Source of the DNA: Candidatus Kuenenia stuttgartensis
GTDB lineage: Bacteria; Planctomycetota; Planctomycetia; Pirellulales; UBA1268
Assembly: GCA_945891385.1 (NCBI GenBank)
Contig: CAMDDJ010000009.1
Span: 1-64,000 of the forward strand
Direction: 5' to 3'
DNA: 64,000 nt
Under the pieces are notes generated by a model that made no database searches, had not been told where the DNA came from, and saw nothing but the letters and a program-made list of their open reading frames with translations. Shown here piece after piece: positions 1 through 64,000 of the stretch (positions within the stretch are counted from its first letter, which is position 1; the number at the start of each line of letters is the position of its first letter). Made by a program: the position numbers and the translations under genes.

Positions 1-341
1 GTATGCCCGATCGCCAGGCTCCCGACGGAACCTTTGCCGATGCCGAGGTGAACAAGCCGGATCGACAGCCCGCAAAGATCACGAAACCGGCATTTTCACC
101 GCAGATTTCCCAGATTTCTTGACAGAGGGGGTCCACCTGTTAGCCTTATCGCCAGTTTCTCGTGACCGGCAAATTCTTCGCAGCCTGCCCTGTTTCGCAG
201 GTTGAAGACGCCTGGGCCGGTCGCGGGTCGTGAAACATCGTGTGCTGCGGTCCGGTGGCCGTCCCGGATCGGGGTTCCATTCGTGACGGCTTGATGGACG
301 CAACGGCTGCGTTCGGAGTATCCCCCTGTTGGAGGTTTCTG

Positions 342-848
342 ATGAAGCGGTTTCTCGGTTTTTCGCTTGCGATGTTCTTCGCGCTGGTCGCCATCGCCCT
401 CGTCGGCGGTGATTCCGGCGCGGTCGCCGGCCACGGCTGCCATGGCCGGAAGTGCCACGGTGGTCTGTTTGCCCGTCATCATCGCTGCCACGGCCGCGAG
501 AAGGGCCACGGCCTCTTCGGCAAGAAGCACCGCTGCCACGGTGAAGCGGCTCCCGCCGAGTGCGGTGCCTGCGAGCCAGCTGCCTCGGATTGCGGCAGCT
601 GCGGTGGCGACGAGGTCGTGTCCGAAGGCTGCACGAGCTGCGGCGGTGGCGAGGTCGTCACCGAAGGCTGCTCGAGCTGCGGCGGCGGTGAGGTCATGTC
701 GGGTGAGGTCGTCTCCGGCGGCTGCCCGAATGGTGACTGCGGTGGCGAAGGCGTGATCGTTTCGGAGCCCGCCTCCGAGGGCGTGCCCACCGAGGCTCCC
801 GCTGCCCCGGCTGCCCCCGAGGCTCCGGCCGCTCCGGCCAGTACCTGA
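342..848 (+). CDS. Small secreted His/Cys/Gly-rich protein (hypothetical)
   Basis: ORF start ATG 342 after GGAGG-like sequence; signal-peptide-like N-terminus MKRFLGFSLAMFFALVAIALV; His/Cys-rich then repeated SCGGGEVV(T/S)EGC motifs; followed by a strong terminator. Confidence 0.75.
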   Translation: MKRFLGFSLAMFFALVAIALVGGDSGAVAGHGCHGRKCHGGLFARHHRCHGREKGHGLFGKKHRCHGEAAPAECGACEPAASDCGSCGGDEVVSEGCTSCGGGEVVTEGCSSCGGGEVMSGEVVSGGCPNGDCGGEGVIVSEPASEGVPTEAPAAPAAPEAPAAPAST

Positions 849-910
849 GCATCGCCAGTGACTTCGCTGCCACGGTCGTGGCGGTAGGCACTGTTGACGT
901 TCGTTGAAAC

Positions 911-946
911 AACCGGGTCTCCCGCAAGGGAGGCCCGGTTTTTTTT
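911..946 (+). terminator. Rho-independent terminator
   Basis: AACCGGGTCTCCC-GCAA-GGGAGGCCCGGTT followed by a T-run. Confidence 0.9.
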
Positions 947-948
947 GG

Positions 949-2604
949 TTACCTGGTCGGCGGCTGCGGAACCGGCGGTGGAGGGACGACTGCCGGGCTC
1001 GGAGCCGCGGGCTGCACCGGCACGAGCGGGGGCTGACCCTCGGGTGCTGGGGCCGTCAGGCCAGGCCGCTGGAGCCGCTGCCGGAGCCGACCACGCCGCG
1101 GCGGCGGAACTTCGCCATTCGCTTCGCGTTCAGCGCGGCGGCGAGCCACTTCCTCGAGCACGCCTCCCACGATGTCGACGATCGTATCGGCCGTGGAGGT
1201 ATTCTCGCCGCTGGCCACGGGCGGCTGACCGGCCGCAGTCGGCGGGTTGGGACGCGGTGGCACGCCCGCGTCGCCGCCAGCGACCGGCACCTGAGCAGGG
1301 GCCGGCGGTGGAGCTGGCCCTGGTGCCAGGCCTGTTCCAGGTGCAGCAACAGGCGGCGCCGCTCCATTGCGAATCCGGTCGATCAGGTCAGCCGCGACCT
1401 GGCCAGCTGCCTGCTTGATCGAGCCGTCGAACACGATCTGCGGATCACCAAGCTCGCCGGCCACACCCACGGAGATCGTTTTGCCGGCGAGCGCGGCCAA
1501 GAGCGGCCGGTCTTGCCGGAGATCGGCCGGAATCGGGAGCACGAGCTTGATGGCGAGCGACCGGTCGTCGAGGCCCACCGAGCCCTGCGACCGCACATCG
1601 AGCCGGCGGCCTTCGCCCGGCAGCGGCAGTCCGAATTCCAACCCTTCGTGCCAGACGCGTCGGTCGGTCAGCCGGAAGTTTACGTGCGATTCGTCGGCCA
1701 CTCGGATCGCCGGCGGAGCGGGAAGCTGGATCGGCAGCGAGTTGATCAGATTCATCGCCAAGGGGCCCGGACCCACGACCACCTCATGCATCGCGAGCAC
1801 GCCGGAGAGGCTTCCCGACCGCGGATCGCCCACCGGCAGCCTGGCACCATCGAGCCTGAGCGAGAACCGACCGGCAGCCCGCGTCGTGTCGGCGAGCACC
1901 GGCGCCACGTACGAGAGCACACCCCAGGCCACCGGCGGCGCCATGACGGCGTCCGTGAGCAGCTGCGTCGGCTCGACCACCCATTCGCTCCAGCCTTCAG
2001 GCACCGGCTTGAGCGCTGCATGGACCGTAATCGGTTCGCTCACCCAGGGCTCGGTCGTCCATGGAGCGGTGATCCGCACCACGGCCTCTTCCACGTCGAG
2101 CCGCATCCGCACCGGCGATGATCGTGGCCCCGAACGCCCGCTGGCTTCCCCCGCGACCGGCGGCGGGAAGATCCGCTCCAGATTCGAGTGATGCCTTTCA
2201 TCGAAGGCCAACTCGACCCGCAGACCTTCCACCGCAATCTGACCGAGGTCGCCCGCGGAGAAGAGCATTGCGAGCAGGCCATGGCTGACCTCGACCCGGC
2301 TGGCCGTGATCGGTGGCTCGCCCCCGTCCGGCGGCACGATCCTCAAGCCCTCGAGCACGAGCGGCCCCATCCACCCGAGCCTGACCCGATCGAATCCGAC
2401 GGTACCCTGCACGGCTGGGGCGGCCTTGGCGATGATCTGGCTGATCCGCTCGGGATTCGAGAGCCACCAAGGAACAGCCGCGGCCCCGAGCAGCAGGGCC
2501 ACGATCCCCGTGCCGAGCGTCCCGCGGATCGCGGGCGAAAGCCAACCTTCCCGGGCCGTTGGAGGCTTGTCCGCAGACGCGGGGCGGTCGGTCGATTCAG
2601 GCAT
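949..2604 (-). CDS. AsmA-like membrane-anchored hypothetical protein
   Basis: 551-aa ORF with one N-terminal TM and AsmA/DUF748-like beta-rich pattern, Pro-rich C-terminus. Confidence 0.65.
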   Translation of the reverse strand: MPESTDRPASADKPPTAREGWLSPAIRGTLGTGIVALLLGAAAVPWWLSNPERISQIIAKAAPAVQGTVGFDRVRLGWMGPLVLEGLRIVPPDGGEPPITASRVEVSHGLLAMLFSAGDLGQIAVEGLRVELAFDERHHSNLERIFPPPVAGEASGRSGPRSSPVRMRLDVEEAVVRITAPWTTEPWVSEPITVHAALKPVPEGWSEWVVEPTQLLTDAVMAPPVAWGVLSYVAPVLADTTRAAGRFSLRLDGARLPVGDPRSGSLSGVLAMHEVVVGPGPLAMNLINSLPIQLPAPPAIRVADESHVNFRLTDRRVWHEGLEFGLPLPGEGRRLDVRSQGSVGLDDRSLAIKLVLPIPADLRQDRPLLAALAGKTISVGVAGELGDPQIVFDGSIKQAAGQVAADLIDRIRNGAAPPVAAPGTGLAPGPAPPPAPAQVPVAGGDAGVPPRPNPPTAAGQPPVASGENTSTADTIVDIVGGVLEEVARRRAEREANGEVPPPRRGRLRQRLQRPGLTAPAPEGQPPLVPVQPAAPSPAVVPPPPVPQPPTR

Positions 2605-2722
2605 CGTGGGTCACCCTCGGAAACCGTTGGAATCAGGCGATTCCGAGGATTCTACGCCGGGGATCCAGCCGGAGCGCGGCCCCCTCGTGCCCGCCCCGTC
2701 GGCTGCTACACTCGGAATACCC

Positions 2723-2795
2723 GCGGGCGTAGCTCAGTTGGTAGAGCGCTAGCTTCCCAAGCTGGATGTCGCCGGTTCGAGTCCGGTCGCCCGCT
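2723..2795 (+). tRNA. tRNA-Gly(CCC)
   Basis: GCGGGCG...CGCCCGC acceptor pairing, D arm AGCTCAGTTGGTAGAGC, anticodon loop TTCCCAA, T loop GTTCGAG. Confidence 0.95.
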
Positions 2796-2810
2796 TCTGT
2801 ACGCCTGCCG

Positions 2811-2950
2811 GGCCATCCCTGGCCCCGGCAGGCTGGGTTGTGGCCGGCTTCGTGCCGGCCTGACGAGTGTTGATTCATCGGGCCATCCCTGGCCCCGGCA
2901 GGCTGGGTTGCGGTCGGCTTCGTGCCAGCCTGACGAGCGACGTTCAGTGA
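2811..2950. repeat. Two tandem copies of a 70-bp unit, each with GGCCA-TCCC-TGGCC hairpin
   Basis: ggccatccctggccccggcaggctgggttg... begins at 2811 and again at 2881. Confidence 0.9.
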
Positions 2951-2994
2951 GGCGTTTTGCAGCCAGCACGCCGCAGCGTTTCGCGTTCAGCCGC

Positions 2995-3957
2995 TCACCA
3001 GGCGTTGCCGGTCGGCTGCCCATCCCGGGGGTCGCAGACCGCCGCCCAGCTCTGTTCGTCCATCGAGTCGGTTGCACCACGGACGCTGCCGTCGCCCATG
3101 GTCACACTCATCCCGCCGGGATGAGCTGTCTGGGCCCGCGACGAGTCGCAGCCCGACAGCCAGTTCGGCGCTACCTGGAACATCGCGCACGGCACGTACC
3201 CCGCCGTATTCGGCGTCTGCTCGAAGTTGTTGACGCAGAAGACCGGCCGCCAGCGGCTGTTGGAATCCGACCAAAGGTTGCCGGCCGTCGTGGCATGTTC
3301 GAGCGACCCGCCGCTACCGCAGGTGCCGTACCGCTCGGCGAGCACCACCGTACGCGAGGTGCCGTCGCGAAACGTGTTCGGGATTCGCCCGCGGCCCTGC
3401 GTCCGCGCGGCGGCTGTCGGGGCCAGCGGGTTGCCGAACACGAGGTAGTTGGCCGCGTAGTTGCCGACAGCCCATTGGTTCGCCGAGCCGTTCTTGGTCA
3501 GCGAGAGACCGTCGTTGTTCGACGCGTCTGAGGGGCAGCGGTAGGTGGCGATCGGCACCGAATACATCACGCCGTTGCCGGGAGCGCCTGAGATCGGTGT
3601 GTTGACGTTGCCGCTCGCCTGGCGAAATAGTCCGTCCTCTTCGAGAAAGGGCAGCAGCCAGTTGAAGACCGTAAAGCCGATCGCCCCTTTGTAGGGACCG
3701 GGAATCGTGATCGGCTGCGACGACGATGGCGCCGTGAGCGGCGGAAGATAGCGCTTGGCGTCGTTGCAGGCGTGCAGCGCGAGGCCGACCTGCCGGAGGC
3801 TATTGCGACAGGCCGTGCGACGAGCTGCCTCGCGGGCCGATTGCACGGCCGGCAAGAGCAGGCCGATCAGCGTGGCGATGATCGCGATCACCACCAGCAA
3901 CTCGACCAGGGTGAAGGCATGACGAACTGTCCGAGCTCGTACGAGAACTGTCTTCAT
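2995..3957 (-). CDS. DUF1559 (H-X9-DG) pilin-like prepilin protein
   Basis: [33 protein letters not shown] type IV pilin-like N-terminus and C-terminal [15 protein letters not shown]. Confidence 0.93.
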
Positions 3958-4052
3958 CGAGGTTACTCCGCCAGGAAGACCAACATGTCAGAAAAAAGGG
4001 TAGTATGGAGGCCTGAATACCGGCGAGGGTTCATCAACCGTCGCGCCGGTCG

Positions 4053-4451
4053 CTAGCGCCGGCGGGTTTGCGCCACTACGAGCTTCACGCAGTCGCCGTA
4101 TGCTGGCAGCGCCGAATCGTTCGTCAGGAGCAGGAGCGGCTCTGTCTTGGCCTGGGCGACGAGCATCCTGTCGAAAGGATCATTGTGGTATGTAGGCAGG
4201 TGGGCAACAGCCGCGGCGTGGTGACCGGTCACCGGGAGGAGCCGAAAACCGGCAGGCTCGATCTCTGCCAGCAGTTGAGATGAATCTGCGGCAAGCTTGC
4301 CGATCGCTGCCTTGATGCTCACCTCCCAGATCGACGCGGCACTGACGAAAACCTCGGCCTCGTCAATCTGGCGGCGGGCCTCAGCGGGCAGTTTCCTCGG
4401 CTCGCTGAGGGCCCACAGGAGGAGGTGCGTATCAAGGAGGATTCGGCTCAC
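4053..4451 (-). CDS. Type II toxin VapC-like PIN domain protein
   Basis: MSRILLDTHLLLWALSEP ... SIWEVSIKAAIGKL ... HNDPFDRMLVAQA; PIN acidic residues. Confidence 0.9.
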   Translation of the reverse strand: MSRILLDTHLLLWALSEPRKLPAEARRQIDEAEVFVSAASIWEVSIKAAIGKLAADSSQLLAEIEPAGFRLLPVTGHHAAAVAHLPTYHNDPFDRMLVAQAKTEPLLLLTNDSALPAYGDCVKLVVAQTRRR

Positions 4452-4690
4452 GACCTGCCTTCGAAGGCGGCGATGATGCGGTCGTCGAGCGGTGCGTTGA
4501 AATCATCCGGCACCTTGATGCGACCCTTGAGCCCGCCAAGTTGTTTCGGCCGCACGCCGGCTTCGAGCGGCACCAGCCTGGCGACCTTGCGGCCAGCCCT
4601 TGCGATGATGACTTCCCCGCCGGCGGCCACCTGATCGATCAGCCGCGAGAGGTGCGTCTTCGCTTCGTGCATGTTGACCACTGGCGGCAT
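4448..4690 (-). CDS. Phd/YefM-family antitoxin
   Basis: MHEAKTHLSRLIDQVAAGGEVIIARAGRKVARLVP; 4-bp overlap with downstream PIN toxin. Confidence 0.9.
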   Translation of the reverse strand: MPPVVNMHEAKTHLSRLIDQVAAGGEVIIARAGRKVARLVPLEAGVRPKQLGGLKGRIKVPDDFNAPLDDRIIAAFEGRS

Positions 4691-4864
4691 CGCTCAATCC
4701 TCCGAAACTGCCTCCGAGACTTCGGCTCGTCTCGACTAAGTCTAGTCCAGTTGAGTTCAACCAACAAACGTGAGCGGCTCGGCCGGTCGCCGGCCATCCG
4801 GCTGGCTGCCCTGCGATCGGCCGAGGAAGGTTCTGCCCGCTGAGCCGCGTGGGCCTAGGCCTCG

Positions 4865-6250
4865 TCAGCGGCTGGGACGGGACTGAAGCCCGACTTCATA
4901 TGCACCGGTGTTGTTCGTCAGCCCGCGGGGCGAGTCGTTGACCCTGAGGTAGACCGGACCGTCGAACCTGGCCTCGAACTCGGCAGCGTCGCCCTCGGCG
5001 ACGACGACGAACCGCGGCCGGCTGCCTGGTTGATCGACGCCCCACTGAGCCACGAGCAGCCGCCCGATCGGTCGCCCTCGATACCATTCGAGCGAGATGC
5101 CGGCCGGCTCGCTCTCGAGCGGCGTGACGAGGCCTGAGGCCTGATCGGTCATGCTTCCGAGGCCCACGCGACCGTGCGTAGCCAGCGCATACCGCTTGCC
5201 GGCGGCGAGCGAGGCTCCCGCATTCTGCCAGCCCCGGTCGGCGGCGACGGTGAACTCCCGCGGGGCGTCGAGTGGCGGGCTGACCGTCCAGTCGATTGCC
5301 ATCCGGGAGAAGTCCCAGCCGTAATCGAGCCCATCAGTGAAGGCGTCGAAGTCGCGGGCCGCTCGGTCGGCATCCCAGCCGGGGAGGGCGGCCAGCCGCT
5401 GGTCGAGATCGGGGGAGAGCGGGCCGCGCTCGAGGTTCGCAAAAGATTCTGCATACGCGGGGTGATTCGCGAACAGGGCCACCGCAGCCCAACTCGCCGC
5501 ATAGTCGCGGATGGCGCCGTGCTCGCCGGCCGTCTGCCCGAGCACACCCGCAAGCGCCGGAGCCCGATCGAGCGTCCGCAGGTCGCGGATCATCTCGATC
5601 CGCCCGAGCTGCTCCACGTCTTCTGATCGATCGGGAATCGGCGTGGCGACGAACCGCGGCGAACCGTCGGCATCGTGATCGAGCCGATGGGTGGCGAGAT
5701 ACTCGGCAACGCCCTCGGTGTACCAGACCGGGGTCGCGAGCTCCCGCAGCGTGAGCGTGAACGCGTGCACGCCCTCGTGGAGAAGGAGATGGCGGCGGTA
5801 GGCGGGGTTTGACTGATCCATCAGCCAGAAGCGCGAGCCGTCACAAAAGCCGTTGGCAAACTCGGGGACACCGGCGGGCAAGAGGCCCGCGGCGCGAAAC
5901 CGCTCTCGGTCGACCACCAGACAGCCCAGGGCCCGCCATTCGCCGGCGTCGTCGGCCGACATGCCGTAGTGATCGCACCAACATTCGAAGGCCTGATCGA
6001 AGAGCATGGGAAGGTCCGCCACACCGTCGCCCGCGCGGGTCGGCCGGTCGGTCACGAGCACGAGCCGTCGGCCTTCGAGCACCCGCAGGCCCGCCCGCCT
6101 GGCTCGGGTCACTAGTGGCTCGAGCCAGGCCGCCTCCTCGCCTTCGGCGGCAGTCGCTGCTCGGGTCTCATCCGCACCGATTCTCTTCGCGCCGATAACC
6201 GCCGCGGTCACCGCCACGATCACAACCCAGCCTCGTCCTGTAGGTGCCAT
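4865..6250 (-). CDS. Secreted peptidase-like hypothetical protein (HEGVH motif)
   Basis: ATG at 6250 gives MAPTGRGWVVIVAVTAAVIGA; LLLHEGVHAFTLTLRELATPVWYTEGVAEYLA resembles gluzincin HExxH plus downstream Glu. Confidence 0.65.
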   Translation of the reverse strand: MAPTGRGWVVIVAVTAAVIGAKRIGADETRAATAAEGEEAAWLEPLVTRARRAGLRVLEGRRLVLVTDRPTRAGDGVADLPMLFDQAFECWCDHYGMSADDAGEWRALGCLVVDRERFRAAGLLPAGVPEFANGFCDGSRFWLMDQSNPAYRRHLLLHEGVHAFTLTLRELATPVWYTEGVAEYLATHRLDHDADGSPRFVATPIPDRSEDVEQLGRIEMIRDLRTLDRAPALAGVLGQTAGEHGAIRDYAASWAAVALFANHPAYAESFANLERGPLSPDLDQRLAALPGWDADRAARDFDAFTDGLDYGWDFSRMAIDWTVSPPLDAPREFTVAADRGWQNAGASLAAGKRYALATHGRVGLGSMTDQASGLVTPLESEPAGISLEWYRGRPIGRLLVAQWGVDQPGSRPRFVVVAEGDAAEFEARFDGPVYLRVNDSPRGLTNNTGAYEVGLQSRPSR

Positions 6251-6453
6251 GCTGCCCAGTTCACCCAGATGCCCCGAAGCCGGCAAGGGACGAAGTTTGC
6301 GACGGCGGGATTCATGGGGCAGGCCCGCCGATAAGGCAGAGAGGATTGCGATCGAGGTCGGCCGGGCGATGCCATGCGCTTCGGCTGTCTGGCATGGCGA
6401 GAGGCCGCGGCGATTCGCTACAGAGTGAAGGCGTGCGATTCGACAACCGGAGC

Positions 6454-7683
6454 ATGAGGGCCGTGATCGTGACAGGCTGGCCTGCGAAGACGACCGCGGA
6501 TCGACGGCGGGCGATGGTCTGCGCCGTCGCGATGGTCGTAGCTTCGCCCGGGCTTGCCGACGACAAGCCTGTCGCGTCGGCGATGCCCGCCGCTGGCACT
6601 CCCATGCCCTACTGGCAGGCGCCGCCGTTGCCGACGTCCGTGATCCAGGGCGGCGTGATCCCGCCTGGCTGGCAGCCACAGGCTGTGCCGTATCAAGGCA
6701 TCGGCCCCGACGGCCAGCCGATCACGATGTATTTCGCGCCCACGTATGTCTTCACCTACCAGGCTGGGCCGCCGGTTCTGGCCGTGCCGCCGGTGAATCG
6801 GGGGGGCGTGGCCCGCACGCCGCCGGCCACCGTTCCCAACGGCTGGAACTACGCGACGAGCGGCGCCCAGCCGGCCACGATGTCGCTCACGCCCGGGTCG
6901 GTGAGTCGCTACCAGGCCGCGTATCGGCTTCCGCCCGACTCGCGAGCCCTGGCAGGAACACCACTGGTGCCTCCGGGCCCCTTGCCCGCCCAGCAGGCGT
7001 TGCCCGCGCAGGCCTGGGCGGGCACGCCCGTGCCCCAGCCCCCTGCCCAGTATGCCGCGGCTCCGCCGCCGACTGAATGGATGGCAGCGAGTCCGCAGCA
7101 GCTGCCGGTCGCGGCAGAGCCCGCCGCGATGGCTGCGGCGGTCGCCGCAGCACCGGCCCCGGCGCCCGTCGCCGCGATGGCCCCACCTGCTGCTGGTCCA
7201 CCACCGACCGCACCGCTGCTCGAGCCGCTCCCGCCCCAGCCGGCGCTCGACGGCTCAGCTCCGCCGCCCCGGGCGCTTGCCGCGCGGAGCTGGCGGGTGG
7301 TCGGCGTCTACGACGGCGACTCGCTCACCTGCCTCGACGAAAGCAGCCAGCAGCAGAAGGTGCGGCTGGCGGGCATCGACGCCCCCGAGGGGGGGCAGCC
7401 CTACGCCAAAGAATCCCGCGACGCGCTCGCCGCGCTCGTATTTGGCAGGACGGTCGAGGTGATCCACGATGGCCGCGACCCGGCCGGCCGCGTGATCGCC
7501 CGCGTGTCGATCAACGGCACAGACGTCTCACGCCAACTCGTGGCCACAGGCAATGCCTGGGCCACGCCTACGAGCACCGATGCCTCGCTGGCCGCCGCCC
7601 AAGCGGCGGCCCAGGCCGCCAAACTTGGCATCTGGTCGCAGGGCAATCCGACCGCTCCCTGGGACTACCGCAGCGGCAGTTGA
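6454..7683 (+). CDS. Thermonuclease (SNase)-family protein with long Pro/Ala-rich N-terminus
   Basis: C-terminal [46 protein letters not shown] typical SNase core. Confidence 0.88.
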
Positions 7684-7704
7684 CCGCACCAGGCCGCGGG
7701 CCGT

Positions 7705-9198
7705 CTACGCGTGCACCGCGAACTCGCCGGCCGTCGTGGTTGGCAGGTTCGTCTGGCCCATCAGCCAGAGATCCACCGAGCGGGCGCATTCGCGGCCCTC
7801 GTGGATCGCCCACACCACGAGCGACTGGCCGCGGCGCATGTCGCCGGCCGCGAACACGCCTTCTCGGCTCGTCATGTAGTCGTCGCCCGCCTTGATGTTG
7901 CCCCGCGGGTCGAGCGCGAGGCCGAGATCGGCGATCGGCCCGACCTTCTCCGGTCCGACGAAGCCCATCGCCAGGAGCGCGAGCTGGCAGGGCCACTCTT
8001 CCTCGGAGCCGGCGACTTCGCGAAACTTGTGTTGGCCGGTGGCCTCGTCTTGATACCACTCGATCCGCACGGTCTTCAGCCCGCGGAGCCGGCCCTCGGC
8101 GTCGCCGAGAAACTCCTTCGTGAGGATGCCGAATTCGCGGCGGCAGCCCTCCTCGTGAGACGAGCTCGTGCGGAGGATCTGCGGCCAGAGCGGCCAGGGC
8201 GTGCCCTGGGGCCGCTCGTGCCGCCGGGGATACTTGCCGAGGTCCGGCGGCTGGGGCAGCAGTTCGAACTGCGTCAGACTCTTGCAGCCCTGGCGGTTGC
8301 TCGTGCCGTCGCAGTCGGAGCCGGTGTCGCCGCCGCCGATCACGATCACGTCCTTGCCCTCGGCCACGATCTGGCCGGGCACATCGTCGCCCGCGTTCCG
8401 TTTGTTCTGCTGCGGCAGGAACTCCATCGCGTAGTGCACGCCCTGGAGGTCGCGGCCCGGGATCGGCAGGTCGCGGCCGAGCGTCGAGCCGCCGGTGAGC
8501 ACGAGCGCGTCGTACTCGTCGGTGAGTGACTGCGTGCTCACGTCCACGCCCACGTTCACGCCGCAGCGAAACTCGACCCCTTCGGCCTCCATCTGCCGGA
8601 TCCGCCGCCAGACCCGCCACTTCTCGAGCTTGAAGTCGGGAATGCCATACATCAGCAGGCCGCCCGGCCGGTCGGCCCGCTCGAACACCGTCACGAGATG
8701 CCCGGCCCGGTTGAGCTGCTGGGCTGCCGCGAGGCCCGCCGGTCCGCTGCCGACCACGGCCACCCGCTTGCCCGTCCGCACGGCGGGCGGCTCGGGTACG
8801 ACCCAGCCCTCGTCGAAGGCCCGGTCGGCAATCGTCATCTCGATCTGCTTGATCGCGACCGGATCGGCGTTGATGCCGAGCACGCAGGCCGACTCACAGG
8901 GCGCGGGGCAGACGCGGCCGGTGAACTCGGGGAAGTTGTTGGTGGCGTGGAGCCGCTGGGAGGCCTCGTGCCACTGCTGGCGATACACGAGGTCGTTGAA
9001 GTCAGGGATGATGTTTCCGAGCGGACAGCCGGTGTGGCAGAAGGGAACGCCACAGTCCATGCAGCGGGCGCCCTGCTTCGTGATCTCCTCCTCCGGCAGG
9101 ATCGTGAGGAACTCGTTGTAATTCTTGAGCCGATCGGGCACGGGCGCGTAGCCCGACACCTGCCGCTCATACTTCATGAATCCGCGAACATCACCCAT
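7705..9198 (-). CDS. gltD: Glutamate synthase, small (beta) subunit
   Basis: [13 protein letters not shown]..; Fe-S CxxCxxxC motifs, [28 protein letters not shown]; adjacent to gltB. Confidence 0.95.
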
Positions 9199-12100
9199 GG
9201 ATCTTCTCCTCCGCCTGCTTGGCCTCTGCCTGTTCCTGTTCTACGAGCTTTCGCAACTCTGCGAGGGCCCGCTTGTAGTCGGTGGGCATCACCTTCACGA
9301 ACCGTGACTTTTCGCTCTCCCAACGGTCGAGAATATCCCGGCCGCGGGTACTGCCCGTGTAGTCGACGTGCTTGGCGACCATCCCCTTCACGTAGTCGAG
9401 ATCCTGGCCGTCCAGCGGCTCGAGTTCCACCATCTCCCGGTTGACTCGGGTGGGGAAAGAGCCGTCGGCGTCCCAGACGTAGGCAATGCCGCCGCTCATC
9501 CCGGCGGCGAAGTTGCGGCCGGTGGGGCCGAGGATCAAGGCCCTGCCGCCGGTCATGTACTCGCAGCCGTGGTCGCCCGTGCCCTCGACGACGGCCTCGA
9601 CGCCCGAGTTCCGCACGAGGAACCGCTCGCCGCACTGGCCGCGGAGGTAGATCTCGCCGGCCGTGGCTCCGTAGGCGACGACGTTGCCGGCGATCACCTG
9701 ATCCTCGGCCTTGAAGGGGGCGTCGCGGTCGGGCCGAACGATGATCCGTCCGCCGGAGAGCCCCTTGCCGCAGTAGTCGTTGACGTCGCCCTCGACCGTC
9801 GCCTGCACCCCGGGCACGCCGAACGCCAGAATGCTCTGGCCGGCCGAGCCGCGGAAATTGAGCTTGATCGTGCCATCGGGCAGGCCGCCGGCCCCGTACC
9901 GCCTGGTGACCTCGCTCGAGAGGATCGTGCCGACGGTGCGGTTGATGTTGCGGATCGGCAGATCCAGTTCCACCGGCTGCTTCCGCTCGAGGGCCGGCTT
10001 GCAGAGGCCGACCAGCGTCGTCATGTCGAGCGACTCGGCGATCCCGTGGTCCTGCGACTCGGCACAGTGCGTCTTCACGTGGGCCGGAACCTCAGGCCGA
10101 TGGAGGATCGTCGAGAAGTCGAGCCCCTTGGCCTTCCAGTGGGCGATTGCCGCCCGGGTGTCGAGCCGGTCGACGCGGCCCACCATCTTGGCCACCGTGC
10201 GGAAGCCGAGCTTTGCCATGATCTCCCGCAGTTCCTCGGCCAGGAGGAAGAAGTAGTTGACGACATGCTCGGGCTGGCCGGCGAACCGGGCTCGCAGTTC
10301 AGGATCCTGCGTGGCGACGCCCACCGGGCAGGTATTGAGGTGGCACTTCCGCATCATGATGCAGCCCATCACCACGAGCGACGCCGTGGCGATTCCGAAT
10401 TCCTCCGCCCCGAGGAGCGTGGCCACGGCCACGTCCTTGGCTGTGCGGATCTGGCCGTCGGTCTGCACCACGATCCGGCTGCGGAGGTCGTTCATCACGA
10501 GCACCTGATGGGCCTCGGCCAGGCCGAGTTCCCAGGGCAGGCCTGCATGCATGATCGAGGTCTGCGGGCTCGCGCCGGTGCCGCCGTCGTGGCCGGAGAT
10601 CAAGACGACGTCGGCCTTGCCCTTCGACACACCCGCCGCCACGGTACCTACTCCAACCTCGGCCACGAGCTTGACGCTGATCCGGGCGTGGTGGTTGGCG
10701 TTCTTCAGGTCGTGGATCAGCTGGGCCAGGTCTTCGATCGAGTAGATGTCGTGGTGGGGCGGGGGCGAGATCAGCCCCACGCCCGGGGTCGAGTGGCGGA
10801 TCCGGGCGATCTCGCGGTCCACCTTGTGGCCCGGCAGTTGCCCGCCCTCGCCCGGCTTGGCCCCCTGGGCCATCTTGATCTGAATCTCCTTGGCGTTGAC
10901 AAGGTAGAGGCTCGTCACGCCGAACCGACCGCTGGCCACCTGCTTGATCTTCGAGTTCTTGCTGTCGCCATTGGGCTCGAGCTGATACCGGACGGGATCC
11001 TCGCCACCTTCGCCGGTGTTGCTCCAGCCGCCGAGCCGATTCATCGCGACGGCGAGCGTCTCGTGGGCCTCTTTCGAGATCGAGCCATACGACATCGCGC
11101 CGGTGGCGAACCGCTTCACGATCGCCTTGGCCGGCTCCACCTCGTCGAGCGGAATCGAGTGCTCGCTCCACTTGAAGTCGAGCAGTCCGCGGAGGGTGAG
11201 CAGTTTCGTCTGTTGCTCATCGATCAGACGCTGGAACTTCTTGAACTCGTCGCGGCTGTTGATTTGCGTCGCCCGCTGGAGCGAGGCCACCACGTCGGGA
11301 TTGAAGACATGCGCCTCGCCCTTCCGCCGCCAGGCATACTTGCCTCCCACGTCGAGTTCCAGCGTCTGCGGCACGTTGGTCTGCGGCCAGGCATGTTCGT
11401 GGCGGCGGAGCGTCTCCTCGGCCACCTCGGCCAGGCCGATGCCGCCGATCCGGCTGGGCGTCCGCGTGAAAAACTCGTCGATCAACGGCCGCTCCAGGCC
11501 GACTGCCTCGAAGATCTGAGCGCCGCGGTAGCTCTGCTGCGTCGAGATGCCCATCTTGCTCATCACCTTCAGGAGGCCCTTGGTGGCCGCCTTGACGAAG
11601 TTGGCATGCAGCTTCTCCCGTGGGATGTCGCCGTCGATCATTCGCTCAGCCTGCATCTGATCGATCGTGGCGAAGGCGAGGTAGGGATTGACCGCGCCGG
11701 CCCCGTAGCCGGTGAGCGTGGCGAAGTGATGCACCTCGCGGGCCTCGCCGGTCTCGACGACGAGCCCGCACATCGTGCGGCTGCCCTCGCGAACGAGATG
11801 GTGATGCACCGCGGCCGTGGCGAGGAGCGCGGGCACCGCGGCCAGTTCCCGGGTCGAACCCCGGTCAGAGAGCACGAGGATCGTCGCGCCGGCCGCAATC
11901 GCAGCCGAGGCCTCGGCCCGCAGTTCGGCGATCCGCCGCATCATGCCCGCGGCACCGTCGGCGGCCGGGAACAGCATCGAGAGCGTCTTGGCCGCGAGCC
12001 CGGGGTGATCGGCACACGTGCCCGAGCCGAGGGCCTTGATCCGGGCGCACTGGGCGTTGGTGATCACGGGTGTCTCGAGCCGGAGGAGCCGGGCCTGCTC

Positions 12101-13885
12101 AGGCGTGCTCGCCAGCAGATTCCCTTCGCGGCCGATGGTGGTGATCATCGAGGTGATGATCTCCTCCCGAATCGCGTCGAGCGGAGGATTGGTCACCTGG
12201 GCGAAGAGCTGCTTGAAGTAGTTGGCGAGCAACTGCGGGCGGTCGGAGAGCACGGCCAGCGGCGTGTCGTTGCCCATCGAGCCGATCGGCTCGGCGCCGG
12301 CGGTGGCCATCGGGGCGATGATCACGCGGAGATCCTCGAGCGTATAGCCGTGAGCCCGCTGGAGTTCGAGCAGGCTCGACCGTTCGCCCGCCACGCCCGC
12401 CGCCCGCCAGGGATCGACGGCATGAGCCAGGGCCGCCTCCCCGTTGCCGGCGGCCGGCAACACTTCATCGGAGGCGACCGCCCGCGACTTGGTCACGTCG
12501 GCCACGTTGGCCGGATCGGCCAGGTCGTCGAGCCGCACCTGGTTGGCCGACAGCCACTCCCGCCAGGGCTTGGCGGTGGCCAGCTTTCGCTTGATCTCGT
12601 CGTCTTCGACGATCCGGCCTTCCTTGATGTCGACGAGGAACATTCGTCCCGGCCGCAGCCGACCCTTCCGCACCACCTCGCCCGCCGGCAGTTCGAGCAC
12701 GCCCGCCTCGCTGGCCATCACGACCAGCCCGTCCTTCAGCTGCCACCACCGCCCCGGCCGCAGGCCATTGCGGTCGAGCGTGGCCCCGATCCGCACGCCA
12801 TCGGTGAAGGCCACCGCCGCCGGTCCGTCCCAGGGCTCCATCAGGCAGGCCTGATACTCGTAGTAGGCCTTGAGGTCGTCGGGCATGCTCTCATGGCCGC
12901 TCCACGGCTCGGGGATGCACATGCTGATCGCTTCCTCGATCGGCCGGCCGGCCATCACGAGCATCTCGAGCGCATTGTCAAAGCAGGCAGAGTCGCTGCC
13001 TCCCTCGCGGATCACCGGCTTGATCTTGTCGAGATCGGGGCCATACACCGGATGGGAGAGCATGCTCTCCCGGGCGTGCATCCAGTTGATGTTGCCGCGG
13101 ACGGTGTTGATCTCGCCGTTGTGGGCGATGTAGCGGAAGGGATGGGCCAGATCCCAGGTGGGGAACGTGTTGGTGCTATAGCGCTGGTGAACGAGGGCCA
13201 GGGCGCTCGTCAGCCGCTCGTCGGAGAGGTCCGGGTAATACTTGCTCACCTGATCGGCCAGCAGCAGCCCCTTGTAGACGAGCGTCTTGGCCGACAGCGA
13301 GCAGACGTAGACGAAGGCCTGCTCCGAGAGCCCGAGCGAACCGAGTTCGATCCCGAACCGCTTCCGCAGCACGAAGAGTTTCCATTCAAAGTGCTCGCGG
13401 CTGACGTCCTTGCCGCGGCCGACGAACGCCTGCCGGATGAACGGCTCCACCTCGCGGGCCGTACCACCGATCGACGAATTGTCGGTCGGCACCGTCCGCC
13501 AGCCGAGAAACTCGAGCCCCTCCTCGCCACAGAGTCTCTCGAAGAAGGCCTCAGCTGCCTCCCGGTCACCTTCCGACGGCGGCAGAAAGATGTTGCCCAC
13601 GGCCCAGTCGCCCGGTCCGGGAAGCTTGATGCCGGCCTGGGGCGCCGCCACGGCGAAGAACTCGGTCGGCATCTGCACGAGAATGCCGGCCCCGTCGCCA
13701 GTGAGCGGGTCGCAGCCACAGGCGCCGCGATGCGTCAGATTCTCGAGTACCTCGAGTCCCTGCCGCACGATCCGATGGCTCTTGCGGCCATACATGTTGA
13801 CGACGAACCCCACGCCGCAGGCGTCGTGCTCGTTGGCGGGATCGTAGAGGCCTTGGGCGGGGGGAAGTCCGGGTCGGCTGTTCAT
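9191..13885 (-). CDS. gltB: Glutamate synthase, large (alpha) subunit
   Basis: 1564 aa; [11 protein letters not shown] amidotransferase start, [32 protein letters not shown]-terminal GXGXG-like repeats. Confidence 0.97.
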
Positions 13886-13927
13886 GAAACGAATCCGTGC
13901 TACGGGGAAAGTTCGGGTGGTGAGCGG

Positions 13928-14863
13928 TCAGGTGACGGCGGCCGCGGCCGCGGGCACTACGTCGAGATCGGCGGCATGGCCGCGGAGCAGATCGAGAAAC
14001 CGCTGCACGGTCGGGGCGAGCGGCCGGTTGCGGCAGCGGATGATGCCCAGGGGCCGCACGAGCAGCCGTGCCGCCTCGGCGTCGGCGATCCTCACGCGAG
14101 CGAGCGTGCCGGCGGCTACCTCGCGGAGCACGCTCGGCTCCGGCAGAATCGACACGCCGGCGTCGATCTCGATGGCCCGCTTGATTGTCTCGATGTTGTC
14201 GAACTCGAGCACAACCTCCGCCTCGACACCCTCCGCGTCGAGCACGCGGTCGATCTCGTGCCGGATCACGAGGTCGGAATCGAAGGCCACGAGCGGCAGG
14301 CCAGCAAGGGCCCCAAGCGGCGCCTCGTCGACTCCGGCCAGCGGATGCGACGGGGCGCACACGATCACCATTGGCTCATCACGCCACGGCTCCGCCTCGA
14401 CGAGCCGTGTGCTTCGCGGATAGCTCACGATCCCGAGGTCGGCCTCGCCGTTCTCCACCGACTCGAGCACCCGCTCAGGGTGGAGGTATTCGAGCCGCAC
14501 GTTGGCCTTTGGATGGAGGGCGCGAAACTCTTGGAGATAGCTGCTCATGTGGTGCAGCCCCACGGAATAGATCGCAGCCACCCGCACCCGACCGGCCACC
14601 TCATCGTGCAGCGTGCGTACTTCATCTTCGAGGGCATCGTAGGCGGTCAGGAGTTTCCGGCAGCCGTCGAAAAACACCTTGCCCTCGCGGGTCGGTGCCA
14701 GCGGCCGCTTCGAACGCTCAATCAACTGCACGCCCAGGCGACTCTCGAGCTGGCCCACCACCTGGCTGGCCCCCGACTGGGAAATGCCGTTGTCCTCGGC
14801 CGCCCGGGAAAAACTCCGCCGGCTGACGATGTCGCAGAAGATTTTGAGTGACTTGAGGTTCAC
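13928..14863 (-). CDS. LysR-family transcriptional regulator
   Basis: MNLKSLKIFCDIVSRRSFSRAAEDNGISQSGASQVVGQLESRLGVQLIER wHTH. Confidence 0.93.
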   Translation of the reverse strand: MNLKSLKIFCDIVSRRSFSRAAEDNGISQSGASQVVGQLESRLGVQLIERSKRPLAPTREGKVFFDGCRKLLTAYDALEDEVRTLHDEVAGRVRVAAIYSVGLHHMSSYLQEFRALHPKANVRLEYLHPERVLESVENGEADLGIVSYPRSTRLVEAEPWRDEPMVIVCAPSHPLAGVDEAPLGALAGLPLVAFDSDLVIRHEIDRVLDAEGVEAEVVLEFDNIETIKRAIEIDAGVSILPEPSVLREVAAGTLARVRIADAEAARLLVRPLGIIRCRNRPLAPTVQRFLDLLRGHAADLDVVPAAAAAVT

Positions 14864-15040
14864 GAAGCCTTAAAAAAGCGGCCCAGAAGCCGAATCAGGC
14901 ACCCTCATCCATGATGAATAAACCGAATAAAGCCGCCTTGCATCATTCGGAAAACAAATGCAGCATAACCTGCTCAGGTGACCCGTCAAGTGGAAGCCTG
15001 CCTTGCGAAAAAGCGGGTCGCCGATGGGGACGGGTGGGGC

Positions 15041-15076
15041 CGGGGCGGATCACGGGGCGGATGACGGGGCGGATGC
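15041..15076. repeat. 3 x 12-bp tandem repeat CGGGGCGGATxx
   Basis: cggggcggatca cggggcggatga cggggcggatgc. Confidence 0.85.
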
Positions 15077-15510
15077 GACGTCACCTGGTGGGTCGGGATT
15101 GCCCGTGCCCCGTCGCCGGACGTTCGCTCCGCCCGTCCGGGGCTTCGCTCACTCCGAGGAAACTGCGCTTCGCCATCCTGGCTTCGCTGGTTTCCTAGGC
15201 CGGCTCTCGTGGCACAGGCAACCCCGACCTCGCCACCCTCGACTCGAAGCCCTTTCTCTGACGCCCGTGTACCAGTTGGCCCCCGGGGGCAGGCTTGCAG
15301 CCTGGCCATTGCGGTGCTGAACCACCTTTAGGAGTTCGATCCAACCATTCGCCCGAGCCAAAGAACCATCTTCCCCATCTTGCCTGGCCGGCAAATCCTG
15401 CAGGACCGGCATGACCGGAACCGATCTTTGAGGTGGCAGGGTCTCTCTCGAGGGCCCGGTGCCGCTGTCTGCCGTGCGCCCGAGGCATACGAACCAGCCG
15501 TGGACGGACC

Positions 15511-16983
15511 GTGAACGCTCGATGGTGGCGGATCCTCTGGCGCGTGGGCTTCCTCTGGCTCACGGTCTGCGCCGGGGTGCGGTCCGACGAGGTGCATCTC
15601 GCATTACCGGAGAACGAGGCGCAGGCTCTCGAATCATCGCTCGACGAGGCGGTCGTTCCGGAACCGTCCCTGGCGCCTGAGCCTGTGGCCGACGTCCCGG
15701 AACCCGCCGGGATCTCGGAGGCGGAGCTTCAGTGGCGGATCGATCAGGCTGTGGAGGCGCGGCTGGCGGGGATTCCGCGGCCGCGGTACATCCCCGCCAC
15801 CGACCTCGTGCCGCCGAAGGGCCTGAGCCTCTATGCCGACAAGCGGGGCAAGGTGCCATTCGCCCTCGCCCTCGACGGCTTCATCCAGTTGCGGTGGTTC
15901 GAGTTTGCCCGCTCGGCGACGTCGTATACGAACTCCGCCGGCCAGGTGCTGCCGGTCGAGAACATCAATACGTTCAACATCAACCGGTTCCTGATCTCGT
16001 TCAGCGGATTCCTGCTCGACGAGCGGCTGTTCTACAACTTCGCCTTCTTCGGCACGTCGAACGTCGGGGCTCGGGCCGGTGTCGTGCCGATCGGCCTGGC
16101 CGGCTGGAAGTTCAGCGATGCCGCGGCGGTCGGTGCTGGTGTAACGCTCATTCCCGCCACGCGGGAGTTCATCGAACAGTCGCCCTACACGGTGGGCATC
16201 GACCGGAGCATGGCCAACACCTTCTTCCGTCCCGGCTTCAGCCCGGGGGCGCAGGTCGCTGGCGATCTCGCCGACAACACGCTCCACTACCGGGCGGGCG
16301 TCTGGAACGCGATCGACGGAGGCCAGGCCGGCGCGCTGCGGCGGGGCTCCGCGATGGCCTTCGCCGGCAACACCTGGTGGGAGCCGTTCGCCCCCTGGGG
16401 CTTCGGCCAGGGCGACATGGAGCATCATGACGAGGCCGCCCTCCGGCTGGGCTGCAGCGGCCTCTATGCCGAGCCGTTCACTCAGATCATTCGCGGGATC
16501 AATCCCGAAGATACGATCGTGCGGCTCTCCGACGGCACGCCGCTGGCCCTTCCGGGGGCGCTCGGGCCGGGCTCGCAGGTCGATCAATATCGGTTCAATC
16601 TCGCCACGGTCGACGCCGGCTGGAAACTCGCCGGCTGGGCCGTCAACTTCGAGTATTACTTCCGCCTGCTCGACCAATTCCAGGGGGTCGGTCCGTTCGA
16701 TCGGGCGAGCATCTTCGACCAGGGGGGCATGGCCTACCTCTCGTGGGCGTTCATTCCGCGGAAGCTCGAGATCTACGCCCGCTCGAGCGCCGTCACCGGT
16801 CCCTTCGGCACCGGCCAGGAGTATGGCGGCGGTTGGAACTGGTACGTGAACCAGTCGCGGCAGGGCCGGTTTACGATCGAGGCGCTCCACATGAATCGCA
16901 ATCCCGCCCAGAACTTCCTCTATCCCTACCGGGCGGGCTACACCGGCACCGCGATCCAGACGCAGCTTGTGATGGCCTGGTGA
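15511..16983 (+). CDS. Phosphate-selective porin O/P-like outer membrane protein
   Basis: GTG start 15511; signal peptide; DGFIQLRWFEFA.. NINRFLISFSGFLLDERLFYNFAFFG.. beta-barrel porin pattern. Confidence 0.75.
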   Translation: MNARWWRILWRVGFLWLTVCAGVRSDEVHLALPENEAQALESSLDEAVVPEPSLAPEPVADVPEPAGISEAELQWRIDQAVEARLAGIPRPRYIPATDLVPPKGLSLYADKRGKVPFALALDGFIQLRWFEFARSATSYTNSAGQVLPVENINTFNINRFLISFSGFLLDERLFYNFAFFGTSNVGARAGVVPIGLAGWKFSDAAAVGAGVTLIPATREFIEQSPYTVGIDRSMANTFFRPGFSPGAQVAGDLADNTLHYRAGVWNAIDGGQAGALRRGSAMAFAGNTWWEPFAPWGFGQGDMEHHDEAALRLGCSGLYAEPFTQIIRGINPEDTIVRLSDGTPLALPGALGPGSQVDQYRFNLATVDAGWKLAGWAVNFEYYFRLLDQFQGVGPFDRASIFDQGGMAYLSWAFIPRKLEIYARSSAVTGPFGTGQEYGGGWNWYVNQSRQGRFTIEALHMNRNPAQNFLYPYRAGYTGTAIQTQLVMAW

Positions 16984-17071
16984 GGCCGCGGCGCGAGCGG
17001 CGGTCCGCCGGCAGCCGGCGGAATCGGGTACAACTGCGGCGGCTCGACCGCTTCCGGGAACACCCTCGCCG

Positions 17072-18325
17072 ATGCGAACGCCCGCACTTCACTGGCAGAT
17101 CGCGATCGGGATGCTTGCCGGCGGGCTGCTCGGAGTGGCGTTCAATTTCTGGGGCGGCGACGGCGTGGCGGAACTCTGGGGCGGCCGCTTCCAACAGCTC
17201 GGAGGCCTGTTCCTCCGGATGCTCAAGATGGTGGCGGTGCCGCTGGTGGTCACGTCGCTGGCCAGCGGCGTGCTCGGCCTCGGTGGGGCGGCCCACCTCG
17301 GGCGGATGTTCAGCCGCACGCTTCTCTATTATCTCGTCACCAGCATGCTCGCGATCCTCACCGGACTCGTGGCTGTGGCCCTCATCCGGCCCGGGCTTGG
17401 CGGCGGCCCGCGACAGGTGGTCGCGGCCGACGGGGTCGGCGGCGGCGGTCTCGGTGAAGTACTCTTCGAGCAGATCGAAAATCTGATCCCCGCCAATCCC
17501 TTGGCGGCGTTCATCGAGCCCAACTTCCTCTCGATCATCGCCTTCACGATCGCCTTTTCGGTCTTCGCGCTGCACGCGGGGGGCGACGTGGCCCGCCGGG
17601 TGCGGACCGCGGCCGACACGGGCTTCGCCGTGATGATGGCGATGACCCACGCGATCATCCGGCTCGCGCCCCTGGGAGTTTTTTTCCTCGTCGCGGCCAC
17701 CACGGCCACCCAGGGCACCGACGTCTTCGTGTCGCTCTCCGCCTACATGCTGACGGTCGCGATCGCGCTTGCGTTTCACGCCTGTGTCACGCTCCCAGCC
17801 ATCGTGCGGATGCTGGCCCGCCGCAGCCCCTGGCGGTTCGCCCAGGCGATGTCGCCGGCCCTGCTCACGGCCTTCTCCAGTGCCTCCAGCAATGGCACGC
17901 TGCCGCTCACGATGGAATGCGTGGAGCACCGGGCCGGCATCCGCAACCGGGTCGGTTCGTTCGTGCTCCCGCTCGGGGCCACCGTCAACATGGACGGCAC
18001 CGCACTCTATGAGGCCGTGGCGGTCCTATTCATCGCCCAGATGCACTTCGGCCGCGAACTGCCGCTGGCCCAGCAGGCGGTGGTCTGCCTCACGGCGCTT
18101 CTCGCGAGCGTGGGGTCGGCGGGCATTCCCCACGCGGGCCTCGTGATGATGGCGATCATCCTGCAGGCGGTGGGGCTGCCGGCCGAATCCCAGGGGATCA
18201 TCCTGGCCGTCGACCGCGTGCTCGACATGGCCCGCACGTCGGTGAATGTCTGGAGCGACGCCTGCGGGGCGGCCGTGATCGACGCCCTCGAGGGGCCGGA
18301 CGCCCCCGAGGCAGAGGCGACCTGA
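17072..18325 (+). CDS. Dicarboxylate/amino acid:cation symporter (SDF/DAACS family)
   Basis: SSASSNGTLPLTMEC, GATVNMDGTALYEAVAVLFIAQ, SVGSAGIPHAGLVMM motifs. Confidence 0.95.
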   Translation: MRTPALHWQIAIGMLAGGLLGVAFNFWGGDGVAELWGGRFQQLGGLFLRMLKMVAVPLVVTSLASGVLGLGGAAHLGRMFSRTLLYYLVTSMLAILTGLVAVALIRPGLGGGPRQVVAADGVGGGGLGEVLFEQIENLIPANPLAAFIEPNFLSIIAFTIAFSVFALHAGGDVARRVRTAADTGFAVMMAMTHAIIRLAPLGVFFLVAATTATQGTDVFVSLSAYMLTVAIALAFHACVTLPAIVRMLARRSPWRFAQAMSPALLTAFSSASSNGTLPLTMECVEHRAGIRNRVGSFVLPLGATVNMDGTALYEAVAVLFIAQMHFGRELPLAQQAVVCLTALLASVGSAGIPHAGLVMMAIILQAVGLPAESQGIILAVDRVLDMARTSVNVWSDACGAAVIDALEGPDAPEAEAT

Positions 18326-18430
18326 CGGCCCGGCGGCGGAAGCCGCAGGCCGTGAGGATGACGCGGGCCGCCATTCGGCTACATTGTTGGGGGCGGGCGT
18401 TTCCAGTTTCGCATTGGCGGCAGACGAGGA

Positions 18431-19486
18431 TTGGCCATGCAACCAGGCACTGCTTGCGATCGGCGGCGTGGCTTCACGCTCGTCGAGGTGATCGTGGTGA
18501 TCGCGATCGTCGCCATGCTCGTGGCGCTCCTCTTACCAGCGGTACAGTCGGCCCGCGAGGCTTCCCGGCGGGTGCAGTGCGGCTCGAACCTCAAGCAGAT
18601 CGGGCTGGCGGTGCTTGGCTTCCACGAGGCCAGGCGGGCGCTGCCCACGACCGTCGCCTCTGGCAGTTACGATCCCTGGGGCGATTTCGATCCGCGGGGG
18701 GGCACGTCGCACTCCTGGCTCGTGCAGGTCCTGCCCTTCCTCGAAGAGCAGAACCGGGCCGATCTCTTCGACCTGGCTCGCGACCTGTTCGCCGCCAAGC
18801 CGGCCGGCGGCGGGTCGGGCCCGCAGGCCGACCGTCCTGCAATCCTCGTCTGCCCGAGCGACGGGGCCGGCGGCCCCGCCTTCTCCGATCCCGATCTCAC
18901 CCGAGGCGTGTCGCTTGGGCGGGGCAACTACGCCGCCTGGGCCAGCCCGTACCACGTGGAATACCAGCATCTTTACCCAGCCGTGCTGGCCTGGCGGGAG
19001 CAGAAGCCGCGGCTGGCCGACGTGACTGATGGAACCCACGCGGCGGTGATGGTCACCGAGATTCGCGGGGCCGAGACCGTGGGCGATGCCCGCGGTGCCT
19101 GGGCGGTTGGCTGGAACGGCGCGAGCGTGCTCGCCTACGACATGCACCACGGGGGTCGGCCGGGCGGGCCCTTCGCGCACTCGATCATTTCGCTCGGGCA
19201 CACGCAGCGGCCGAACATCAGCGATCCGTCGGTGAACGTGGACGTGCTCTACGATTGCCCCGATGCCAACTCGGCGAAGGCGGCCGGCATGCCCTGCGCT
19301 ACCTGGACGCCCTGGGGCGAGTGGCGTTACCTGTCGAGCGCACCGCGGAGCCGACATCCCGGGGGCGTTCAGTCGCTCTGGGCCGATGGCAGAGTCACGT
19401 TCCTTCCCGACAGCGTCGATGAGATCGTGATGGGCTATCTGATTGCGATCGACGACGGCCTGCGAATGGACGTGGCCGCCCGCTGA
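18431..19486 (+). CDS. DUF1559 (H-X9-DG) pilin-like protein
   Basis: [34 protein letters not shown]-terminal HPGGVQSLWADGRV. Confidence 0.93.
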   Translation: MAMQPGTACDRRRGFTLVEVIVVIAIVAMLVALLLPAVQSAREASRRVQCGSNLKQIGLAVLGFHEARRALPTTVASGSYDPWGDFDPRGGTSHSWLVQVLPFLEEQNRADLFDLARDLFAAKPAGGGSGPQADRPAILVCPSDGAGGPAFSDPDLTRGVSLGRGNYAAWASPYHVEYQHLYPAVLAWREQKPRLADVTDGTHAAVMVTEIRGAETVGDARGAWAVGWNGASVLAYDMHHGGRPGGPFAHSIISLGHTQRPNISDPSVNVDVLYDCPDANSAKAAGMPCATWTPWGEWRYLSSAPRSRHPGGVQSLWADGRVTFLPDSVDEIVMGYLIAIDDGLRMDVAAR

Positions 19487-19489
19487 CAG

Positions 19490-19822
19490 CTACTGGCAAT
19501 CGGCACAGCCCGGTCCGCTCGGGCCACCGTAATCTCCACAGCCGCCACAGCCTCCGCACTTCTCGCAGTTGTCGATGCCCATTTCGTCCTTGTAGGCCTT
19601 CTGGGCGGCGGCCTCCTTGGAAAGCTTGAACTCGGGGCCGGCGGGGAAGTATTGAATGTCGTCCTGCAGGTAGTAGGCGCTCGGCAGCGTTTGGCCGCCG
19701 ACGTCCACTTGGCAGCCGGTCGTGGCGAGGCCAGCGAGCGCCACCATCGCGGCAAAGAGCCGGAGGGCGGTCGGGGCAGCCGAGCCCTGCGTCCGGGCGG
19801 TCGAGCGGAGCGGCGTGGTCAT
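19490..19822 (-). CDS. Small lipoprotein-like protein with CGGCGGCG tail
   Basis: ATG at 19822; hydrophobic segment LFAAMVALAGLATTGC (lipobox-like) and C-terminal NCEKCGGCGGCGDYGGPSGPGCADCQ. Confidence 0.65.
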   Translation of the reverse strand: MTTPLRSTARTQGSAAPTALRLFAAMVALAGLATTGCQVDVGGQTLPSAYYLQDDIQYFPAGPEFKLSKEAAAQKAYKDEMGIDNCEKCGGCGGCGDYGGPSGPGCADCQ

Positions 19823-20042
19823 GGGCGTGTCCACCTGCGGGGCGTGCCGCCCGCCGGTCGTCGGCGGGCGATCGCGAGCTGCCGGTCCGGCAGACCTCGT
19901 GATCACTCGTCGTATCGACCGATTCGATCGGCAAACTTCAGGCGACCGTCACAATCCCACCGCCAGTCTGCCCCGCTTGCCAGGCTGACTCCCGAGCCTG
20001 CCCAGTGTGACGCAAGCCCGCATCTGGCTTCCGTGTGGCACC

Positions 20043-20121
20043 GGCTCGGGGGCGGCAGAAGTCGCGTCGCGGGCGAGGATACGCCCTGAATGCTCCGCGA
20101 GCGTCCGCCGACCCCCGAGCC
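20043..20121 (+). repeat. Dispersed ~79-bp palindromic repeat, copy A
   Basis: GGCTCGGGGGCGGCAGAAGTCGCGTCGCGGGCGAGGATACGCC...CTCCGCGAGCGTCCGCCGACCCCCGAGCC. Confidence 0.92.
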
Positions 20122-20142
20122 TCCGGTACACGCGGACGCACC

Positions 20143-20221
20143 GGCTCGGAGGCGGCAGAAGTCGCGTCGCGGGCGAGGATACGCCTCGATTGCTCCGCGA
20201 GCGTTCGCCGACCCCCGAGCC
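20143..20221 (+). repeat. Dispersed ~79-bp palindromic repeat, copy B
   Basis: Near-identical to copy A, exactly 100 bp downstream. Confidence 0.92.
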
Positions 20222-20282
20222 TCCTCCCGCCCATCCTCAGCCGACGCCCGCGGTCGTGCCGCGACCGTGTACAACCAGCGGC

Positions 20283-23200
20283 ATGATTCGCCGCATGCTT
20301 GTCCTCACGCTCGGGATCGCGGTCGGCCTCAGCCTCAGCCTCATGGCTGTGGCCGCACGGTCGCAGGTGGTGCTGCCGCCTACGGTCGGTCTCCCGCCAC
20401 GGGCCTCGCTCGTGCCGGGGCCGGGCTATGACCTCACGCTCGAGACGCTCGCCAAAGGTGACTACTCCGCGGCCCTCGAGTTCGCCGAGCGGACCGCCTC
20501 TGGCAGCATTCGGATCGGCGCCGATCGCTGGATCGATTCGATCCCGGCGGCGACGGTCGTGGGGGAATGCCTGTTCGAACTCGGCCGATACCGCGAGGCG
20601 GTGGCTCGCTATGAAGAGGCGCTGACGCTCCAGGCCGCCTATTCGCAGTGGCTCCTGGCGGTCCAGTTTCCGCAGCAGCCTCTGCAGCCGCTGCGACGAC
20701 CCCGGGCGGCCGGCTGGGGCCGGAGTCAACGCGGCACCGCGCCGGCCGAGCTTCCCGAGCGGATGACGATCCGTCAGAAAGCGCCCGACGTGCAGGAAAC
20801 GCTCCAGAAGGGAGGCGTGCTTGCGTCCGACTACGACCGCCCGGTGCGGCCGCAGGAGATCGTCCGCGGCCTGGCGATCGCCGCGTATCGCTTCGGCAGC
20901 ATCATGGGCGAACTCGGCCACGACAATCCCGCGCTCGACGCCGCCGCCCGGGGATTGGCCAAGCGGCCTGCGTTGCAGAACCACTATTCGCAGGCTTGGA
21001 TCGACGTGCCGCTCGGCATCGCGCTCTGGGCCCAGGGCAAGCCCGACCAGGCGCAGCCCCTCCTCACTCGCGGCCTCATGATCGGCAACCAGCTCGATCA
21101 TCCTCTCACCGCCTGGTCACTCATCGTGCTCGGCCGGATCGCGCTCGATGCCGACCGCTTCGACGACGCGGCGAAGTATTTCGAGGAGGCGACTTATACA
21201 GCTGCCGACTACGGCGACCTGCGGGCGCTGGAGGAGGCCTTCGAACTCGCCTGGCAGGCCGGTCATCTGGCGGGTGTGCGGGGCGTGCCGCCGACGATTC
21301 GACTCGCGGCCGATGCAACCCGCGGAGGTCCGCCGGCGATCCGGGCCCGGCTCGTGGCGATGCAGGCCGAGGCGGCCGCGACGGCTGGCGATCGGCAGAC
21401 GGCCGAGACAGCCCTCAAGGCGATCGACGGGCGGCTCCTGCGGGGGGAAGCGGGCCGCGGCTCGTTGGGCTGGATCACGGCTTCCGCGACGGCGATGGTT
21501 TCCTATTCCGGCGGCGATCTGCCGGCGGGCGATGCGGCGCTCGATCAGGCGATCACGATCGCGCGGGGCCGCTCGCTCGTCTTGTTTCGCCTGGGCCAGC
21601 TCGTCGATCTCGTGCGGGCGGGTTCCAACCGTATTTCCGACCGGCAGGCCGATGGCTGGTTTGCGGCCTGGCTCGCAGATCCCTCGCCCCGCGGATTTGC
21701 GGCCGATCCGATCGGCAGCCTCGCCCTGCTCACGGCCCCGCGGGAGGCGGCCTTCGACACCTGGGTGGCCGTCGCCGGTCGTCGCGGCAACGAGGAGGCC
21801 CTGGCGGCCGCCGAGGCGACGATGCGGGAGCGGTGGATTGCGGCCCGGCCCCTGGGTGGGCGGCGAACCGCGATCCTCCGACTGCTCGCGGCCGACCGCC
21901 GCTCGCTCGAGCCGGCCGAGGCGGCCAGACGCGACTCGCTCGTGGCCGGCACGGCAGGCCTCGATGCGATCCTGACGCGGTCGGCCCAACTGCGGGCCGA
22001 CCTGGCCGTCGCCGTGGCTGCGGCTCCGGAGGGTGTCGGCGTGGGCGGTGAGCCCGCTCCGTGGCGCGACTATGCCGATGTCTCCGCGCGGCTCCAGCAG
22101 GTGATCGCCGGGCTTGCGATCAACCGGCAGGCCGCGGCGCCGGCGTTTCCTCCGCTGCTGCCCACGACCGAGATCCGGCGGCGGCTGGCGAAGGGGCAGG
22201 CCCTGCTCTCGTTTCACTGGACCGCGTCCGGACTCTTCGCTGCATTCGAGACCAGCGATCGGCTCGTGGCCTGGCAGGTGCGGCAGGCGGCTGGTCTCCC
22301 CGGCGAACTCACTGTGCTCGCCCGCGAACTCGGCCTCAACGAGCGGCTGCAGGTCGTGGGGAGCGAGCGGTTGGCGAGCGGCGATTGGCAGGGCTCGGCT
22401 GTGCGGCTCGAACGGATGCTGTTCGAGAACTCAAGGGGTGTGTCGTTGGCTGACGGGATCGAGGAGCTCGTGATCGTGCCCGACGGCTGGCTCTGGTACC
22501 TGCCATTCGAGATTCTCCCCATCACATCGATCCAGGCCGGCGACGAGGCTCGGCCGCTTCGGGATCTCTGCCGGATTCGCTACGCACCCACGCGGAGCCT
22601 GGCCGTCTTGCGGTTCGAGCCGCGTGGTCCGGGGCTAGCGGGCGGAGTCGTGGGCCGTATGACCCGCGGCGAGAAGCCGGCCGTGGGCGTCGAGTCGATG
22701 GAGGCGATGCTCGCCGGCGTCGATCGCCGGGTGGTGATCGAGCCGATCGCTGCGGCCCCGCCACCAGCGCTCGTGGGATCGCTTGTCGATTCGCTCGTGA
22801 TCGCCGACGAATTGGCCGCGATCGATACCGTCTCGATGCCGATGCTCGCCGGGGGCGCCGGGCGGCAGGGCATCGCGGTCGCCGACTGGCTCGCACCGCC
22901 GATCAAGCAGCCGCAGCGGGTGATCCTTCCGGGCCTGCAGTCGGCGGTTGCCGGAGCGCTCGCCAAGCCGCCGCCGCGGCCGGGCAGTGAACTCTTTCTC
23001 CTCGCCACCGATCTGATCGCCGCAGGGGCTCACACGGCCGTGATCTCGCGGTGGCGAATGGGGGGCCTGACCGCGACGCAGTTGGTGCAGGAATTCCTCC
23101 GCGAGGCGACCCACGGCGAGGCGGCGGCCGCCGCCTGGCAACGGGCGGTGGACGTGATGTTGCCCGAGCCACCCGACCTGGCCCGGGAGCCTCGGCTCGA

Positions 23201-23480
23201 AAGCGACGCCGATGCCGTGCCACGCGACTCGCGTCATCCACTTTTCTGGAGCGGCTATCTGCTCGTCGACTGCGGCGGCGGGGTCTACGAGCCGGCGGCC
23301 GCTCCGCCGGGCCGGCCCGTGCCGCCGCGGGCGGGCGTGGCACCGCCAGAGCCTCGGCCACCGACCCAGCCGGGGGCCGCTCCGGCACAGGGGCCGATGC
23401 CACCCGCGATCCTCGCACCGCCGCCAACGAATCAGACGCCACCTCCCACGCCCGCACTGCCGCCGCGGGACGAGCCATGA
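20283..23480 (+). CDS. TPR/CHAT-domain protein with Pro-rich C-terminus
   Basis: Signal-like N-terminus, repeat region, C-terminal ELFLLATDLIAAGAHTAVISRWRMGG...HPLFWSGYLLVDCGG typical of CHAT. Confidence 0.75.
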   Translation: MIRRMLVLTLGIAVGLSLSLMAVAARSQVVLPPTVGLPPRASLVPGPGYDLTLETLAKGDYSAALEFAERTASGSIRIGADRWIDSIPAATVVGECLFELGRYREAVARYEEALTLQAAYSQWLLAVQFPQQPLQPLRRPRAAGWGRSQRGTAPAELPERMTIRQKAPDVQETLQKGGVLASDYDRPVRPQEIVRGLAIAAYRFGSIMGELGHDNPALDAAARGLAKRPALQNHYSQAWIDVPLGIALWAQGKPDQAQPLLTRGLMIGNQLDHPLTAWSLIVLGRIALDADRFDDAAKYFEEATYTAADYGDLRALEEAFELAWQAGHLAGVRGVPPTIRLAADATRGGPPAIRARLVAMQAEAAATAGDRQTAETALKAIDGRLLRGEAGRGSLGWITASATAMVSYSGGDLPAGDAALDQAITIARGRSLVLFRLGQLVDLVRAGSNRISDRQADGWFAAWLADPSPRGFAADPIGSLALLTAPREAAFDTWVAVAGRRGNEEALAAAEATMRERWIAARPLGGRRTAILRLLAADRRSLEPAEAARRDSLVAGTAGLDAILTRSAQLRADLAVAVAAAPEGVGVGGEPAPWRDYADVSARLQQVIAGLAINRQAAAPAFPPLLPTTEIRRRLAKGQALLSFHWTASGLFAAFETSDRLVAWQVRQAAGLPGELTVLARELGLNERLQVVGSERLASGDWQGSAVRLERMLFENSRGVSLADGIEELVIVPDGWLWYLPFEILPITSIQAGDEARPLRDLCRIRYAPTRSLAVLRFEPRGPGLAGGVVGRMTRGEKPAVGVESMEAMLAGVDRRVVIEPIAAAPPPALVGSLVDSLVIADELAAIDTVSMPMLAGGAGRQGIAVADWLAPPIKQPQRVILPGLQSAVAGALAKPPPRPGSELFLLATDLIAAGAHTAVISRWRMGGLTATQLVQEFLREATHGEAAAAAWQRAVDVMLPEPPDLAREPRLESDADAVPRDSRHPLFWSGYLLVDCGGGVYEPAAAPPGRPVPPRAGVAPPEPRPPTQPGAAPAQGPMPPAILAPPPTNQTPPPTPALPPRDEP

Positions 23481-24352
23481 GTGGCAGTGAGGCATGGGGC
23501 CTGCTCGTGCTCCTCGCCTCCGGCTTCCTGGCCGGCGGCATCAACGCCGTCGCCGGTGGGGGCACGATCCTGACCTTCGCCGTGCTCTCGGCGATTCTGC
23601 CGCCCGATGCAAGCCGGCTCGTGACGGCCAACGTGACGAGCAAGATCGGGCTCTGGCCCGGCGCCGTCGCCGCGGCCTGGGCCTACCGCGGTTCCCGAGA
23701 CTCGCAGCCGACGTGGGCTCGGTGGCTCGTACTCCCGAGCGGCGTCGGCGCGGTGATCGGCGTGGTGCTGCTCCGGGTGTTGCCCAAGGAGTCGTTCGAC
23801 GCCGTCGTGCCGTGGCTGATCCTGCTGGCCGCCGTGCTGTTCGCGGTGCAGCCGCAGCTCACGAAGATCGCCCTGGCGGTGGTGCGACGGTCGCGGCCGG
23901 CGGGCGAGCCCAGCGCCGCGGCCGGTGACCCGGGGCGTCAGGCGAGCGATCGTCGGGCGTCGCTTCCGATGGGCCGTTTCGCCCTCGTCTTCGCGCTCCA
24001 GTTTCTGGTCGGAATCTACGGCGGCTACTTCGGCGCCGGGATCGGCATCCTGATGCTCGGCACGCTCGCCCTGCTCGGGCTGGGAGACGTGCACTCGCTC
24101 AACGCCTCCAAGAACCTGCTCGGGGCGGTCGTCAACGGCGTGGCCGGCCTCGTGCTCGTGGCCGTTGCGGTTGGCGGCGGCTTCGGAGTGTCGTGGCTCC
24201 ACGTGGCGATTCTTGCCGCCGGCTCGACTGCGGGGGGCGTGGTCGTGTCGCATGTGGCCCAGCGGCTGCCCGCGGCTGTCGTTCGCCGGCTCGTGTCGAT
24301 CATCGCCTTCGCCCTGGCCGGCTATCATTTCTGGCGGGAGTGGAGCGGCTGA
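23477..24352 (+). CDS. TauE/SafE-family sulfite exporter / membrane transporter
   Basis: GINAVAGGGTILTFAVL, FLVGIYGGYFGAGIGILML; 4-bp ATGA overlap with upstream gene. Confidence 0.92.
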   Translation: MSGSEAWGLLVLLASGFLAGGINAVAGGGTILTFAVLSAILPPDASRLVTANVTSKIGLWPGAVAAAWAYRGSRDSQPTWARWLVLPSGVGAVIGVVLLRVLPKESFDAVVPWLILLAAVLFAVQPQLTKIALAVVRRSRPAGEPSAAAGDPGRQASDRRASLPMGRFALVFALQFLVGIYGGYFGAGIGILMLGTLALLGLGDVHSLNASKNLLGAVVNGVAGLVLVAVAVGGGFGVSWLHVAILAAGSTAGGVVVSHVAQRLPAAVVRRLVSIIAFALAGYHFWREWSG

Positions 24353-24393
24353 TCCGAGCCGCCCCGCTTCTGCCCGCCCTGAGCTCCGCCCGC

Positions 24394-25284
24394 ATGCTCG
24401 TCGCCACCGACCGTCTCACGAAACGCTACGGGTCCTTCACCGCGCTCGATGCCTGCTCGCTGTCCGTCCACGGCGGCGAGGTGTTCGGCCTGCTCGGGCC
24501 GAACGGCGCGGGCAAGACGACGCTCCTGCGGCTCTTGCTCGGCTACCTTGCACCCACCTCGGGTTCGGCCACCGTGGTCGGCCACGACATCGCCACCGAC
24601 TCGCTCGGCGTGCGGAGCAAGGTGGCCTACCTGCCGGGCGAGGCCCGGCTCTTCCGCCGGATGAACGGCCGCGAGGTGCTCGACTTCTTCGCCCGACTGC
24701 GGCCCGCCTGCAGCCGCTCGGCGGCCGGCCGGGTGGCCGAACGGCTCGGGCTCGACGTTTCGCGGCAGGTGGCCCGGATGAGCACGGGGATGCGGCAGAA
24801 GCTGGCGCTGGCGACGGTGCTCGCCACGGACGTGCCGCTTGTGATCCTCGACGAACCCACTGCCAATCTCGATCCGACCGCGCGGGCGGAGGTGCTTGAC
24901 TTGGTTCGCGAGGCCAATGCCGCGGGTAAGACGGTGATCTTCTCGTCGCACGTCCTCTCGGAGGTGGAAGAGACCTGCGGCCGCGTCGCAATCCTGCGGG
25001 CAGGCCGGCTCGTGCACGAGCAGTCGATCGCCGAAATCCGCCGCGGCCATCGGATCCGCGCCCGGCTGACGGGCTCCTTTGCGGGAGTGCCGGCCGATTT
25101 CGACGGGCACGTGCGGATCGTCGACCGGCGGTCCGACGCGGCCGGCGCCGAGCGACTGGTGTTCGAGGCGGCCGAGTCGCTGGCACCGCTGCTCGGCTGG
25201 CTGGCCACGCTGCCGCTGGCGGAGGTCGAGATCGAGCCGATCGGCCTGGCGGCCGTCTACGATCGCTTCCACCGTGGCGGCTGA
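24394..25284 (+). CDS. ABC transporter ATP-binding protein
   Basis: Walker A GPNGAGKTT, signature-like RMSTGMRQKLALA, Walker B VILDEPTANLD. Confidence 0.95.
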   Translation: MLVATDRLTKRYGSFTALDACSLSVHGGEVFGLLGPNGAGKTTLLRLLLGYLAPTSGSATVVGHDIATDSLGVRSKVAYLPGEARLFRRMNGREVLDFFARLRPACSRSAAGRVAERLGLDVSRQVARMSTGMRQKLALATVLATDVPLVILDEPTANLDPTARAEVLDLVREANAAGKTVIFSSHVLSEVEETCGRVAILRAGRLVHEQSIAEIRRGHRIRARLTGSFAGVPADFDGHVRIVDRRSDAAGAERLVFEAAESLAPLLGWLATLPLAEVEIEPIGLAAVYDRFHRGG

Positions 25285-25291
25285 GAGTCTC

Positions 25292-26446
25292 TCAAAACCC
25301 GCTTGAGCGGCTGGCGAGCGGTGGGTAGTCCCGCGGGGCCGGCCCCGAATAGACCGAGAGCGGGCGGATCAGGCGGTTGTCGCCAATCTGTTCGATCACG
25401 TGCGCCGTCCAGCCGCTCATCCGGGCCACCACGAAGATCGGGGTGAACACCTTCACAGGCAGGCCCAGCGCGTGATACACGCGGGCGGCGGGCCAGTCGA
25501 GGTTGGGCTTCAAGGCCTTGCGTTCGAGCATGATCGCCTCGACCTCGGCGGCCAGGGCCTCGAGCCCGTCGGCCTGCGTGCCCGACACCATCGCCCGGCA
25601 CATCTCGCCGAGCAGTTTCGCCCGCACGTCGCCATCTTTGTAGACGCGGTGGCCGAAGCCCATCACCACCCGCTTGGCTGCAAACTGCTCCTCAACCCAG
25701 GGGCGGGCCCGGTCGGCCGAGCCGATCTCGCCGAGCACTTCCAGCACCTTCTCGTTGGCACCTCCGTGGAGCGGGCCCTTGAGCGTGCCGATCGCCGCGG
25801 TGATCGCCGAATGCATGTCGGAGCCGGTCGAGACGACCGTGCGGGCCGCGAAGGTCGAGGCGTTGAACTCGTGCTCGGCGTAGAGGACGAGCGTGGTGCC
25901 GAAGATCGCGGCCTCGGCGGCCGTCGGCGGGCGGCCGGTGAGCCGCTCGAGCAGGGCGGCGGCGAGCGGTGCGTCTGGCCAGGCCGCCACCGGGCGGCCG
26001 GAGGTCATGTCGATCCAGGCGGCGAGCAACGCGGCCACCTGGCCGATCAGCCGCTCGGCCTGGGCGACGAGCGCGGCCGCGGGGCCGGGCGTGTCGTCGC
26101 GTTCCACGAGGCCGAGCATGCTCACGCCGGTGCGGAGCGCGTCCATCGGTGCGGCGTGGGGCTCGGTGACGGCGAGGCGTTCGAGCGCGTCGAGCACCGC
26201 GCTCGGAAGATGCGCTGCCGCGGCCGCGATTCTCCTCTGCAGTCCATCTCGCTCGGCCGCGGTCGGCAACTCGCCATGGAGCAGCAGAAACGCCACCTCC
26301 TCGAAGTCGCCGGCCCGAGCCAATGGCTCGATGTCGTAGCCGCGGTAGCGGAGCGTGCCGGAGAGCGAGCAGATCGCCGTCTGTCCAGCCACCACGCCGG
26401 CCAGGCCCTTGGCAAACGCGGTCGGAGTCGGTTCGGAAGCGGCCAT
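25292..26446 (-). CDS. prpC: Citrate/2-methylcitrate synthase
   Basis: GVVAGQTAICSL..LRYRGYDI, HEFNASTFAARTVVSTGSDMHSAITAAIGTLKGPLHGGANE, MGFGHRVYKDGDVRAKLL. Confidence 0.88.
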   Translation of the reverse strand: MAASEPTPTAFAKGLAGVVAGQTAICSLSGTLRYRGYDIEPLARAGDFEEVAFLLLHGELPTAAERDGLQRRIAAAAAHLPSAVLDALERLAVTEPHAAPMDALRTGVSMLGLVERDDTPGPAAALVAQAERLIGQVAALLAAWIDMTSGRPVAAWPDAPLAAALLERLTGRPPTAAEAAIFGTTLVLYAEHEFNASTFAARTVVSTGSDMHSAITAAIGTLKGPLHGGANEKVLEVLGEIGSADRARPWVEEQFAAKRVVMGFGHRVYKDGDVRAKLLGEMCRAMVSGTQADGLEALAAEVEAIMLERKALKPNLDWPAARVYHALGLPVKVFTPIFVVARMSGWTAHVIEQIGDNRLIRPLSVYSGPAPRDYPPLASRSSGF

Positions 26447-27390
26447 CAGTCGTCTCCTCGGGCGGCGGCGGGGCCGGCCAGGTGTCGGTCGGGGTCGGCG
26501 GGATCGTAGCCGAGCATCTCGTAGAGCTCCTCGCGAGACTGCATCAGGTCGAGCAGGCTCTCCTGCGTGCCCTCGTCGGCGAGCACGGCGAGGCCCGCCT
26601 CCATCGCCTTCATCGCCAGCCGCAGGAGCGTGACCGGATAGAGCACCGCGCCAAAGCCAACCTTCGCGAGGTCGGGGATCGAGATCAGCGGACTCTTGCC
26701 AAACTCCGTCATGTTGGCCAAGAGCAGCGGCCCGCCGGCGAACTCGCGGCCGAGCTGCATGAACTCATCGCGGGCCGGCAGCGCTTCGGGGAAGAGCCAG
26801 TCGGCCCCGGCCGCCGTGTAGGCATGCAGTCGGGCCAGCAGATCGTCCAGGCCCGTCACGCTGCGGGCGTCGCTGCGGGCGATGATCACCGTCGCGGCAT
26901 CGCGGCGGCCGGCGGTCGCGGCGGCGATCCGCTCCCGCATCAGGCCAGGGTCGATCACCTGCTTGCCGCCGAGGTGGCCGCACCGCTTGCCACCGGCGCC
27001 GAGCCCGGGCTGGTCTTCGAGCTGCACGGCGGCGGCGCCGGCCTCCTCGAGCAGCCTCACGGTCTCCGCGACCTCGGCCGGCTCGCCGAAGCCGGTATCG
27101 GCATCGACCACAATCGGGATCGTCGTGGCTCGGGCGAGGATCCGGGTCTGCTCGATGAGCTGATCGCGGGTGAAGAGCCCGATGTCGGGCACGCCCAGCG
27201 TGCCGGCGGAGAAGGCCGCACCCGAGAGATAGACCGCGTCGAAGCCGGCCGCCTCGACGAGCTTGGCGGCCAGCGCGAACGGGGCCCCGACGATGCCGAG
27301 CGTTTCGGCGGTGGCCTGCGCCCGGAGGGCGGCGCCGCCGCCTGCCGTGGCGAGACCAAAGGGAGCGGGGGCGGGTGTGGAGTGGGCCAT
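26446..27390 (-). CDS. prpB: Methylisocitrate lyase (PEP mutase/ICL family)
   Basis: FDAVYLSGAAFSAGTLGVPDIGLFT, PIVVDADTGFGE, VQLEDQ..KRCGHLGGK. Confidence 0.9.
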   Translation of the reverse strand: MAHSTPAPAPFGLATAGGGAALRAQATAETLGIVGAPFALAAKLVEAAGFDAVYLSGAAFSAGTLGVPDIGLFTRDQLIEQTRILARATTIPIVVDADTGFGEPAEVAETVRLLEEAGAAAVQLEDQPGLGAGGKRCGHLGGKQVIDPGLMRERIAAATAGRRDAATVIIARSDARSVTGLDDLLARLHAYTAAGADWLFPEALPARDEFMQLGREFAGGPLLLANMTEFGKSPLISIPDLAKVGFGAVLYPVTLLRLAMKAMEAGLAVLADEGTQESLLDLMQSREELYEMLGYDPADPDRHLAGPAAARGDD

Positions 27391-27511
27391 CGGAGCTCGG
27401 CAGGGGTATTCTGGCGGGCTCGCCGCAGCGGCGAGCGTGAGCGGACCGTTATAGAGGCTCGCCTCCCGACCTGCATCCCATGCGTCCCGAGAGCCGAAAG
27501 GCGTTCGAGGC

Positions 27512-29167
27512 ATGATGACCGATCCTTCGACCGAGTCCGGCCGTTTGCAGTCGGATACGCCGCGCCCGGATCAGGGCTCGTGGCTTGCGACGCTCGGCAG
27601 CCTGGCCGAGATCCTGGCGATCACAGTGGTGTTCGCCGCGGCGGCTGCCTGGCCCGTGCCCGACAGCAACGAGCCGGTCTACCTCACGAAGGCGCGGCAT
27701 GCGGCGGATCCCGCGTGGGCAGAAGGGGATTTCTTTCTCGAATCGCCCGACGCACACGGCGTCTTCTATCTGCTGATGGGGCCGCTCGCCGCGGCGCTCC
27801 CGCTCGACCAGGCGGCCTGGGTGGGACGGGTGCTCGGGTGGCTGGCGGTGGCGATCGGCTTTCGGCATGCCGTGCTCCCGCTCCTCCCGGGCGAGTCGGC
27901 TGGTCGCGGTGGCACCTGGCAGCGGCTGGTGGCAGCGGCAGTCTTCTCGCTTGCGCTCCGGCACACGACGGCGGCGGGCGAGTGGGTGCTCGGAGGTTGT
28001 GAGGCGAAAGTGTTTGCCTGGGCGCTCATGCTCGGCGGGCTGGGCGAGTGGCTGCGCGACCGGTTCGCCTGGGCCTGGTGTCTGTTGGGCGCCGCTACGG
28101 CCTTCCATCCGCTCGTGGGCGGCTGGGCGCTCGTGGCGACGAGCCTCGCGCGGCTGTTCACGCCCCCGGTGTTGAAGCCGGTCTCCAACCTGGGCCTGGC
28201 GGCGGCGCTTGTGCTCACCGGCTGCCTGCTTGCAGCCGCCGGCGTGTGGCCCGCGCTTGCGCTCAACGCCGGTGCGGATGCGGTGACGAAGTCCGAGGCG
28301 GCGCGGATCTACGTGGCCGAGCGGCTTCCTCACCATCTGCTGCCGCGGTTGTTCGGCCCCGGCCTGATCGCCCGCCACGTGCTCGCGATCATCGCCTGGT
28401 GGCTCCTCTCCCGGGCCGAGCCGACGAGCCCAGCCCGTGGCCGGCTGATCACCTTTACGCTCGCCGCGCTCGGCATCTCGCTGGCCGGTGTCGTGATTTC
28501 GCTCATCGAGCCGTGGGCGCCGACCGTCGCCTATCAGGTGCTGCGGTATTACTGGTTTCGCCTGGGCGACGTGGCCGTGCCTCTGGCCCACGCCGCCACC
28601 GTCGCGGCGGTACTTGGCAGCGACGCTGCGATCCGGCGGATCCTGCCGCTGTCCCCGCAGGTGGTGCGGGGCATCGTGGCGGTGTTGCTCGTGGCCGACT
28701 TCGCCGCCCAGTCAACCCACTGGCCGCTGCCGACTCGCAGCCTGCCGGCCCGGAGCGACCAGCGGGTGATCGCCCCGGCCTGGGCCGACATCTGCGACTG
28801 GGTGAAGAACCATGCCGAGCCGGGCGACTGCGTGCTCACGCCGCAGGGGGCGGGCAACTTCACCTGGCGCACCGGGTTGCCGGAGGTGGTGTGCTGGAAG
28901 AACAGCCCGCAGGATGCCGCCTCGCTCGTGGCCTGGCGTCAGCGGTTCATCGACTGCTACTCCCGCGACGGCTCGTGGCTGAATCGCGTGCCCTCGACGG
29001 CCGATATCGGCGCGGAGCGGCTCAGGCTCGTGGCCGACCGTTACGGGGCCACACTCGCGATCGTGCCGCTGACCACCCCAGGGCTCGATGAACTGCCCTT
29101 CGAGCGGCTCCATGCCAACGGCCACTACGCCGTGCTCAGGCTTGAGCATCCCCCTAGCAGGCAGTGA
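27512..29167 (+). CDS. Multi-pass membrane protein (hypothetical)
   Basis: 551 aa with many hydrophobic segments and conserved soluble C-terminus CVLTPQGAGNFTWRTGLPEVVCWKN. Confidence 0.7.
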   Translation: MMTDPSTESGRLQSDTPRPDQGSWLATLGSLAEILAITVVFAAAAAWPVPDSNEPVYLTKARHAADPAWAEGDFFLESPDAHGVFYLLMGPLAAALPLDQAAWVGRVLGWLAVAIGFRHAVLPLLPGESAGRGGTWQRLVAAAVFSLALRHTTAAGEWVLGGCEAKVFAWALMLGGLGEWLRDRFAWAWCLLGAATAFHPLVGGWALVATSLARLFTPPVLKPVSNLGLAAALVLTGCLLAAAGVWPALALNAGADAVTKSEAARIYVAERLPHHLLPRLFGPGLIARHVLAIIAWWLLSRAEPTSPARGRLITFTLAALGISLAGVVISLIEPWAPTVAYQVLRYYWFRLGDVAVPLAHAATVAAVLGSDAAIRRILPLSPQVVRGIVAVLLVADFAAQSTHWPLPTRSLPARSDQRVIAPAWADICDWVKNHAEPGDCVLTPQGAGNFTWRTGLPEVVCWKNSPQDAASLVAWRQRFIDCYSRDGSWLNRVPSTADIGAERLRLVADRYGATLAIVPLTTPGLDELPFERLHANGHYAVLRLEHPPSRQ

Positions 29168-29286
29168 AACAAGTCTGCCGCCGCAGGATGCGGCGCTCGC
29201 GGCCCAGGAAACCCTTGGCGTTTCCTGCGGTCGCCCGAGTGGAAAAAGGCCATGGAAGGCTTTTTCCACGGACAGCAAGGTGCGCC

Positions 29287-29364
29287 GGCTCGGGGGCGGC
29301 AAAAGTCGCGTCGCGGGCGAGGATACGCCCCGATTGCTCCGCGAGCGTTCGCCGACCCCCGAGC
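29287..29364 (+). repeat. Dispersed ~79-bp palindromic repeat, copy C
   Basis: GGCTCGGGGGCGGCAAAAGTCGCGTCGCGGGCGAGGATACGCCCCGATTGCTCCGCGAGCGTTCGCCGACCCCCGAGC; abuts the MCP stop codon. Confidence 0.92.
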
Positions 29365-31511
29365 TACCCGTCCACCTGGAAGCGGCTGACGGTGTCGGCG
29401 AGGCCGTCGACGGCCAGCACCATCTGCTGGCTGGCCTCGCGAAACCCGCGCAGGGCGTCGGCGGCCGCGCGGGAGCCATCGGTGAGGGTCACGAGGGCCT
29501 CGCTGATCTGGCCGGCCCCGGCGGCCTGGGCCTGCATGCCCTGATTGACCGACTCGAACCGGCCACTGAGCGAGTGGACCTTGTCGATTACGTCGGTGAA
29601 CTGCCCGCTGATCGTAGCGACGCGATCGACCCCATCCTTCACATCCGCCGCGAATCGGTCCATCTCGCCTACCCCCGCCTGCACCGCCTCCTGCATCTGC
29701 TCGACAAGTCGCTCGATGTCGAGCGTGGCAACGGCCGTCTGGTCGGCGAGTCGGCGGATCTCGCGGGCCACGACCAGGAATCCCTGGCCGTATTCACCCG
29801 CCTTCTCCGCCTCGATTGCCGCGTTGATCGAAAGGAGGTTTGTCTGGTCGGCTACCTTCGTGATCGTGGTGATCACGAGGTTGATGTCCTCGGCCCGCTG
29901 GCGGATGAGCGAGAGTCGCTGGCCGAACGACGTGGTGGACCGTTCGAGCGTGGCCATCGTGTCACCCACGTCGGCGAGGCCCTCGCGGCCGTGGTCGGCC
30001 ACCCGAGCCGTTTCGGCCGCCACGCCCGCCACGTCTCCCATCGTGCCGAGCAGTTCTCGGCCAGTGATGGCGATCTGCCGGCTGGCCACTGCGGCCTCAT
30101 TGGTACTCGTGCCAAGCGACGCGATCGCATCCTCCTGCTGCCTGCTGGCGGCGGCCACCTGCCGGGCAGTGGCGTTGAGATCGATGCTCGCCTGCTTGAC
30201 CTGGGTCACGATGTCTTTCAGGCTCGCGGTCATCGCGCCGACGTCACGGAGCAACTGGCCGGTCTCGTCACTGCCGCGGACCGTGAGCGAGCCGGTAAGG
30301 TCGCCCTGGGCCACCCGGCGCGAGGCCTCGACGGCGGTCGCAATGCGGCTTGTGAGCGAGTGGGTGAGCCAGGCGAGCAGGCTCAGGAGGCCGGCGAGCC
30401 CGGTGACCGCGATGCCGGCCGACGTGACAAGCGGGCCATTGATGCGGCTCACGACGTCGGCCTGGGGTACGGCCAAGATCACGGTCCAGCCGCCGGCTTC
30501 ACTCTTCGCCGCGGTAAACAGGCTCGGGATGCCCAGGACGGGATCGGCGGCCTCGATGATGCGGCCGGGAGTCAGTTGGGCGTGCAGTTGGCGCAGGATG
30601 TCGGCGTAGGGCGTCTCATCGATCGGTTGGGCGCGGAGGTCTTTTGCCGCAAAGGTCGAGGCGATCACCCGCGGGCCGCGGGCTCCAGCCCGTTCCTCGC
30701 CGCGGCTCACGAGAAAGATTTCGGTATGCCAACCTGCCGCGATCTGCTCCGCTCGGATCGCCGCGAGATCGGCTGTGATCCGGTCCAGCGTGCGGTCGAC
30801 GCCAGCCACGCCGCGGAATTCGCCCCCGGCCACGAGCGGATAGGTCTGTTCGACCATGAACTGCCCCTCGTACTCGTAGGGCTCGGTGACCATCGCTTTG
30901 TCATTGACGACCGGATCGAGAAACCGTCGCTTGCAGCCTTCGTAGTACAGGCCGTCGAGACCGGTGAGCGGAGCCAACAGGATCGCGTCGGCTGAGCCGC
31001 GACTGCGGAACCAATACGGAAGAAACCGGCCCTCGGCCGTGACAGCCTGGGGGGGAATGGCGGCGAGTGCGGTTGCTCCGGACTGGTCTTTGAAGGCGGG
31101 CGGTGCGGCGAGTGCGGTCGCCGTGCGGGCGCCGGGAGTGGCGACGGCGGCGGTGGCGACGTCGAGGCCGTCGGCATCGGGTTCAAGACCGTAGTAGGCG
31201 GCATAGAAATCGGGGAACGATTCGAGGACCGCTCGCGTGAATCGCAGGCTGTCGAGCCTGCGGCCCAACAGGCCGTGATCGGCGGCCAGGGCCATCACTC
31301 GAGAAGCCGTGACGGCTGCCGTCGTGCCGCGGTCGATGTCGGCCGCGACGGCGCGGGCCCGCTCCCGCAGGATCTCCTCTCCGAATGCAAGCAGGACGGC
31401 CCGCATCCGCCAGGAGTTCAGCAGGATCACCGCGGTCAGGATCAGGGCGGCCGGCAGCACGACCAAGAGCAGCATGCGGCCGCGGATGCCGAGCGACGGA
31501 AGAAACCGCAT
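29364..31511 (-). CDS. Methyl-accepting chemotaxis protein with periplasmic Cache-like sensor
   Basis: TM-sensor-TM-HAMP layout; [50 protein letters not shown] signalling core. Confidence 0.95.
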
Positions 31512-31665
31512 GGGACGCTGGAACCTGCGAGGAAACGCAACAAGGGGAACGGGCGACTTGGAAACTCTAGGTTACCCTTGCGGTCGGCGGGGCTGGCCGA
31601 TTGCCCGCAAATCCCCTACAACCCCGCGGATCGTTCGTTCTCCTGCTTCATTCCCGGTGGACTCC

Positions 31666-32268
31666 ATGTGGCGGTTTCAGGATCACGACGCGCTGCTCTT
31701 TGACTGCGACGGTACCCTCGCCGACACGATGCCGGCCCATTACCGGGCCTGGCTCGCGATCACGTCGGCCCATGGCATCGCCTTCGACGAGGATCGCTTC
31801 TATGCGCTCGGGGGCCGTCCTACGCGAGACATCGTTTCTGGGCTGGCGGCCGAGGCGGGCGTCGTGATCGATGTGGACGAGGCCGCCGAACTCAAGGAGC
31901 GGCGGTTTCTCGAACAGCTCGAGAGCGTCCTGCCGATCGATCCGGTGGTCGAGGTGGTGCGGCGGTGCCGCGGGCGAATTCCGCTGGCCGTCGTGACCGG
32001 TGGCTACCAGTCGGTCTGTCGGCGAATTCTCGCACGGATCGGCATTCTCGACGCCTTCGACACGATCGTGGCCAGCGAAGACACCGAGCGGCACAAGCCC
32101 GACCCGGATCCGTTTCTCGAAGCGGCTCGACGGCTCGGAGCCCGGCCTGAGCGGTGCGTCGTCTGGGAAGACAGTGGTCTGGGAATCGAGGCGGCCCGCC
32201 GGGCGGGCATGCAGTGGGTGGACGTGCGGGCATTTCACACGCCTGCCCGGCAGTCGACAGCCGGCTGA
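31666..32268 (+). CDS. HAD-superfamily hydrolase (beta-phosphoglucomutase-like)
   Basis: ALLFDCDGTLADTMPAHYRAW; VTGGYQSVCRRIL; KPDPDPFLEAARRLG; WEDSGLGIEAARRAGM. Confidence 0.95.
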   Translation: MWRFQDHDALLFDCDGTLADTMPAHYRAWLAITSAHGIAFDEDRFYALGGRPTRDIVSGLAAEAGVVIDVDEAAELKERRFLEQLESVLPIDPVVEVVRRCRGRIPLAVVTGGYQSVCRRILARIGILDAFDTIVASEDTERHKPDPDPFLEAARRLGARPERCVVWEDSGLGIEAARRAGMQWVDVRAFHTPARQSTAG

Positions 32269-32337
32269 GAGAAGCCGTGCGAGCCCGGCGAGGTCTGCCG
32301 GCTGGTGGGATTGTGCGGCCGCTTGAAAACCGAGTGT

Positions 32338-32395
32338 GGTCGCCGGGGCGACCGAGTCGATCCTCCTCCGATGCGGCTTCGGGCCGGAAGCCGCA
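32338..32395. promoter_or_regulatory. Two consecutive hairpins, candidate structured leader RNA
   Basis: GGTCGC-CGGG-GCGACC and TGCGGCTTC-GGGCCG-GAAGCCGCA, then AGGAG and ATG at 32416. Confidence 0.45.
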
Positions 32396-32415
32396 CGACG
32401 ACAGGAGCGTCGCAG

Positions 32416-32577
32416 ATGATCACGTGTTCAAACGGCCTGATTCCGGCCCAGCAGCGGCCTGCGCCCCTCTCGGCTTCCGAACTTCGTCACGAGCGAGCCA
32501 GGCTCCGACGAGAGTTGTTGCGTCGAATCGTCGATCGCGAGGCCAAGAGGCAGACCGCCCGCGGTCTGCTCCGGTGA
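32416..32577 (+). CDS. Small hypothetical protein, 53 aa
   Basis: ATG with upstream ACAGGAGCG; basic helical sequence ASELRHERARLRRELLRRIVDREAKRQTARGLLR; lies just before the protease gene. Confidence 0.4.
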   Translation: MITCSNGLIPAQQRPAPLSASELRHERARLRRELLRRIVDREAKRQTARGLLR

Positions 32578-32603
32578 ACGCCTCGTACTCTTGGGAGGCA
32601 GCC

Positions 32604-33704
32604 ATGGCGAGCACCCAACAAGCCCAGCCCGCGAGGCCCTGGTCTGGATCACATCGTTTCTATTCCCCGAGCAGGCTCCTGACGATCCTGATCGTCGTGT
32701 CTGGTGTGTGCTCGACGCGACTCGTCGCGGCACCCTGGGGCTGGGCCCCAGCCGGTCAGGCGGCCGCCGCCTGGACGCCGCAGAATCTGGCCGACTATCT
32801 GCTCACCGGCCAGACCCCGCGGCCGGCAGTCGCTCGGATCGTGGCTCCCGAGCAGTCGAGCACCTCGCTGGGTTCGGGTGTGCTCGTCGATGTGAACCGG
32901 ACCCAGGGGCTCGTGCTCACCAACTGGCACGTTGTCCGCGATAGCCGTTCGGCGGTGCTCGTGCAGTTCCCCGATGGGTTTCAGTCGGCCGGCACGGTGG
33001 TCCGCTGGGACGAGGCCTGGGATCTGGCGGCCCTGGTGATCTGGAAGCCGGGGGTCACGCCGGTTTCGATCGCAGCCACTCCGCCGACGATCGGCGAACC
33101 GCTGACCATCGCGGGGTTCGGCCGCGGCCCGTACCGGGAAGAAACCGGCCCGTGTCTCGACTACCTCTCGCCCGGCACCGGCTATCCGCGGGAGTTTCTC
33201 GAACTCCAGGCCACGGCCCGGCAGGGCGACTCGGGTGGTCCGATCTTCAATGCCCGAGGAGAACTAGCCGGGGTGTTGTTCGGGCAGGCCGACGGCCGGA
33301 CCATCGGGAGTTGCTCGGCGCGGGTGCGGGAGTTTCTCGCGGGCGTCGGATCGCAGGGATTCGTACCCCGGCCGATTGCCGAGTTTTCTGACGCGCTGGC
33401 GATCGATCGCGGCGTGGGCTTGGCGGCAGCCCAGCCGGAGCGATTGGCCGATCTCGGTGACACGAGCCTCCAGCGATCGGCCGAGGTCGATGGCGCACCG
33501 GGCCTGCCCGTCGCATCCGTCACCGCCGCGCTGCCGCAGCCGCCGGCAACCGGGCAGGTGCCCCAGCCGCCAGCCTGGCCGGAGTGGCCGCTGCCGTCGG
33601 CGACCGAGGGACCTGACTTCCTGACGGCGGCGGGCGGCGTCGCGCTCGTCGTGCTCGGACTCCGGGTGTTGCTCGGCGGCCGCCGCCGGGAATCCTTGTC
33701 CTGA
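32604..33704 (+). CDS. Trypsin-like serine protease with C-terminal TM
   Basis: LTNWHVVRDS ... DLAALVIW ... GDSGGPIFNARGELAGVLFG catalytic triad. Confidence 0.9.
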   Translation: MASTQQAQPARPWSGSHRFYSPSRLLTILIVVSGVCSTRLVAAPWGWAPAGQAAAAWTPQNLADYLLTGQTPRPAVARIVAPEQSSTSLGSGVLVDVNRTQGLVLTNWHVVRDSRSAVLVQFPDGFQSAGTVVRWDEAWDLAALVIWKPGVTPVSIAATPPTIGEPLTIAGFGRGPYREETGPCLDYLSPGTGYPREFLELQATARQGDSGGPIFNARGELAGVLFGQADGRTIGSCSARVREFLAGVGSQGFVPRPIAEFSDALAIDRGVGLAAAQPERLADLGDTSLQRSAEVDGAPGLPVASVTAALPQPPATGQVPQPPAWPEWPLPSATEGPDFLTAAGGVALVVLGLRVLLGGRRRESLS

Positions 33705-33821
33705 TTCCTCACTGGTTCGGCGTGCGGATGACCGTCGCCTTGGCCGTGGAGACGCCTCGGCGCGGGGAAAGAATCGGCCCGGTTTGCCCCATGGGCGTCG
33801 ACGGCCGATACTCGCCTTCTT

Positions 33822-35003
33822 ATGGACGCGCGTTCCACAGGAGGTGCCGCCGAACACGATCTTTCCGGCCGCAGGCTGGGGGGATACCGGCTTGTGCGTC
33901 GGTTGGGAAGCGGCGCCATGGCCGACGTGTATCTCGCCGAACAGACCTCGCTCGGCCGCAACGTGGCGGTCAAGGTGCTGCGGGCCGACACCCTCCGGCA
34001 CCCTGCGGCTGTCGAACGGTTCGAGCAGGAGGCGCGAGCGGCCGCTGCGCTCGTGCACGGCAACATCGTTCAGGTCCATGAAGTGGCATGCGTCGAGGGC
34101 GTGCATTTCCTCGCCGAGGAGTATGTGGCCGGCCCGACGCTGCGAGCCTGGCTCGCGGCCCGCGGGCCGCTTGATCCTCGGCAGGCGTTGGCCGTGCTCG
34201 GGCAGGTGGGGTCGGCGCTCGTGCGGGCGGCTCAGCAGGGCCTGGTGCACCGCGACATCAAACCAGAGAACCTACTCGTCACGCCGGCCGGCGACGTCAA
34301 AGTAGCCGACTTCGGACTCGTGCGGGTGCTGTCAGAGGATTCCGAACTCACCCGCGACGGTATGACCCTCGGCACACCGCTCTACATGAGCCCTGAGCAG
34401 GCCGAGGGACGACCGGTCGATTCACGCAGCGATCTCTACTCGCTCGGAGCCACGGTCTACCATCTGCTGGCTGGTCGGCCTCCATTCGCGGGGGCCTCAG
34501 CGATCGCCGTAGCGATGGCCCACATCAAGGATCCGCTTCCGCCGCTCGCGGGCGTGCGGCCCGATCTCCCGGCGGGCCTCTGCGAGATCGTCGAGCGGCT
34601 GCTGGCCAAGATCCCGGACGACCGCTTTGCCTCGCCCCAAGACCTCCTCAAGGCGGTCGGCAGCCTCGAGCATCGGGTGGCTCCCGGGGCACGGCTCGGC
34701 GAGTCACCGTTGGCCTGGGATGCGGGCGACAAAGACCTCTTCGACCCAACGGTATCTCCTTCAGGGCGGTCTGGTGGAGCCGGGGCCGTGACGATGGCCG
34801 AGCGGGCCCAGGCCATGACCGGCCGGCTCCGCGAGGCGACGAGGAACCTCGCAGCGGCGGAAGCCCGGGCTCGGAACCAGCGGCTCGAGCGGCGGCGGGT
34901 ATGGATCGCCACCGGGATGCTGGCTCTTCTGGCGGCAGGCCTCGGCTTTGTGATCGGCCGCAGCCGCCCGGGCAGGCCCCTCAGTCTCCGCCGTCGGTCG
35001 TGA
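33822..35003 (+). CDS. Ser/Thr protein kinase (Pkn-type) with C-terminal TM
   Basis: GYRLVRRLGSGAMADVYLAEQTSLGRNVAVKVL; VHRDIKPENLLVTPAGDVKVADFGLVR. Confidence 0.96.
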   Translation: MDARSTGGAAEHDLSGRRLGGYRLVRRLGSGAMADVYLAEQTSLGRNVAVKVLRADTLRHPAAVERFEQEARAAAALVHGNIVQVHEVACVEGVHFLAEEYVAGPTLRAWLAARGPLDPRQALAVLGQVGSALVRAAQQGLVHRDIKPENLLVTPAGDVKVADFGLVRVLSEDSELTRDGMTLGTPLYMSPEQAEGRPVDSRSDLYSLGATVYHLLAGRPPFAGASAIAVAMAHIKDPLPPLAGVRPDLPAGLCEIVERLLAKIPDDRFASPQDLLKAVGSLEHRVAPGARLGESPLAWDAGDKDLFDPTVSPSGRSGGAGAVTMAERAQAMTGRLREATRNLAAAEARARNQRLERRRVWIATGMLALLAAGLGFVIGRSRPGRPLSLRRRS

Positions 35004-35191
35004 CCGGGCCCGGTGGTCACCTGCACTGGGTCGCTGAGGATCCGCTGGGTGTGAAACGACGCGAACCCGCTCGCGTGGTAGATCGCTGGCCCGGGGCAAT
35101 CCGTGGGAAAACCGCGCTAATCGGCCTGGTTGATCGGCCGTTCAAGTCTGCTTGACTCGCTCGCCGACACTGCTAGAACGAAATGCGACCC

Positions 35192-35264
35192 GCCCCCATC
35201 GTCTAGTGGCCCAGGACGTCGGGTTCTCAGTCCGAAAACCGGGGTTCGACTCCCCGTGGGGGTA
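35192..35264 (+). tRNA. tRNA-Glu(CTC)
   Basis: GCCCCCATCGTCTAGTGGCCCAGGAC..., anticodon loop TTCTCAG, T arm GGGGTTCGACTCCCC, acceptor TGGGGGT. Confidence 0.95.
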
Positions 35265-35278
35265 CCTTTTTTTTGGCC

Positions 35279-35320
35279 AAAGAGGTGCTTTCCCCCGATA
35301 AAACGGGGGAGAGCATCTTT
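35279..35320. other. Long stem-loop immediately inside the left island end
   Basis: AAAGAGGTGCTTTCCCCC-gataaaac-GGGGGAGAGCATCTTT near-complementary arms. Confidence 0.75.
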
Positions 35321-35517
35321 CCGTGTTCCGGCCTTGGAACAAATGCGGAACGCCGCACCGCGGAGCCGCTCCTCTAGCTGGCCCGCCTTCTGTTTGTCTT
35401 GCCTCACTCGGCAACGCGTGTATCCCGAGTCATGGGCCGCGACAGAACAGAGAAAATATCTCTTGGTTTTAGTCGCGCGATTATATTGAAAACACGGGCA
35501 AAACATCATTTTGTCTC

Positions 35518-35545
35518 TTGACAATAGAGTTCTGTTCAGTACAAT
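35518..35545 (+). promoter_or_regulatory. Sigma70-like promoter
   Basis: TTGACA-16 nt-TACAAT upstream of first island ORF. Confidence 0.6.
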
Positions 35546-35639
35546 AAAGAGACCGAGTAGGGGCGAGCAACGGCCATAGTCAGGCTCGTGGCCTGCCATC
35601 AGATCGCCCCGACTGGTCGGACAAACAAAGGAATATCTC

Positions 35640-36290
35640 GTGGTTGATGATTTCGAGAAGAAGTTTGAGGCGGTGGACAACCTGTCCCGCGACATCGCGG
35701 TGCTGGAGCACGAGAACTGGTTCGTCCTCGAACAGGCTCAAAAGGTTCAGGATCAGATAGCCAAGGTCAGGGCAAAGCACGAAAAGGCATTTGGCGGGAG
35801 TATTGGCCCAGAGTCACTCGTCAGAAGGAAAGTAGACGAGTTTCGTCGCGGTCTGGAGCTTCGTAGTCGATCCATGCCGAAGAGCCGCACTCGCCCAACC
35901 ATACGCATAACTGGACCGATGAAGATTCAGGTACTCAAAGCCATGCTCATGGACTTTGAATCATTGAACAAGGAGGCCATCACGCTTGAGGAGATTGAAT
36001 CGTGGTGCAGTCGTGAAAGAAGAAAAGGCCGAAGCGAAATCCTGAATGAAATGGGGATAGGCAGCATCAGTATCCCTAGCACGCAGTTCTTTCAGACGAC
36101 GATCAATGGCAATTCAGTCCAGCTGTATCCACCCAGTGCCTACCGCACTCAGAAGCCCCCGTTTCCGGCAAGGTTTCACGTGAAGGAGTGGTTGCATTGG
36201 CTCAAGAAGGAAGAGCGGCGCCTTCTACGCGGTGAGCAGACCTCGCTAGACAAGGCATCGGTGCGAAAGCGATCAAAATTATCGAAGTGA
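35640..36290 (+). CDS. Hypothetical island protein
   Basis: 216-aa ORF (GTG start after AAAGGAA); coiled-coil-like N-terminus; no recognised family. Confidence 0.6.
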   Translation: MVDDFEKKFEAVDNLSRDIAVLEHENWFVLEQAQKVQDQIAKVRAKHEKAFGGSIGPESLVRRKVDEFRRGLELRSRSMPKSRTRPTIRITGPMKIQVLKAMLMDFESLNKEAITLEEIESWCSRERRKGRSEILNEMGIGSISIPSTQFFQTTINGNSVQLYPPSAYRTQKPPFPARFHVKEWLHWLKKEERRLLRGEQTSLDKASVRKRSKLSK

Positions 36291-36344
36291 CGCAATGCTG
36301 GCGGTCAGCATTGTGATGAGAATGAAGTTTCCAAGGGACAAAGA

Positions 36345-36590
36345 ATGAAATGGAGCAGTGAGATGACAAAAGACGAGGCAAAGCAGAAGGCAGCAAAAGA
36401 AGGCGGTCTTGAGAAGAGAAAATACTTTGAGACCTACCACACGATGGCATTTCTTGGGGTGAGCGAGGGCAGGCTCAAGGAACTCCTACGAGACGGGCTG
36501 CCTCACGGGAAAATCGGTCGTAGGAACATCTACGAACGCGAACAAGTCGAAGCGTGGGCAAGTAGCAATTTTTTTTGGACAAAAGCGTAA
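36345..36590 (+). CDS. Excisionase-like HTH DNA-binding protein
   Basis: FETYHTMAFLGVSEGRLKELLRDGLPHGKIGRRNIYEREQVEAWA: winged MerR/Xis-type helix-turn-helix. Confidence 0.75.
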   Translation: MKWSSEMTKDEAKQKAAKEGGLEKRKYFETYHTMAFLGVSEGRLKELLRDGLPHGKIGRRNIYEREQVEAWASSNFFWTKA

Positions 36591-36631
36591 GTCAATACTA
36601 AATACATACTCTAGTTACAAGGACATTCGGA

Positions 36632-37870
36632 ATGAAGATTTATTCGCAGAAGGACCGCGATTCGTCAAAGATCGCTATTTACCTGAATGGGGATCGCAAA
36701 TGGTGCGGCTTCCCTCGGCAGGTGTTGCAGGACAAGAAGTTCAAGAGGCAGCTCGAGGATTGCTTCGAGGACATTGAGCTCAAGAACCACACCGGCGGAA
36801 CGTTGGAGGCGTCCACCTGGGCCACTCTCCATCGAATTGAAAAAACAAACCCGCGTGTCTTTAGAAATCTCGTTAAGTGGAATGCCATTGATCCCAGGGG
36901 TGCTGTCGCGGGAAAGGAGATGTCGCTAGCGGAGGCGTTTGAGGACTATATCGGACGCGTCTTCACAAGCCCTCGCACGATAGACAACTGGAATCAAACG
37001 AAGAGAAGGCTCATCAGCTATTTTGGCAACCAGAAAACTATTTCCGGTGTGACGTTGCTTGAGATGAAGCAGTGCTTCGCGGAATTGAGTAAGCGTTATG
37101 CGGCATCCACACTGCACAAAGACCACAAAAACGTGAAGCAGCTGTGGCGAGAGTGTTCCGATAACGGACAAATAGCCACCAATGCCTTGGCCAAGTTCAG
37201 CTACAAGGTGGATCGACAGGACTTGGTCGCACGCAAGGAGTACGTCACGGCTGCATGGTTTGATGCCGCGTTGGCTTGTATCCAATCACAACAGCAACGA
37301 GCCTTGCTGGCCTACTACAGATGGCTTGGGGCTAGGCAGAACGATCCAAAAGGGGACAACTGGGAGGATCTGGAGTTGGACCGCGATTTCCCGCGAGTAC
37401 TGCGATACGACTGCAAAAAGAAGAGAAAACTTGGTTGGTGCCCGATTCCGCCGCAAGCAGCAGCCGAGTTGCGACAGTGGCGAGAACAAGTCATCGCCAG
37501 AGAAGGGAAGGCGATCGGCCCAATTTTTCCGTGGCTATTCGGGCGTAGCAGTTCCCGCGGCCATCAGTACTACGTCAGACGAATGAATCGCAAGAAGGTG
37601 CCAGTGTGGGATAGCTTTTTCAATTCACTTCGAGCCAGCCGTTCTCGCGAGATACGTGCTCTCGAAAATGGCCGCAAGTTGGAGCAGTTGTGGATTGGGC
37701 ATAGCGAAGCAGTTGCCGATCTGCACTATGACGTGGCGAATTGCGATCAGGATCAGAAGTTCATCGAAGATCACTACTTCGAGCAAGTATGCAGACAGCC
37801 CAATAGCCAAACTCGACCGCAGACCGAATCAGGCCAGACGCCAGAAGAGCAAAAGAAAGGAGTCGCCTGA
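36632..37870 (+). CDS. Tyrosine recombinase/integrase
   Basis: 412 aa; core-binding region SPRTIDNWNQTKRRL..; RWLGARQNDP, SLRASRSREI, WIGHSEAVADLHYDV (R..R..H..Y). Confidence 0.85.
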   Translation: MKIYSQKDRDSSKIAIYLNGDRKWCGFPRQVLQDKKFKRQLEDCFEDIELKNHTGGTLEASTWATLHRIEKTNPRVFRNLVKWNAIDPRGAVAGKEMSLAEAFEDYIGRVFTSPRTIDNWNQTKRRLISYFGNQKTISGVTLLEMKQCFAELSKRYAASTLHKDHKNVKQLWRECSDNGQIATNALAKFSYKVDRQDLVARKEYVTAAWFDAALACIQSQQQRALLAYYRWLGARQNDPKGDNWEDLELDRDFPRVLRYDCKKKRKLGWCPIPPQAAAELRQWREQVIAREGKAIGPIFPWLFGRSSSRGHQYYVRRMNRKKVPVWDSFFNSLRASRSREIRALENGRKLEQLWIGHSEAVADLHYDVANCDQDQKFIEDHYFEQVCRQPNSQTRPQTESGQTPEEQKKGVA

Positions 37871-37875
37871 TAATC

Positions 37876-38169
37876 ATGAATGCAAACGAAAACGAATGGG
37901 ACAACCGCCTTGGTAGCAAGCATTGGACAGAATGGGATGAAGAGGAAATGGCGTATTTCAGGAAGAAGCAGGAGGAAAACCCGATAGACCCGCGCGAGGC
38001 AGCGATATACGCAACGCTATGCCATGCTCTTGAAGCGATCAGGCTGGAGATTCTGGAGCCGACATCTGAGATGGGGGTCGCAAATTTCGATGACATGCCC
38101 CCCCTGGTTTCCGATTGGTCTAGGAAGACCGCAAATGGCATTCTGCGTGTTCTGAATAACGCCATTTAG
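37876..38169 (+). CDS. Hypothetical island protein
   Basis: 97-aa ORF starting 6 bp after integrase stop. Confidence 0.5.
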   Translation: MNANENEWDNRLGSKHWTEWDEEEMAYFRKKQEENPIDPREAAIYATLCHALEAIRLEILEPTSEMGVANFDDMPPLVSDWSRKTANGILRVLNNAI

Positions 38170-38286
38170 GCCAGTAGCCTGCTCTGTTCCTTGGCAATTC
38201 GGATGGGTTCCCGCACAATACCCCCCTGGCGGATGATCTTAGGAGGCTAGGATCGCCGCCTAGGCGGGTATCTGTGCTGGTGAGCA

Positions 38287-39351
38287 ATGCAGGGAGGCGT
38301 CGTGGCCCACGCGGACTACTATCAGCGAACACTGGAGTGGGCTTCTCGCCTACGCGTGTGCAAGAAGTGCTGCCCAGCACCTACCGTTGCAGCGGTGACA
38401 CACGCTTTTAAAGCGGACTTGGCCGAATACTTTCGGTTGTGCGCTCTAGCAAGAAGCTCGAAGGCCCCATCTGAGCTTTCTCGTGAAGCCCATGGGCTGC
38501 TCTTCAGGTGCCGCACGCTATTGGAGAAAGCTCTGCATGAGTCCTTGGTGTGTTCAGTGCGTGACGATGATGATGCCACGACAGCGCTTTTTGCGAAAGG
38601 TTTTTTCGGCAAGAGCAAGAAGCAAGGCGTTAGTGTTCGGATGCCGCTAACGTCGTGCATTCCAACGGTTCTTTGCGGTGCGGCCTGCTACGCTCACGAT
38701 GTCCTTGATGCGACTCCGCAGTCAGTGGTCCGCGGAGCGATTAATGGCTGGCTTGCACACCTATGGGAGCATGGCGAATCCAGAACGCGTGAGAAAATCT
38801 TCCGTGTTTTGCGGAGACCGACCGAATTGGCGGTGAAAGCCGCTTTTGACGAAGTGCGGCGATTGCCCCGCGGATTCACAAGACGACCCTACATCCGATT
38901 CAGTCACGTCGGCGAAGTGGTGGCCTACGCTGGTTTCGCTAATGGCGTAGCAGCGTTGGTGAGACAACTAAGTCGAAGAAGGGTCGATTGCGTTGTCTAT
39001 ACCCGCCATCGCTATGCGGGGAGCCTCGACCCCGCGCTCTGGATAATCAATTTCACTCTGGATCCGAGTAGCGAAGAACGGCGCGCGTGGGCGCCGTCAA
39101 ATGCGAGACTCGTTTACTCAGCGTTCAGTGGGTCTATTTCTGACAACGTTGCAGTGAATTTCCTTGAGCATCACCGGCATTCCCATGTGGCCGTTTCCGC
39201 AGGTTCGGGAATCGTGTGTCCAGCTACTGCACCGGACGCGCAGGACAGAACGTGCGACGGATGTCGCTGTAAGACCTGCTTCGAGCCGGTAACCGACCTT
39301 CATGCGATAGCACCCATACCTGCCGCCGCCGTCACGGCTGAGTCGCGATAA
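38287..39351 (+). CDS. Cys-rich protein with Gp88-like motif layout (function unknown)
   Basis: SKKQGVSVRMPLTSCIPTVLCGAACYAH, IRFSHVGEV, VVYTRHR, C-terminal CPATAPDAQDRTCDGCRCKTC; possible GTG start 38302 after AGGGAGG. Confidence 0.5.
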   Translation: MQGGVVAHADYYQRTLEWASRLRVCKKCCPAPTVAAVTHAFKADLAEYFRLCALARSSKAPSELSREAHGLLFRCRTLLEKALHESLVCSVRDDDDATTALFAKGFFGKSKKQGVSVRMPLTSCIPTVLCGAACYAHDVLDATPQSVVRGAINGWLAHLWEHGESRTREKIFRVLRRPTELAVKAAFDEVRRLPRGFTRRPYIRFSHVGEVVAYAGFANGVAALVRQLSRRRVDCVVYTRHRYAGSLDPALWIINFTLDPSSEERRAWAPSNARLVYSAFSGSISDNVAVNFLEHHRHSHVAVSAGSGIVCPATAPDAQDRTCDGCRCKTCFEPVTDLHAIAPIPAAAVTAESR

Positions 39352-39360
39352 GAAACACCC

Positions 39361-40536
39361 ATGTCTGCTCCCCGAGTCCTCGACATGTTTAGCGGTTGTG
39401 GCGGCCTTTCAGTCGGCTTGTCGGAGGCTGGATTTCGTGTGCTAGGCGGCCTTGACGCAGATTGCGATGCAATCACAACGTTTAAAAAGTCGCACCCCCG
39501 GAGCCTTGGCCTGCAAGTTGATGCGAGAAGGTTCGTTGATGACTTGGATAGTTTTCTTGGGTCTACAGACGGAATCGATGTATTGGTTGGAGGACCGCCT
39601 TGCCAAGGGTTCTGCGTGATCAACCCAAAGCGATCACAAGACGATCCCCGGAACGCTTGCATTCAAGTATTTCTTGATGCCGCTCTGTCTCTGATGCCCA
39701 AGGCAATCGTCATGGAGAACGTGCCTGGCCTACTCACTCTGGCGAAGGGCTTCGCGTACAAGAAAGTCTGCGAGGTGCTCGGTTCGGCGGGATTCACAAC
39801 CTCTGCAATGGTTTTGCAGGCAGCACACTATGGTGTCCCGCAAAGTCGCTGGAGGCTCTTCATAGTGGGGCTTCGGGGGAAGCAGTTTGCGTTCCCTGAA
39901 CCTACGCATCGCGCGATGATTCGGCCGAATATTGCCGGTGGCAGAAGCATGACGATGCGAATACCTCCCGCCGATGACCTATTTACGACGCTGTTGCCCC
40001 CGGTAACGGTGGCTGATGCCATTTCGGATATGCCACCTATTCGTAATGGAGGCGGCAAGGCAGTCGCTGAGTACAGAAAAGCCGCTGCAACAGACTTTCA
40101 AGTTAATGCGAGAGCTTCTTCCGAGTCGCTGAGCAATCACCAGACGCTTCGGCTGGGTGACGCGTACATGGATCGCATCAAAGCGATTCCCAAAGAGGGG
40201 ATGTGCTGGAAGGATCTGCCTGAGGATTTGATTCCCGCAAACATCCGGCGGTCGCAAGAGAAGTGGAAGTGCGACACACCAACCCGCTTTGGGCGACTTC
40301 GGAATGACGGCCTTTTCACAACGATCCTGACACGCCCTGAGCCGTACTGGGGATCGTTCATCCATCCGTCACAGCACCGCGTCATATCAGTGCGGGAGGC
40401 AGCGCGAGCCCAAAGCTTTCCAGACCATGTGGTCTTTCAAGGTGACCTGCCGTCGCAATATCGACAGGTAGGCAACGCCATCCCACCGCTCTTGGCCAAG
40501 GTGCTTGGCAAGGCTTTGCTGCGCCAGCTGGCTTAG
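39361..40536 (+). CDS. DNA (cytosine-5) methyltransferase
   Basis: VLDMFSGCGGLSVGLSEAGF; GGPPCQGFCVIN; VMENVPGL; C-terminal RQVGNAIPPLLAKVLGKAL. Confidence 0.96.
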   Translation: MSAPRVLDMFSGCGGLSVGLSEAGFRVLGGLDADCDAITTFKKSHPRSLGLQVDARRFVDDLDSFLGSTDGIDVLVGGPPCQGFCVINPKRSQDDPRNACIQVFLDAALSLMPKAIVMENVPGLLTLAKGFAYKKVCEVLGSAGFTTSAMVLQAAHYGVPQSRWRLFIVGLRGKQFAFPEPTHRAMIRPNIAGGRSMTMRIPPADDLFTTLLPPVTVADAISDMPPIRNGGGKAVAEYRKAAATDFQVNARASSESLSNHQTLRLGDAYMDRIKAIPKEGMCWKDLPEDLIPANIRRSQEKWKCDTPTRFGRLRNDGLFTTILTRPEPYWGSFIHPSQHRVISVREAARAQSFPDHVVFQGDLPSQYRQVGNAIPPLLAKVLGKALLRQLA

Positions 40537-40559
40537 CCATTACTACATAGGTGTGAAGA

Positions 40560-43500
40560 ATGCCAACGGATAAATTTTCTACTGCCTTCAAAAACTATCG
40601 CCGAAACGCAAAGAAAGCTGTCAAGGAACATCAGCCACACGATCAGCGTCGTGCAATCTTCTATGAATTCATGAACGATGGGTTCGGCATCAAGGTCAGC
40701 GAATACGAGACGGAGCCTTTCGTAAGCCAAAGTCGAATCGATACGGGGTATATCGACCACCTTTACAACAATCTGCTAGTCGAATTCAAAAAAGACTTTG
40801 AGCGTGAGCACGCCGCAGGCATCGAAGAGATCAATCGATACTTTCGCATCGAGCCGACTGCGCAGTACGCATTCTATACCGACGTTTGTCGTTTTAGCGT
40901 CTACAAGAGGGACGGAACGGGTGTCAAGCAGATAGACGAGAAGGACATCCGCAAGTTGTCAGAGGTCGAGGCCCTGCACTTCTTTGATAGTTTCTTCTTC
41001 TCCGCCGACGCAATCGTTCCAACATCAGAAGACATCGTTACACGATTTGGGGCGAGTAGTGTCACCTACAACAGTTCCTACGAGCTTTTAGCAGCCATGT
41101 GGGGCAGGCTGTCCTCTGACCCCACTGCTCAAACGAAGTATGCCCAGTGGAACCAGCTTCTGTCGAAGGTTCATGGCAAACTTCCGAATGACCACGACTT
41201 ATTTCTCCGACACACATATCTAAGTCTTCTCGTGAAGTGTCTGGCTCTGGTGGCGCTTCCCATAGATGCGGAGCTGAGCGGGGATAAGCTCCTTGAGGTA
41301 ATCGATGGTCGCATTTTTAGAGCACATCGCTATCCGAATCTTGTTGAGGAAGATTTTTTTGCCTGGGTGTTGTCTGACGCGACCTGCGACGATGCAAGAG
41401 ACTTGCTGGCCATGCTGCTCGCGCGAATCAGAAAGTACGATCTCACTAGGATTAATGAGGACTTGCTCAAGGAGCTGTATCAGAACCTCGTTGACTCTGA
41501 GGAACGTCAGGAGTCTGGCGAGTTCTACACACCGGACTGGCTAGCAGACCTCGTCATCGCGGAGTCCGGTTACGCGGCAGCGATTGCGACAAGCGTCTCA
41601 AAGGATGAGCCACTTCCCACGCTTGTCGATCCTGCTTGTGGCTCCGGCACATTTCTTTTTCGTGCTATAGCGACGGCTCGTGCCGGTGGCGTGGCTGGTG
41701 AGGATCTTGTTCGGTATTGCTGCCAGGGTTTGATGGGAATGGATGTCCACCCGCTCGCAGTGACCATAGCGAGAATTAACTTTGTCCTTGGCCTTGCCGG
41801 TGAACTGAAAGGCTATACGGAAGATGTCTTTACCCCCGTCTACATTGCCGACGCATTGCAGGAGTTCCACAACGTAAGCGGTGGCACCAGTATCCACATT
41901 GACTCGACAGGCCCAGGATGTGCAACAGCAGCGGCTGATCCGTTTTCCATTCCCGTTGCTCTGGCCACCAACCGCGAGTTGTTTGATCAGATTATCGATC
42001 TCATGCAAAGCTTTTCGTCGCATGTGGGCAAGATGCCAAGCATCACTGATGGGTTCTGGAAGGCGGCATTGCGGCTCGGCGCGGACCCGTCGTGGCAAGC
42101 GGAGCTGGTGGCTAATTGCCGTCTACTGACTACCCATGTGAGGAAGAAAACTGATTCCATTTGGGGCTATGTGCTACGCAACTGCTCACAGCCAGCGTTT
42201 CTTCGTGCAACCAAAGCAGACTTTATTGTGGGCAATCCGCCCTGGAAGGCCCTGCGGAACATCAGCCACAAGGCTTACCAAGAGGCGATCAAGAAGCAAA
42301 TTATTCGCCATGGCTTGCTAAGCAAGCACGACAAAACTCTCTTTGGAAGTATGGAGGTGTGCACACTGTTTTTCGCCGTGTGCGAAACGGATTACCTCAA
42401 GCCGGGCGGAGTCGTTTCTTTTATCTTGAATCGAAGCATGTTGAGCGGCGCTGCTCAGCACGACGTTTTCCGAAGTAGCGGTTTTAGTTCGCTTATCGAC
42501 GGAAAGTCCATCTTTACAAAGAAGAAGAAGCAAGGGATTTTCCCAATGCCCTTCTGCGTTGCGACAAGGTGCCATGCTACGGCAAGGAAGACGGATATTC
42601 CGTTCACTGAGATTTCCGGGCGAGTGCCTCGGGGAAATCCAAGTCTTGAAACGGTTGCGCCCGATCTCATGCGCACAACAAGTAGATATTCGCCGCCACA
42701 GCCGCTCGGGCCACCGACTTTTTACAGTAGCCGCATACAGCAAGGCGCGACGATTACGCCAATGGCTTTCTGGTACGTCCAGCTGAGAAGTGTAGTGCCG
42801 AAGAAGGAAACGGCTCCAGTGCCGGTGGAATCCAAGCCAGAAATAAGCGAAGGTGGTAAAGAGCCGTGGAGAGGAAGGCACTTCACGGGAGTGTGTGAGC
42901 GTCAATTTCTGTACGCCACTCTTCGCGGAGACAACTACGTTCCCTTTGCGGTCCTCGATTACGACTTGGTGATTGCGCCTATTGTTCTGGCAGATGCCAA
43001 GAACACCGTGCTCACGTTGCCCCGCGCAGTGAAGGAAGGCTACGCCAGCATCGCTGCATGGATGAAGCAGATCCAAGAAGTGTGGGTTAAGCACAAGAAG
43101 CCCGCGTCTCCCAAGGACGTTGTTGAACGCATCAACAAATATCGGTTGCTCGAAAAGCAGAATCCACAACGAGGGTTTAAGGTCATCATCAACAAGTCTG
43201 GCACGAATATCGCTTCTGTGGTCATTAACGCGGCTGAGGTCGTAGGCTTGCCAGTGCGTGGAGTGGGGGTGATGGGCTTTGTTGCCGACACGCAAACCTA
43301 CATCTACTCGACTGAAAGCCGTGAGGAAGCCCACTACCTTTGCGCGGCTCTTAATTCAGCGACGGTTAACGATGCGGTTAAGCCCTACCAGAGCGCCGGG
43401 GAGCAGGGTGAACGTGATCTGCACACCAAGGCGCTCCGAGCGTCGCCGGTCCCGCGCTTTTCGCCCGCTAATCCCGACCACGTTAAGCTCGCGGAGCTCA

Positions 43501-43697
43501 GTGTCGCCTGCCATGAGCAAGTTGCGGCCAAGATTCCTGAACTACTAACGTTATCAGCAAACCAACGTAGGACATTTTGCAGGAAGGAGGTCTCTGTCTT
43601 ACTGGGCGAGATCGACACGCTAACGAAGCGTATTCTCGCGAGTGATGCTGGGGCAAGCCTTAGTGGCGAGGTGCCAATGACGTTGTTCGCAGAATAG
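40560..43697 (+). CDS. Type IIG-like restriction enzyme/N6-adenine methyltransferase fusion
   Basis: N-terminal RIDTGYIDHLYNNLLVEFKKDF (PD-(D/E)xK-like), DPACGSGTFLFRA motif I, FIVGNPPWKAL motif IV, C-terminal specificity-like region. Confidence 0.87.
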   Translation: MPTDKFSTAFKNYRRNAKKAVKEHQPHDQRRAIFYEFMNDGFGIKVSEYETEPFVSQSRIDTGYIDHLYNNLLVEFKKDFEREHAAGIEEINRYFRIEPTAQYAFYTDVCRFSVYKRDGTGVKQIDEKDIRKLSEVEALHFFDSFFFSADAIVPTSEDIVTRFGASSVTYNSSYELLAAMWGRLSSDPTAQTKYAQWNQLLSKVHGKLPNDHDLFLRHTYLSLLVKCLALVALPIDAELSGDKLLEVIDGRIFRAHRYPNLVEEDFFAWVLSDATCDDARDLLAMLLARIRKYDLTRINEDLLKELYQNLVDSEERQESGEFYTPDWLADLVIAESGYAAAIATSVSKDEPLPTLVDPACGSGTFLFRAIATARAGGVAGEDLVRYCCQGLMGMDVHPLAVTIARINFVLGLAGELKGYTEDVFTPVYIADALQEFHNVSGGTSIHIDSTGPGCATAAADPFSIPVALATNRELFDQIIDLMQSFSSHVGKMPSITDGFWKAALRLGADPSWQAELVANCRLLTTHVRKKTDSIWGYVLRNCSQPAFLRATKADFIVGNPPWKALRNISHKAYQEAIKKQIIRHGLLSKHDKTLFGSMEVCTLFFAVCETDYLKPGGVVSFILNRSMLSGAAQHDVFRSSGFSSLIDGKSIFTKKKKQGIFPMPFCVATRCHATARKTDIPFTEISGRVPRGNPSLETVAPDLMRTTSRYSPPQPLGPPTFYSSRIQQGATITPMAFWYVQLRSVVPKKETAPVPVESKPEISEGGKEPWRGRHFTGVCERQFLYATLRGDNYVPFAVLDYDLVIAPIVLADAKNTVLTLPRAVKEGYASIAAWMKQIQEVWVKHKKPASPKDVVERINKYRLLEKQNPQRGFKVIINKSGTNIASVVINAAEVVGLPVRGVGVMGFVADTQTYIYSTESREEAHYLCAALNSATVNDAVKPYQSAGEQGERDLHTKALRASPVPRFSPANPDHVKLAELSVACHEQVAAKIPELLTLSANQRRTFCRKEVSVLLGEIDTLTKRILASDAGASLSGEVPMTLFAE

Positions 43698-44192
43698 GAA
43701 TGTCATTCTAGGTGGCAAAACGAACGGCGCCCCAATCATTCTTTTCTTAGGAAACCATTCCTAGACCACTCCCCTCCAAAAATGAAGGAGAGTGTCGGAT
43801 CTTTTCTTGAGGTTTCCCCGTACTGAGCCGACTTGCAAGCCTTTCTTTGGGAGTTGCTTGTTTCTAACCCCTACTCCCTCATTTGCTTTTCTTCGTCTCC
43901 GCCCGGACAGTGGACAACACGGCAGCAACGATGCGGGCTTTCACCGCGAAATGACCAATGAAATATGAATCGCTCAAAAATGCCTTATGGCTTCATCATT
44001 TGTTTGTGTCCGCAGCACACGAGTCGGTTGACGATGGACCGGATGGCAAGCTGAGCCTCTATATCTCTAGTACACCAAACTCATAAAAAACCAAGCGGAT
44101 TCACACGCTAACAAAAAAACGCTTAATCCTGAGCGGATGGTGTATCTCCTTATGTGCTGAAGATGGCACGAATTTCAACAAGGAGAAAAAAG

Positions 44193-44486
44193 ATGAATGC
44201 GCAGACGTTTCTGGCCGCAAATGTGGCCAATGTGATCTATGAGGATGGACGAAAGTGCGAATGGTGGCCCTTCGAGTCGAGGGCCGCATTTGACGATTTC
44301 TTGCACAGCCGTCCGATTCGGCTACGCGGAGCAGGAACGCACCTGATCGTGGGCCTAGATCAGAATCGTGAAATCGTGGTGCGAGAGTTGGAAAGCATCA
44401 CCGATGCGGGCGACGTCACGCAGGATGCGTTCATCGTCTCATACGCGCAGCTGACTGAAAGGGTTATCCATGAGTACGTTTCGTGA
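44193..44486 (+). CDS. Small hypothetical protein of island cassette
   Basis: ATG 44193 preceded by AAGGAG SD; overlaps next ORF by 17 nt. Confidence 0.6.
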   Translation: MNAQTFLAANVANVIYEDGRKCEWWPFESRAAFDDFLHSRPIRLRGAGTHLIVGLDQNREIVVRELESITDAGDVTQDAFIVSYAQLTERVIHEYVS

Positions 44487-44754
44487 GTCCGCATTTTTCA
44501 ACAAGAGTGAGCTTGTGAGGCTCGTCTATAGGGATAATCCGTCTGCGTCAAATTCTGAAATCCGGCACGCAGTAAAACAGCGATGGAACGTAGATGTTGC
44601 CGCGAACCTGATAATCCAGGCGGTCGGCCGGGAACGCGACCGCGTTGCATATCTGGCGTCGCATTCATCACTCCAGAAACTGGCCAAGAAGTTCCTCAGT
44701 GACTGTGGCGGAAATCTTTCCATCGCGATCAATCATCTAAGGCTCGCTGGATAG
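44470..44754 (+). CDS. Small putative HTH protein of island cassette
   Basis: FNKSELVRLVYRDNPSASNSEIRHAVKQRWNVDVAANLIIQAVGRERDR helical, HTH-like pattern. Confidence 0.55.
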   Translation: MSTFRESAFFNKSELVRLVYRDNPSASNSEIRHAVKQRWNVDVAANLIIQAVGRERDRVAYLASHSSLQKLAKKFLSDCGGNLSIAINHLRLAG

Positions 44755-44762
44755 GGCATCTC

Positions 44763-45458
44763 ATGGACTTGCACGCCCAACACGCAAACCTAAGGCTCGC
44801 GCCTGATTTGATTGATGACTACCTGTGGCTTCAGAAAACGTACAAGGACGCCCAAGAGGAATATCGGCGCAAGACGCCCCCAATAAGGCGTTTGCATAAG
44901 TTGATCAAGAATCATTGCGTTCCCGCGAAGACGCGTGCGTGGCACTTTCTTGAGAATGTGTGGGTGTGGAATGATGCAGTTGTGTTTGAGTTAGAGAAGG
45001 CGTGGTGGGACGATGTGCCTACAAGCGGTGACTGGCTGGCATATCTCCGTCGAATGTATGTTGTCGATTCAAAGAGGTCGTGTGGCTACGGATCGCAGTT
45101 CATCGACAATCTACTCCAGTGGTGTCAGGAGTCGGGGGCAGTGGTGTGCTTGGTGAGCCTTCTGTTTGGATTGTCGCGAAATGCCATCGACAGAGGTCCG
45201 TTCTTTTTTGAAACGATAGAGGATGTCTTGGGCGTCTGGGAGAAGGGTGAGATTCATCCTGTTGTCGGAGGGGAATGGTTGCGAGACTGGTATGTGAGCA
45301 AAGGGTTCCGAAGAGGCAAGCTCTTGGATGGCGACTTTTTTGGCTTTCAATCCTGCATCAGTCATCTTGACCAGTTTGTCTTTGTTCCCGATTCCTTGGA
45401 CGGCTCAGCTAAACTAGCGGCATCGCACCGCCTCCGCGATGAGTCGCCCGATGAGTGA
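44763..45458 (+). CDS. GNAT acetyltransferase-like protein
   Basis: RRMYVVDSKRSCGYGSQFIDNLLQWCQESGAVVCLVSLL (acetyl-CoA loop-like) and LRDWYVSKGFRRG. Confidence 0.6.
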   Translation: MDLHAQHANLRLAPDLIDDYLWLQKTYKDAQEEYRRKTPPIRRLHKLIKNHCVPAKTRAWHFLENVWVWNDAVVFELEKAWWDDVPTSGDWLAYLRRMYVVDSKRSCGYGSQFIDNLLQWCQESGAVVCLVSLLFGLSRNAIDRGPFFFETIEDVLGVWEKGEIHPVVGGEWLRDWYVSKGFRRGKLLDGDFFGFQSCISHLDQFVFVPDSLDGSAKLAASHRLRDESPDE

Positions 45459-45893
45459 TCTGACAGGAGCAGCCGATGGCTTATTGCCTCCGCATCAGGT
45501 GCTGTGAGGGCAGGGGGCTTTAAAAACACATCGCCTTGAACCGGGAACCGCTAAATGAAGTCGAAATGAGCGGAAATATGAGCGATGGCCAGGGGATCGT
45601 CCCTATCGCAACTGAACCACCGCGGCCGCCTGGGATGGCCGATAAGTTCGTGCAAAAACAGACAAACCCCCATACGTCTTCCGGCGGCGTGCGATGCCCG
45701 CTTCTCTGGAACAGATTTGGAACGGCAGGCATGGGTGGGGGTGAGGCAGAATGGCTCAAGGCGGCTCGTCAATCGCACGTTTTCAGGGATGCGTGGCTCT
45801 CTTTGCTGTGTCGTGGCTATAGCTGCCCAATCGAAAAAACTCGAAGAAAATTCGCGTGTACCGCCCGTGGGGGTACTCGCCATATTGGCTACA

Positions 45894-45929
45894 GCCCCGT
45901 TGCCCGACAGCGATCGGGCGGCGGGGCTT
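45894..45929. terminator. Terminator-like hairpin just outside the right island end
   Basis: GCCCCGTTGCCCGA-CAGCGA-TCGGGCGGCGGGGC followed by TT. Confidence 0.6.
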
Positions 45930-45955
45930 CTGAGTTGCTCCGATGGCCGAGGTCG

Positions 45956-46225
45956 TTACACGGCCGTCAACACCCACCAAATGGCGATGGTCAAGCAGAT
46001 CACCGCTGTGATCACGACCCAGGTCGGCCGCCTGGTCGCGGCGTGATCCTCCGCCGAAATGTATCGCTCGCAATGCGGGCAGCGGGGTGAGTCTTCGAGC
46101 ATCTCCCGCCCGCAGTAGGGACAGGGCACCGTCGGCTCTTCGTCGTCGGCATCCCAGGCGGAGTCATCCCCGTCCGGGTCGTCTTCCCAATCGTCCGGTT
46201 CGTCGTCGTCGATCACGAGAGTCAC
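45956..46225 (-). CDS. Small zinc-ribbon membrane protein
   Basis: PCPYCGREMLEDSPRCPHCERYI plus C-terminal TM WVVITAVICLTIAIWWVLTAV; GTG start. Confidence 0.7.
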   Translation of the reverse strand: MTLVIDDDEPDDWEDDPDGDDSAWDADDEEPTVPCPYCGREMLEDSPRCPHCERYISAEDHAATRRPTWVVITAVICLTIAIWWVLTAV

Positions 46226-46315
46226 CAGCCTTTCGCTGCCACGTCGGGGTGACCAACCGCGGCTTGATCCGGCGCGGTATAAACGGCCACCAACGTCCTT
46301 TGCGAGTCTACCGTC

Positions 46316-47410
46316 ATGCCCCCGGTCGCACTGCTTCAGCCTTTCCCGCTTCACGACCTCACCCTGCCCAACCGCGTCGTGATGGCGCCGCTCACCCGAG
46401 GCCGGGCGGGGCCGACCCGAATCCCGAACCAGGTCATGGCGGAGTACTACGCGCAGCGGGCCGAAGCCGGCCTGATCATCTCCGAGGCCACCACCATATC
46501 CGAGCAGGCCAACGGCTGGCTCGAGTCGCCCGGCATCTACACCGACGCCATGGTCGAGGGCTGGAAGGGCGTGACGGCCGCGGTGCATCGCGCCTGCGGC
46601 CGGATTTTCCTCCAGCTCTGGCACATGGGCCGGGCCTCTCACAGTGACTTCCATGACGGGCGGCTTCCCGTGTCGGCCTCCGCGGTGAAGATCGAAGGCG
46701 ATGGCATCCACACGCCGCTGGGGAAGAAGTCCTACGAGGTGCCCCGGGCCCTCGAGACCTGGGAGGTTCCCGGCGTGGTGGCCGACTATGGCCGGGCGTC
46801 GGCCCGGGCCCGCGAGGCCGGCTTCGATGGCGTCGAGATCCACGCGGCCAACGGTTACCTGATCGATCAGTTTCTTCAGTCGAAGACCAACCATCGCACC
46901 GACGACTATGGCGGGAGCATCGAGAAGCGGTCGCGGTTCCTCAAGGACGTGGTCGAGGCGGTCGTAGCCGAGTGGCCGGCCGGCCGGGTGGGCGTGCGGA
47001 TCGCGCCGAACGGCGTGTTCAACGACATGGGGTCGCCCAACTACCGAGAGCAGTTTCTGCACGTCGCCGGCCTGCTCGACCGGTATCCGCTCGCCTACCT
47101 CCATGTGATGGACGGGCTGGCCTTCGGCTTCCACAAGCTCGGTGAGCCGATGACGCTGGCCGAGTTTCGGCAGGTGTTTCGCGGCCCGCTGATGGGCAAC
47201 TGCGGCTACGACGTCGCCACCGCCGAGCGGGCCGTGCTGGCTGGAGAGGCGGATCTGATCGCCTTCGGGCGGCCATTCATCTCCAATCCCGATCTCGTCG
47301 AACGATTCCGGAAGGGCTGGCCACTCGCCGAGCCGGCCGAGATGAGCAGCTGGTATTCGCCGACCGGCCCCCGGGGCTACACCGACTTCCCCGCCTACGC
47401 GCCGGTTTGA
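46316..47410 (+). CDS. Alkene reductase / Old Yellow Enzyme family NADH:flavin oxidoreductase
   Basis: LPNRVVMAPLTRGRAG, GLIISEATTIS, FLQLWHMGRASH, HAANGYLIDQFL. Confidence 0.95.
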   Translation: MPPVALLQPFPLHDLTLPNRVVMAPLTRGRAGPTRIPNQVMAEYYAQRAEAGLIISEATTISEQANGWLESPGIYTDAMVEGWKGVTAAVHRACGRIFLQLWHMGRASHSDFHDGRLPVSASAVKIEGDGIHTPLGKKSYEVPRALETWEVPGVVADYGRASARAREAGFDGVEIHAANGYLIDQFLQSKTNHRTDDYGGSIEKRSRFLKDVVEAVVAEWPAGRVGVRIAPNGVFNDMGSPNYREQFLHVAGLLDRYPLAYLHVMDGLAFGFHKLGEPMTLAEFRQVFRGPLMGNCGYDVATAERAVLAGEADLIAFGRPFISNPDLVERFRKGWPLAEPAEMSSWYSPTGPRGYTDFPAYAPV

Positions 47411-47493
47411 ACCGGCCCCGGGCCTCCTCATCGTTTGCTCATCGTCTTCGCCCAGACTCTCGCCGGGTTCGTTCTCTGCACTGGAGGTTTTCG

Positions 47494-50154
47494 ATGGTCG
47501 TGCGATGCGCCTTGGTGGTGGTGTCCGTGTTGGTGTTCAGCGTCGGCCGTGCTGCGGATGTGCTGACGATCACGGCCGAGAATGCCGCGACGATTGCTCC
47601 CGCAGGCAAGGAGGCGGACTGGATCTACGGCGACTACGTGCTTCGCAACGACCGGATCGTCGCGGTGATCGGTCGGCCCGTGGCCACCCGTCATGCCAAC
47701 ATGACGGTGCGGAACGTCGGCGGCTGCGTGATCGACCTGACGGCACGGAGCCGGCCAAACGATCAGCTCAGCTGCTATTACCCAGCGGCGGGTGCAGCGG
47801 CCTTCCGCTCCGCGGCCGCGGCCGCCACCGACGCCACGACCGGCGGGCTGACCATGGTGCCGGCGGCGGCCGACGGCGACCTGTTCGCCCAGGGAGCCCG
47901 GGTGAGGCTCGACTGTGCCTCCGAACCCACGACCGGCAAGCCGCGGGTCGCCGTCTCCTATGAGCTCGCCGACGGTGACGATCATGTCACCGTCACCACC
48001 ACATGGTCGAATCCGACCGCCGGGCCGCTCCGCGTCGACCTGGCCGATCGCGTCAGGGCCGACCGCACCTTCAAGGCGGTGATCGATGCCGCCGCCAACG
48101 TCGTCTGGTGGGACGACGAGTGGTTTGGCCAGACCTTTGCGATCCTGCCGAGTGAGGCCCGGATCCGCGGAGGCGATCTGCAGTCGCTGAAGCCTGTGCC
48201 CGATCGCGATCCGATCGGTTTCGAGCCGGCGTCCGGACCGAGAGAGGAACTGCCCGCGGGTGGTTCGATCACGCTCGTGCGGCGGATCGTCGCGGCACCG
48301 AGCCTGCTGGCCGCCCGGGGCATGGCGGCGAAGCTCGGGGGCCGCGACACGGTCGGAGTGGAATTGAGCGTTCGCGATGCAGCCGGCCCGGTGCCCGGGG
48401 CGGTCGTCTCCATGCAGGATGGGGCTGGGGCCCGCTACGGTGCTGGCCGGACGGACGCCGCCGGCCGGCTGGCGTTCGCCCTCCCCCGTGAATCAGCCGG
48501 GTGGACCTGCACCGCCTCCGAGGGTGCCCGCGGTGCGGTCGAGCAGCCGCTCACGGTCGAGCCGGCCGCCGCCACTGTCTCGCGCACGCTCGAGTTGCCC
48601 CGGCCCGGCTTCGTGGTGGCGGAGATCAGCGACGAAGCCGGCGGCCCGATCCCCTGCAAGGTGCAGTTTCGCGGCCGCGGCTGTCCCGACCCTGAGTTCG
48701 CCCCCGACAGTGCCGACACGGCGGTTCGCAACCTCGTCTACTCGGCTGACGGCCGGTTTCGCCAGGAGATCGCTCCCGGCACCTACGACGTGCTCGTCAG
48801 CTTTGGGCCGGAGTACGACGTGGTGACCACCGAGGTCACCGTCGCACGCGATGCCGAGGCCCGGCTGGCCGCCCGGTTGGTCCGCTCCGTGGACACGAAG
48901 GGCTGGATCAGCAGCGATTTCCACAGCCACTCCACCCCCTCCGGCGACAACACCTGCAGCCAGCTCGGCCGGGTGCAGAATCTGCTCTGCGAGCACATCG
49001 AGTTCGCCCCCTGCACGGAACACAACCGGATTTCGACCTACGAGCCGCACCTCGCGCGGCTCGGTGCCTCGCACCTGATGGCCACCTGCAGCGGCATGGA
49101 GCTCACCGGGTCACTCTTGCCGGTCAATCACCAGAATGCCTTCCCGCTCGTCGAGCATCCGCACACCCAGGATGGTGGTGGGCCGATCGTGAACAACGAC
49201 AATCCTGTTGCCCAGATCGAGCGGCTCGCCCTCTGGGACGACGGTGCCAGCAAGGTGGTGCAGATGAACCATCCCAACCTCGTGCAGGTGCTCGGTGATC
49301 GCGACACCGACGGCACTCCCGACGCCGGGTTCGAGCCGATGCTCGGCTTCGTCGATGTGATCGAGGTGCATCCCTTGGAAGAGATCTTCACGCCCGCGGC
49401 CATCGACGGCGATCCGCGGAAGCGGACCCACACCGTGTTCCGCTGGCTCCAGTTGCTCAACCTCGGCTATCGGATCCCGGGCGTGGTCAACACCGACGCC
49501 CACTACGCCTTCCACGGCTCCGGCTGGCTGAGAAACTACATTGCCAGCCCCACCGACGACCCGGCCGAGATCCGTGTCGACGACGTCGTCAAGGCCTCCG
49601 AGGCAGGCCGGGTCGTGATGACCAGCGGCCCATTTCTGGAGGTCACGGCGCAGGCCGACGGGGCAGGGGAGGCCGGTCCGGGCGAATCGCTGGCGGCTGC
49701 CGACGGCCGGGTCGCGCTCCGGGTGAAGGTGCAGTGTCCGAACTGGTTCGACGTCGATCGGGTGCAGGTGTTCGTGAACGGCCGTCCCGAGCCCGCCCTG
49801 AACTTCACCCGCCGCGATCATGGTGAACTCTTCTCCCGTGACGTGGTGCGGTTCGAACATACGATTCCCGTACGGCTCGAGACCGACGCCCACCTTGTGG
49901 TGGCGACGGTCGGCGAGGGGTCGGGGCTGGGCGTCGTGATGGGGCCCGACAACGCGGAGAAGAAGCCGATCGCCGTCGCCAACCCGATCTTCGTCGACGT
50001 CGATGGCGGTGGCTTCCGGGCGAACGGCGATCTGCTCGGCGTACCACTGCCGCATCAGAAGGAGCCGACGGGCCAGCACCACCACCATGATCACGACCAC
50101 GACGATCATGGCCATGCCGTGGGCGAGCCAACGGGTGTCAGCGACGCCCGCTGA
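47494..50154 (+). CDS. CehA/McbA-family PHP-type metallohydrolase with His-rich tail
   Basis: GWISSDFHSHSTPSGDNTCSQLGRVQNLLCEHIEFAPCTEHNR; C-terminal HHHHDHDHDDHGH. Confidence 0.85.
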   Translation: MVVRCALVVVSVLVFSVGRAADVLTITAENAATIAPAGKEADWIYGDYVLRNDRIVAVIGRPVATRHANMTVRNVGGCVIDLTARSRPNDQLSCYYPAAGAAAFRSAAAAATDATTGGLTMVPAAADGDLFAQGARVRLDCASEPTTGKPRVAVSYELADGDDHVTVTTTWSNPTAGPLRVDLADRVRADRTFKAVIDAAANVVWWDDEWFGQTFAILPSEARIRGGDLQSLKPVPDRDPIGFEPASGPREELPAGGSITLVRRIVAAPSLLAARGMAAKLGGRDTVGVELSVRDAAGPVPGAVVSMQDGAGARYGAGRTDAAGRLAFALPRESAGWTCTASEGARGAVEQPLTVEPAAATVSRTLELPRPGFVVAEISDEAGGPIPCKVQFRGRGCPDPEFAPDSADTAVRNLVYSADGRFRQEIAPGTYDVLVSFGPEYDVVTTEVTVARDAEARLAARLVRSVDTKGWISSDFHSHSTPSGDNTCSQLGRVQNLLCEHIEFAPCTEHNRISTYEPHLARLGASHLMATCSGMELTGSLLPVNHQNAFPLVEHPHTQDGGGPIVNNDNPVAQIERLALWDDGASKVVQMNHPNLVQVLGDRDTDGTPDAGFEPMLGFVDVIEVHPLEEIFTPAAIDGDPRKRTHTVFRWLQLLNLGYRIPGVVNTDAHYAFHGSGWLRNYIASPTDDPAEIRVDDVVKASEAGRVVMTSGPFLEVTAQADGAGEAGPGESLAAADGRVALRVKVQCPNWFDVDRVQVFVNGRPEPALNFTRRDHGELFSRDVVRFEHTIPVRLETDAHLVVATVGEGSGLGVVMGPDNAEKKPIAVANPIFVDVDGGGFRANGDLLGVPLPHQKEPTGQHHHHDHDHDDHGHAVGEPTGVSDAR

Positions 50155-50286
50155 CGGTGGTCCGGGGCGGTCCGCTCACAGCGGTTGAATCGGTTGGGGC
50201 AGCGGTGGCGGGTCGCCTCGCCCCGGTGGGCTTCCGTTTCCGAAGAGAGGCGGGAAGCCCGCGAATGGTCCGCGGACTGCCGGGAG

Positions 50287-50904
50287 ATGTGTGGCGTGGC
50301 GAGAGTGCACTCGTGGCTGGTGATCGCGGCTGTCGCTGCCGCCACGGCTTCCGCGACGACTGCGGCCGACGTCGTTTCCGCCCCGGCGGCCCGAGTGAAG
50401 GCCGCCGACACCGCCCCCGACCGTGATGCGGGGCGTGACCGCGGCCGACTCTACCGCTACGATCCGCTCGATGGCTCCCTGGTGGTCGTTCCGCCGGTGG
50501 AGCTGAAGCCGGGCGGCATCTACAACCGGTTCGACACCGCCCGAGGCCGGTGGGTCTGGAGCAAGGCGGCCGCCGATGGCTCGCTCCGCTATGCCATCGG
50601 GCCGGGATCGGTGCAGCCGGTGCGATTGTTTGACATGCGGGGCAGCCAGGCCGAACAGCGGCGGGCCCTCGAGAAACGGGCCCCGGAACTGGCCCGGCTC
50701 CTTTCGATTCAGGGAGTTCGACCGACGCTGAAACTCGACGAGCAAGGGCAGTGGCTGCTCGGGCCGACGCCCCACGTGTCGAGCGTGTTCGACGAGGCGA
50801 CCGGCGAGCGCTGGGAGTGGCACTCGGATGCCCCAAGTGCCGTCATCCACAGTTGTGGCCGCCAGTGGGCGTATGCCGACGGTGGCTATCTGCCGATCCG
50901 CTGA
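50287..50904 (+). CDS. Secreted hypothetical protein
   Basis: ATG 50287, signal peptide VHSWLVIAAVAAATASATTAADV. Confidence 0.6.
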   Translation: MCGVARVHSWLVIAAVAAATASATTAADVVSAPAARVKAADTAPDRDAGRDRGRLYRYDPLDGSLVVVPPVELKPGGIYNRFDTARGRWVWSKAAADGSLRYAIGPGSVQPVRLFDMRGSQAEQRRALEKRAPELARLLSIQGVRPTLKLDEQGQWLLGPTPHVSSVFDEATGERWEWHSDAPSAVIHSCGRQWAYADGGYLPIR

Positions 50905-50943
50905 CACGGCGTTCCGCTGAATCGGTCCGTGGCGGTCGGCCAC

Positions 50944-52641
50944 TCAGACCGTGTACAGGTCGCGCTTGACGTCGGGGGCGATGCCTTCGGGAGTGACGTC
51001 GCTTGAGATGTCGAACCACTCCTTCTGAAATTCGATCCTCGGCTGCGTGCCTGGGTTGGCAAGGGCCATGTTGCTCACCAACGCGATCACGGCGTCGGCG
51101 ATTGCCACCTCGGGCTTGCATCGGGGCTGGTTCTCGGGCGATGGGTTGCGGATGCACCAGGCCCAGTGCTCGAGTTCTTCCGTGTAGCCGCGGGAGGGAG
51201 GGCCGTCGCCGCCTCCCGCCTTGCCGGAGGCCACCGCGGGGCCCGCGCCGCTCTCCGTCGTGTCGAGGGTGGGGCCGCCATCCTTGCCAGTGGCCACCGT
51301 GACCCGCGTGTCGCGGGCCGAGTCCTTGTAGAGCATCACTTCCTGCTCCTGCTCCAGGATCAGGGTGCCCTTCGTGCCCATCACCACCTCGCCGTAGCCG
51401 CCGAAGCCGTTGCCGTTGATCGAGGAGTATGTCACGACGATCTTCTTGTTCGGGTCGGCCACCTCGCCTGCCTCGTCGTAGTAGCCGGGGGCGGGGTACT
51501 CGTACATGCAGTAGACATGGTCGTCGATCTCGCGGTCAGCCGGAAAGATGCTGCGGTTGCCGACCGCCGTCACCGTGAGCGGCTTGACCTTCTTGCCCTG
51601 GCCGTGCATCGCCGACACGAAGATGCCGGCCGCGTCGAGCTGATGGCTGCCGAGTTCGGCCATCAGGCCGCCGCCGGTCCGCTGCCAGAGCCGCCAGCGG
51701 ATCAGTTCCTCGAGCGGTGTGCGGCTGGAGCCGTCACCGAGCGTCTTCGACGTGTAGCCATACTTCCCCGCATCGACATCAGCGTCGAGGATCTGTGCCT
51801 CGATCTGGGCCACCCGCTTTCGCGTGGCGTCGATCTCGGAAGGCTTGGCCGTTTCGAGCTTTTTCCGCCACGACGCGAGTTCCTTCGCAATCTTTTCGTC
51901 GCCCGGCATCGGTGGCTTCCAGGAGTCCTTGCCCGGGAGGTTGCCCCGGTGCCACTGGGCCCGGATCGAATGGAGGTCGCCGATCAGCCCGGCCGTGCCG
52001 ATGGTGTGGACGGCGTTGTCGTAGAGGATGCTGTAGTGACGTTGGTGGCCGGTGGCCAGGAGCTTACCGGTCTCCCGCGAGACCCGGCCCATCTCCTTGC
52101 ACTCGTGGATGCTGTGCCCCATCAGTTTTTCGGTGAGCACGTGCTTGCCGGCCCGCATCGCCTTGATCGCGGCCGGGGCGTGGAGGTGGAGCGGCAGGGC
52201 GATGATCACCGCCTCGACGTCGTCGTTTGCCAGCAGATCCTCGTAGGCCTCGTAGACCTTGACCTGCTGCCGGGCGGCGTCCTCCGTCTTCCAGCCATAC
52301 TTCGCCATCAGCCCTGGGCGGGCCGTGGTGGCGCTCGGGCTCGAAGCATCGCCGTGGAAGGCCCGGAACCGGTTGTAGGGCCGGATATCGGCGATCGCCA
52401 CCACACTCAGGTAGTCGGGGTTGAGGGCGCCGATCAACACACTCCCCTCGTCGCCGGTGCCGATCACGCCCACGCGGAGCGGATCGCCCACGCTCTTGCC
52501 GTAGCCGAAGTAGAGCGAGCCCAGGCCCGCCCCCGCCGCCACTCCCGCGGTCACGCCCGCGAGGAAGTCGCGGCGGGTGATGCTCACGGCGTCGGCAAAG
52601 TTCTCCTTGCCGATCTGCTTCTGCTGTTCGGAGAGATTCAT
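50944..52641 (-). CDS. Gfo/Idh/MocA-family oxidoreductase with TAT signal
   Basis: SITRRDFLAGVTAGVAAGAGL; LRVGVIGTGDEGSVL; GKHVLTEKLMGHSIHECKEM. Confidence 0.95.
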   Translation of the reverse strand: MNLSEQQKQIGKENFADAVSITRRDFLAGVTAGVAAGAGLGSLYFGYGKSVGDPLRVGVIGTGDEGSVLIGALNPDYLSVVAIADIRPYNRFRAFHGDASSPSATTARPGLMAKYGWKTEDAARQQVKVYEAYEDLLANDDVEAVIIALPLHLHAPAAIKAMRAGKHVLTEKLMGHSIHECKEMGRVSRETGKLLATGHQRHYSILYDNAVHTIGTAGLIGDLHSIRAQWHRGNLPGKDSWKPPMPGDEKIAKELASWRKKLETAKPSEIDATRKRVAQIEAQILDADVDAGKYGYTSKTLGDGSSRTPLEELIRWRLWQRTGGGLMAELGSHQLDAAGIFVSAMHGQGKKVKPLTVTAVGNRSIFPADREIDDHVYCMYEYPAPGYYDEAGEVADPNKKIVVTYSSINGNGFGGYGEVVMGTKGTLILEQEQEVMLYKDSARDTRVTVATGKDGGPTLDTTESGAGPAVASGKAGGGDGPPSRGYTEELEHWAWCIRNPSPENQPRCKPEVAIADAVIALVSNMALANPGTQPRIEFQKEWFDISSDVTPEGIAPDVKRDLYTV

Positions 52642-52684
52642 GGAGTGACCTCGGGCTGCGCTTGAAAGAGGATCTGAGGCTTGG

Positions 52685-53617
52685 TCAAGGGTTGCTGCAA
52701 TCAGTCCGCGACCCGCAGCAGCGGGAGAGCGGACACCACGAGCGGAGGAAGTAATCGATGCCGGACCAGCCGCCGGTCGGCAGGGCGGCGATCACGAACA
52801 GGGCGGCGATCTCGACCCATTGGTCGTACGTCGCCTGCGCGCCAGGCACCCAGAAGGGCTGCGAGGCAACGACGGAGGCCAGAAAGCAGATGCCGCCGAC
52901 CGCGTTGAACTTGGTGAGCAAGCCGAGGACGAGGCAGCCGCCGATCGTAACGAGCGACCAACTGACGAACCGGTCGGCCCTCCAGAGAGCCGATGGCGGC
53001 GTGGCGGCGGCGATGCGCCGTCGCTCGGCTGCCGCGAGCGGTTCGTCCCAGGCCGCTTCGAGCCGCGCGCCGATCGCTGCAGCCTCGGCCATCCAACCTG
53101 CGGCCTGCCGGTCGAGTTCCCGCCGCTTCTTGGCCACGCGATCCCGTTCGAAGGGCACCTCGGCGGCCACCGGCCGGGATGCCTTGTCCGCGAGCCGCAC
53201 CACTTCGAGCCGGTATTCCTCAAGGTCTGTGCGGATGCCGCGCAGCCAGGCCGCGAGCTCATTCTCGGCCGTCTTGGCAGCTCCCTCGGCAGCCTTGAGC
53301 GCCTCGGGAGCAAGCGGCACGGTCTTGGCCCGGGCCGAGAGTCGTTGCTGCCAGCCGGCCGTCACGCTCTTCTCCCAGGCTGCGATCGCCTCAGCGGCGG
53401 TTCGCCGGTCCGCGGCGGCCAGCGTGGCCGACCAGTCGCCCGTCTGCGGCAGATCCGCCCGAAAACGGTCGGCCAGCGGACCGACTGCCGCTTTGCGGAA
53501 GCCCGCGCTCGACCATTCCGGATCGCGGAGATGGTTCATCCCTTCAAGAAAGAAATGCAGGCCGACGACGATCCGCAGAAATGCGAGCGCGACGAGGGCG
53601 AGGAGAGAGTTCCGCAT
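52685..53617 (-). CDS. DoxX-like membrane protein with large soluble insertion
   Basis: MRNSLLALVALAFLRIVVGLHFFLEGMNHL ... FVSWSLVTIGGCLVLGLLTKFNAVGGICFL. Confidence 0.65.
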   Translation of the reverse strand: MRNSLLALVALAFLRIVVGLHFFLEGMNHLRDPEWSSAGFRKAAVGPLADRFRADLPQTGDWSATLAAADRRTAAEAIAAWEKSVTAGWQQRLSARAKTVPLAPEALKAAEGAAKTAENELAAWLRGIRTDLEEYRLEVVRLADKASRPVAAEVPFERDRVAKKRRELDRQAAGWMAEAAAIGARLEAAWDEPLAAAERRRIAAATPPSALWRADRFVSWSLVTIGGCLVLGLLTKFNAVGGICFLASVVASQPFWVPGAQATYDQWVEIAALFVIAALPTGGWSGIDYFLRSWCPLSRCCGSRTDCSNP

Positions 53618-53753
53618 CGAATCGACAGACTTTCCACGGAGGGTGGAGGGGTACGTCCCAAGCCCTCCAGTAAAGCCGGGATTCCGCCAGCTGGCAAGCG
53701 ATGGGGTGCGGGCTTGCCAGGCAGGGCCGTCACCTGCGAGAACCGAGGCCACC

Positions 53754-54737
53754 ATGCGCATTGTCCTTTGCTATCCAGTCGAGCCCCGCCATGTCGCCGA
53801 GATCGCGGCGGTGGCGCCGGCCGCCGAGATCGTCGATGCCGGGCAGGAGAGGGTGGCAGACGAGCTGCCCGAGGCCGACCTCTTCTGTGGCCACCCCAAA
53901 GTGCCCGTCCCCTGGGAGAGGGTCGTCAGCCGCGGAAGGCTCCGTTGGGTCCAGTCGTCGGCTGCCGGGCTCGACCACTGCCTTGTGCCGGCCGTGATCG
54001 ATTCCGACGTGATCGTCACGAGTGCTTCGGGGGTGTTGGCTGACCAGGTGTCGGAACATGCCGTCGGCCTGGCGATCGCCTGCACCCGCCGGCTGCCGCT
54101 GTTCCTGGCCCAGCAGGCGGCTCGGGAGTTCGTCCGCCGCCCCACCCGGGATCTCACCGGAGCCACCGTCGGCATCGTCGGTCTTGGGGGCGTCGGCCGA
54201 CGCCTGGCCCAGGTGCTCGCGCCGTTTCGCGTGCGGATTCTCGCCACCGACTGGTTTCCTGTCCGCAAGCCTTCCGAGGTCGAGTTTCTCGGGCCGCCGG
54301 AGGCGCTGCCCGATGTGTTGGCCGAAGTCGACGTCCTCTTTCTCTGCGCGCCCCTCACCGAACACACCCGCGGCATGATCGACGCCGCGGCTCTCGCGCG
54401 GATGAAGCGGGGGAGCATCCTCGTCAACGTGGCTCGCGGCCCGCTCGTCGATGCCGCGGCCCTCGCTGCCGCGCTCGAAAACGGTCAACTCGATTCGGCC
54501 GCAGTTGACGTGACGCCTGAGGAGCCGCCGGCTGCCGATAGTCCCCTCTGGAGGGCGCCCCGGCTGATCATCACGCCCCATGTCGCCGGCCAGAGCGGTC
54601 GACGAATCGATGCGATGACGGAGTTTTTCTGCGATAATCTGCGGAGGTATCAGGAAGGCCGTCCGCTCAAAAACCTGGTGGATAAGCGATTGGGATTTCC
54701 CGAGCCACCAGGCGACGACGCTGCGGGGCGGTCATGA
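53754..54737 (+). CDS. D-2-hydroxyacid dehydrogenase
   Basis: VGIVGLGGVGRRLAQVLAPF; LCAPLTEHTRGMIDAAALARMKRGSILVNVARGPLVDAAAL. Confidence 0.95.
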   Translation: MRIVLCYPVEPRHVAEIAAVAPAAEIVDAGQERVADELPEADLFCGHPKVPVPWERVVSRGRLRWVQSSAAGLDHCLVPAVIDSDVIVTSASGVLADQVSEHAVGLAIACTRRLPLFLAQQAAREFVRRPTRDLTGATVGIVGLGGVGRRLAQVLAPFRVRILATDWFPVRKPSEVEFLGPPEALPDVLAEVDVLFLCAPLTEHTRGMIDAAALARMKRGSILVNVARGPLVDAAALAAALENGQLDSAAVDVTPEEPPAADSPLWRAPRLIITPHVAGQSGRRIDAMTEFFCDNLRRYQEGRPLKNLVDKRLGFPEPPGDDAAGRS

Positions 54738-54765
54738 CGAGACTGCGTAGGAACGACCTAGGGCG

Positions 54766-55869
54766 ATGAGCACCACGATCATTCGCGACGAGCAGCCGAC
54801 GATTTCGGCCGCGGGTGATGTTGGGACGCATTGCCCAGAGGAACTCCTCTCCCGCTATTCCGAGATCCTCGGCTCGGGGCGGCTGCATTGGACCGAGTAC
54901 CACACGCTGGCTCGCCGGCTCGGGGCGGGAGGGCAGGGGGTGGTCTACCTGACGATGCGGCGCGGAGCGGGCGATTTCACGCTCCCGGTCGCGCTCAAGA
55001 TCTTCTCGCCGGAACGCTACGAGACCGAAAAACTCTATCTGGAGGCGATGGACCGTATCGCCTCGGTGGCGGCCCGCGTGGCGCAGATCCAGCACGACAA
55101 CCTCCTCGACGTGCAAAACTTCGTCGAGCAGCGGCGAATCCGGATCATGGAAATGGAGTGGATCGACGGCTATGACCTCTCCCGCCTGCTCGCGCCGGAA
55201 ATCCTGGAGCAGACCCGAGCCAGCGTAGACGACGGCCGCTGGACCTACCTCAACAACGTGATCGTGACGGCCGGGCCTCGGCAATCGCGGCTCAAGCCAG
55301 GCGTGGCGATCGCGATCGTGCGGGAATGTCTGGCTGGGCTCGCGGCGCTCCATCGCGAGGGCATCGTGCACGGCGATATCAAGACCTCCAACATCATGGT
55401 CAAACGGACGGGCAACGCGAAGATCATCGACATCGGCTCGGCCCACGCCTGCGACGACCTTCCTCCCACCCGCACCTGCACGCCGGCCTACGCCGCTCCC
55501 GAGGTGCTCGAGGGCCGCGACAACACTCCCCGGAGCGATCTGGCGAGCCTCGGCTACGTGCTGATCGAGATGCTCTCGGGCCAGGCGCCGTTCGCCGGGC
55601 TGCAGTCGTTCCGCGATCTCCTCGAGGCGAAGCGGTCGCTCGTGCACCGGCTGCCGCAGGTGCTGCCCTCGGAGGTCACCTGCAACGAACTCTTGATGGA
55701 CTTCTGCCGTGGCTTGATAGCCCCTGACCCGACCCGGCGGTTTCCCAGCGCCGAGGACGCCGACCACACGAAGGGGGGCGCCGCGAGCTTTCACCGGCAA
55801 CTGATCGTGGGCGGCCTGGCGAGCGAGTACGAAAACGAAATCCGGGCCTGGCTCGACGAACTCGAGTGA
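54766..55869 (+). CDS. Ser/Thr protein kinase-like protein
   Basis: LARRLGAGGQGVVYLTMRRG, VALKIF, EGIVHGDIKTSNIMVKRTGNAKIIDIGSAH. Confidence 0.92.
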   Translation: MSTTIIRDEQPTISAAGDVGTHCPEELLSRYSEILGSGRLHWTEYHTLARRLGAGGQGVVYLTMRRGAGDFTLPVALKIFSPERYETEKLYLEAMDRIASVAARVAQIQHDNLLDVQNFVEQRRIRIMEMEWIDGYDLSRLLAPEILEQTRASVDDGRWTYLNNVIVTAGPRQSRLKPGVAIAIVRECLAGLAALHREGIVHGDIKTSNIMVKRTGNAKIIDIGSAHACDDLPPTRTCTPAYAAPEVLEGRDNTPRSDLASLGYVLIEMLSGQAPFAGLQSFRDLLEAKRSLVHRLPQVLPSEVTCNELLMDFCRGLIAPDPTRRFPSAEDADHTKGGAASFHRQLIVGGLASEYENEIRAWLDELE

Positions 55870-55891
55870 CCGGCTTCCACGTTTGACCCGA

Positions 55892-55970
55892 GGCTCGGGG
55901 ATCGGCGAACGCTCGCGGAGCACCTGGGGCGTATCCTCGCCCGCGACGCGACTTTTGCCGTCCCCGAGCC
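55892..55970 (-). repeat. Dispersed ~79-bp palindromic repeat, copy D (inverted)
   Basis: ggctcggggatcggcgaacgctcgcggag...gtatcctcgcccgcgacgcgacttttgccgtccccgagcc. Confidence 0.92.
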
Positions 55971-55999
55971 GCTGTAGCTGCGTTGAACTTGCCTTGGCG

Positions 56000-56812
56000 T
56001 CAGCCGAGGCGGCGGTAGATGCGGCGGATCAGGGCGGTGGTGGTGCGGGGGGCGAGCCGCTTGAGCCGCCACAGCCAGCGGGCCTGAGCGCCTACCACCA
56101 CATAGCGCCGGTTGCGCTCGACGGCGGCGAGCACGCGGTCGGCCACGCGTTCTGCCGTCCAGCCAGTCACCGCCATCCGCCGCCGGGCCTCCCGCTGCTG
56201 GACCGGATGGCCGAAGTGCCAGGTGTCGAGCAGGCCGGAGTGGAAGAAGCCGGGGCAGACGACGGTCACGCCGGGCCGGCCCCGCGGGCATTCGGCTGCG
56301 ATCGCCTCGGAGAGGGCCACCACCCCCGCTTTGCTCGCCGAGTAGGCCGCCATCGACGGCGGTGCGAGGATCGCGGCGATCGAGGCCATGTTCACCAGAT
56401 GGGAGCGTTCGGTGGTGGCCCGCAGCCAGGGCAGAAAGGTCTCGCAGCCCAGGGCAGTGCCGAGCAGGTTGGTGTCGAGCACCCGCCGCCACTGGGCCTC
56501 CGGCAGCCCGCCCACCTCGGCGGTGGCGCCCACGCCGGCCGCGTTGACGAGCAGGTCGAGCTGAGGCCATTCGGCACGGAGCTGCTCGGAAAGCCCGGCC
56601 CAGAACGCCGAATCACGAACATCGCCCGGACACGGCCGTGCGCCGGCCGGCAAGGCCACAGCTGCCAGCGGGCCAGCCAGATCGACGGCCGCCACGAGCC
56701 ATCCTCGGGCCGCCAGTCGCTCGACGAACGCTCTGCCAAATCCACTGGCTGCGCCAGTCACGATGGCCGTCGTCGGGCGATCAGGACGGCGGCGGGATCG
56801 GCGAAGGAGCAC
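56000..56812 (-). CDS. Short-chain dehydrogenase/reductase
   Basis: AIVTGAASGFGRAFVERLA; LVNAAGVGA; YSASKAGVVALSEAIA. Confidence 0.93.
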   Translation of the reverse strand: MLLRRSRRRPDRPTTAIVTGAASGFGRAFVERLAARGWLVAAVDLAGPLAAVALPAGARPCPGDVRDSAFWAGLSEQLRAEWPQLDLLVNAAGVGATAEVGGLPEAQWRRVLDTNLLGTALGCETFLPWLRATTERSHLVNMASIAAILAPPSMAAYSASKAGVVALSEAIAAECPRGRPGVTVVCPGFFHSGLLDTWHFGHPVQQREARRRMAVTGWTAERVADRVLAAVERNRRYVVVGAQARWLWRLKRLAPRTTTALIRRIYRRLG

Positions 56813-56849
56813 GGAAGAAGGCGGTCCCTCGGGAGCGGACGGTGGGAAG

Positions 56850-56923
56850 CGAGGGTGACGGGACTCGAACCCGCGGCCTCCAACGTGACAGGCTGGCGCT
56901 CTAACCAACTGAGCTACACCCCC
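56850..56923 (-). tRNA. tRNA-Asp(GTC)
   Basis: Reverse complement GGGGGTGTAGCTCAGTTGGTTAGAGCGCCAGCCTGTCACGTTGGAGGCCGCGGGTTCGAGTCCCGTCACCCTCG. Confidence 0.95.
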
Positions 56924-57026
56924 GTGGGCCAGCCGAAGCTGGCCGCGGGTGCTTCCACCGTAGCCGTCGCAGAGTATACCGCCCCCAGTGCCGGCGCGAA
57001 GCGATCGGCAAAAACCGGCCCTTTCG

Positions 57027-57989
57027 TCACCACACGCCAGCCGACGGGTCGAAGCCCTTGTTTTTCGCCGTGGCGAAATCCTGCTCGGCCTGTGCCGCGA
57101 GCCCCAAGGCCTGGCAGGCCAGCCCGCGATGGTGGAGCATCACTGCCAGGCCGTGATCGGTGGCCCGCAGCCGGTAGGCAAATTCGTCCTCGTCGACGTG
57201 GCCGGCGAGCAGCAGGAGCCGGCGACGGTCGTCCTGGGCCGCGCCGACGGCGATGTTCAGATCGTCGAGCGCCTCCTGCTGGCGGCCCAACAGGTGGAGG
57301 ACGTAGCCGCGGGTGTCGAGAAACTCTGGACTCCCTTCGCCGCTGCCTTCGAGGGCGCGGTTGATGTCGTCGAGAGCGGCCTCGAGGTCACGATTCGCGA
57401 GGGCGCGCATGTAGGCCCGATGATTCAGGGCCTCGGGATCTCCTTCTCCCGCAAGCCCCACCGCCATCTGGGCCGCTTCGAGGGCCCCGTCGAAGTCGCC
57501 GAGCACGCTGAGGGCCAGAGCCCGCACCCGCTGCGGCTGCACAGCCGTGGGAGCGGTTCCGGCGGCCCGGTCGGCATCGGAGAGTCCCTGCCGAGCGCGG
57601 TGATCCTCGATCTGGAGCATGGCCCGCCAGCAGAGCAGCCGACTGCGCTGCTCGCGGCCGGCATCGGAAGGGTCGATCCAATCGATCGCTCGGCTGACGT
57701 CCTTGACGGCCCAGCCAAGATACCCCCGGCCCTCGTGGGCGATCGCCCGCCGGAGCGACCATTCAACCACCGCTTCGCGCACGGCCGGCATGACCGCCGG
57801 GAAGAGGACCAACGGCGCGATCACGAGCCCAGCGACGGCCGCGAGCAGCATTCGCTTGGGCGACGACGGCCGTTGACCGTTTCGTGAGCCTCGGGAGGCC
57901 GCCGCGCGGTTGAACGTCGGCTCGACGGGCAGAGGATCAAACTCGGCAGGAATCGGGAAGCCAAGCCGGTCGTACTGTGTTGCTGCCAT
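57027..57989 (-). CDS. TPR-repeat membrane-anchored protein
   Basis: TM VAGLVIAPLVLFPAVM then repeated helical DFDGALEAAQMAV / DLEAALDDINRAL motifs. Confidence 0.75.
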   Translation of the reverse strand: MAATQYDRLGFPIPAEFDPLPVEPTFNRAAASRGSRNGQRPSSPKRMLLAAVAGLVIAPLVLFPAVMPAVREAVVEWSLRRAIAHEGRGYLGWAVKDVSRAIDWIDPSDAGREQRSRLLCWRAMLQIEDHRARQGLSDADRAAGTAPTAVQPQRVRALALSVLGDFDGALEAAQMAVGLAGEGDPEALNHRAYMRALANRDLEAALDDINRALEGSGEGSPEFLDTRGYVLHLLGRQQEALDDLNIAVGAAQDDRRRLLLLAGHVDEDEFAYRLRATDHGLAVMLHHRGLACQALGLAAQAEQDFATAKNKGFDPSAGVW

Positions 57990-58173
57990 GGTCTGTTCCA
58001 GAAAAACGGCCCATGCCGGGAAACGGAGGGGATAGCCAGCTAGCCAGGCTCGGCTGCGAGCCATTCCTGAGTGAGTGTACGCACCCGTCGGCGGCCGGCC
58101 CATCGAGCCCGAGTTTGACGCCTCCGGCGGCGTGCCGTAGCCTGCGCCGAAAACCCGCTCCGGAGCCTGCGCC

Positions 58174-58500
58174 ATGCCCCTGTTCGAAATCGAAACCAGT
58201 GGCCACATCATCATCTCATGGGCCGCCGACGAGCAGGCCGCGTCCGCCGTCGTTGCGGAGGCCTATCCGGGCGAGGGGATCGTGCGGCTCACGCGTCGAC
58301 CCCGCGATACCTGGGTGATCTCGAAGTCGGCACTCGGCCTGACCGACTCACGGATCGATCCCTGCCATACCGCGCGGGAGTGTCTGGCCAAGGCCTCGGG
58401 CGACAAGGTGCATGCCATCCGGCTCTACATGCACGAGACGGGCGACGATCTCGATCGGGCCCGCAAGGTCATCGAGTCGAACATGGTGATGGGCTGGTGA
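58174..58500 (+). CDS. Conserved-looking small hypothetical protein
   Basis: 108 aa, ATG start, overlaps convergent gene by 32 bp. Confidence 0.6.
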   Translation: MPLFEIETSGHIIISWAADEQAASAVVAEAYPGEGIVRLTRRPRDTWVISKSALGLTDSRIDPCHTARECLAKASGDKVHAIRLYMHETGDDLDRARKVIESNMVMGW

Positions 58501-59668
58501 TCCGCACCAGGAGCAGCGCCACGCCCACGATCGCTGCTGCCCCGCCAACGGCCGTGGCGTCGACGGCTCGGGGCGTTTCCCGGAGCACCAAACCGATCAG
58601 TTGATTGGGCGTACCCAGGCCGCCGTTGTCGGCCACCGCCACGAGCGCCCGGCCGCCATCAGGAAGCGCGGGCCCAAGACAGAGCCCCTCGATGTTACAA
58701 CCGAGTGCGTCCTGCCAGAGGAGCGTCTTGGCGACGTGGAGGTCGTCGCGGACCGCGAGGCCATCGGGCACATCGGTCACGTCCGGGGCCGCCGCGGTCT
58801 CCACCAGATAGATGGACGAGAAGAAGGGCGGCAGCCCGGGGCCAGCCGCCCGTTCGAGCACGAGGAGCCTGCCGCGGTCGAGCACCGCGAGGGCGGTCAC
58901 TCCTGAGAGCGGCTCCCCGGTGAACACGCGGACGAACCGGTGCGGCGGATCGACTGCGTAGGCGAACTGGGCCTCGCCCTTCGCCGACTCGGCTCCGGGC
59001 ACGGCAATCCGCATCAGCCGCACCACGGTGCCTGCTGTGGAGGTGGAGCCGGGACCGTCGGCAGGCACCGCCTCTTCGGTGGCGGTCCAGATGTGGCTGC
59101 CGTCCGGTTCGATCGCCAACGACTCGAGTCCTCGATTGTGCCGTCGCGTCTTGGCGATCGGCGGAATCGGCACGATCCCGAGCAGGACACCGGTGTCGAT
59201 GTCGATGGCGCGGAGGGCCGGTGTCTGTTCCTCGCAGACCAGAAGACAGTTGGTCGGCACAGCATCACCGCGAGCCCGGCGTTTCTCGGCGATCCGTTCG
59301 AGCAACCTCGGTGGACAGGCCGCCACATCTTCATAGTCGAGTCGCTCGCCGAGCATCACGACCCGCAGCTCGCTGACGGCCTCGGGGACTCCGGTGCGAG
59401 AGAAGGCGAGCCGGAAGAGCAGCAGCCGGTCGCTGTTGTCCATGATGGCGGCGAACCGATCCTCACCCAGCCAGGTGACTCCGCTCAGCCCCGTCACGGG
59501 CACGTCTCCGCGGCCGTCGGCCGCTGGGGCTGTGTCGGGCAGCATGAGTGTGCCGGCGAACGTCACCCGCGGCGGCAGCGGCTCGGCCGCCAGAGCCCGG
59601 CCGGCGAGACCGAGGCAGAGGATCAAGCCGACGGCGGCTGGCAGAAAGTCGCGGTGCGGGCGAGCCAT
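58469..59668 (-). CDS. Esterase-like/phytase-like secreted protein
   Basis: Signal peptide; GLSGVTWLGEDRFAAIMDNS.., DYEDVA, RHNRGLESLAIEPDGSHIWTATEEA. Confidence 0.75.
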   Translation of the reverse strand: MARPHRDFLPAAVGLILCLGLAGRALAAEPLPPRVTFAGTLMLPDTAPAADGRGDVPVTGLSGVTWLGEDRFAAIMDNSDRLLLFRLAFSRTGVPEAVSELRVVMLGERLDYEDVAACPPRLLERIAEKRRARGDAVPTNCLLVCEEQTPALRAIDIDTGVLLGIVPIPPIAKTRRHNRGLESLAIEPDGSHIWTATEEAVPADGPGSTSTAGTVVRLMRIAVPGAESAKGEAQFAYAVDPPHRFVRVFTGEPLSGVTALAVLDRGRLLVLERAAGPGLPPFFSSIYLVETAAAPDVTDVPDGLAVRDDLHVAKTLLWQDALGCNIEGLCLGPALPDGGRALVAVADNGGLGTPNQLIGLVLRETPRAVDATAVGGAAAIVGVALLLVRITSPSPCSTR

Positions 59669-59683
59669 TCCCCGACTCTACCA

Positions 59684-59715
59684 CGCCGCGACGTGACTTT
59701 TGCCGCCCCCGAGCC
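59684..59715 (-). repeat. Half copy of dispersed palindromic repeat (E)
   Basis: Reverse complement GGCTCGGGGGCGGCAAAAGTCACGTCGCGGCG. Confidence 0.85.
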
Positions 59716-59729
59716 CGCGGCTTCCATCC

Positions 59730-60758
59730 TTACGGTGCCGTCGCGGGCAGTTCGTAGGCCACCGGCTGGATCGGGCCGACGGCCGATTCGTCATCCGCCA
59801 GAATCGCGCGGTTGGGCCGATAACTGGATGTGCCGCCCGGACGGTAGCCGGGGTCGGGCCGCCTGGTCGGTGGGGCAAGGCCGCCCGGCAATGAAGAGCT
59901 GGCGGGGGCGGCGGGAGGCAGGATCGGTTGAGCCGTTCGCGGGGCGGTTTCCATCCCGCCGGGCATCCCCGGTGCCGGGTCGAGGAGCGGGGTGGATTCA
60001 AAGGCGGGCTGCGAGGCCGGGGGCGCAGCCGGTTGGGCAGTCGGGGTAAACCCTCCGCCGAAACGGCTGCCGTTCGCTTGGCCGTAGCGGTTTTCGGCGT
60101 CCATGGCACCCGGGCTCGCTGCCGCTGGTGAAGCAGACCAGGCTGCGGACCCTCGGGCGTCGGCCACGCGGGTGCCAGCGGGTGGGCCCGGCATCATTGG
60201 TTGAGATGCCGGAGGCGGCTCGGCCTCGAAGGCCGGTGCGGCACCGAAGCCGGCCATCGCGGCGGCTGCGGGGTCGCTCGTGTTGGGCGGCGCGGCGGTA
60301 GCCGGCTGCTGCAGGCTGGCATAGGGCCCGACCTGCGGCCCAACGGCGGCGGCAGCTTCAGGAGCGGCGGGCGAGGTTGGCTGGAAAATCGGCTGAGGCT
60401 GCTCGGCCCGGGCGGCCACCGTCGTGCCGTAGGTCACAGCGGCAGGTTCCACGGTTGCGGTCGCGGCGACAGCCGGAATCGCGGGCTTCGCTCCACCATC
60501 GAGGGCATAACTCTCGGGCGTACTCGTCGTCGGATAGGGCTTGGCCACGGCCGAGGGCTTGGTTGTGTCGGCATCGAAGGACGGCGCCGCGGTGAGGGAG
60601 TTGCCGGCGGGGGCCGGACCACCAAGACTCCACCACGAAGGCTTCGCACCCCAACTGCCGGTCTTACAGCCCGTGGCCAGGGCGGCGAGGACAACGACCG
60701 CGGCACGAGTCCTGCGGGATTCGAGGAAACGCTGCCGCCAATGCCGGGCCATGACCAT
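59730..60758 (-). CDS. Lipoprotein-like hypothetical, low complexity
   Basis: MVMARHWRQRFLESRRTRAAVVVLAALATGCKTG lipobox-like; Pro/Ala-rich. Confidence 0.65.
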   Translation of the reverse strand: MVMARHWRQRFLESRRTRAAVVVLAALATGCKTGSWGAKPSWWSLGGPAPAGNSLTAAPSFDADTTKPSAVAKPYPTTSTPESYALDGGAKPAIPAVAATATVEPAAVTYGTTVAARAEQPQPIFQPTSPAAPEAAAAVGPQVGPYASLQQPATAAPPNTSDPAAAAMAGFGAAPAFEAEPPPASQPMMPGPPAGTRVADARGSAAWSASPAAASPGAMDAENRYGQANGSRFGGGFTPTAQPAAPPASQPAFESTPLLDPAPGMPGGMETAPRTAQPILPPAAPASSSLPGGLAPPTRRPDPGYRPGGTSSYRPNRAILADDESAVGPIQPVAYELPATAP

Positions 60759-60858
60759 CTCTCTGCCTCCGCGCGGGACGAGCCGAACTCTGCGGAGCAG
60801 GAAATAGGTGGGCAGACCGGGCCGCGTCAACGGCAACCCGACCCCTCCATGGAGCACC

Positions 60859-60889
60859 GGCTCGGGGGCGGCAAAAGTCGCGTCGCGGC
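60859..60889 (+). repeat. Half copy of dispersed palindromic repeat (F)
   Basis: GGCTCGGGGGCGGCAAAAGTCGCGTCGCGGC. Confidence 0.85.
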
Positions 60890-60896
60890 AACGCTG

Positions 60897-61511
60897 TCAG
60901 CCGCGGGCCTGGGCGAAACGCTGGCCGATGGCGTCCCAGTCGACCACGTTGAAAAACGCGTTGACGTAGTCGGCCCGGCGGTTCTGGTAAAGCAGGTAAT
61001 AGGCGTGTTCCCAGACGTCGATGCCCACAAGCGGCGTGTTGCCGTGCATCAGGGGGCTGTCCTGATTGGCCGTGCTCTCCACCAGCAGCTTGCCTTGCGG
61101 GTCGAGCGAGAGCCAGGCCCAGCCGCTGCCGAACCGCTTCATGGCGGCGTCGCTGAAGGTCGTTTTAAAGTTGTCGAAGCTGCCGAACACGCTCGTGATC
61201 GCGTCACCGAGTCCGCCCGCCGGCGTTCCCCCCTTGCCCTTGCCGAGCGACGTCCAGAAGAGCGAGTGGTTGGCGTGGCCGCCGCCGTTGTTGCGGACGG
61301 CGGTGCGGATCGCCTCGGGCACCTGCTCCAGGTCGGCGATCAGCTTCTCGACCGGAAGGGCGGCGAGGGCGTCATGGCCCTCGAGCGCCTTGTTGACGTT
61401 GGCGATGTAGGCGGCGTGGTGCTTGTCGTGATGGATCTCCATCGTGCGGGCGTCGATCGACGGCTCCAACGCGTCAAATGCGTAGGGCAGGGCGGGCAGG
61501 GTGTATGCCAT
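60897..61511 (-). CDS. sodB: Superoxide dismutase (Fe/Mn)
   Basis: [61 protein letters not shown]. Confidence 0.96.
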
Positions 61512-61871
61512 GGCGGAACGGCTCCAAAACGAGGGGGAGTGGCGGGGGCGGCCGGGAGCGGCAGGCGGGCTATGAGGCTCGCGGAACAGGTGGGGCACGT
61601 GCCACCACCCGTGCGAGCGGATCCTAGCGTGATGGCCGGCGAGCGGCAAATGAGCGGAGCGTTTCCGGCGGATGGCGGTGGTCGCGGCGGGTTGCACCGC
61701 TGCGGCAGAGTCTGACGAAGATGCGAGCCTTGCCTGCTCTTCGGGCATCGGACCCGGGGGTGAATCCTCCCGGTCCCGCTGGACGAAACCCAGGTGCGGC
61801 GTTGGGGCGACCCGACGCCGCGCGGGACGCGGAGCGTCTCGCCAGATACCGGAAGGAGCCGATCGAGTCGG

Positions 61872-63014
61872 ATGGCCATGGGTGCCTCTTCGCGCCGCGA
61901 CCAGCGCCGTAGGCTGGTGGCCTCCTGGACTCGTTCGAGCGGCTCGCAGCCTGCCGACGAGGCTCAGGGCGGCTGCCAATCGACCGCTTCAACGCCCTAC
62001 GAGGATGCCGCCGATCCCACGCGGCACCCGGCGCTCGCCACCCGGCTGCCGACAGGACTCGGCGGCTTCGGCCTCGGAGCGATGGTGCTTCTGCTGCCGA
62101 TGGCCGGTGCGATCGCCCTGGCAGTCAGCGGTTCGCTCTTCGATCGTCCGCTTCTGCCGGCTGCCGAGGGCCGCTTTGCCCGCTCGCTTGCCGTCGTGGC
62201 GACCGCGTTCGATCCCCGCGGCGGCTTGCCGGTGCAGGTCTGGCTGGCGGAACTCTGCCTGCTCGCCGCAGCCGCCGTCGCGGGAGCAGTGCGGTACATG
62301 CGGCGTCATCGGCGGGACGACTTCAAGGGACGGTTTCGCGCCTGGGGCTGGCTGGCGGCATTCTTCACGGTGGCCGCCTGGGCAGGCGCGGTGCCGCTCG
62401 GACCGCTCGTGGCCGCGTTCCTCTCGGATGCCACGGGCATCGTTGCCGGGCCGGCGGGGATCGGCTGGTGGTTGGGGCTTGCGGCCTGCGGCTTCGCGGT
62501 GGTCGTGCCCTGGGCCGTCCTGCCCCTGCGGGAGCGGGCGTTGACCGCCCTCTGGATGATGCTGGGCCTGGCGGCCTGGGCCGTGACGGCGGCGATGCCC
62601 TGGGCGGGGCAGTGGGTCGGTGGCGATGGGCGGGCGGGGCTGATCGCCCAGGCTGCCTGGGCCGCAGGCGCCGCGATCTGGCTTGTGGCGATGCTGGCGG
62701 CAGCCCGCTCGGTGATCCGGGAGGTGCGGGGACTCTGCGGCCCAGCCACGGAGAAACCGGCTCGCAAAGCCCGGGCCGAACGGAAGCAGGAAGCGCGGGC
62801 CGCAGCGGCCGCGGTCGCCGCCGAGGAAACCGCGGATGACGATGACGGTGACCAGCCCGAGGAGGAATTGATCTTCGAAGAGGATCGGGCGGCCGAGTCG
62901 GATGGGCACGGGAGCGACTTCACCGACGGATCGGAGGCCGACTCTCGCCATCTCTCCAAGGCGGAACGCAAGCGGCTGCGAAAACTCGCCCGGATGAACG
63001 GCCACGCGGCATAA
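61872..63014 (+). CDS. Multi-pass membrane protein (hypothetical)
   Basis: Several hydrophobic segments and charged C-terminus. Confidence 0.65.
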
Positions 63015-63042
63015 TGCGGCCTCCTTCCCGGAGACCGCCTGC

Positions 63043-64000
63043 ATGACCGTTCGCACCCGCTTCGCTCCCAGTCCCACCGGCTACCTGCACATCGGCGGGG
63101 TTCGGACGGCGCTCTTCAACTGGCTGTTCGCCCGGCAGCACGGGGGCCAGTTCATCCTGCGGATCGACGACACCGACTCCGAGCGAAACATCGAGTCGGC
63201 GCTCGAGCCGATCCTCGACGGGCTGCGGTGGCTGGGGATCGACTGGGACGAGGGGCCCGACGTGGGCGGACCCTACGCGCCCTACTATCAGTCGCAACGC
63301 TCGGCGGGCTATGCGGCGGCCGTGGAACAGCTGCTGGCGTCGGGGCATGCCTACCGCGATTTTGCCCGCCCCGATGAACTCGACGAGGAGCGGAAGGCTG
63401 CCCAGGCCGCGGGAAAGCCGTTTCTCTACAGCCGCCGCTTCGCCGCCTTCGACGAGGCGACCGCCCAGCGGTTCGCTGCCGAGGGGCGGGCGGGGGTGGT
63501 GCGGCTGAAGATGCCCCGCGAGGGCTCGCTCGTGCTCGAGGATGCCGTTCGCGGCCGCGTCGAATTCGCCTGGGAGCGGGAACAGGATCACGTGATCCAG
63601 CGGGCCGACGGCTCCTGCCTCTATCACCTCGCCAACGTGGTGGACGACCACGACCTCGCGATCAGCCATGTGATCCGGGCCGAGGAACACCTCTCGAACA
63701 CGCCCCGGCAGGCCTTCATCGCCCTCTCGCTCGGCTACGACCTGCCGGCCTACGCCCATCTGCCGCTCGTGGCGGAGCCCGGCAGCAAGACGAAGCTCTC
63801 CAAGCGGAAGCTCGCCCAGTATCTCAAGAACCAGGACTTCCGCCGGGTGATGGAACACGGCCAGCAGATCGCCGCGCGGATCGGCGGGGGCGGCGAGGCC
63901 GACACCTTCAATCCCGTGATCGTCGACTTCTACCGCGAGGTGGGCTACCTGCCCTGGGCGATCGACAACTACCTGGCCCTGCTCGGCTGGTCGTACGACG
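63043..64000 (+). CDS. gltX: Glutamate--tRNA ligase (truncated by window end)
   Basis: [53 protein letters not shown]. Confidence 0.95.

Follow-up and report, generated by a model that had tools for sequence, protein, structure and literature searches.

Islands that enter tRNA genes by means of a tyrosine recombinase are a familiar general class of mobile DNA. Tycheposons and phage satellites are likewise bounded by tRNA genes and combine a tyrosine recombinase with variable cargo (PMC10872708, PMC11389934), and anti-phage systems are common among the genes that satellites carry (PMC11389934, PMC9122126). The window analysed here, a stretch of 64,000 nucleotides, contains a 10.6-kb block (35253-45876) that is very probably a foreign integrative element, built from backbone modules and an exchangeable middle, which entered by site-specific recombination at tRNA-Glu(CTC). 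The block resembles tRNA-targeted islands in its integrase and Xis-like gene, the repeat of the tRNA 3' end, the intact tRNA at attL, the AT-richer cargo and the empty site in relatives. It differs from them in an integrase that diverges beyond the reach of the Pfam model and is oriented away from the tRNA, from which it is separated by orf216 and xis. The kind of element is well known; added here are evidence that the tRNA gene is a hotspot and a backbone shared with elements at tRNA-Arg genes.

Both borders of the element carry an exact 13-bp direct repeat of the tRNA 3' end, CCCGTGGGGGTAC, which has no third exact copy in the window and is the only 13-mer of tRNA-Glu(CTC) that recurs downstream. 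An earlier note had placed an integrative island at this tRNA 3' end, between these two repeats and in AT-richer DNA, and repeats, composition and the corresponding sites of relatives all speak in its favour. The GC content is ∼0.53 between the repeats and ∼0.69-0.70 outside. A maximum-likelihood two-breakpoint GC model that was blind to the repeats placed the best AT-rich segment at 35263-45852, with a log-likelihood gain of 470 and support intervals of 35093-35387 for the left breakpoint and 45848-45902 for the right. The composition thus shifts at the repeats, and two independent signals agree at each end. The repeat is short, which is a point against the insertion. In first-order Markov sequences of 28 kb each, any 13-mer of the tRNA recurred in 21 of 400, and one of its last six 13-mers in 2 of 400. 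The tRNA end could therefore recur by chance, and the block could in principle be ancestral AT-rich DNA that never inserted and acquired its second repeat by accident. This reading is scarcely credible given the coincidence of the repeat-blind breakpoints with both repeats, the relatives that keep the flanking gene blocks at tRNA-Glu without the island, and the unrelated elements that occupy the same site. At the level of sequence, insertion is supported by the repeats, the composition, the empty or differently occupied sites and the conservation of the backbone.

Table 1. Features of the element and its flanks in the window.
Feature	Coordinates	Strand	Basis
Protein kinase gene, host left flank	33822..35003	+	next to tRNA-Glu(CTC) in relatives
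tRNA-Glu(CTC), integration target	35192..35266	+	ARAGORN
13-bp repeat, attL copy (tRNA end)	35253..35265	+	exact repeat search
orf216, backbone gene	35640..36290	+	homologues in L164 (51% identity) and, more distantly related, in L176
Xis-like HTH protein, likely excisionase	36345..36590	+	sub-threshold HTH_17, PHROG, L164 homologue (51%)
Divergent tyrosine recombinase (integrase)	36632..37870	+	PHROG integrase E 1.4e-14; alignment; tree
orf97, variable middle	37876..38169	+	no family match (Pfam, PADLOC, NCBIfam, PHROGs)
orf354, distant GP88-like protein, variable middle	38287..39351	+	three-Cys motif; homologue in L151/L152
DNA C5-cytosine methyltransferase	39361..40536	+	PF00145 E 1.1e-51; TIGR00675 above cut-off; PADLOC MTase_II E 4.7e-90
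Type IIG-like restriction-modification protein, 1045 aa	40560..43697	+	PADLOC REase_MTase_IIG E 5.3e-76; N6_Mtase and Eco57I above cut-off
orf107, right-hand backbone module	44163..44486	+	weak similarity to same-place L164 gene (E 0.002, one comparison)
orf94, right-hand backbone module	44470..44754	+	36% homologue in L164
orf231, right-hand backbone module, possibly GNAT-like	44763..45458	+	30% homologue in L164; Acetyltransf_1 E 0.0026, below cut-off
13-bp repeat, attR copy	45864..45876	+	exact repeat search
Hairpin, probably displaced original tRNA-Glu terminator	45893..45930	+	by eye on sequence
znrib, small Cys-motif (zinc-ribbon-like) protein, host right flank	45956..46225	-	downstream of tRNA-Glu in G009, G018, G017

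When the two repeats are joined in silico, an intact tRNA-Glu is restored, followed ∼17 bp on by a strong hairpin that was read by eye. The joined arrangement proposed in the earlier note holds to this extent; its description of the hairpin as terminator-like holds less well, since the hairpin has no proper T-run and does not appear in the terminator scan listing. A hairpin, again judged by eye, also lies close behind tRNA-Glu in relatives, which makes an ancestral tRNA-hairpin arrangement plausible, and the hairpin beyond attR probably served as the tRNA-Glu terminator before the insertion moved it away. At attL, eight T residues of the element directly follow the tRNA, and in the scan this T-run together with the tRNA end is recorded as terminator-like, so the element may supply a replacement for the displaced terminator.

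The kinase gene and tRNA-Glu(CTC) remain neighbours in most of the genomes examined from the genus and the family, and no other genome sampled from the genus has the island. Going by the genes that relatives contain, the host is probably a planctomycete. In G020, the tRNA is directly followed by homologues of the window genes at 50185, 50944, 52758 and 54766 (L120), which constitutes an empty site from which znrib is missing. The znrib gene lies ∼3.6 kb downstream of the tRNA in G009 and ∼6.6 kb downstream in G018, and in G017, whose contig starts inside the tRNA end, it follows after ∼0.7 kb. With the G017 site at a contig start and G020 devoid of znrib, none of the relatives presents a base-for-base empty version of this junction. 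An OYE gene (46316-47410) was rejected as an anchor for the right flank because relatives carry its homologues away from tRNA-Glu; znrib and the block from 50.2 kb onwards served instead. The closest relative lacks the island and also two genes at 46.3-50.2 kb, indicating that the right flank was changed by more than one event.

The same tRNA end is used elsewhere by unrelated integrase elements, in line with the earlier proposal that it serves as an integration site. In G002 (L116), such an element is bounded by a 19-bp repeat, TCGACTCCCCGTGGGGGTA, 11.26 kb downstream. It shares with the window island the tRNA-Glu 3' end, a similar size and a C5 methyltransferase of its own, but it differs in its longer repeats, in a DUF3987/RepB-type primase-like gene and in an integrase that faces the tRNA and belongs to another clade. 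Integrases of the G002 type also stand beside tRNA-Glu in six further genomes (G008, G022, G048, G055, G062 and G068). The tRNA-Glu(CTC) gene is an integration hotspot, and the window island is one of its occupants. The hotspot is thereby documented, with an empty site and unrelated occupants, in one genus, and a literature search suggests that the islands of this lineage are little described.

The element encodes a tyrosine recombinase, as had been noticed earlier. The protein is too divergent to match the Pfam integrase model, but it keeps the R-K-R-H-Y residues of the catalytic centre (R235, K264/K266, R334, H357 and Y366) in an alignment with two relatives, with roles assigned by eye. The Xis-like reading of the preceding gene draws on an HTH_17 match below the cut-off (E 3.3e-5), a PHROG excisionase/regulator match (E 1.9e-3) and the gene order kept in relatives. 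The orf216 model, of moderate confidence (pLDDT 74), combines a helical N-terminus with a winged-helix-like part and has no significant fold match.

Integration would proceed through recombination of a circular attP, which carries a copy of the tRNA-Glu(CTC) 3' end, with the chromosomal attB, so that attL keeps the full tRNA and attR is left with a 13-bp copy. The element's own tyrosine recombinase most likely catalyses this reaction. The Xis-like HTH protein is predicted to favour excision, and orf216 may regulate integration or excision.

The nearest integrase outside the window belongs to a homologous element in G023 (L164), which directly follows a tRNA-Arg(CCT) gene. This element contains counterparts of orf216 (51% identity), xis (51%) and int (29%), then a 418-aa protein, and then counterparts of orf107 (weak), orf94 (36%) and orf231 (30%), all in the order and on the strand seen in the window. 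A related arrangement in G647 (L176) consists of tRNA-Arg(CCT), an orf216-like gene, a xis-like gene, an integrase (33%), a counterpart of the 418-aa protein and a fragment of the right-end gene. In G650 (L178), tRNA-Arg(CCT) is present and the first genes are 95-98% identical to those of G023, and the contig end cuts the element. The L164 and L176 elements thus match the window element in the order and orientation of orf216-xis-int directly after the tRNA, and L164 also in the right module; they differ in their site and in a 418-426-aa protein that replaces the R-M genes. This protein has no sequence match in the PDB. A search for attR in the tRNA-Arg relatives came up empty. In the integrase tree, which is midpoint-rooted and has a long G023 branch, the window, G023 and G647 proteins form a clade of their own (100/100), distinct from the tRNA-convergent type. 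A search of 393 genomes drawn from the phylum returned the window's copy alone, and a search of 73 family genomes gave five matches, one of them spurious. An orf216 match in G071 (L177) was rejected, with no further element gene nearby.

The middle, which comprises orf97, orf354, the C5 methyltransferase and the type IIG-like gene in the window and the 418-426-aa protein in the relatives, is thus exchangeable, and the backbone around this slot consists of a left module, orf216-xis-int, and a right module, orf107-orf94-orf231. Sharing its backbone with relatives that have another middle and another tRNA, the island belongs to a small family of elements; no description of this family was found. 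There is an even chance that these modules mark out a family of compact integrative elements that has not been described before, uses two or more tRNA genes (Glu-CTC and Arg-CCT among them), has a swappable middle and includes uncharacterised core genes, among them the winged-helix-like protein and, in the relatives, the 418-426-aa protein.

The R-M-like genes reported earlier in the block encode a C5 methyltransferase and a type IIG-like protein. The type IIG-like protein resembles type IIG R-M enzymes in being one chain with N6-methyltransferase motifs, and it may also have a nuclease-like motif; the full-length relatives found (L162 and L163) are just 31-33% identical to it. Its PADLOC match covers residues 236-634, and the nuclease-like motif, D...EFK near the N-terminus, was judged by eye. 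No Dcm neighbour was detected beside L162 or L163. The two proteins probably act against incoming DNA. Type II R-M systems can stabilise the DNA that carries them, and the R-M cargo may help to keep the island in the population.

No relaxase and no secretion or conjugation genes of the kind expected in an ICE or an integrative mobilizable element were recognised in the island by Pfam, NCBIfam or PHROGs, so that the island would depend on a helper or on passive transfer to pass from cell to cell. On one rival account, the island travels in helper-phage particles as a phage satellite (PICI-, P4- or tycheposon-like), with the R-M genes as anti-phage cargo. The size, the tRNA site, the pairing of an integrase with an HTH regulator and the defence-type cargo fit such an element, and the island agrees, by description, with tycheposons in its tRNA border, tyrosine recombinase and variable cargo (PMC10872708). 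Unlike tycheposons and phage satellites, it has no recognised packaging or replication module: primase, terminase, capsid and packaging genes all went unrecognised with the same three databases. Moreover, searches of viral contigs with orf354, orf216 and the integrase, and of phage records with orf354 and orf216, gave no relatives. A satellite is therefore unlikely, although several island genes belong to no known family and could still hide such functions. Plasmids searched with orf354 and orf216 also yielded no relatives.

Alternatively, the island could be a fixed remnant, old and past excision, that is kept for its R-M genes. The shorter repeat (13 bp, compared with 19 bp in the G002 element) and the lack of recognised transfer genes would suit a remnant. 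This account is doubtful in view of the state of the island: its ten genes, all of them on the plus strand, have uninterrupted reading frames, the catalytic residues of the integrase are retained, and the base composition has not converged on the host's. The absence of the island from the other genus genomes sampled argues in the same direction. As an integrative element, the island has R-M genes riding on a compact backbone of uncharacterised core genes, which are candidates for what islands devoid of transfer genes need to move.

The strongest sigma-70-like match in the island (35518-35545, 11/12) lies ahead of orf216, and the number of such matches is at the level of shuffled sequence. In the middle of the island, orf354 and its homologue at L151, the same locus as L152, share the motif PLTSC[IV]PT..C...CYA. 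The homologue matches Pfam GP88 (PF17338) weakly and below the cut-off (E 1.9e-4), and orf354 itself has no match to this profile. From the Cys motif, a guess would be that orf354 is a metal-binding accessory to the neighbouring methyltransferase. The structure model of orf354 was unusable (pLDDT 35), and a match in G108 (L150) was rejected because it falls inside a methyltransferase reading frame and is without the Cys motif. At L152, the orf354 homologue adjoins genes that were judged by eye to be a QAT-like defence cluster.

The island's right flank carries OYE and PHP-like genes that are not adjacent to tRNA-Glu in the relatives, whose OYE homologues are located elsewhere, away from this tRNA gene. 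Both genes are also absent from the tRNA-Glu site of G020, a relative in which the site is empty. The right flank therefore likely underwent a second rearrangement.

In two relatives, G009 and G017, contigs break in or at the tRNA-Glu(CTC) gene. The breaks could reflect a population mix of occupied and empty sites or could merely be caused by repeats.

Integrases of the tRNA-convergent type, which point at the tRNA gene, have reading frames that enter its antisense strand by 20-76 bp, mostly 38-40 bp (loci L035, L039, L042, L043, L045 and L050; also L033, L040, L044 and L046). The final integrase codons are thus tRNA sequence, and excision could alter the enzyme's C-terminus.

The conserved middle protein of the tRNA-Arg elements (418-426 aa) contains, by eye, the family-A polymerase-like motifs GFDF.NFQP and FFT.HD; no match was found among PDB sequences. 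In L152, a GP88-like three-Cys protein is encoded between a large CHAT/TPR-like protein and QAT-like cluster genes, assigned by eye as KAP NTPase, QueC-like and TatD-like.

Locations of the features described
Feature	Location	Positions
OYE and PHP-like genes, right of island	window	46316-50154
Middle protein, tRNA-Arg elements	L164	9579-10832
	L176	5933-7213
GP88-like protein region	L152	2295-12408
Broken contigs	L122 (G009:C130)	
	L123 (G009:C107)	
	L184 (G017:C7)

What the first reader, a model, noticed from the sequence alone, without database searches (positions are those of the whole stretch)
38287..43697. Candidate uncharacterised defence operon: Cys-rich Gp88-like protein + 5mC methyltransferase + nuclease/N6-MTase fusion
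Seen: three co-directional genes with 9- and 23-bp gaps. The second is a clear Dcm-type 5mC MTase. The third has a PD-(D/E)xK-like N-terminus, motif I DPACGSGTF and motif IV NPPW. The first has two Cys clusters and a layout resembling phage Gp88 proteins. Established: type IIS/IIG systems can pair a 5mC and an N6A methyltransferase to protect the two strands of an asymmetric site (the HphI type). Inference: the first gene is an added, undescribed component of this R-M module.
Basis: partly seen in the sequence, partly recalled or inferred. Interest (0 to 1): 0.72.

Follow-up and report, generated by a model that had tools for sequence, protein, structure and literature searches.

The report
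Cysteine-rich partner of cytosine DNA methyltransferases
Next to a DNA-methylating restriction system, this bacterium carries an undescribed cysteine-rich protein whose rare full-length relatives in other phyla also sit directly beside a cytosine methyltransferase inside phage-defence clusters, which suggests a so far unrecognised working part of cytosine-methylation defence modules.

Summary
In detail: three tightly packed genes (38287-43697) in a low-GC island at a tRNA-Glu gene of a Planctomycetota genome. Gene 2 is a canonical Dcm-type 5mC methyltransferase. Gene 3 is a type IIG restriction enzyme-methyltransferase. Gene 1 (354 aa) hits no Pfam, NCBIfam, PHROG or PADLOC family at any meaningful score. 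It is nevertheless a remote GP88 (PF17338) homologue: profile-profile E 1.5e-7, fold hit to phage GP88 models E 2.6e-6, and seven conserved cysteines.

A motif scan of 84,980 species genomes, blind to neighbours, found eight other long (~350 aa) relatives. In all five where the relevant flank is visible, plus the window, the gene directly abuts a Dcm-family methyltransferase. The backbone differs each time: type III Mod/Res, type IIG, DrmMI-like methyltransferase with SNF2 or DruE helicases. Short GP88-like relatives and phage GP88s lack the methyltransferase neighbour. Relatives of the type IIG enzyme lack both genes.

Best mechanistic guess, not shown: a Fe-S, radical-SAM-like enzyme acting on the 5mC-marked DNA. 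Function is untested.

The parts
38287..39351 (+). Gene 1: 354-aa Cys-rich, GP88-superfamily protein with an N-terminal helical extension of about 100 aa; the Dcm-linked component
38644..38693 (+). DNA encoding the first conserved Cys motif PLxxC-x-P-x3-C-x3-C-Y-A (C124/C130/C134) used for the database scan
39217..39279 (+). DNA encoding the C-terminal four-Cys motif (C311/C323/C328/C331)
39361..40536 (+). Gene 2: Dcm-family DNA cytosine-5 methyltransferase, 391 aa, catalytic motifs intact
40560..43697 (+). Gene 3: type IIG restriction enzyme/N6-adenine methyltransferase, 1045 aa
36632..37870 (+). Tyrosine-recombinase-like integrase of the island (family assignment from the residue pattern; Pfam hits not significant)
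   Evidence: sequence reading
36345..36590 (+). Small HTH_17 (excisionase-like) protein
   Evidence: E 3.3e-5, just under the curated cut-off
35192..35266 (+). tRNA-Glu at the left edge of the low-GC island (probable attachment site)
45864..45876 (+). Candidate right attachment site: 13-nt CCCGTGGGGGTAC identical to the tRNA-Glu 3' end at 35253-35265
   Evidence: weak as a repeat alone, but it coincides with the GC step

Best explanation
The three genes form a mobile restriction-modification module whose core is a two-gene unit: a Dcm-type 5mC methyltransferase plus a dedicated GP88-superfamily protein (gene 1). This unit is bolted onto different restriction backbones in different bacteria, here a type IIG enzyme. 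Shown: the recurrent direct adjacency, the GP88 relationship, the conserved 3-Cys and 4-Cys sites with an invariant set of polar residues, and a confident (beta/alpha)-barrel-like predicted fold. Inferred: C124/C130/C134 bind an iron-sulphur cluster in the loop after the first barrel strand, and the RFSHVGE segment after the second strand plays the role of the radical-SAM GGE motif. The protein would then act on the DNA mark laid by the methyltransferase, most likely converting 5mC at its sites to a further-modified base that serves as self-mark or signal, with the C-terminal four-Cys site holding a second metal.
For: Adjacency: long relatives abut Dcm in L069, L071, L072, L076, L091 and the window, 6 of 6 loci with the relevant flank visible, with neighbouring reading frames overlapping or separated by at most about 10 nt. 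The scan that found them used only gene-1's own motif. Specificity: 17 viral motif loci, mostly phage GP88s, and the short GP88-like loci show no Dcm. GP88 relationship: hhalign E 1.5e-7, PF17338 hits in 2 of 9 relatives, best E 1.1e-5, sister protein E 1.7e-4, BFVD fold hits to two GP88 proteins E 2.6e-6 and 3.8e-5. Fold: pLDDT 83/pTM 0.85 full length, 89/0.88 core. Strand order puts the 3-Cys loop after the first barrel strand and HVGE after the second. The top PDB hits of the core are all barrels, led by the radical-SAM protein ChlB with TYW1, anSME and BlsE in the top 15. GP88's HMM also recognises DUF5131 proteins, which carry a C-x6-C-x2-C motif. Gene-1 divergence does not track Dcm subfamily (r 0.32, Mantel p 0.175; -0.07 without L091), as expected for chemistry shared by different target specificities.
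Against: No PDB fold match is significant (best E 0.054), and many non-radical-SAM barrels score alike. The Cys spacing C-x5-C-x3-C is not the canonical C-x3-C-x2-C. No sequence method links gene 1 to radical SAM. No literature on GP88 function was found. Only six informative loci exist. L070, L085 and L092 are cut or chimeric on the relevant side. Most relatives lie in metagenome-assembled genomes.
Confidence: 0.42

Rival explanations
1. Gene 1 is a safeguard of the 5mC methyltransferase, a Vsr-like repair or quality factor that deals with T:G mismatches or other damage arising at methylated cytosines.
For: Vsr is the classical neighbour of Dcm genes, and one appears beside a plasmid relative of this Dcm (L127). 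Independence from the Dcm subfamily fits a repair role. No Vsr is seen in the window island.
Against: In L114 a separate HhH-GPD glycosylase follows gene 1 directly, so a base-excision repair function is already supplied there. The fold is not Vsr-like. Phage and bacterial GP88 relatives share the Cys site without a Dcm.
Confidence: 0.2
2. Gene 1 is a metal-containing regulator or DNA-binding adaptor (controller-like) that sets expression or targeting of the Dcm and restriction enzyme.
For: Cys-rich, tightly coupled to the methyltransferase gene; controller genes are common in R-M operons (own knowledge).
Against: No HTH or other DNA-binding domain by HMM or fold. Invariant K112, H137, D138, D141, R204, H207, E210, R240, H241 and EHH294-296 look catalytic. 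The predicted fold is a barrel, not a small finger domain.
Confidence: 0.18
3. Gene 1 is the cognate restriction endonuclease of the Dcm methyltransferase, so that two separate R-M systems lie side by side.
For: Gene size and immediate adjacency are like an R-M pair. The nearest plasmid relatives of the Dcm abut a Cys-rich NotI-family endonuclease.
Against: No homology to those NotI proteins (hhalign probability 0.2%). No nuclease domain by HMM or fold. Gene 1 stays 38-46% identical between loci whose Dcms are only about 30% identical, and does not track Dcm type, unlike a sequence-specific endonuclease.
Confidence: 0.12
4. Gene 1 is a passenger: the adjacency is chance or shared hitch-hiking in defence islands.
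For: Small number of loci; defence islands collect unrelated genes.
Against: Direct adjacency to Dcm in 6 of 6 informative loci, in at least three Dcm subfamilies and four phyla, with different other neighbours.
Confidence: 0.06

Closest known systems
GP88 family (Pfam PF17338, gene product 88 of phages)
   Same: Same cysteines (PxxxC-x-P-x3-C-x3-CYA and four C-terminal Cys), the R..G motif, the (Y/F)T(R/K) motif, and the fold.
   Different: Gene 1 is not recognised by the PF17338 model at E<=10. It has an extra N-terminal helical domain of about 100 aa and extra invariant HD, H.GE, RH and EHH residues, and is tied to Dcm methyltransferases.
DUF5131 (PF07505, phage Gp37/Gp68)
   Same: Recognised by the same GP88 model, with Cys motif ending in CYA.
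   Different: C-x6-C-x2-C spacing, no C-terminal four-Cys motif seen, no Dcm link tested.
Type IIG R-M systems with accompanying methyltransferases (e.g. Eco57I with one, BpuSI with two; PMC4081073)
   Same: Single-chain IIG enzyme plus a separate methyltransferase in one operon.
   Different: Carries gene 1. The added methyltransferase is a 5mC enzyme whose link is to gene 1, not to the IIG enzyme.
Dcm-Vsr pair
   Same: A second small gene tied to a 5mC methyltransferase.
   Different: Gene 1 has no Vsr similarity and a different fold.
DISARM / Druantia (DrmMI, DrmD, DruE components)
   Same: Some gene-1 loci elsewhere contain DrmD-, DrmMI- or DruE-like proteins and a 5mC methyltransferase.
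   Different: The window locus has no helicase; no gene-1 homologue is among the PADLOC models of these systems.

Membership tests
GP88 superfamily (PF17338) | Direct hit of gene 1 to the curated model | tested here: not met
   0 families at E<=10
GP88 superfamily (PF17338) | Homology by profile-profile comparison or through relatives | tested here: met
   hhalign E 1.5e-7, probability 94%; 2 of 9 relatives hit, best E 1.1e-5; sister protein E 1.7e-4
GP88 superfamily (PF17338) | Fold and conserved Cys/R/G/T residues | tested here: met
   Foldseek BFVD top two hits are GP88 proteins, E 2.6e-6 and 3.8e-5; invariant columns
Radical SAM superfamily | Canonical CX3CX2C motif | tested here: not met
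   Spacing is CX5CX3C
Radical SAM superfamily | Partial TIM barrel with Cys loop after the first strand | tested here: inconclusive
   Strand order fits but the best PDB hit is E 0.054
Radical SAM superfamily | [4Fe-4S] cluster and SAM cleavage | not testable with these tools
   needs biochemistry
DNA cytosine-5 methyltransferase | PF00145 with PCQ, ENV and QxRxR motifs | tested here: met
Type IIG restriction enzyme | Single chain: N-terminal PD-ExK-like stretch, N6 methyltransferase motifs I and IV, C-terminal specificity region | tested here: met
   PADLOC IIG models E 5e-76, relatives full length at 29-33% identity; nuclease activity not tested
HphI-type two-strand protection by m5C + m6A | Both methyltransferases modify the same asymmetric site | not testable with these tools
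   needs a methylome; IIG relatives lack a Dcm and Dcm relatives sit with NotI-family enzymes
DISARM / Druantia | DrmA/DrmB or DruE-type helicase components in the locus | tested here: not met
   no such gene among the island's ORFs in the window

The most novel reading that the evidence does not exclude
A bacterial self-marking pathway in which a Dcm methyltransferase and a GP88-like iron-sulphur enzyme together make a hypermodified cytosine in host DNA. The same two-gene cassette would be reused by type IIG, type III and DISARM/Druantia-like defence systems.
Probability: 0.27. Interest if true: 0.92.

Novelty: new variant of a known kind. Interest (0 to 1): 0.7.

Why it matters
GP88 proteins are known only as a phage family of unknown function; no paper in the held library describes one. 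A branch tied strictly to 5mC methyltransferases gives the family its first functional context. It points to an unrecognised component of methylation-based defence that current tools (PADLOC, Pfam, NCBIfam) do not detect. If it modifies DNA, it would add a modified base made by bacteria for their own defence, invisible to m6A-centred methylome surveys.

Tried and rejected
Close-relative searches with gene 1 alone found nothing in phages, plasmids, IMG/VR or GTDB genomes; the first useful leads came from a weak Planctomycetota hit (L009). My first motif pattern had a one-base offset and cost one viral scan; the corrected one worked. Weak hits L008 (a 5mC methyltransferase-like ORF with a short chance match) and L010-L013 were dismissed as chance. 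The idea that gene 1 belongs to the IIG enzyme was tested with 12 Planctomycetota and several plasmid IIG loci and rejected: no Dcm or gene-1 neighbour. The NotI-like nuclease idea was tested and rejected. Sequence profiles against the PDB gave nothing. Searches for gene 1 on plasmids and in E. coli with three relatives were negative. More genomes from three of the host groups added no new long member, so the family is rare. Radical-SAM homology by profile-profile comparison was not attempted for want of a good radical-SAM alignment.
Full report
OBSERVATION. They lie in a segment of about 52-56% GC between about 35.2 and 45.9 kb in a chromosome of about 69% GC. A tRNA-Glu marks the left edge, followed by an HTH/excisionase-like gene and an integrase-like gene (the integrase assignment rests on its residue pattern). 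A 13-nt copy of the tRNA 3' end lies at 45864-45876, where GC rises again. So this is very probably an integrated island.

THE TWO METHYLTRANSFERASES. Gene 2 is a canonical DNA cytosine-5 methyltransferase (PF00145 E 1.1e-51; motifs). Gene 3 matches type IIG restriction-methyltransferase models (E 5e-76) and has full-length relatives at 25-33% identity on plasmids and in Planctomycetota, one of them annotated as BseRI-like.

GENE 1 IS A REMOTE GP88 PROTEIN. Gene 1 itself hits no family. A search of 392 Planctomycetota genomes gave a weak match to a 230-aa protein (L009) that does hit PF17338 GP88 (E 1.7e-4, just under the curated cut-off). With a profile, further short relatives appeared. A DNA pattern for P-L-x-x-C-x-P-x3-C-x3-C-Y-A, which makes no use of neighbouring genes, was then run over 84,980 species genomes and IMG/VR. 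It returned eight long relatives of gene 1 (about 350 aa, several cut by contig ends), seven loci of short relatives, and phage GP88 proteins. The nine long proteins align over nearly their whole length. Profile-profile comparison with phage GP88s gives E 1.5e-7, and two of nine long members hit PF17338 directly. An AlphaFold2 model (pLDDT 83, pTM 0.85) finds two phage GP88 models as its only significant fold matches in BFVD (E 2.6e-6 and 3.8e-5). Residues shared by all are C124, C130, C134, Y135, A136, R204, G209, T239 and C311; C323, C328, C331 and K112 are nearly so. The long branch adds invariant H137, D138, D141, H207, E210, R240, H241 and E294-H295-H296.

NEIGHBOURHOOD. The long relatives abut a Dcm-family gene in L069 (Akkermansia-labelled MAG), L071 (Polynucleobacter MAG), L072 (isolate Desulfosediminicola flagellatus), L076 (Opitutaceae MAG) and L091 (Oxalobacteraceae MAG). 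Wider views show the backbones. L113 (=L069): DUF262-like - DrmD-like helicase - type III Mod - Res - Dcm - gene 1. L112 (=L071): HKD+Snf2 - IIG - Dcm - gene 1. L114 (=L072): DruE-like - DpdE/DrmD-like helicase - DrmMI/IIG-like - Dcm - gene 1 - HhH-GPD glycosylase, then an McrB-like AAA/EVE protein and McrC. L115 (=L091): HKD+Snf2 - DUF4391 - Mod - Res - Dcm - gene 1. L117 (=L076): DrmD-like - IIG/DrmMI-like - Dcm - gene 1. The remaining three loci end or are chimeric on the relevant side: L070, L092, and L085, where a thiolase-like stretch is fused in frame to gene 1 at the contig end, followed by DruE. So adjacency holds in 6 of 6 informative loci including the window.

CONTROLS. Short GP88-like relatives and the viral motif loci have no Dcm nearby. 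The IIG relatives have neither Dcm nor gene 1 nearby. The best plasmid relatives of gene 2 (about 40% identity) have no gene 1; the three inspected sit with NotI-family endonucleases, one also with Vsr. The dependence is thus one-way: gene 1 needs a Dcm, a Dcm does not need gene 1. Gene-1 divergence does not follow Dcm subfamily (r 0.32, Mantel p 0.175; -0.07 without the outlier), which argues against a role in target specificity.

MECHANISM. The core model (pLDDT 89, pTM 0.88) is an alpha/beta barrel-like fold with the 3-Cys loop after the first barrel strand, RFSHVGE after the next, and the four-Cys tail last. That is the order of the cluster loop, GGE motif and auxiliary cluster in radical-SAM enzymes (established knowledge). 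PDB matches are barrels led by radical-SAM ChlB, with TYW1, anSME and BlsE also near the top, but none is significant (best E 0.054), and the Cys spacing is not canonical. A Fe-S, radical-SAM-like enzyme acting on the 5mC mark is therefore the favoured but unproven reading. Repair, regulation and nuclease rivals remain; the glycosylase beside gene 1 in L114 weakens the repair reading there.

VERDICT. The relevant partner is the 5mC methyltransferase. What gene 1 does is open and directly testable.

Noticed in passing
L114:5335-6048 (-): A 238-aa HhH-GPD base-excision repair protein directly follows gene 1 in the Desulfosediminicola locus, next to EVE/McrB-like and McrC genes.
   Followed up: partly
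L126, L127, L128: Plasmid relatives of the window Dcm (about 40% identity) are paired with NotI-family endonucleases, one also with a very short patch repair gene.
   Followed up: partly
L061/L068, L062/L080, L075, L077, L078, L073: A separate short (about 230 aa) GP88-like branch in Planctomycetota, Opitutaceae and a Thaumarchaeota-labelled MAG, not next to methyltransferases; one copy precedes a CHAT-domain protein.
   Followed up: no
L017, L019: GP88 and DUF5131 Pfam models cross-match the same proteins, suggesting one superfamily.
   Followed up: no
L085:1-330: In-frame junction of a thiolase-like sequence with gene 1 at the start of a Klebsiella-labelled MAG contig, probably a chimaeric assembly.
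   Followed up: no
window 44154-45458: Three small genes downstream in the island (110, 94 and 231 aa; the last weakly GNAT-like, the others unknown) of unknown relation to the R-M genes.
   Followed up: no
window 37876-38169: 97-aa protein of no known family between the integrase-like gene and gene 1.
   Followed up: no
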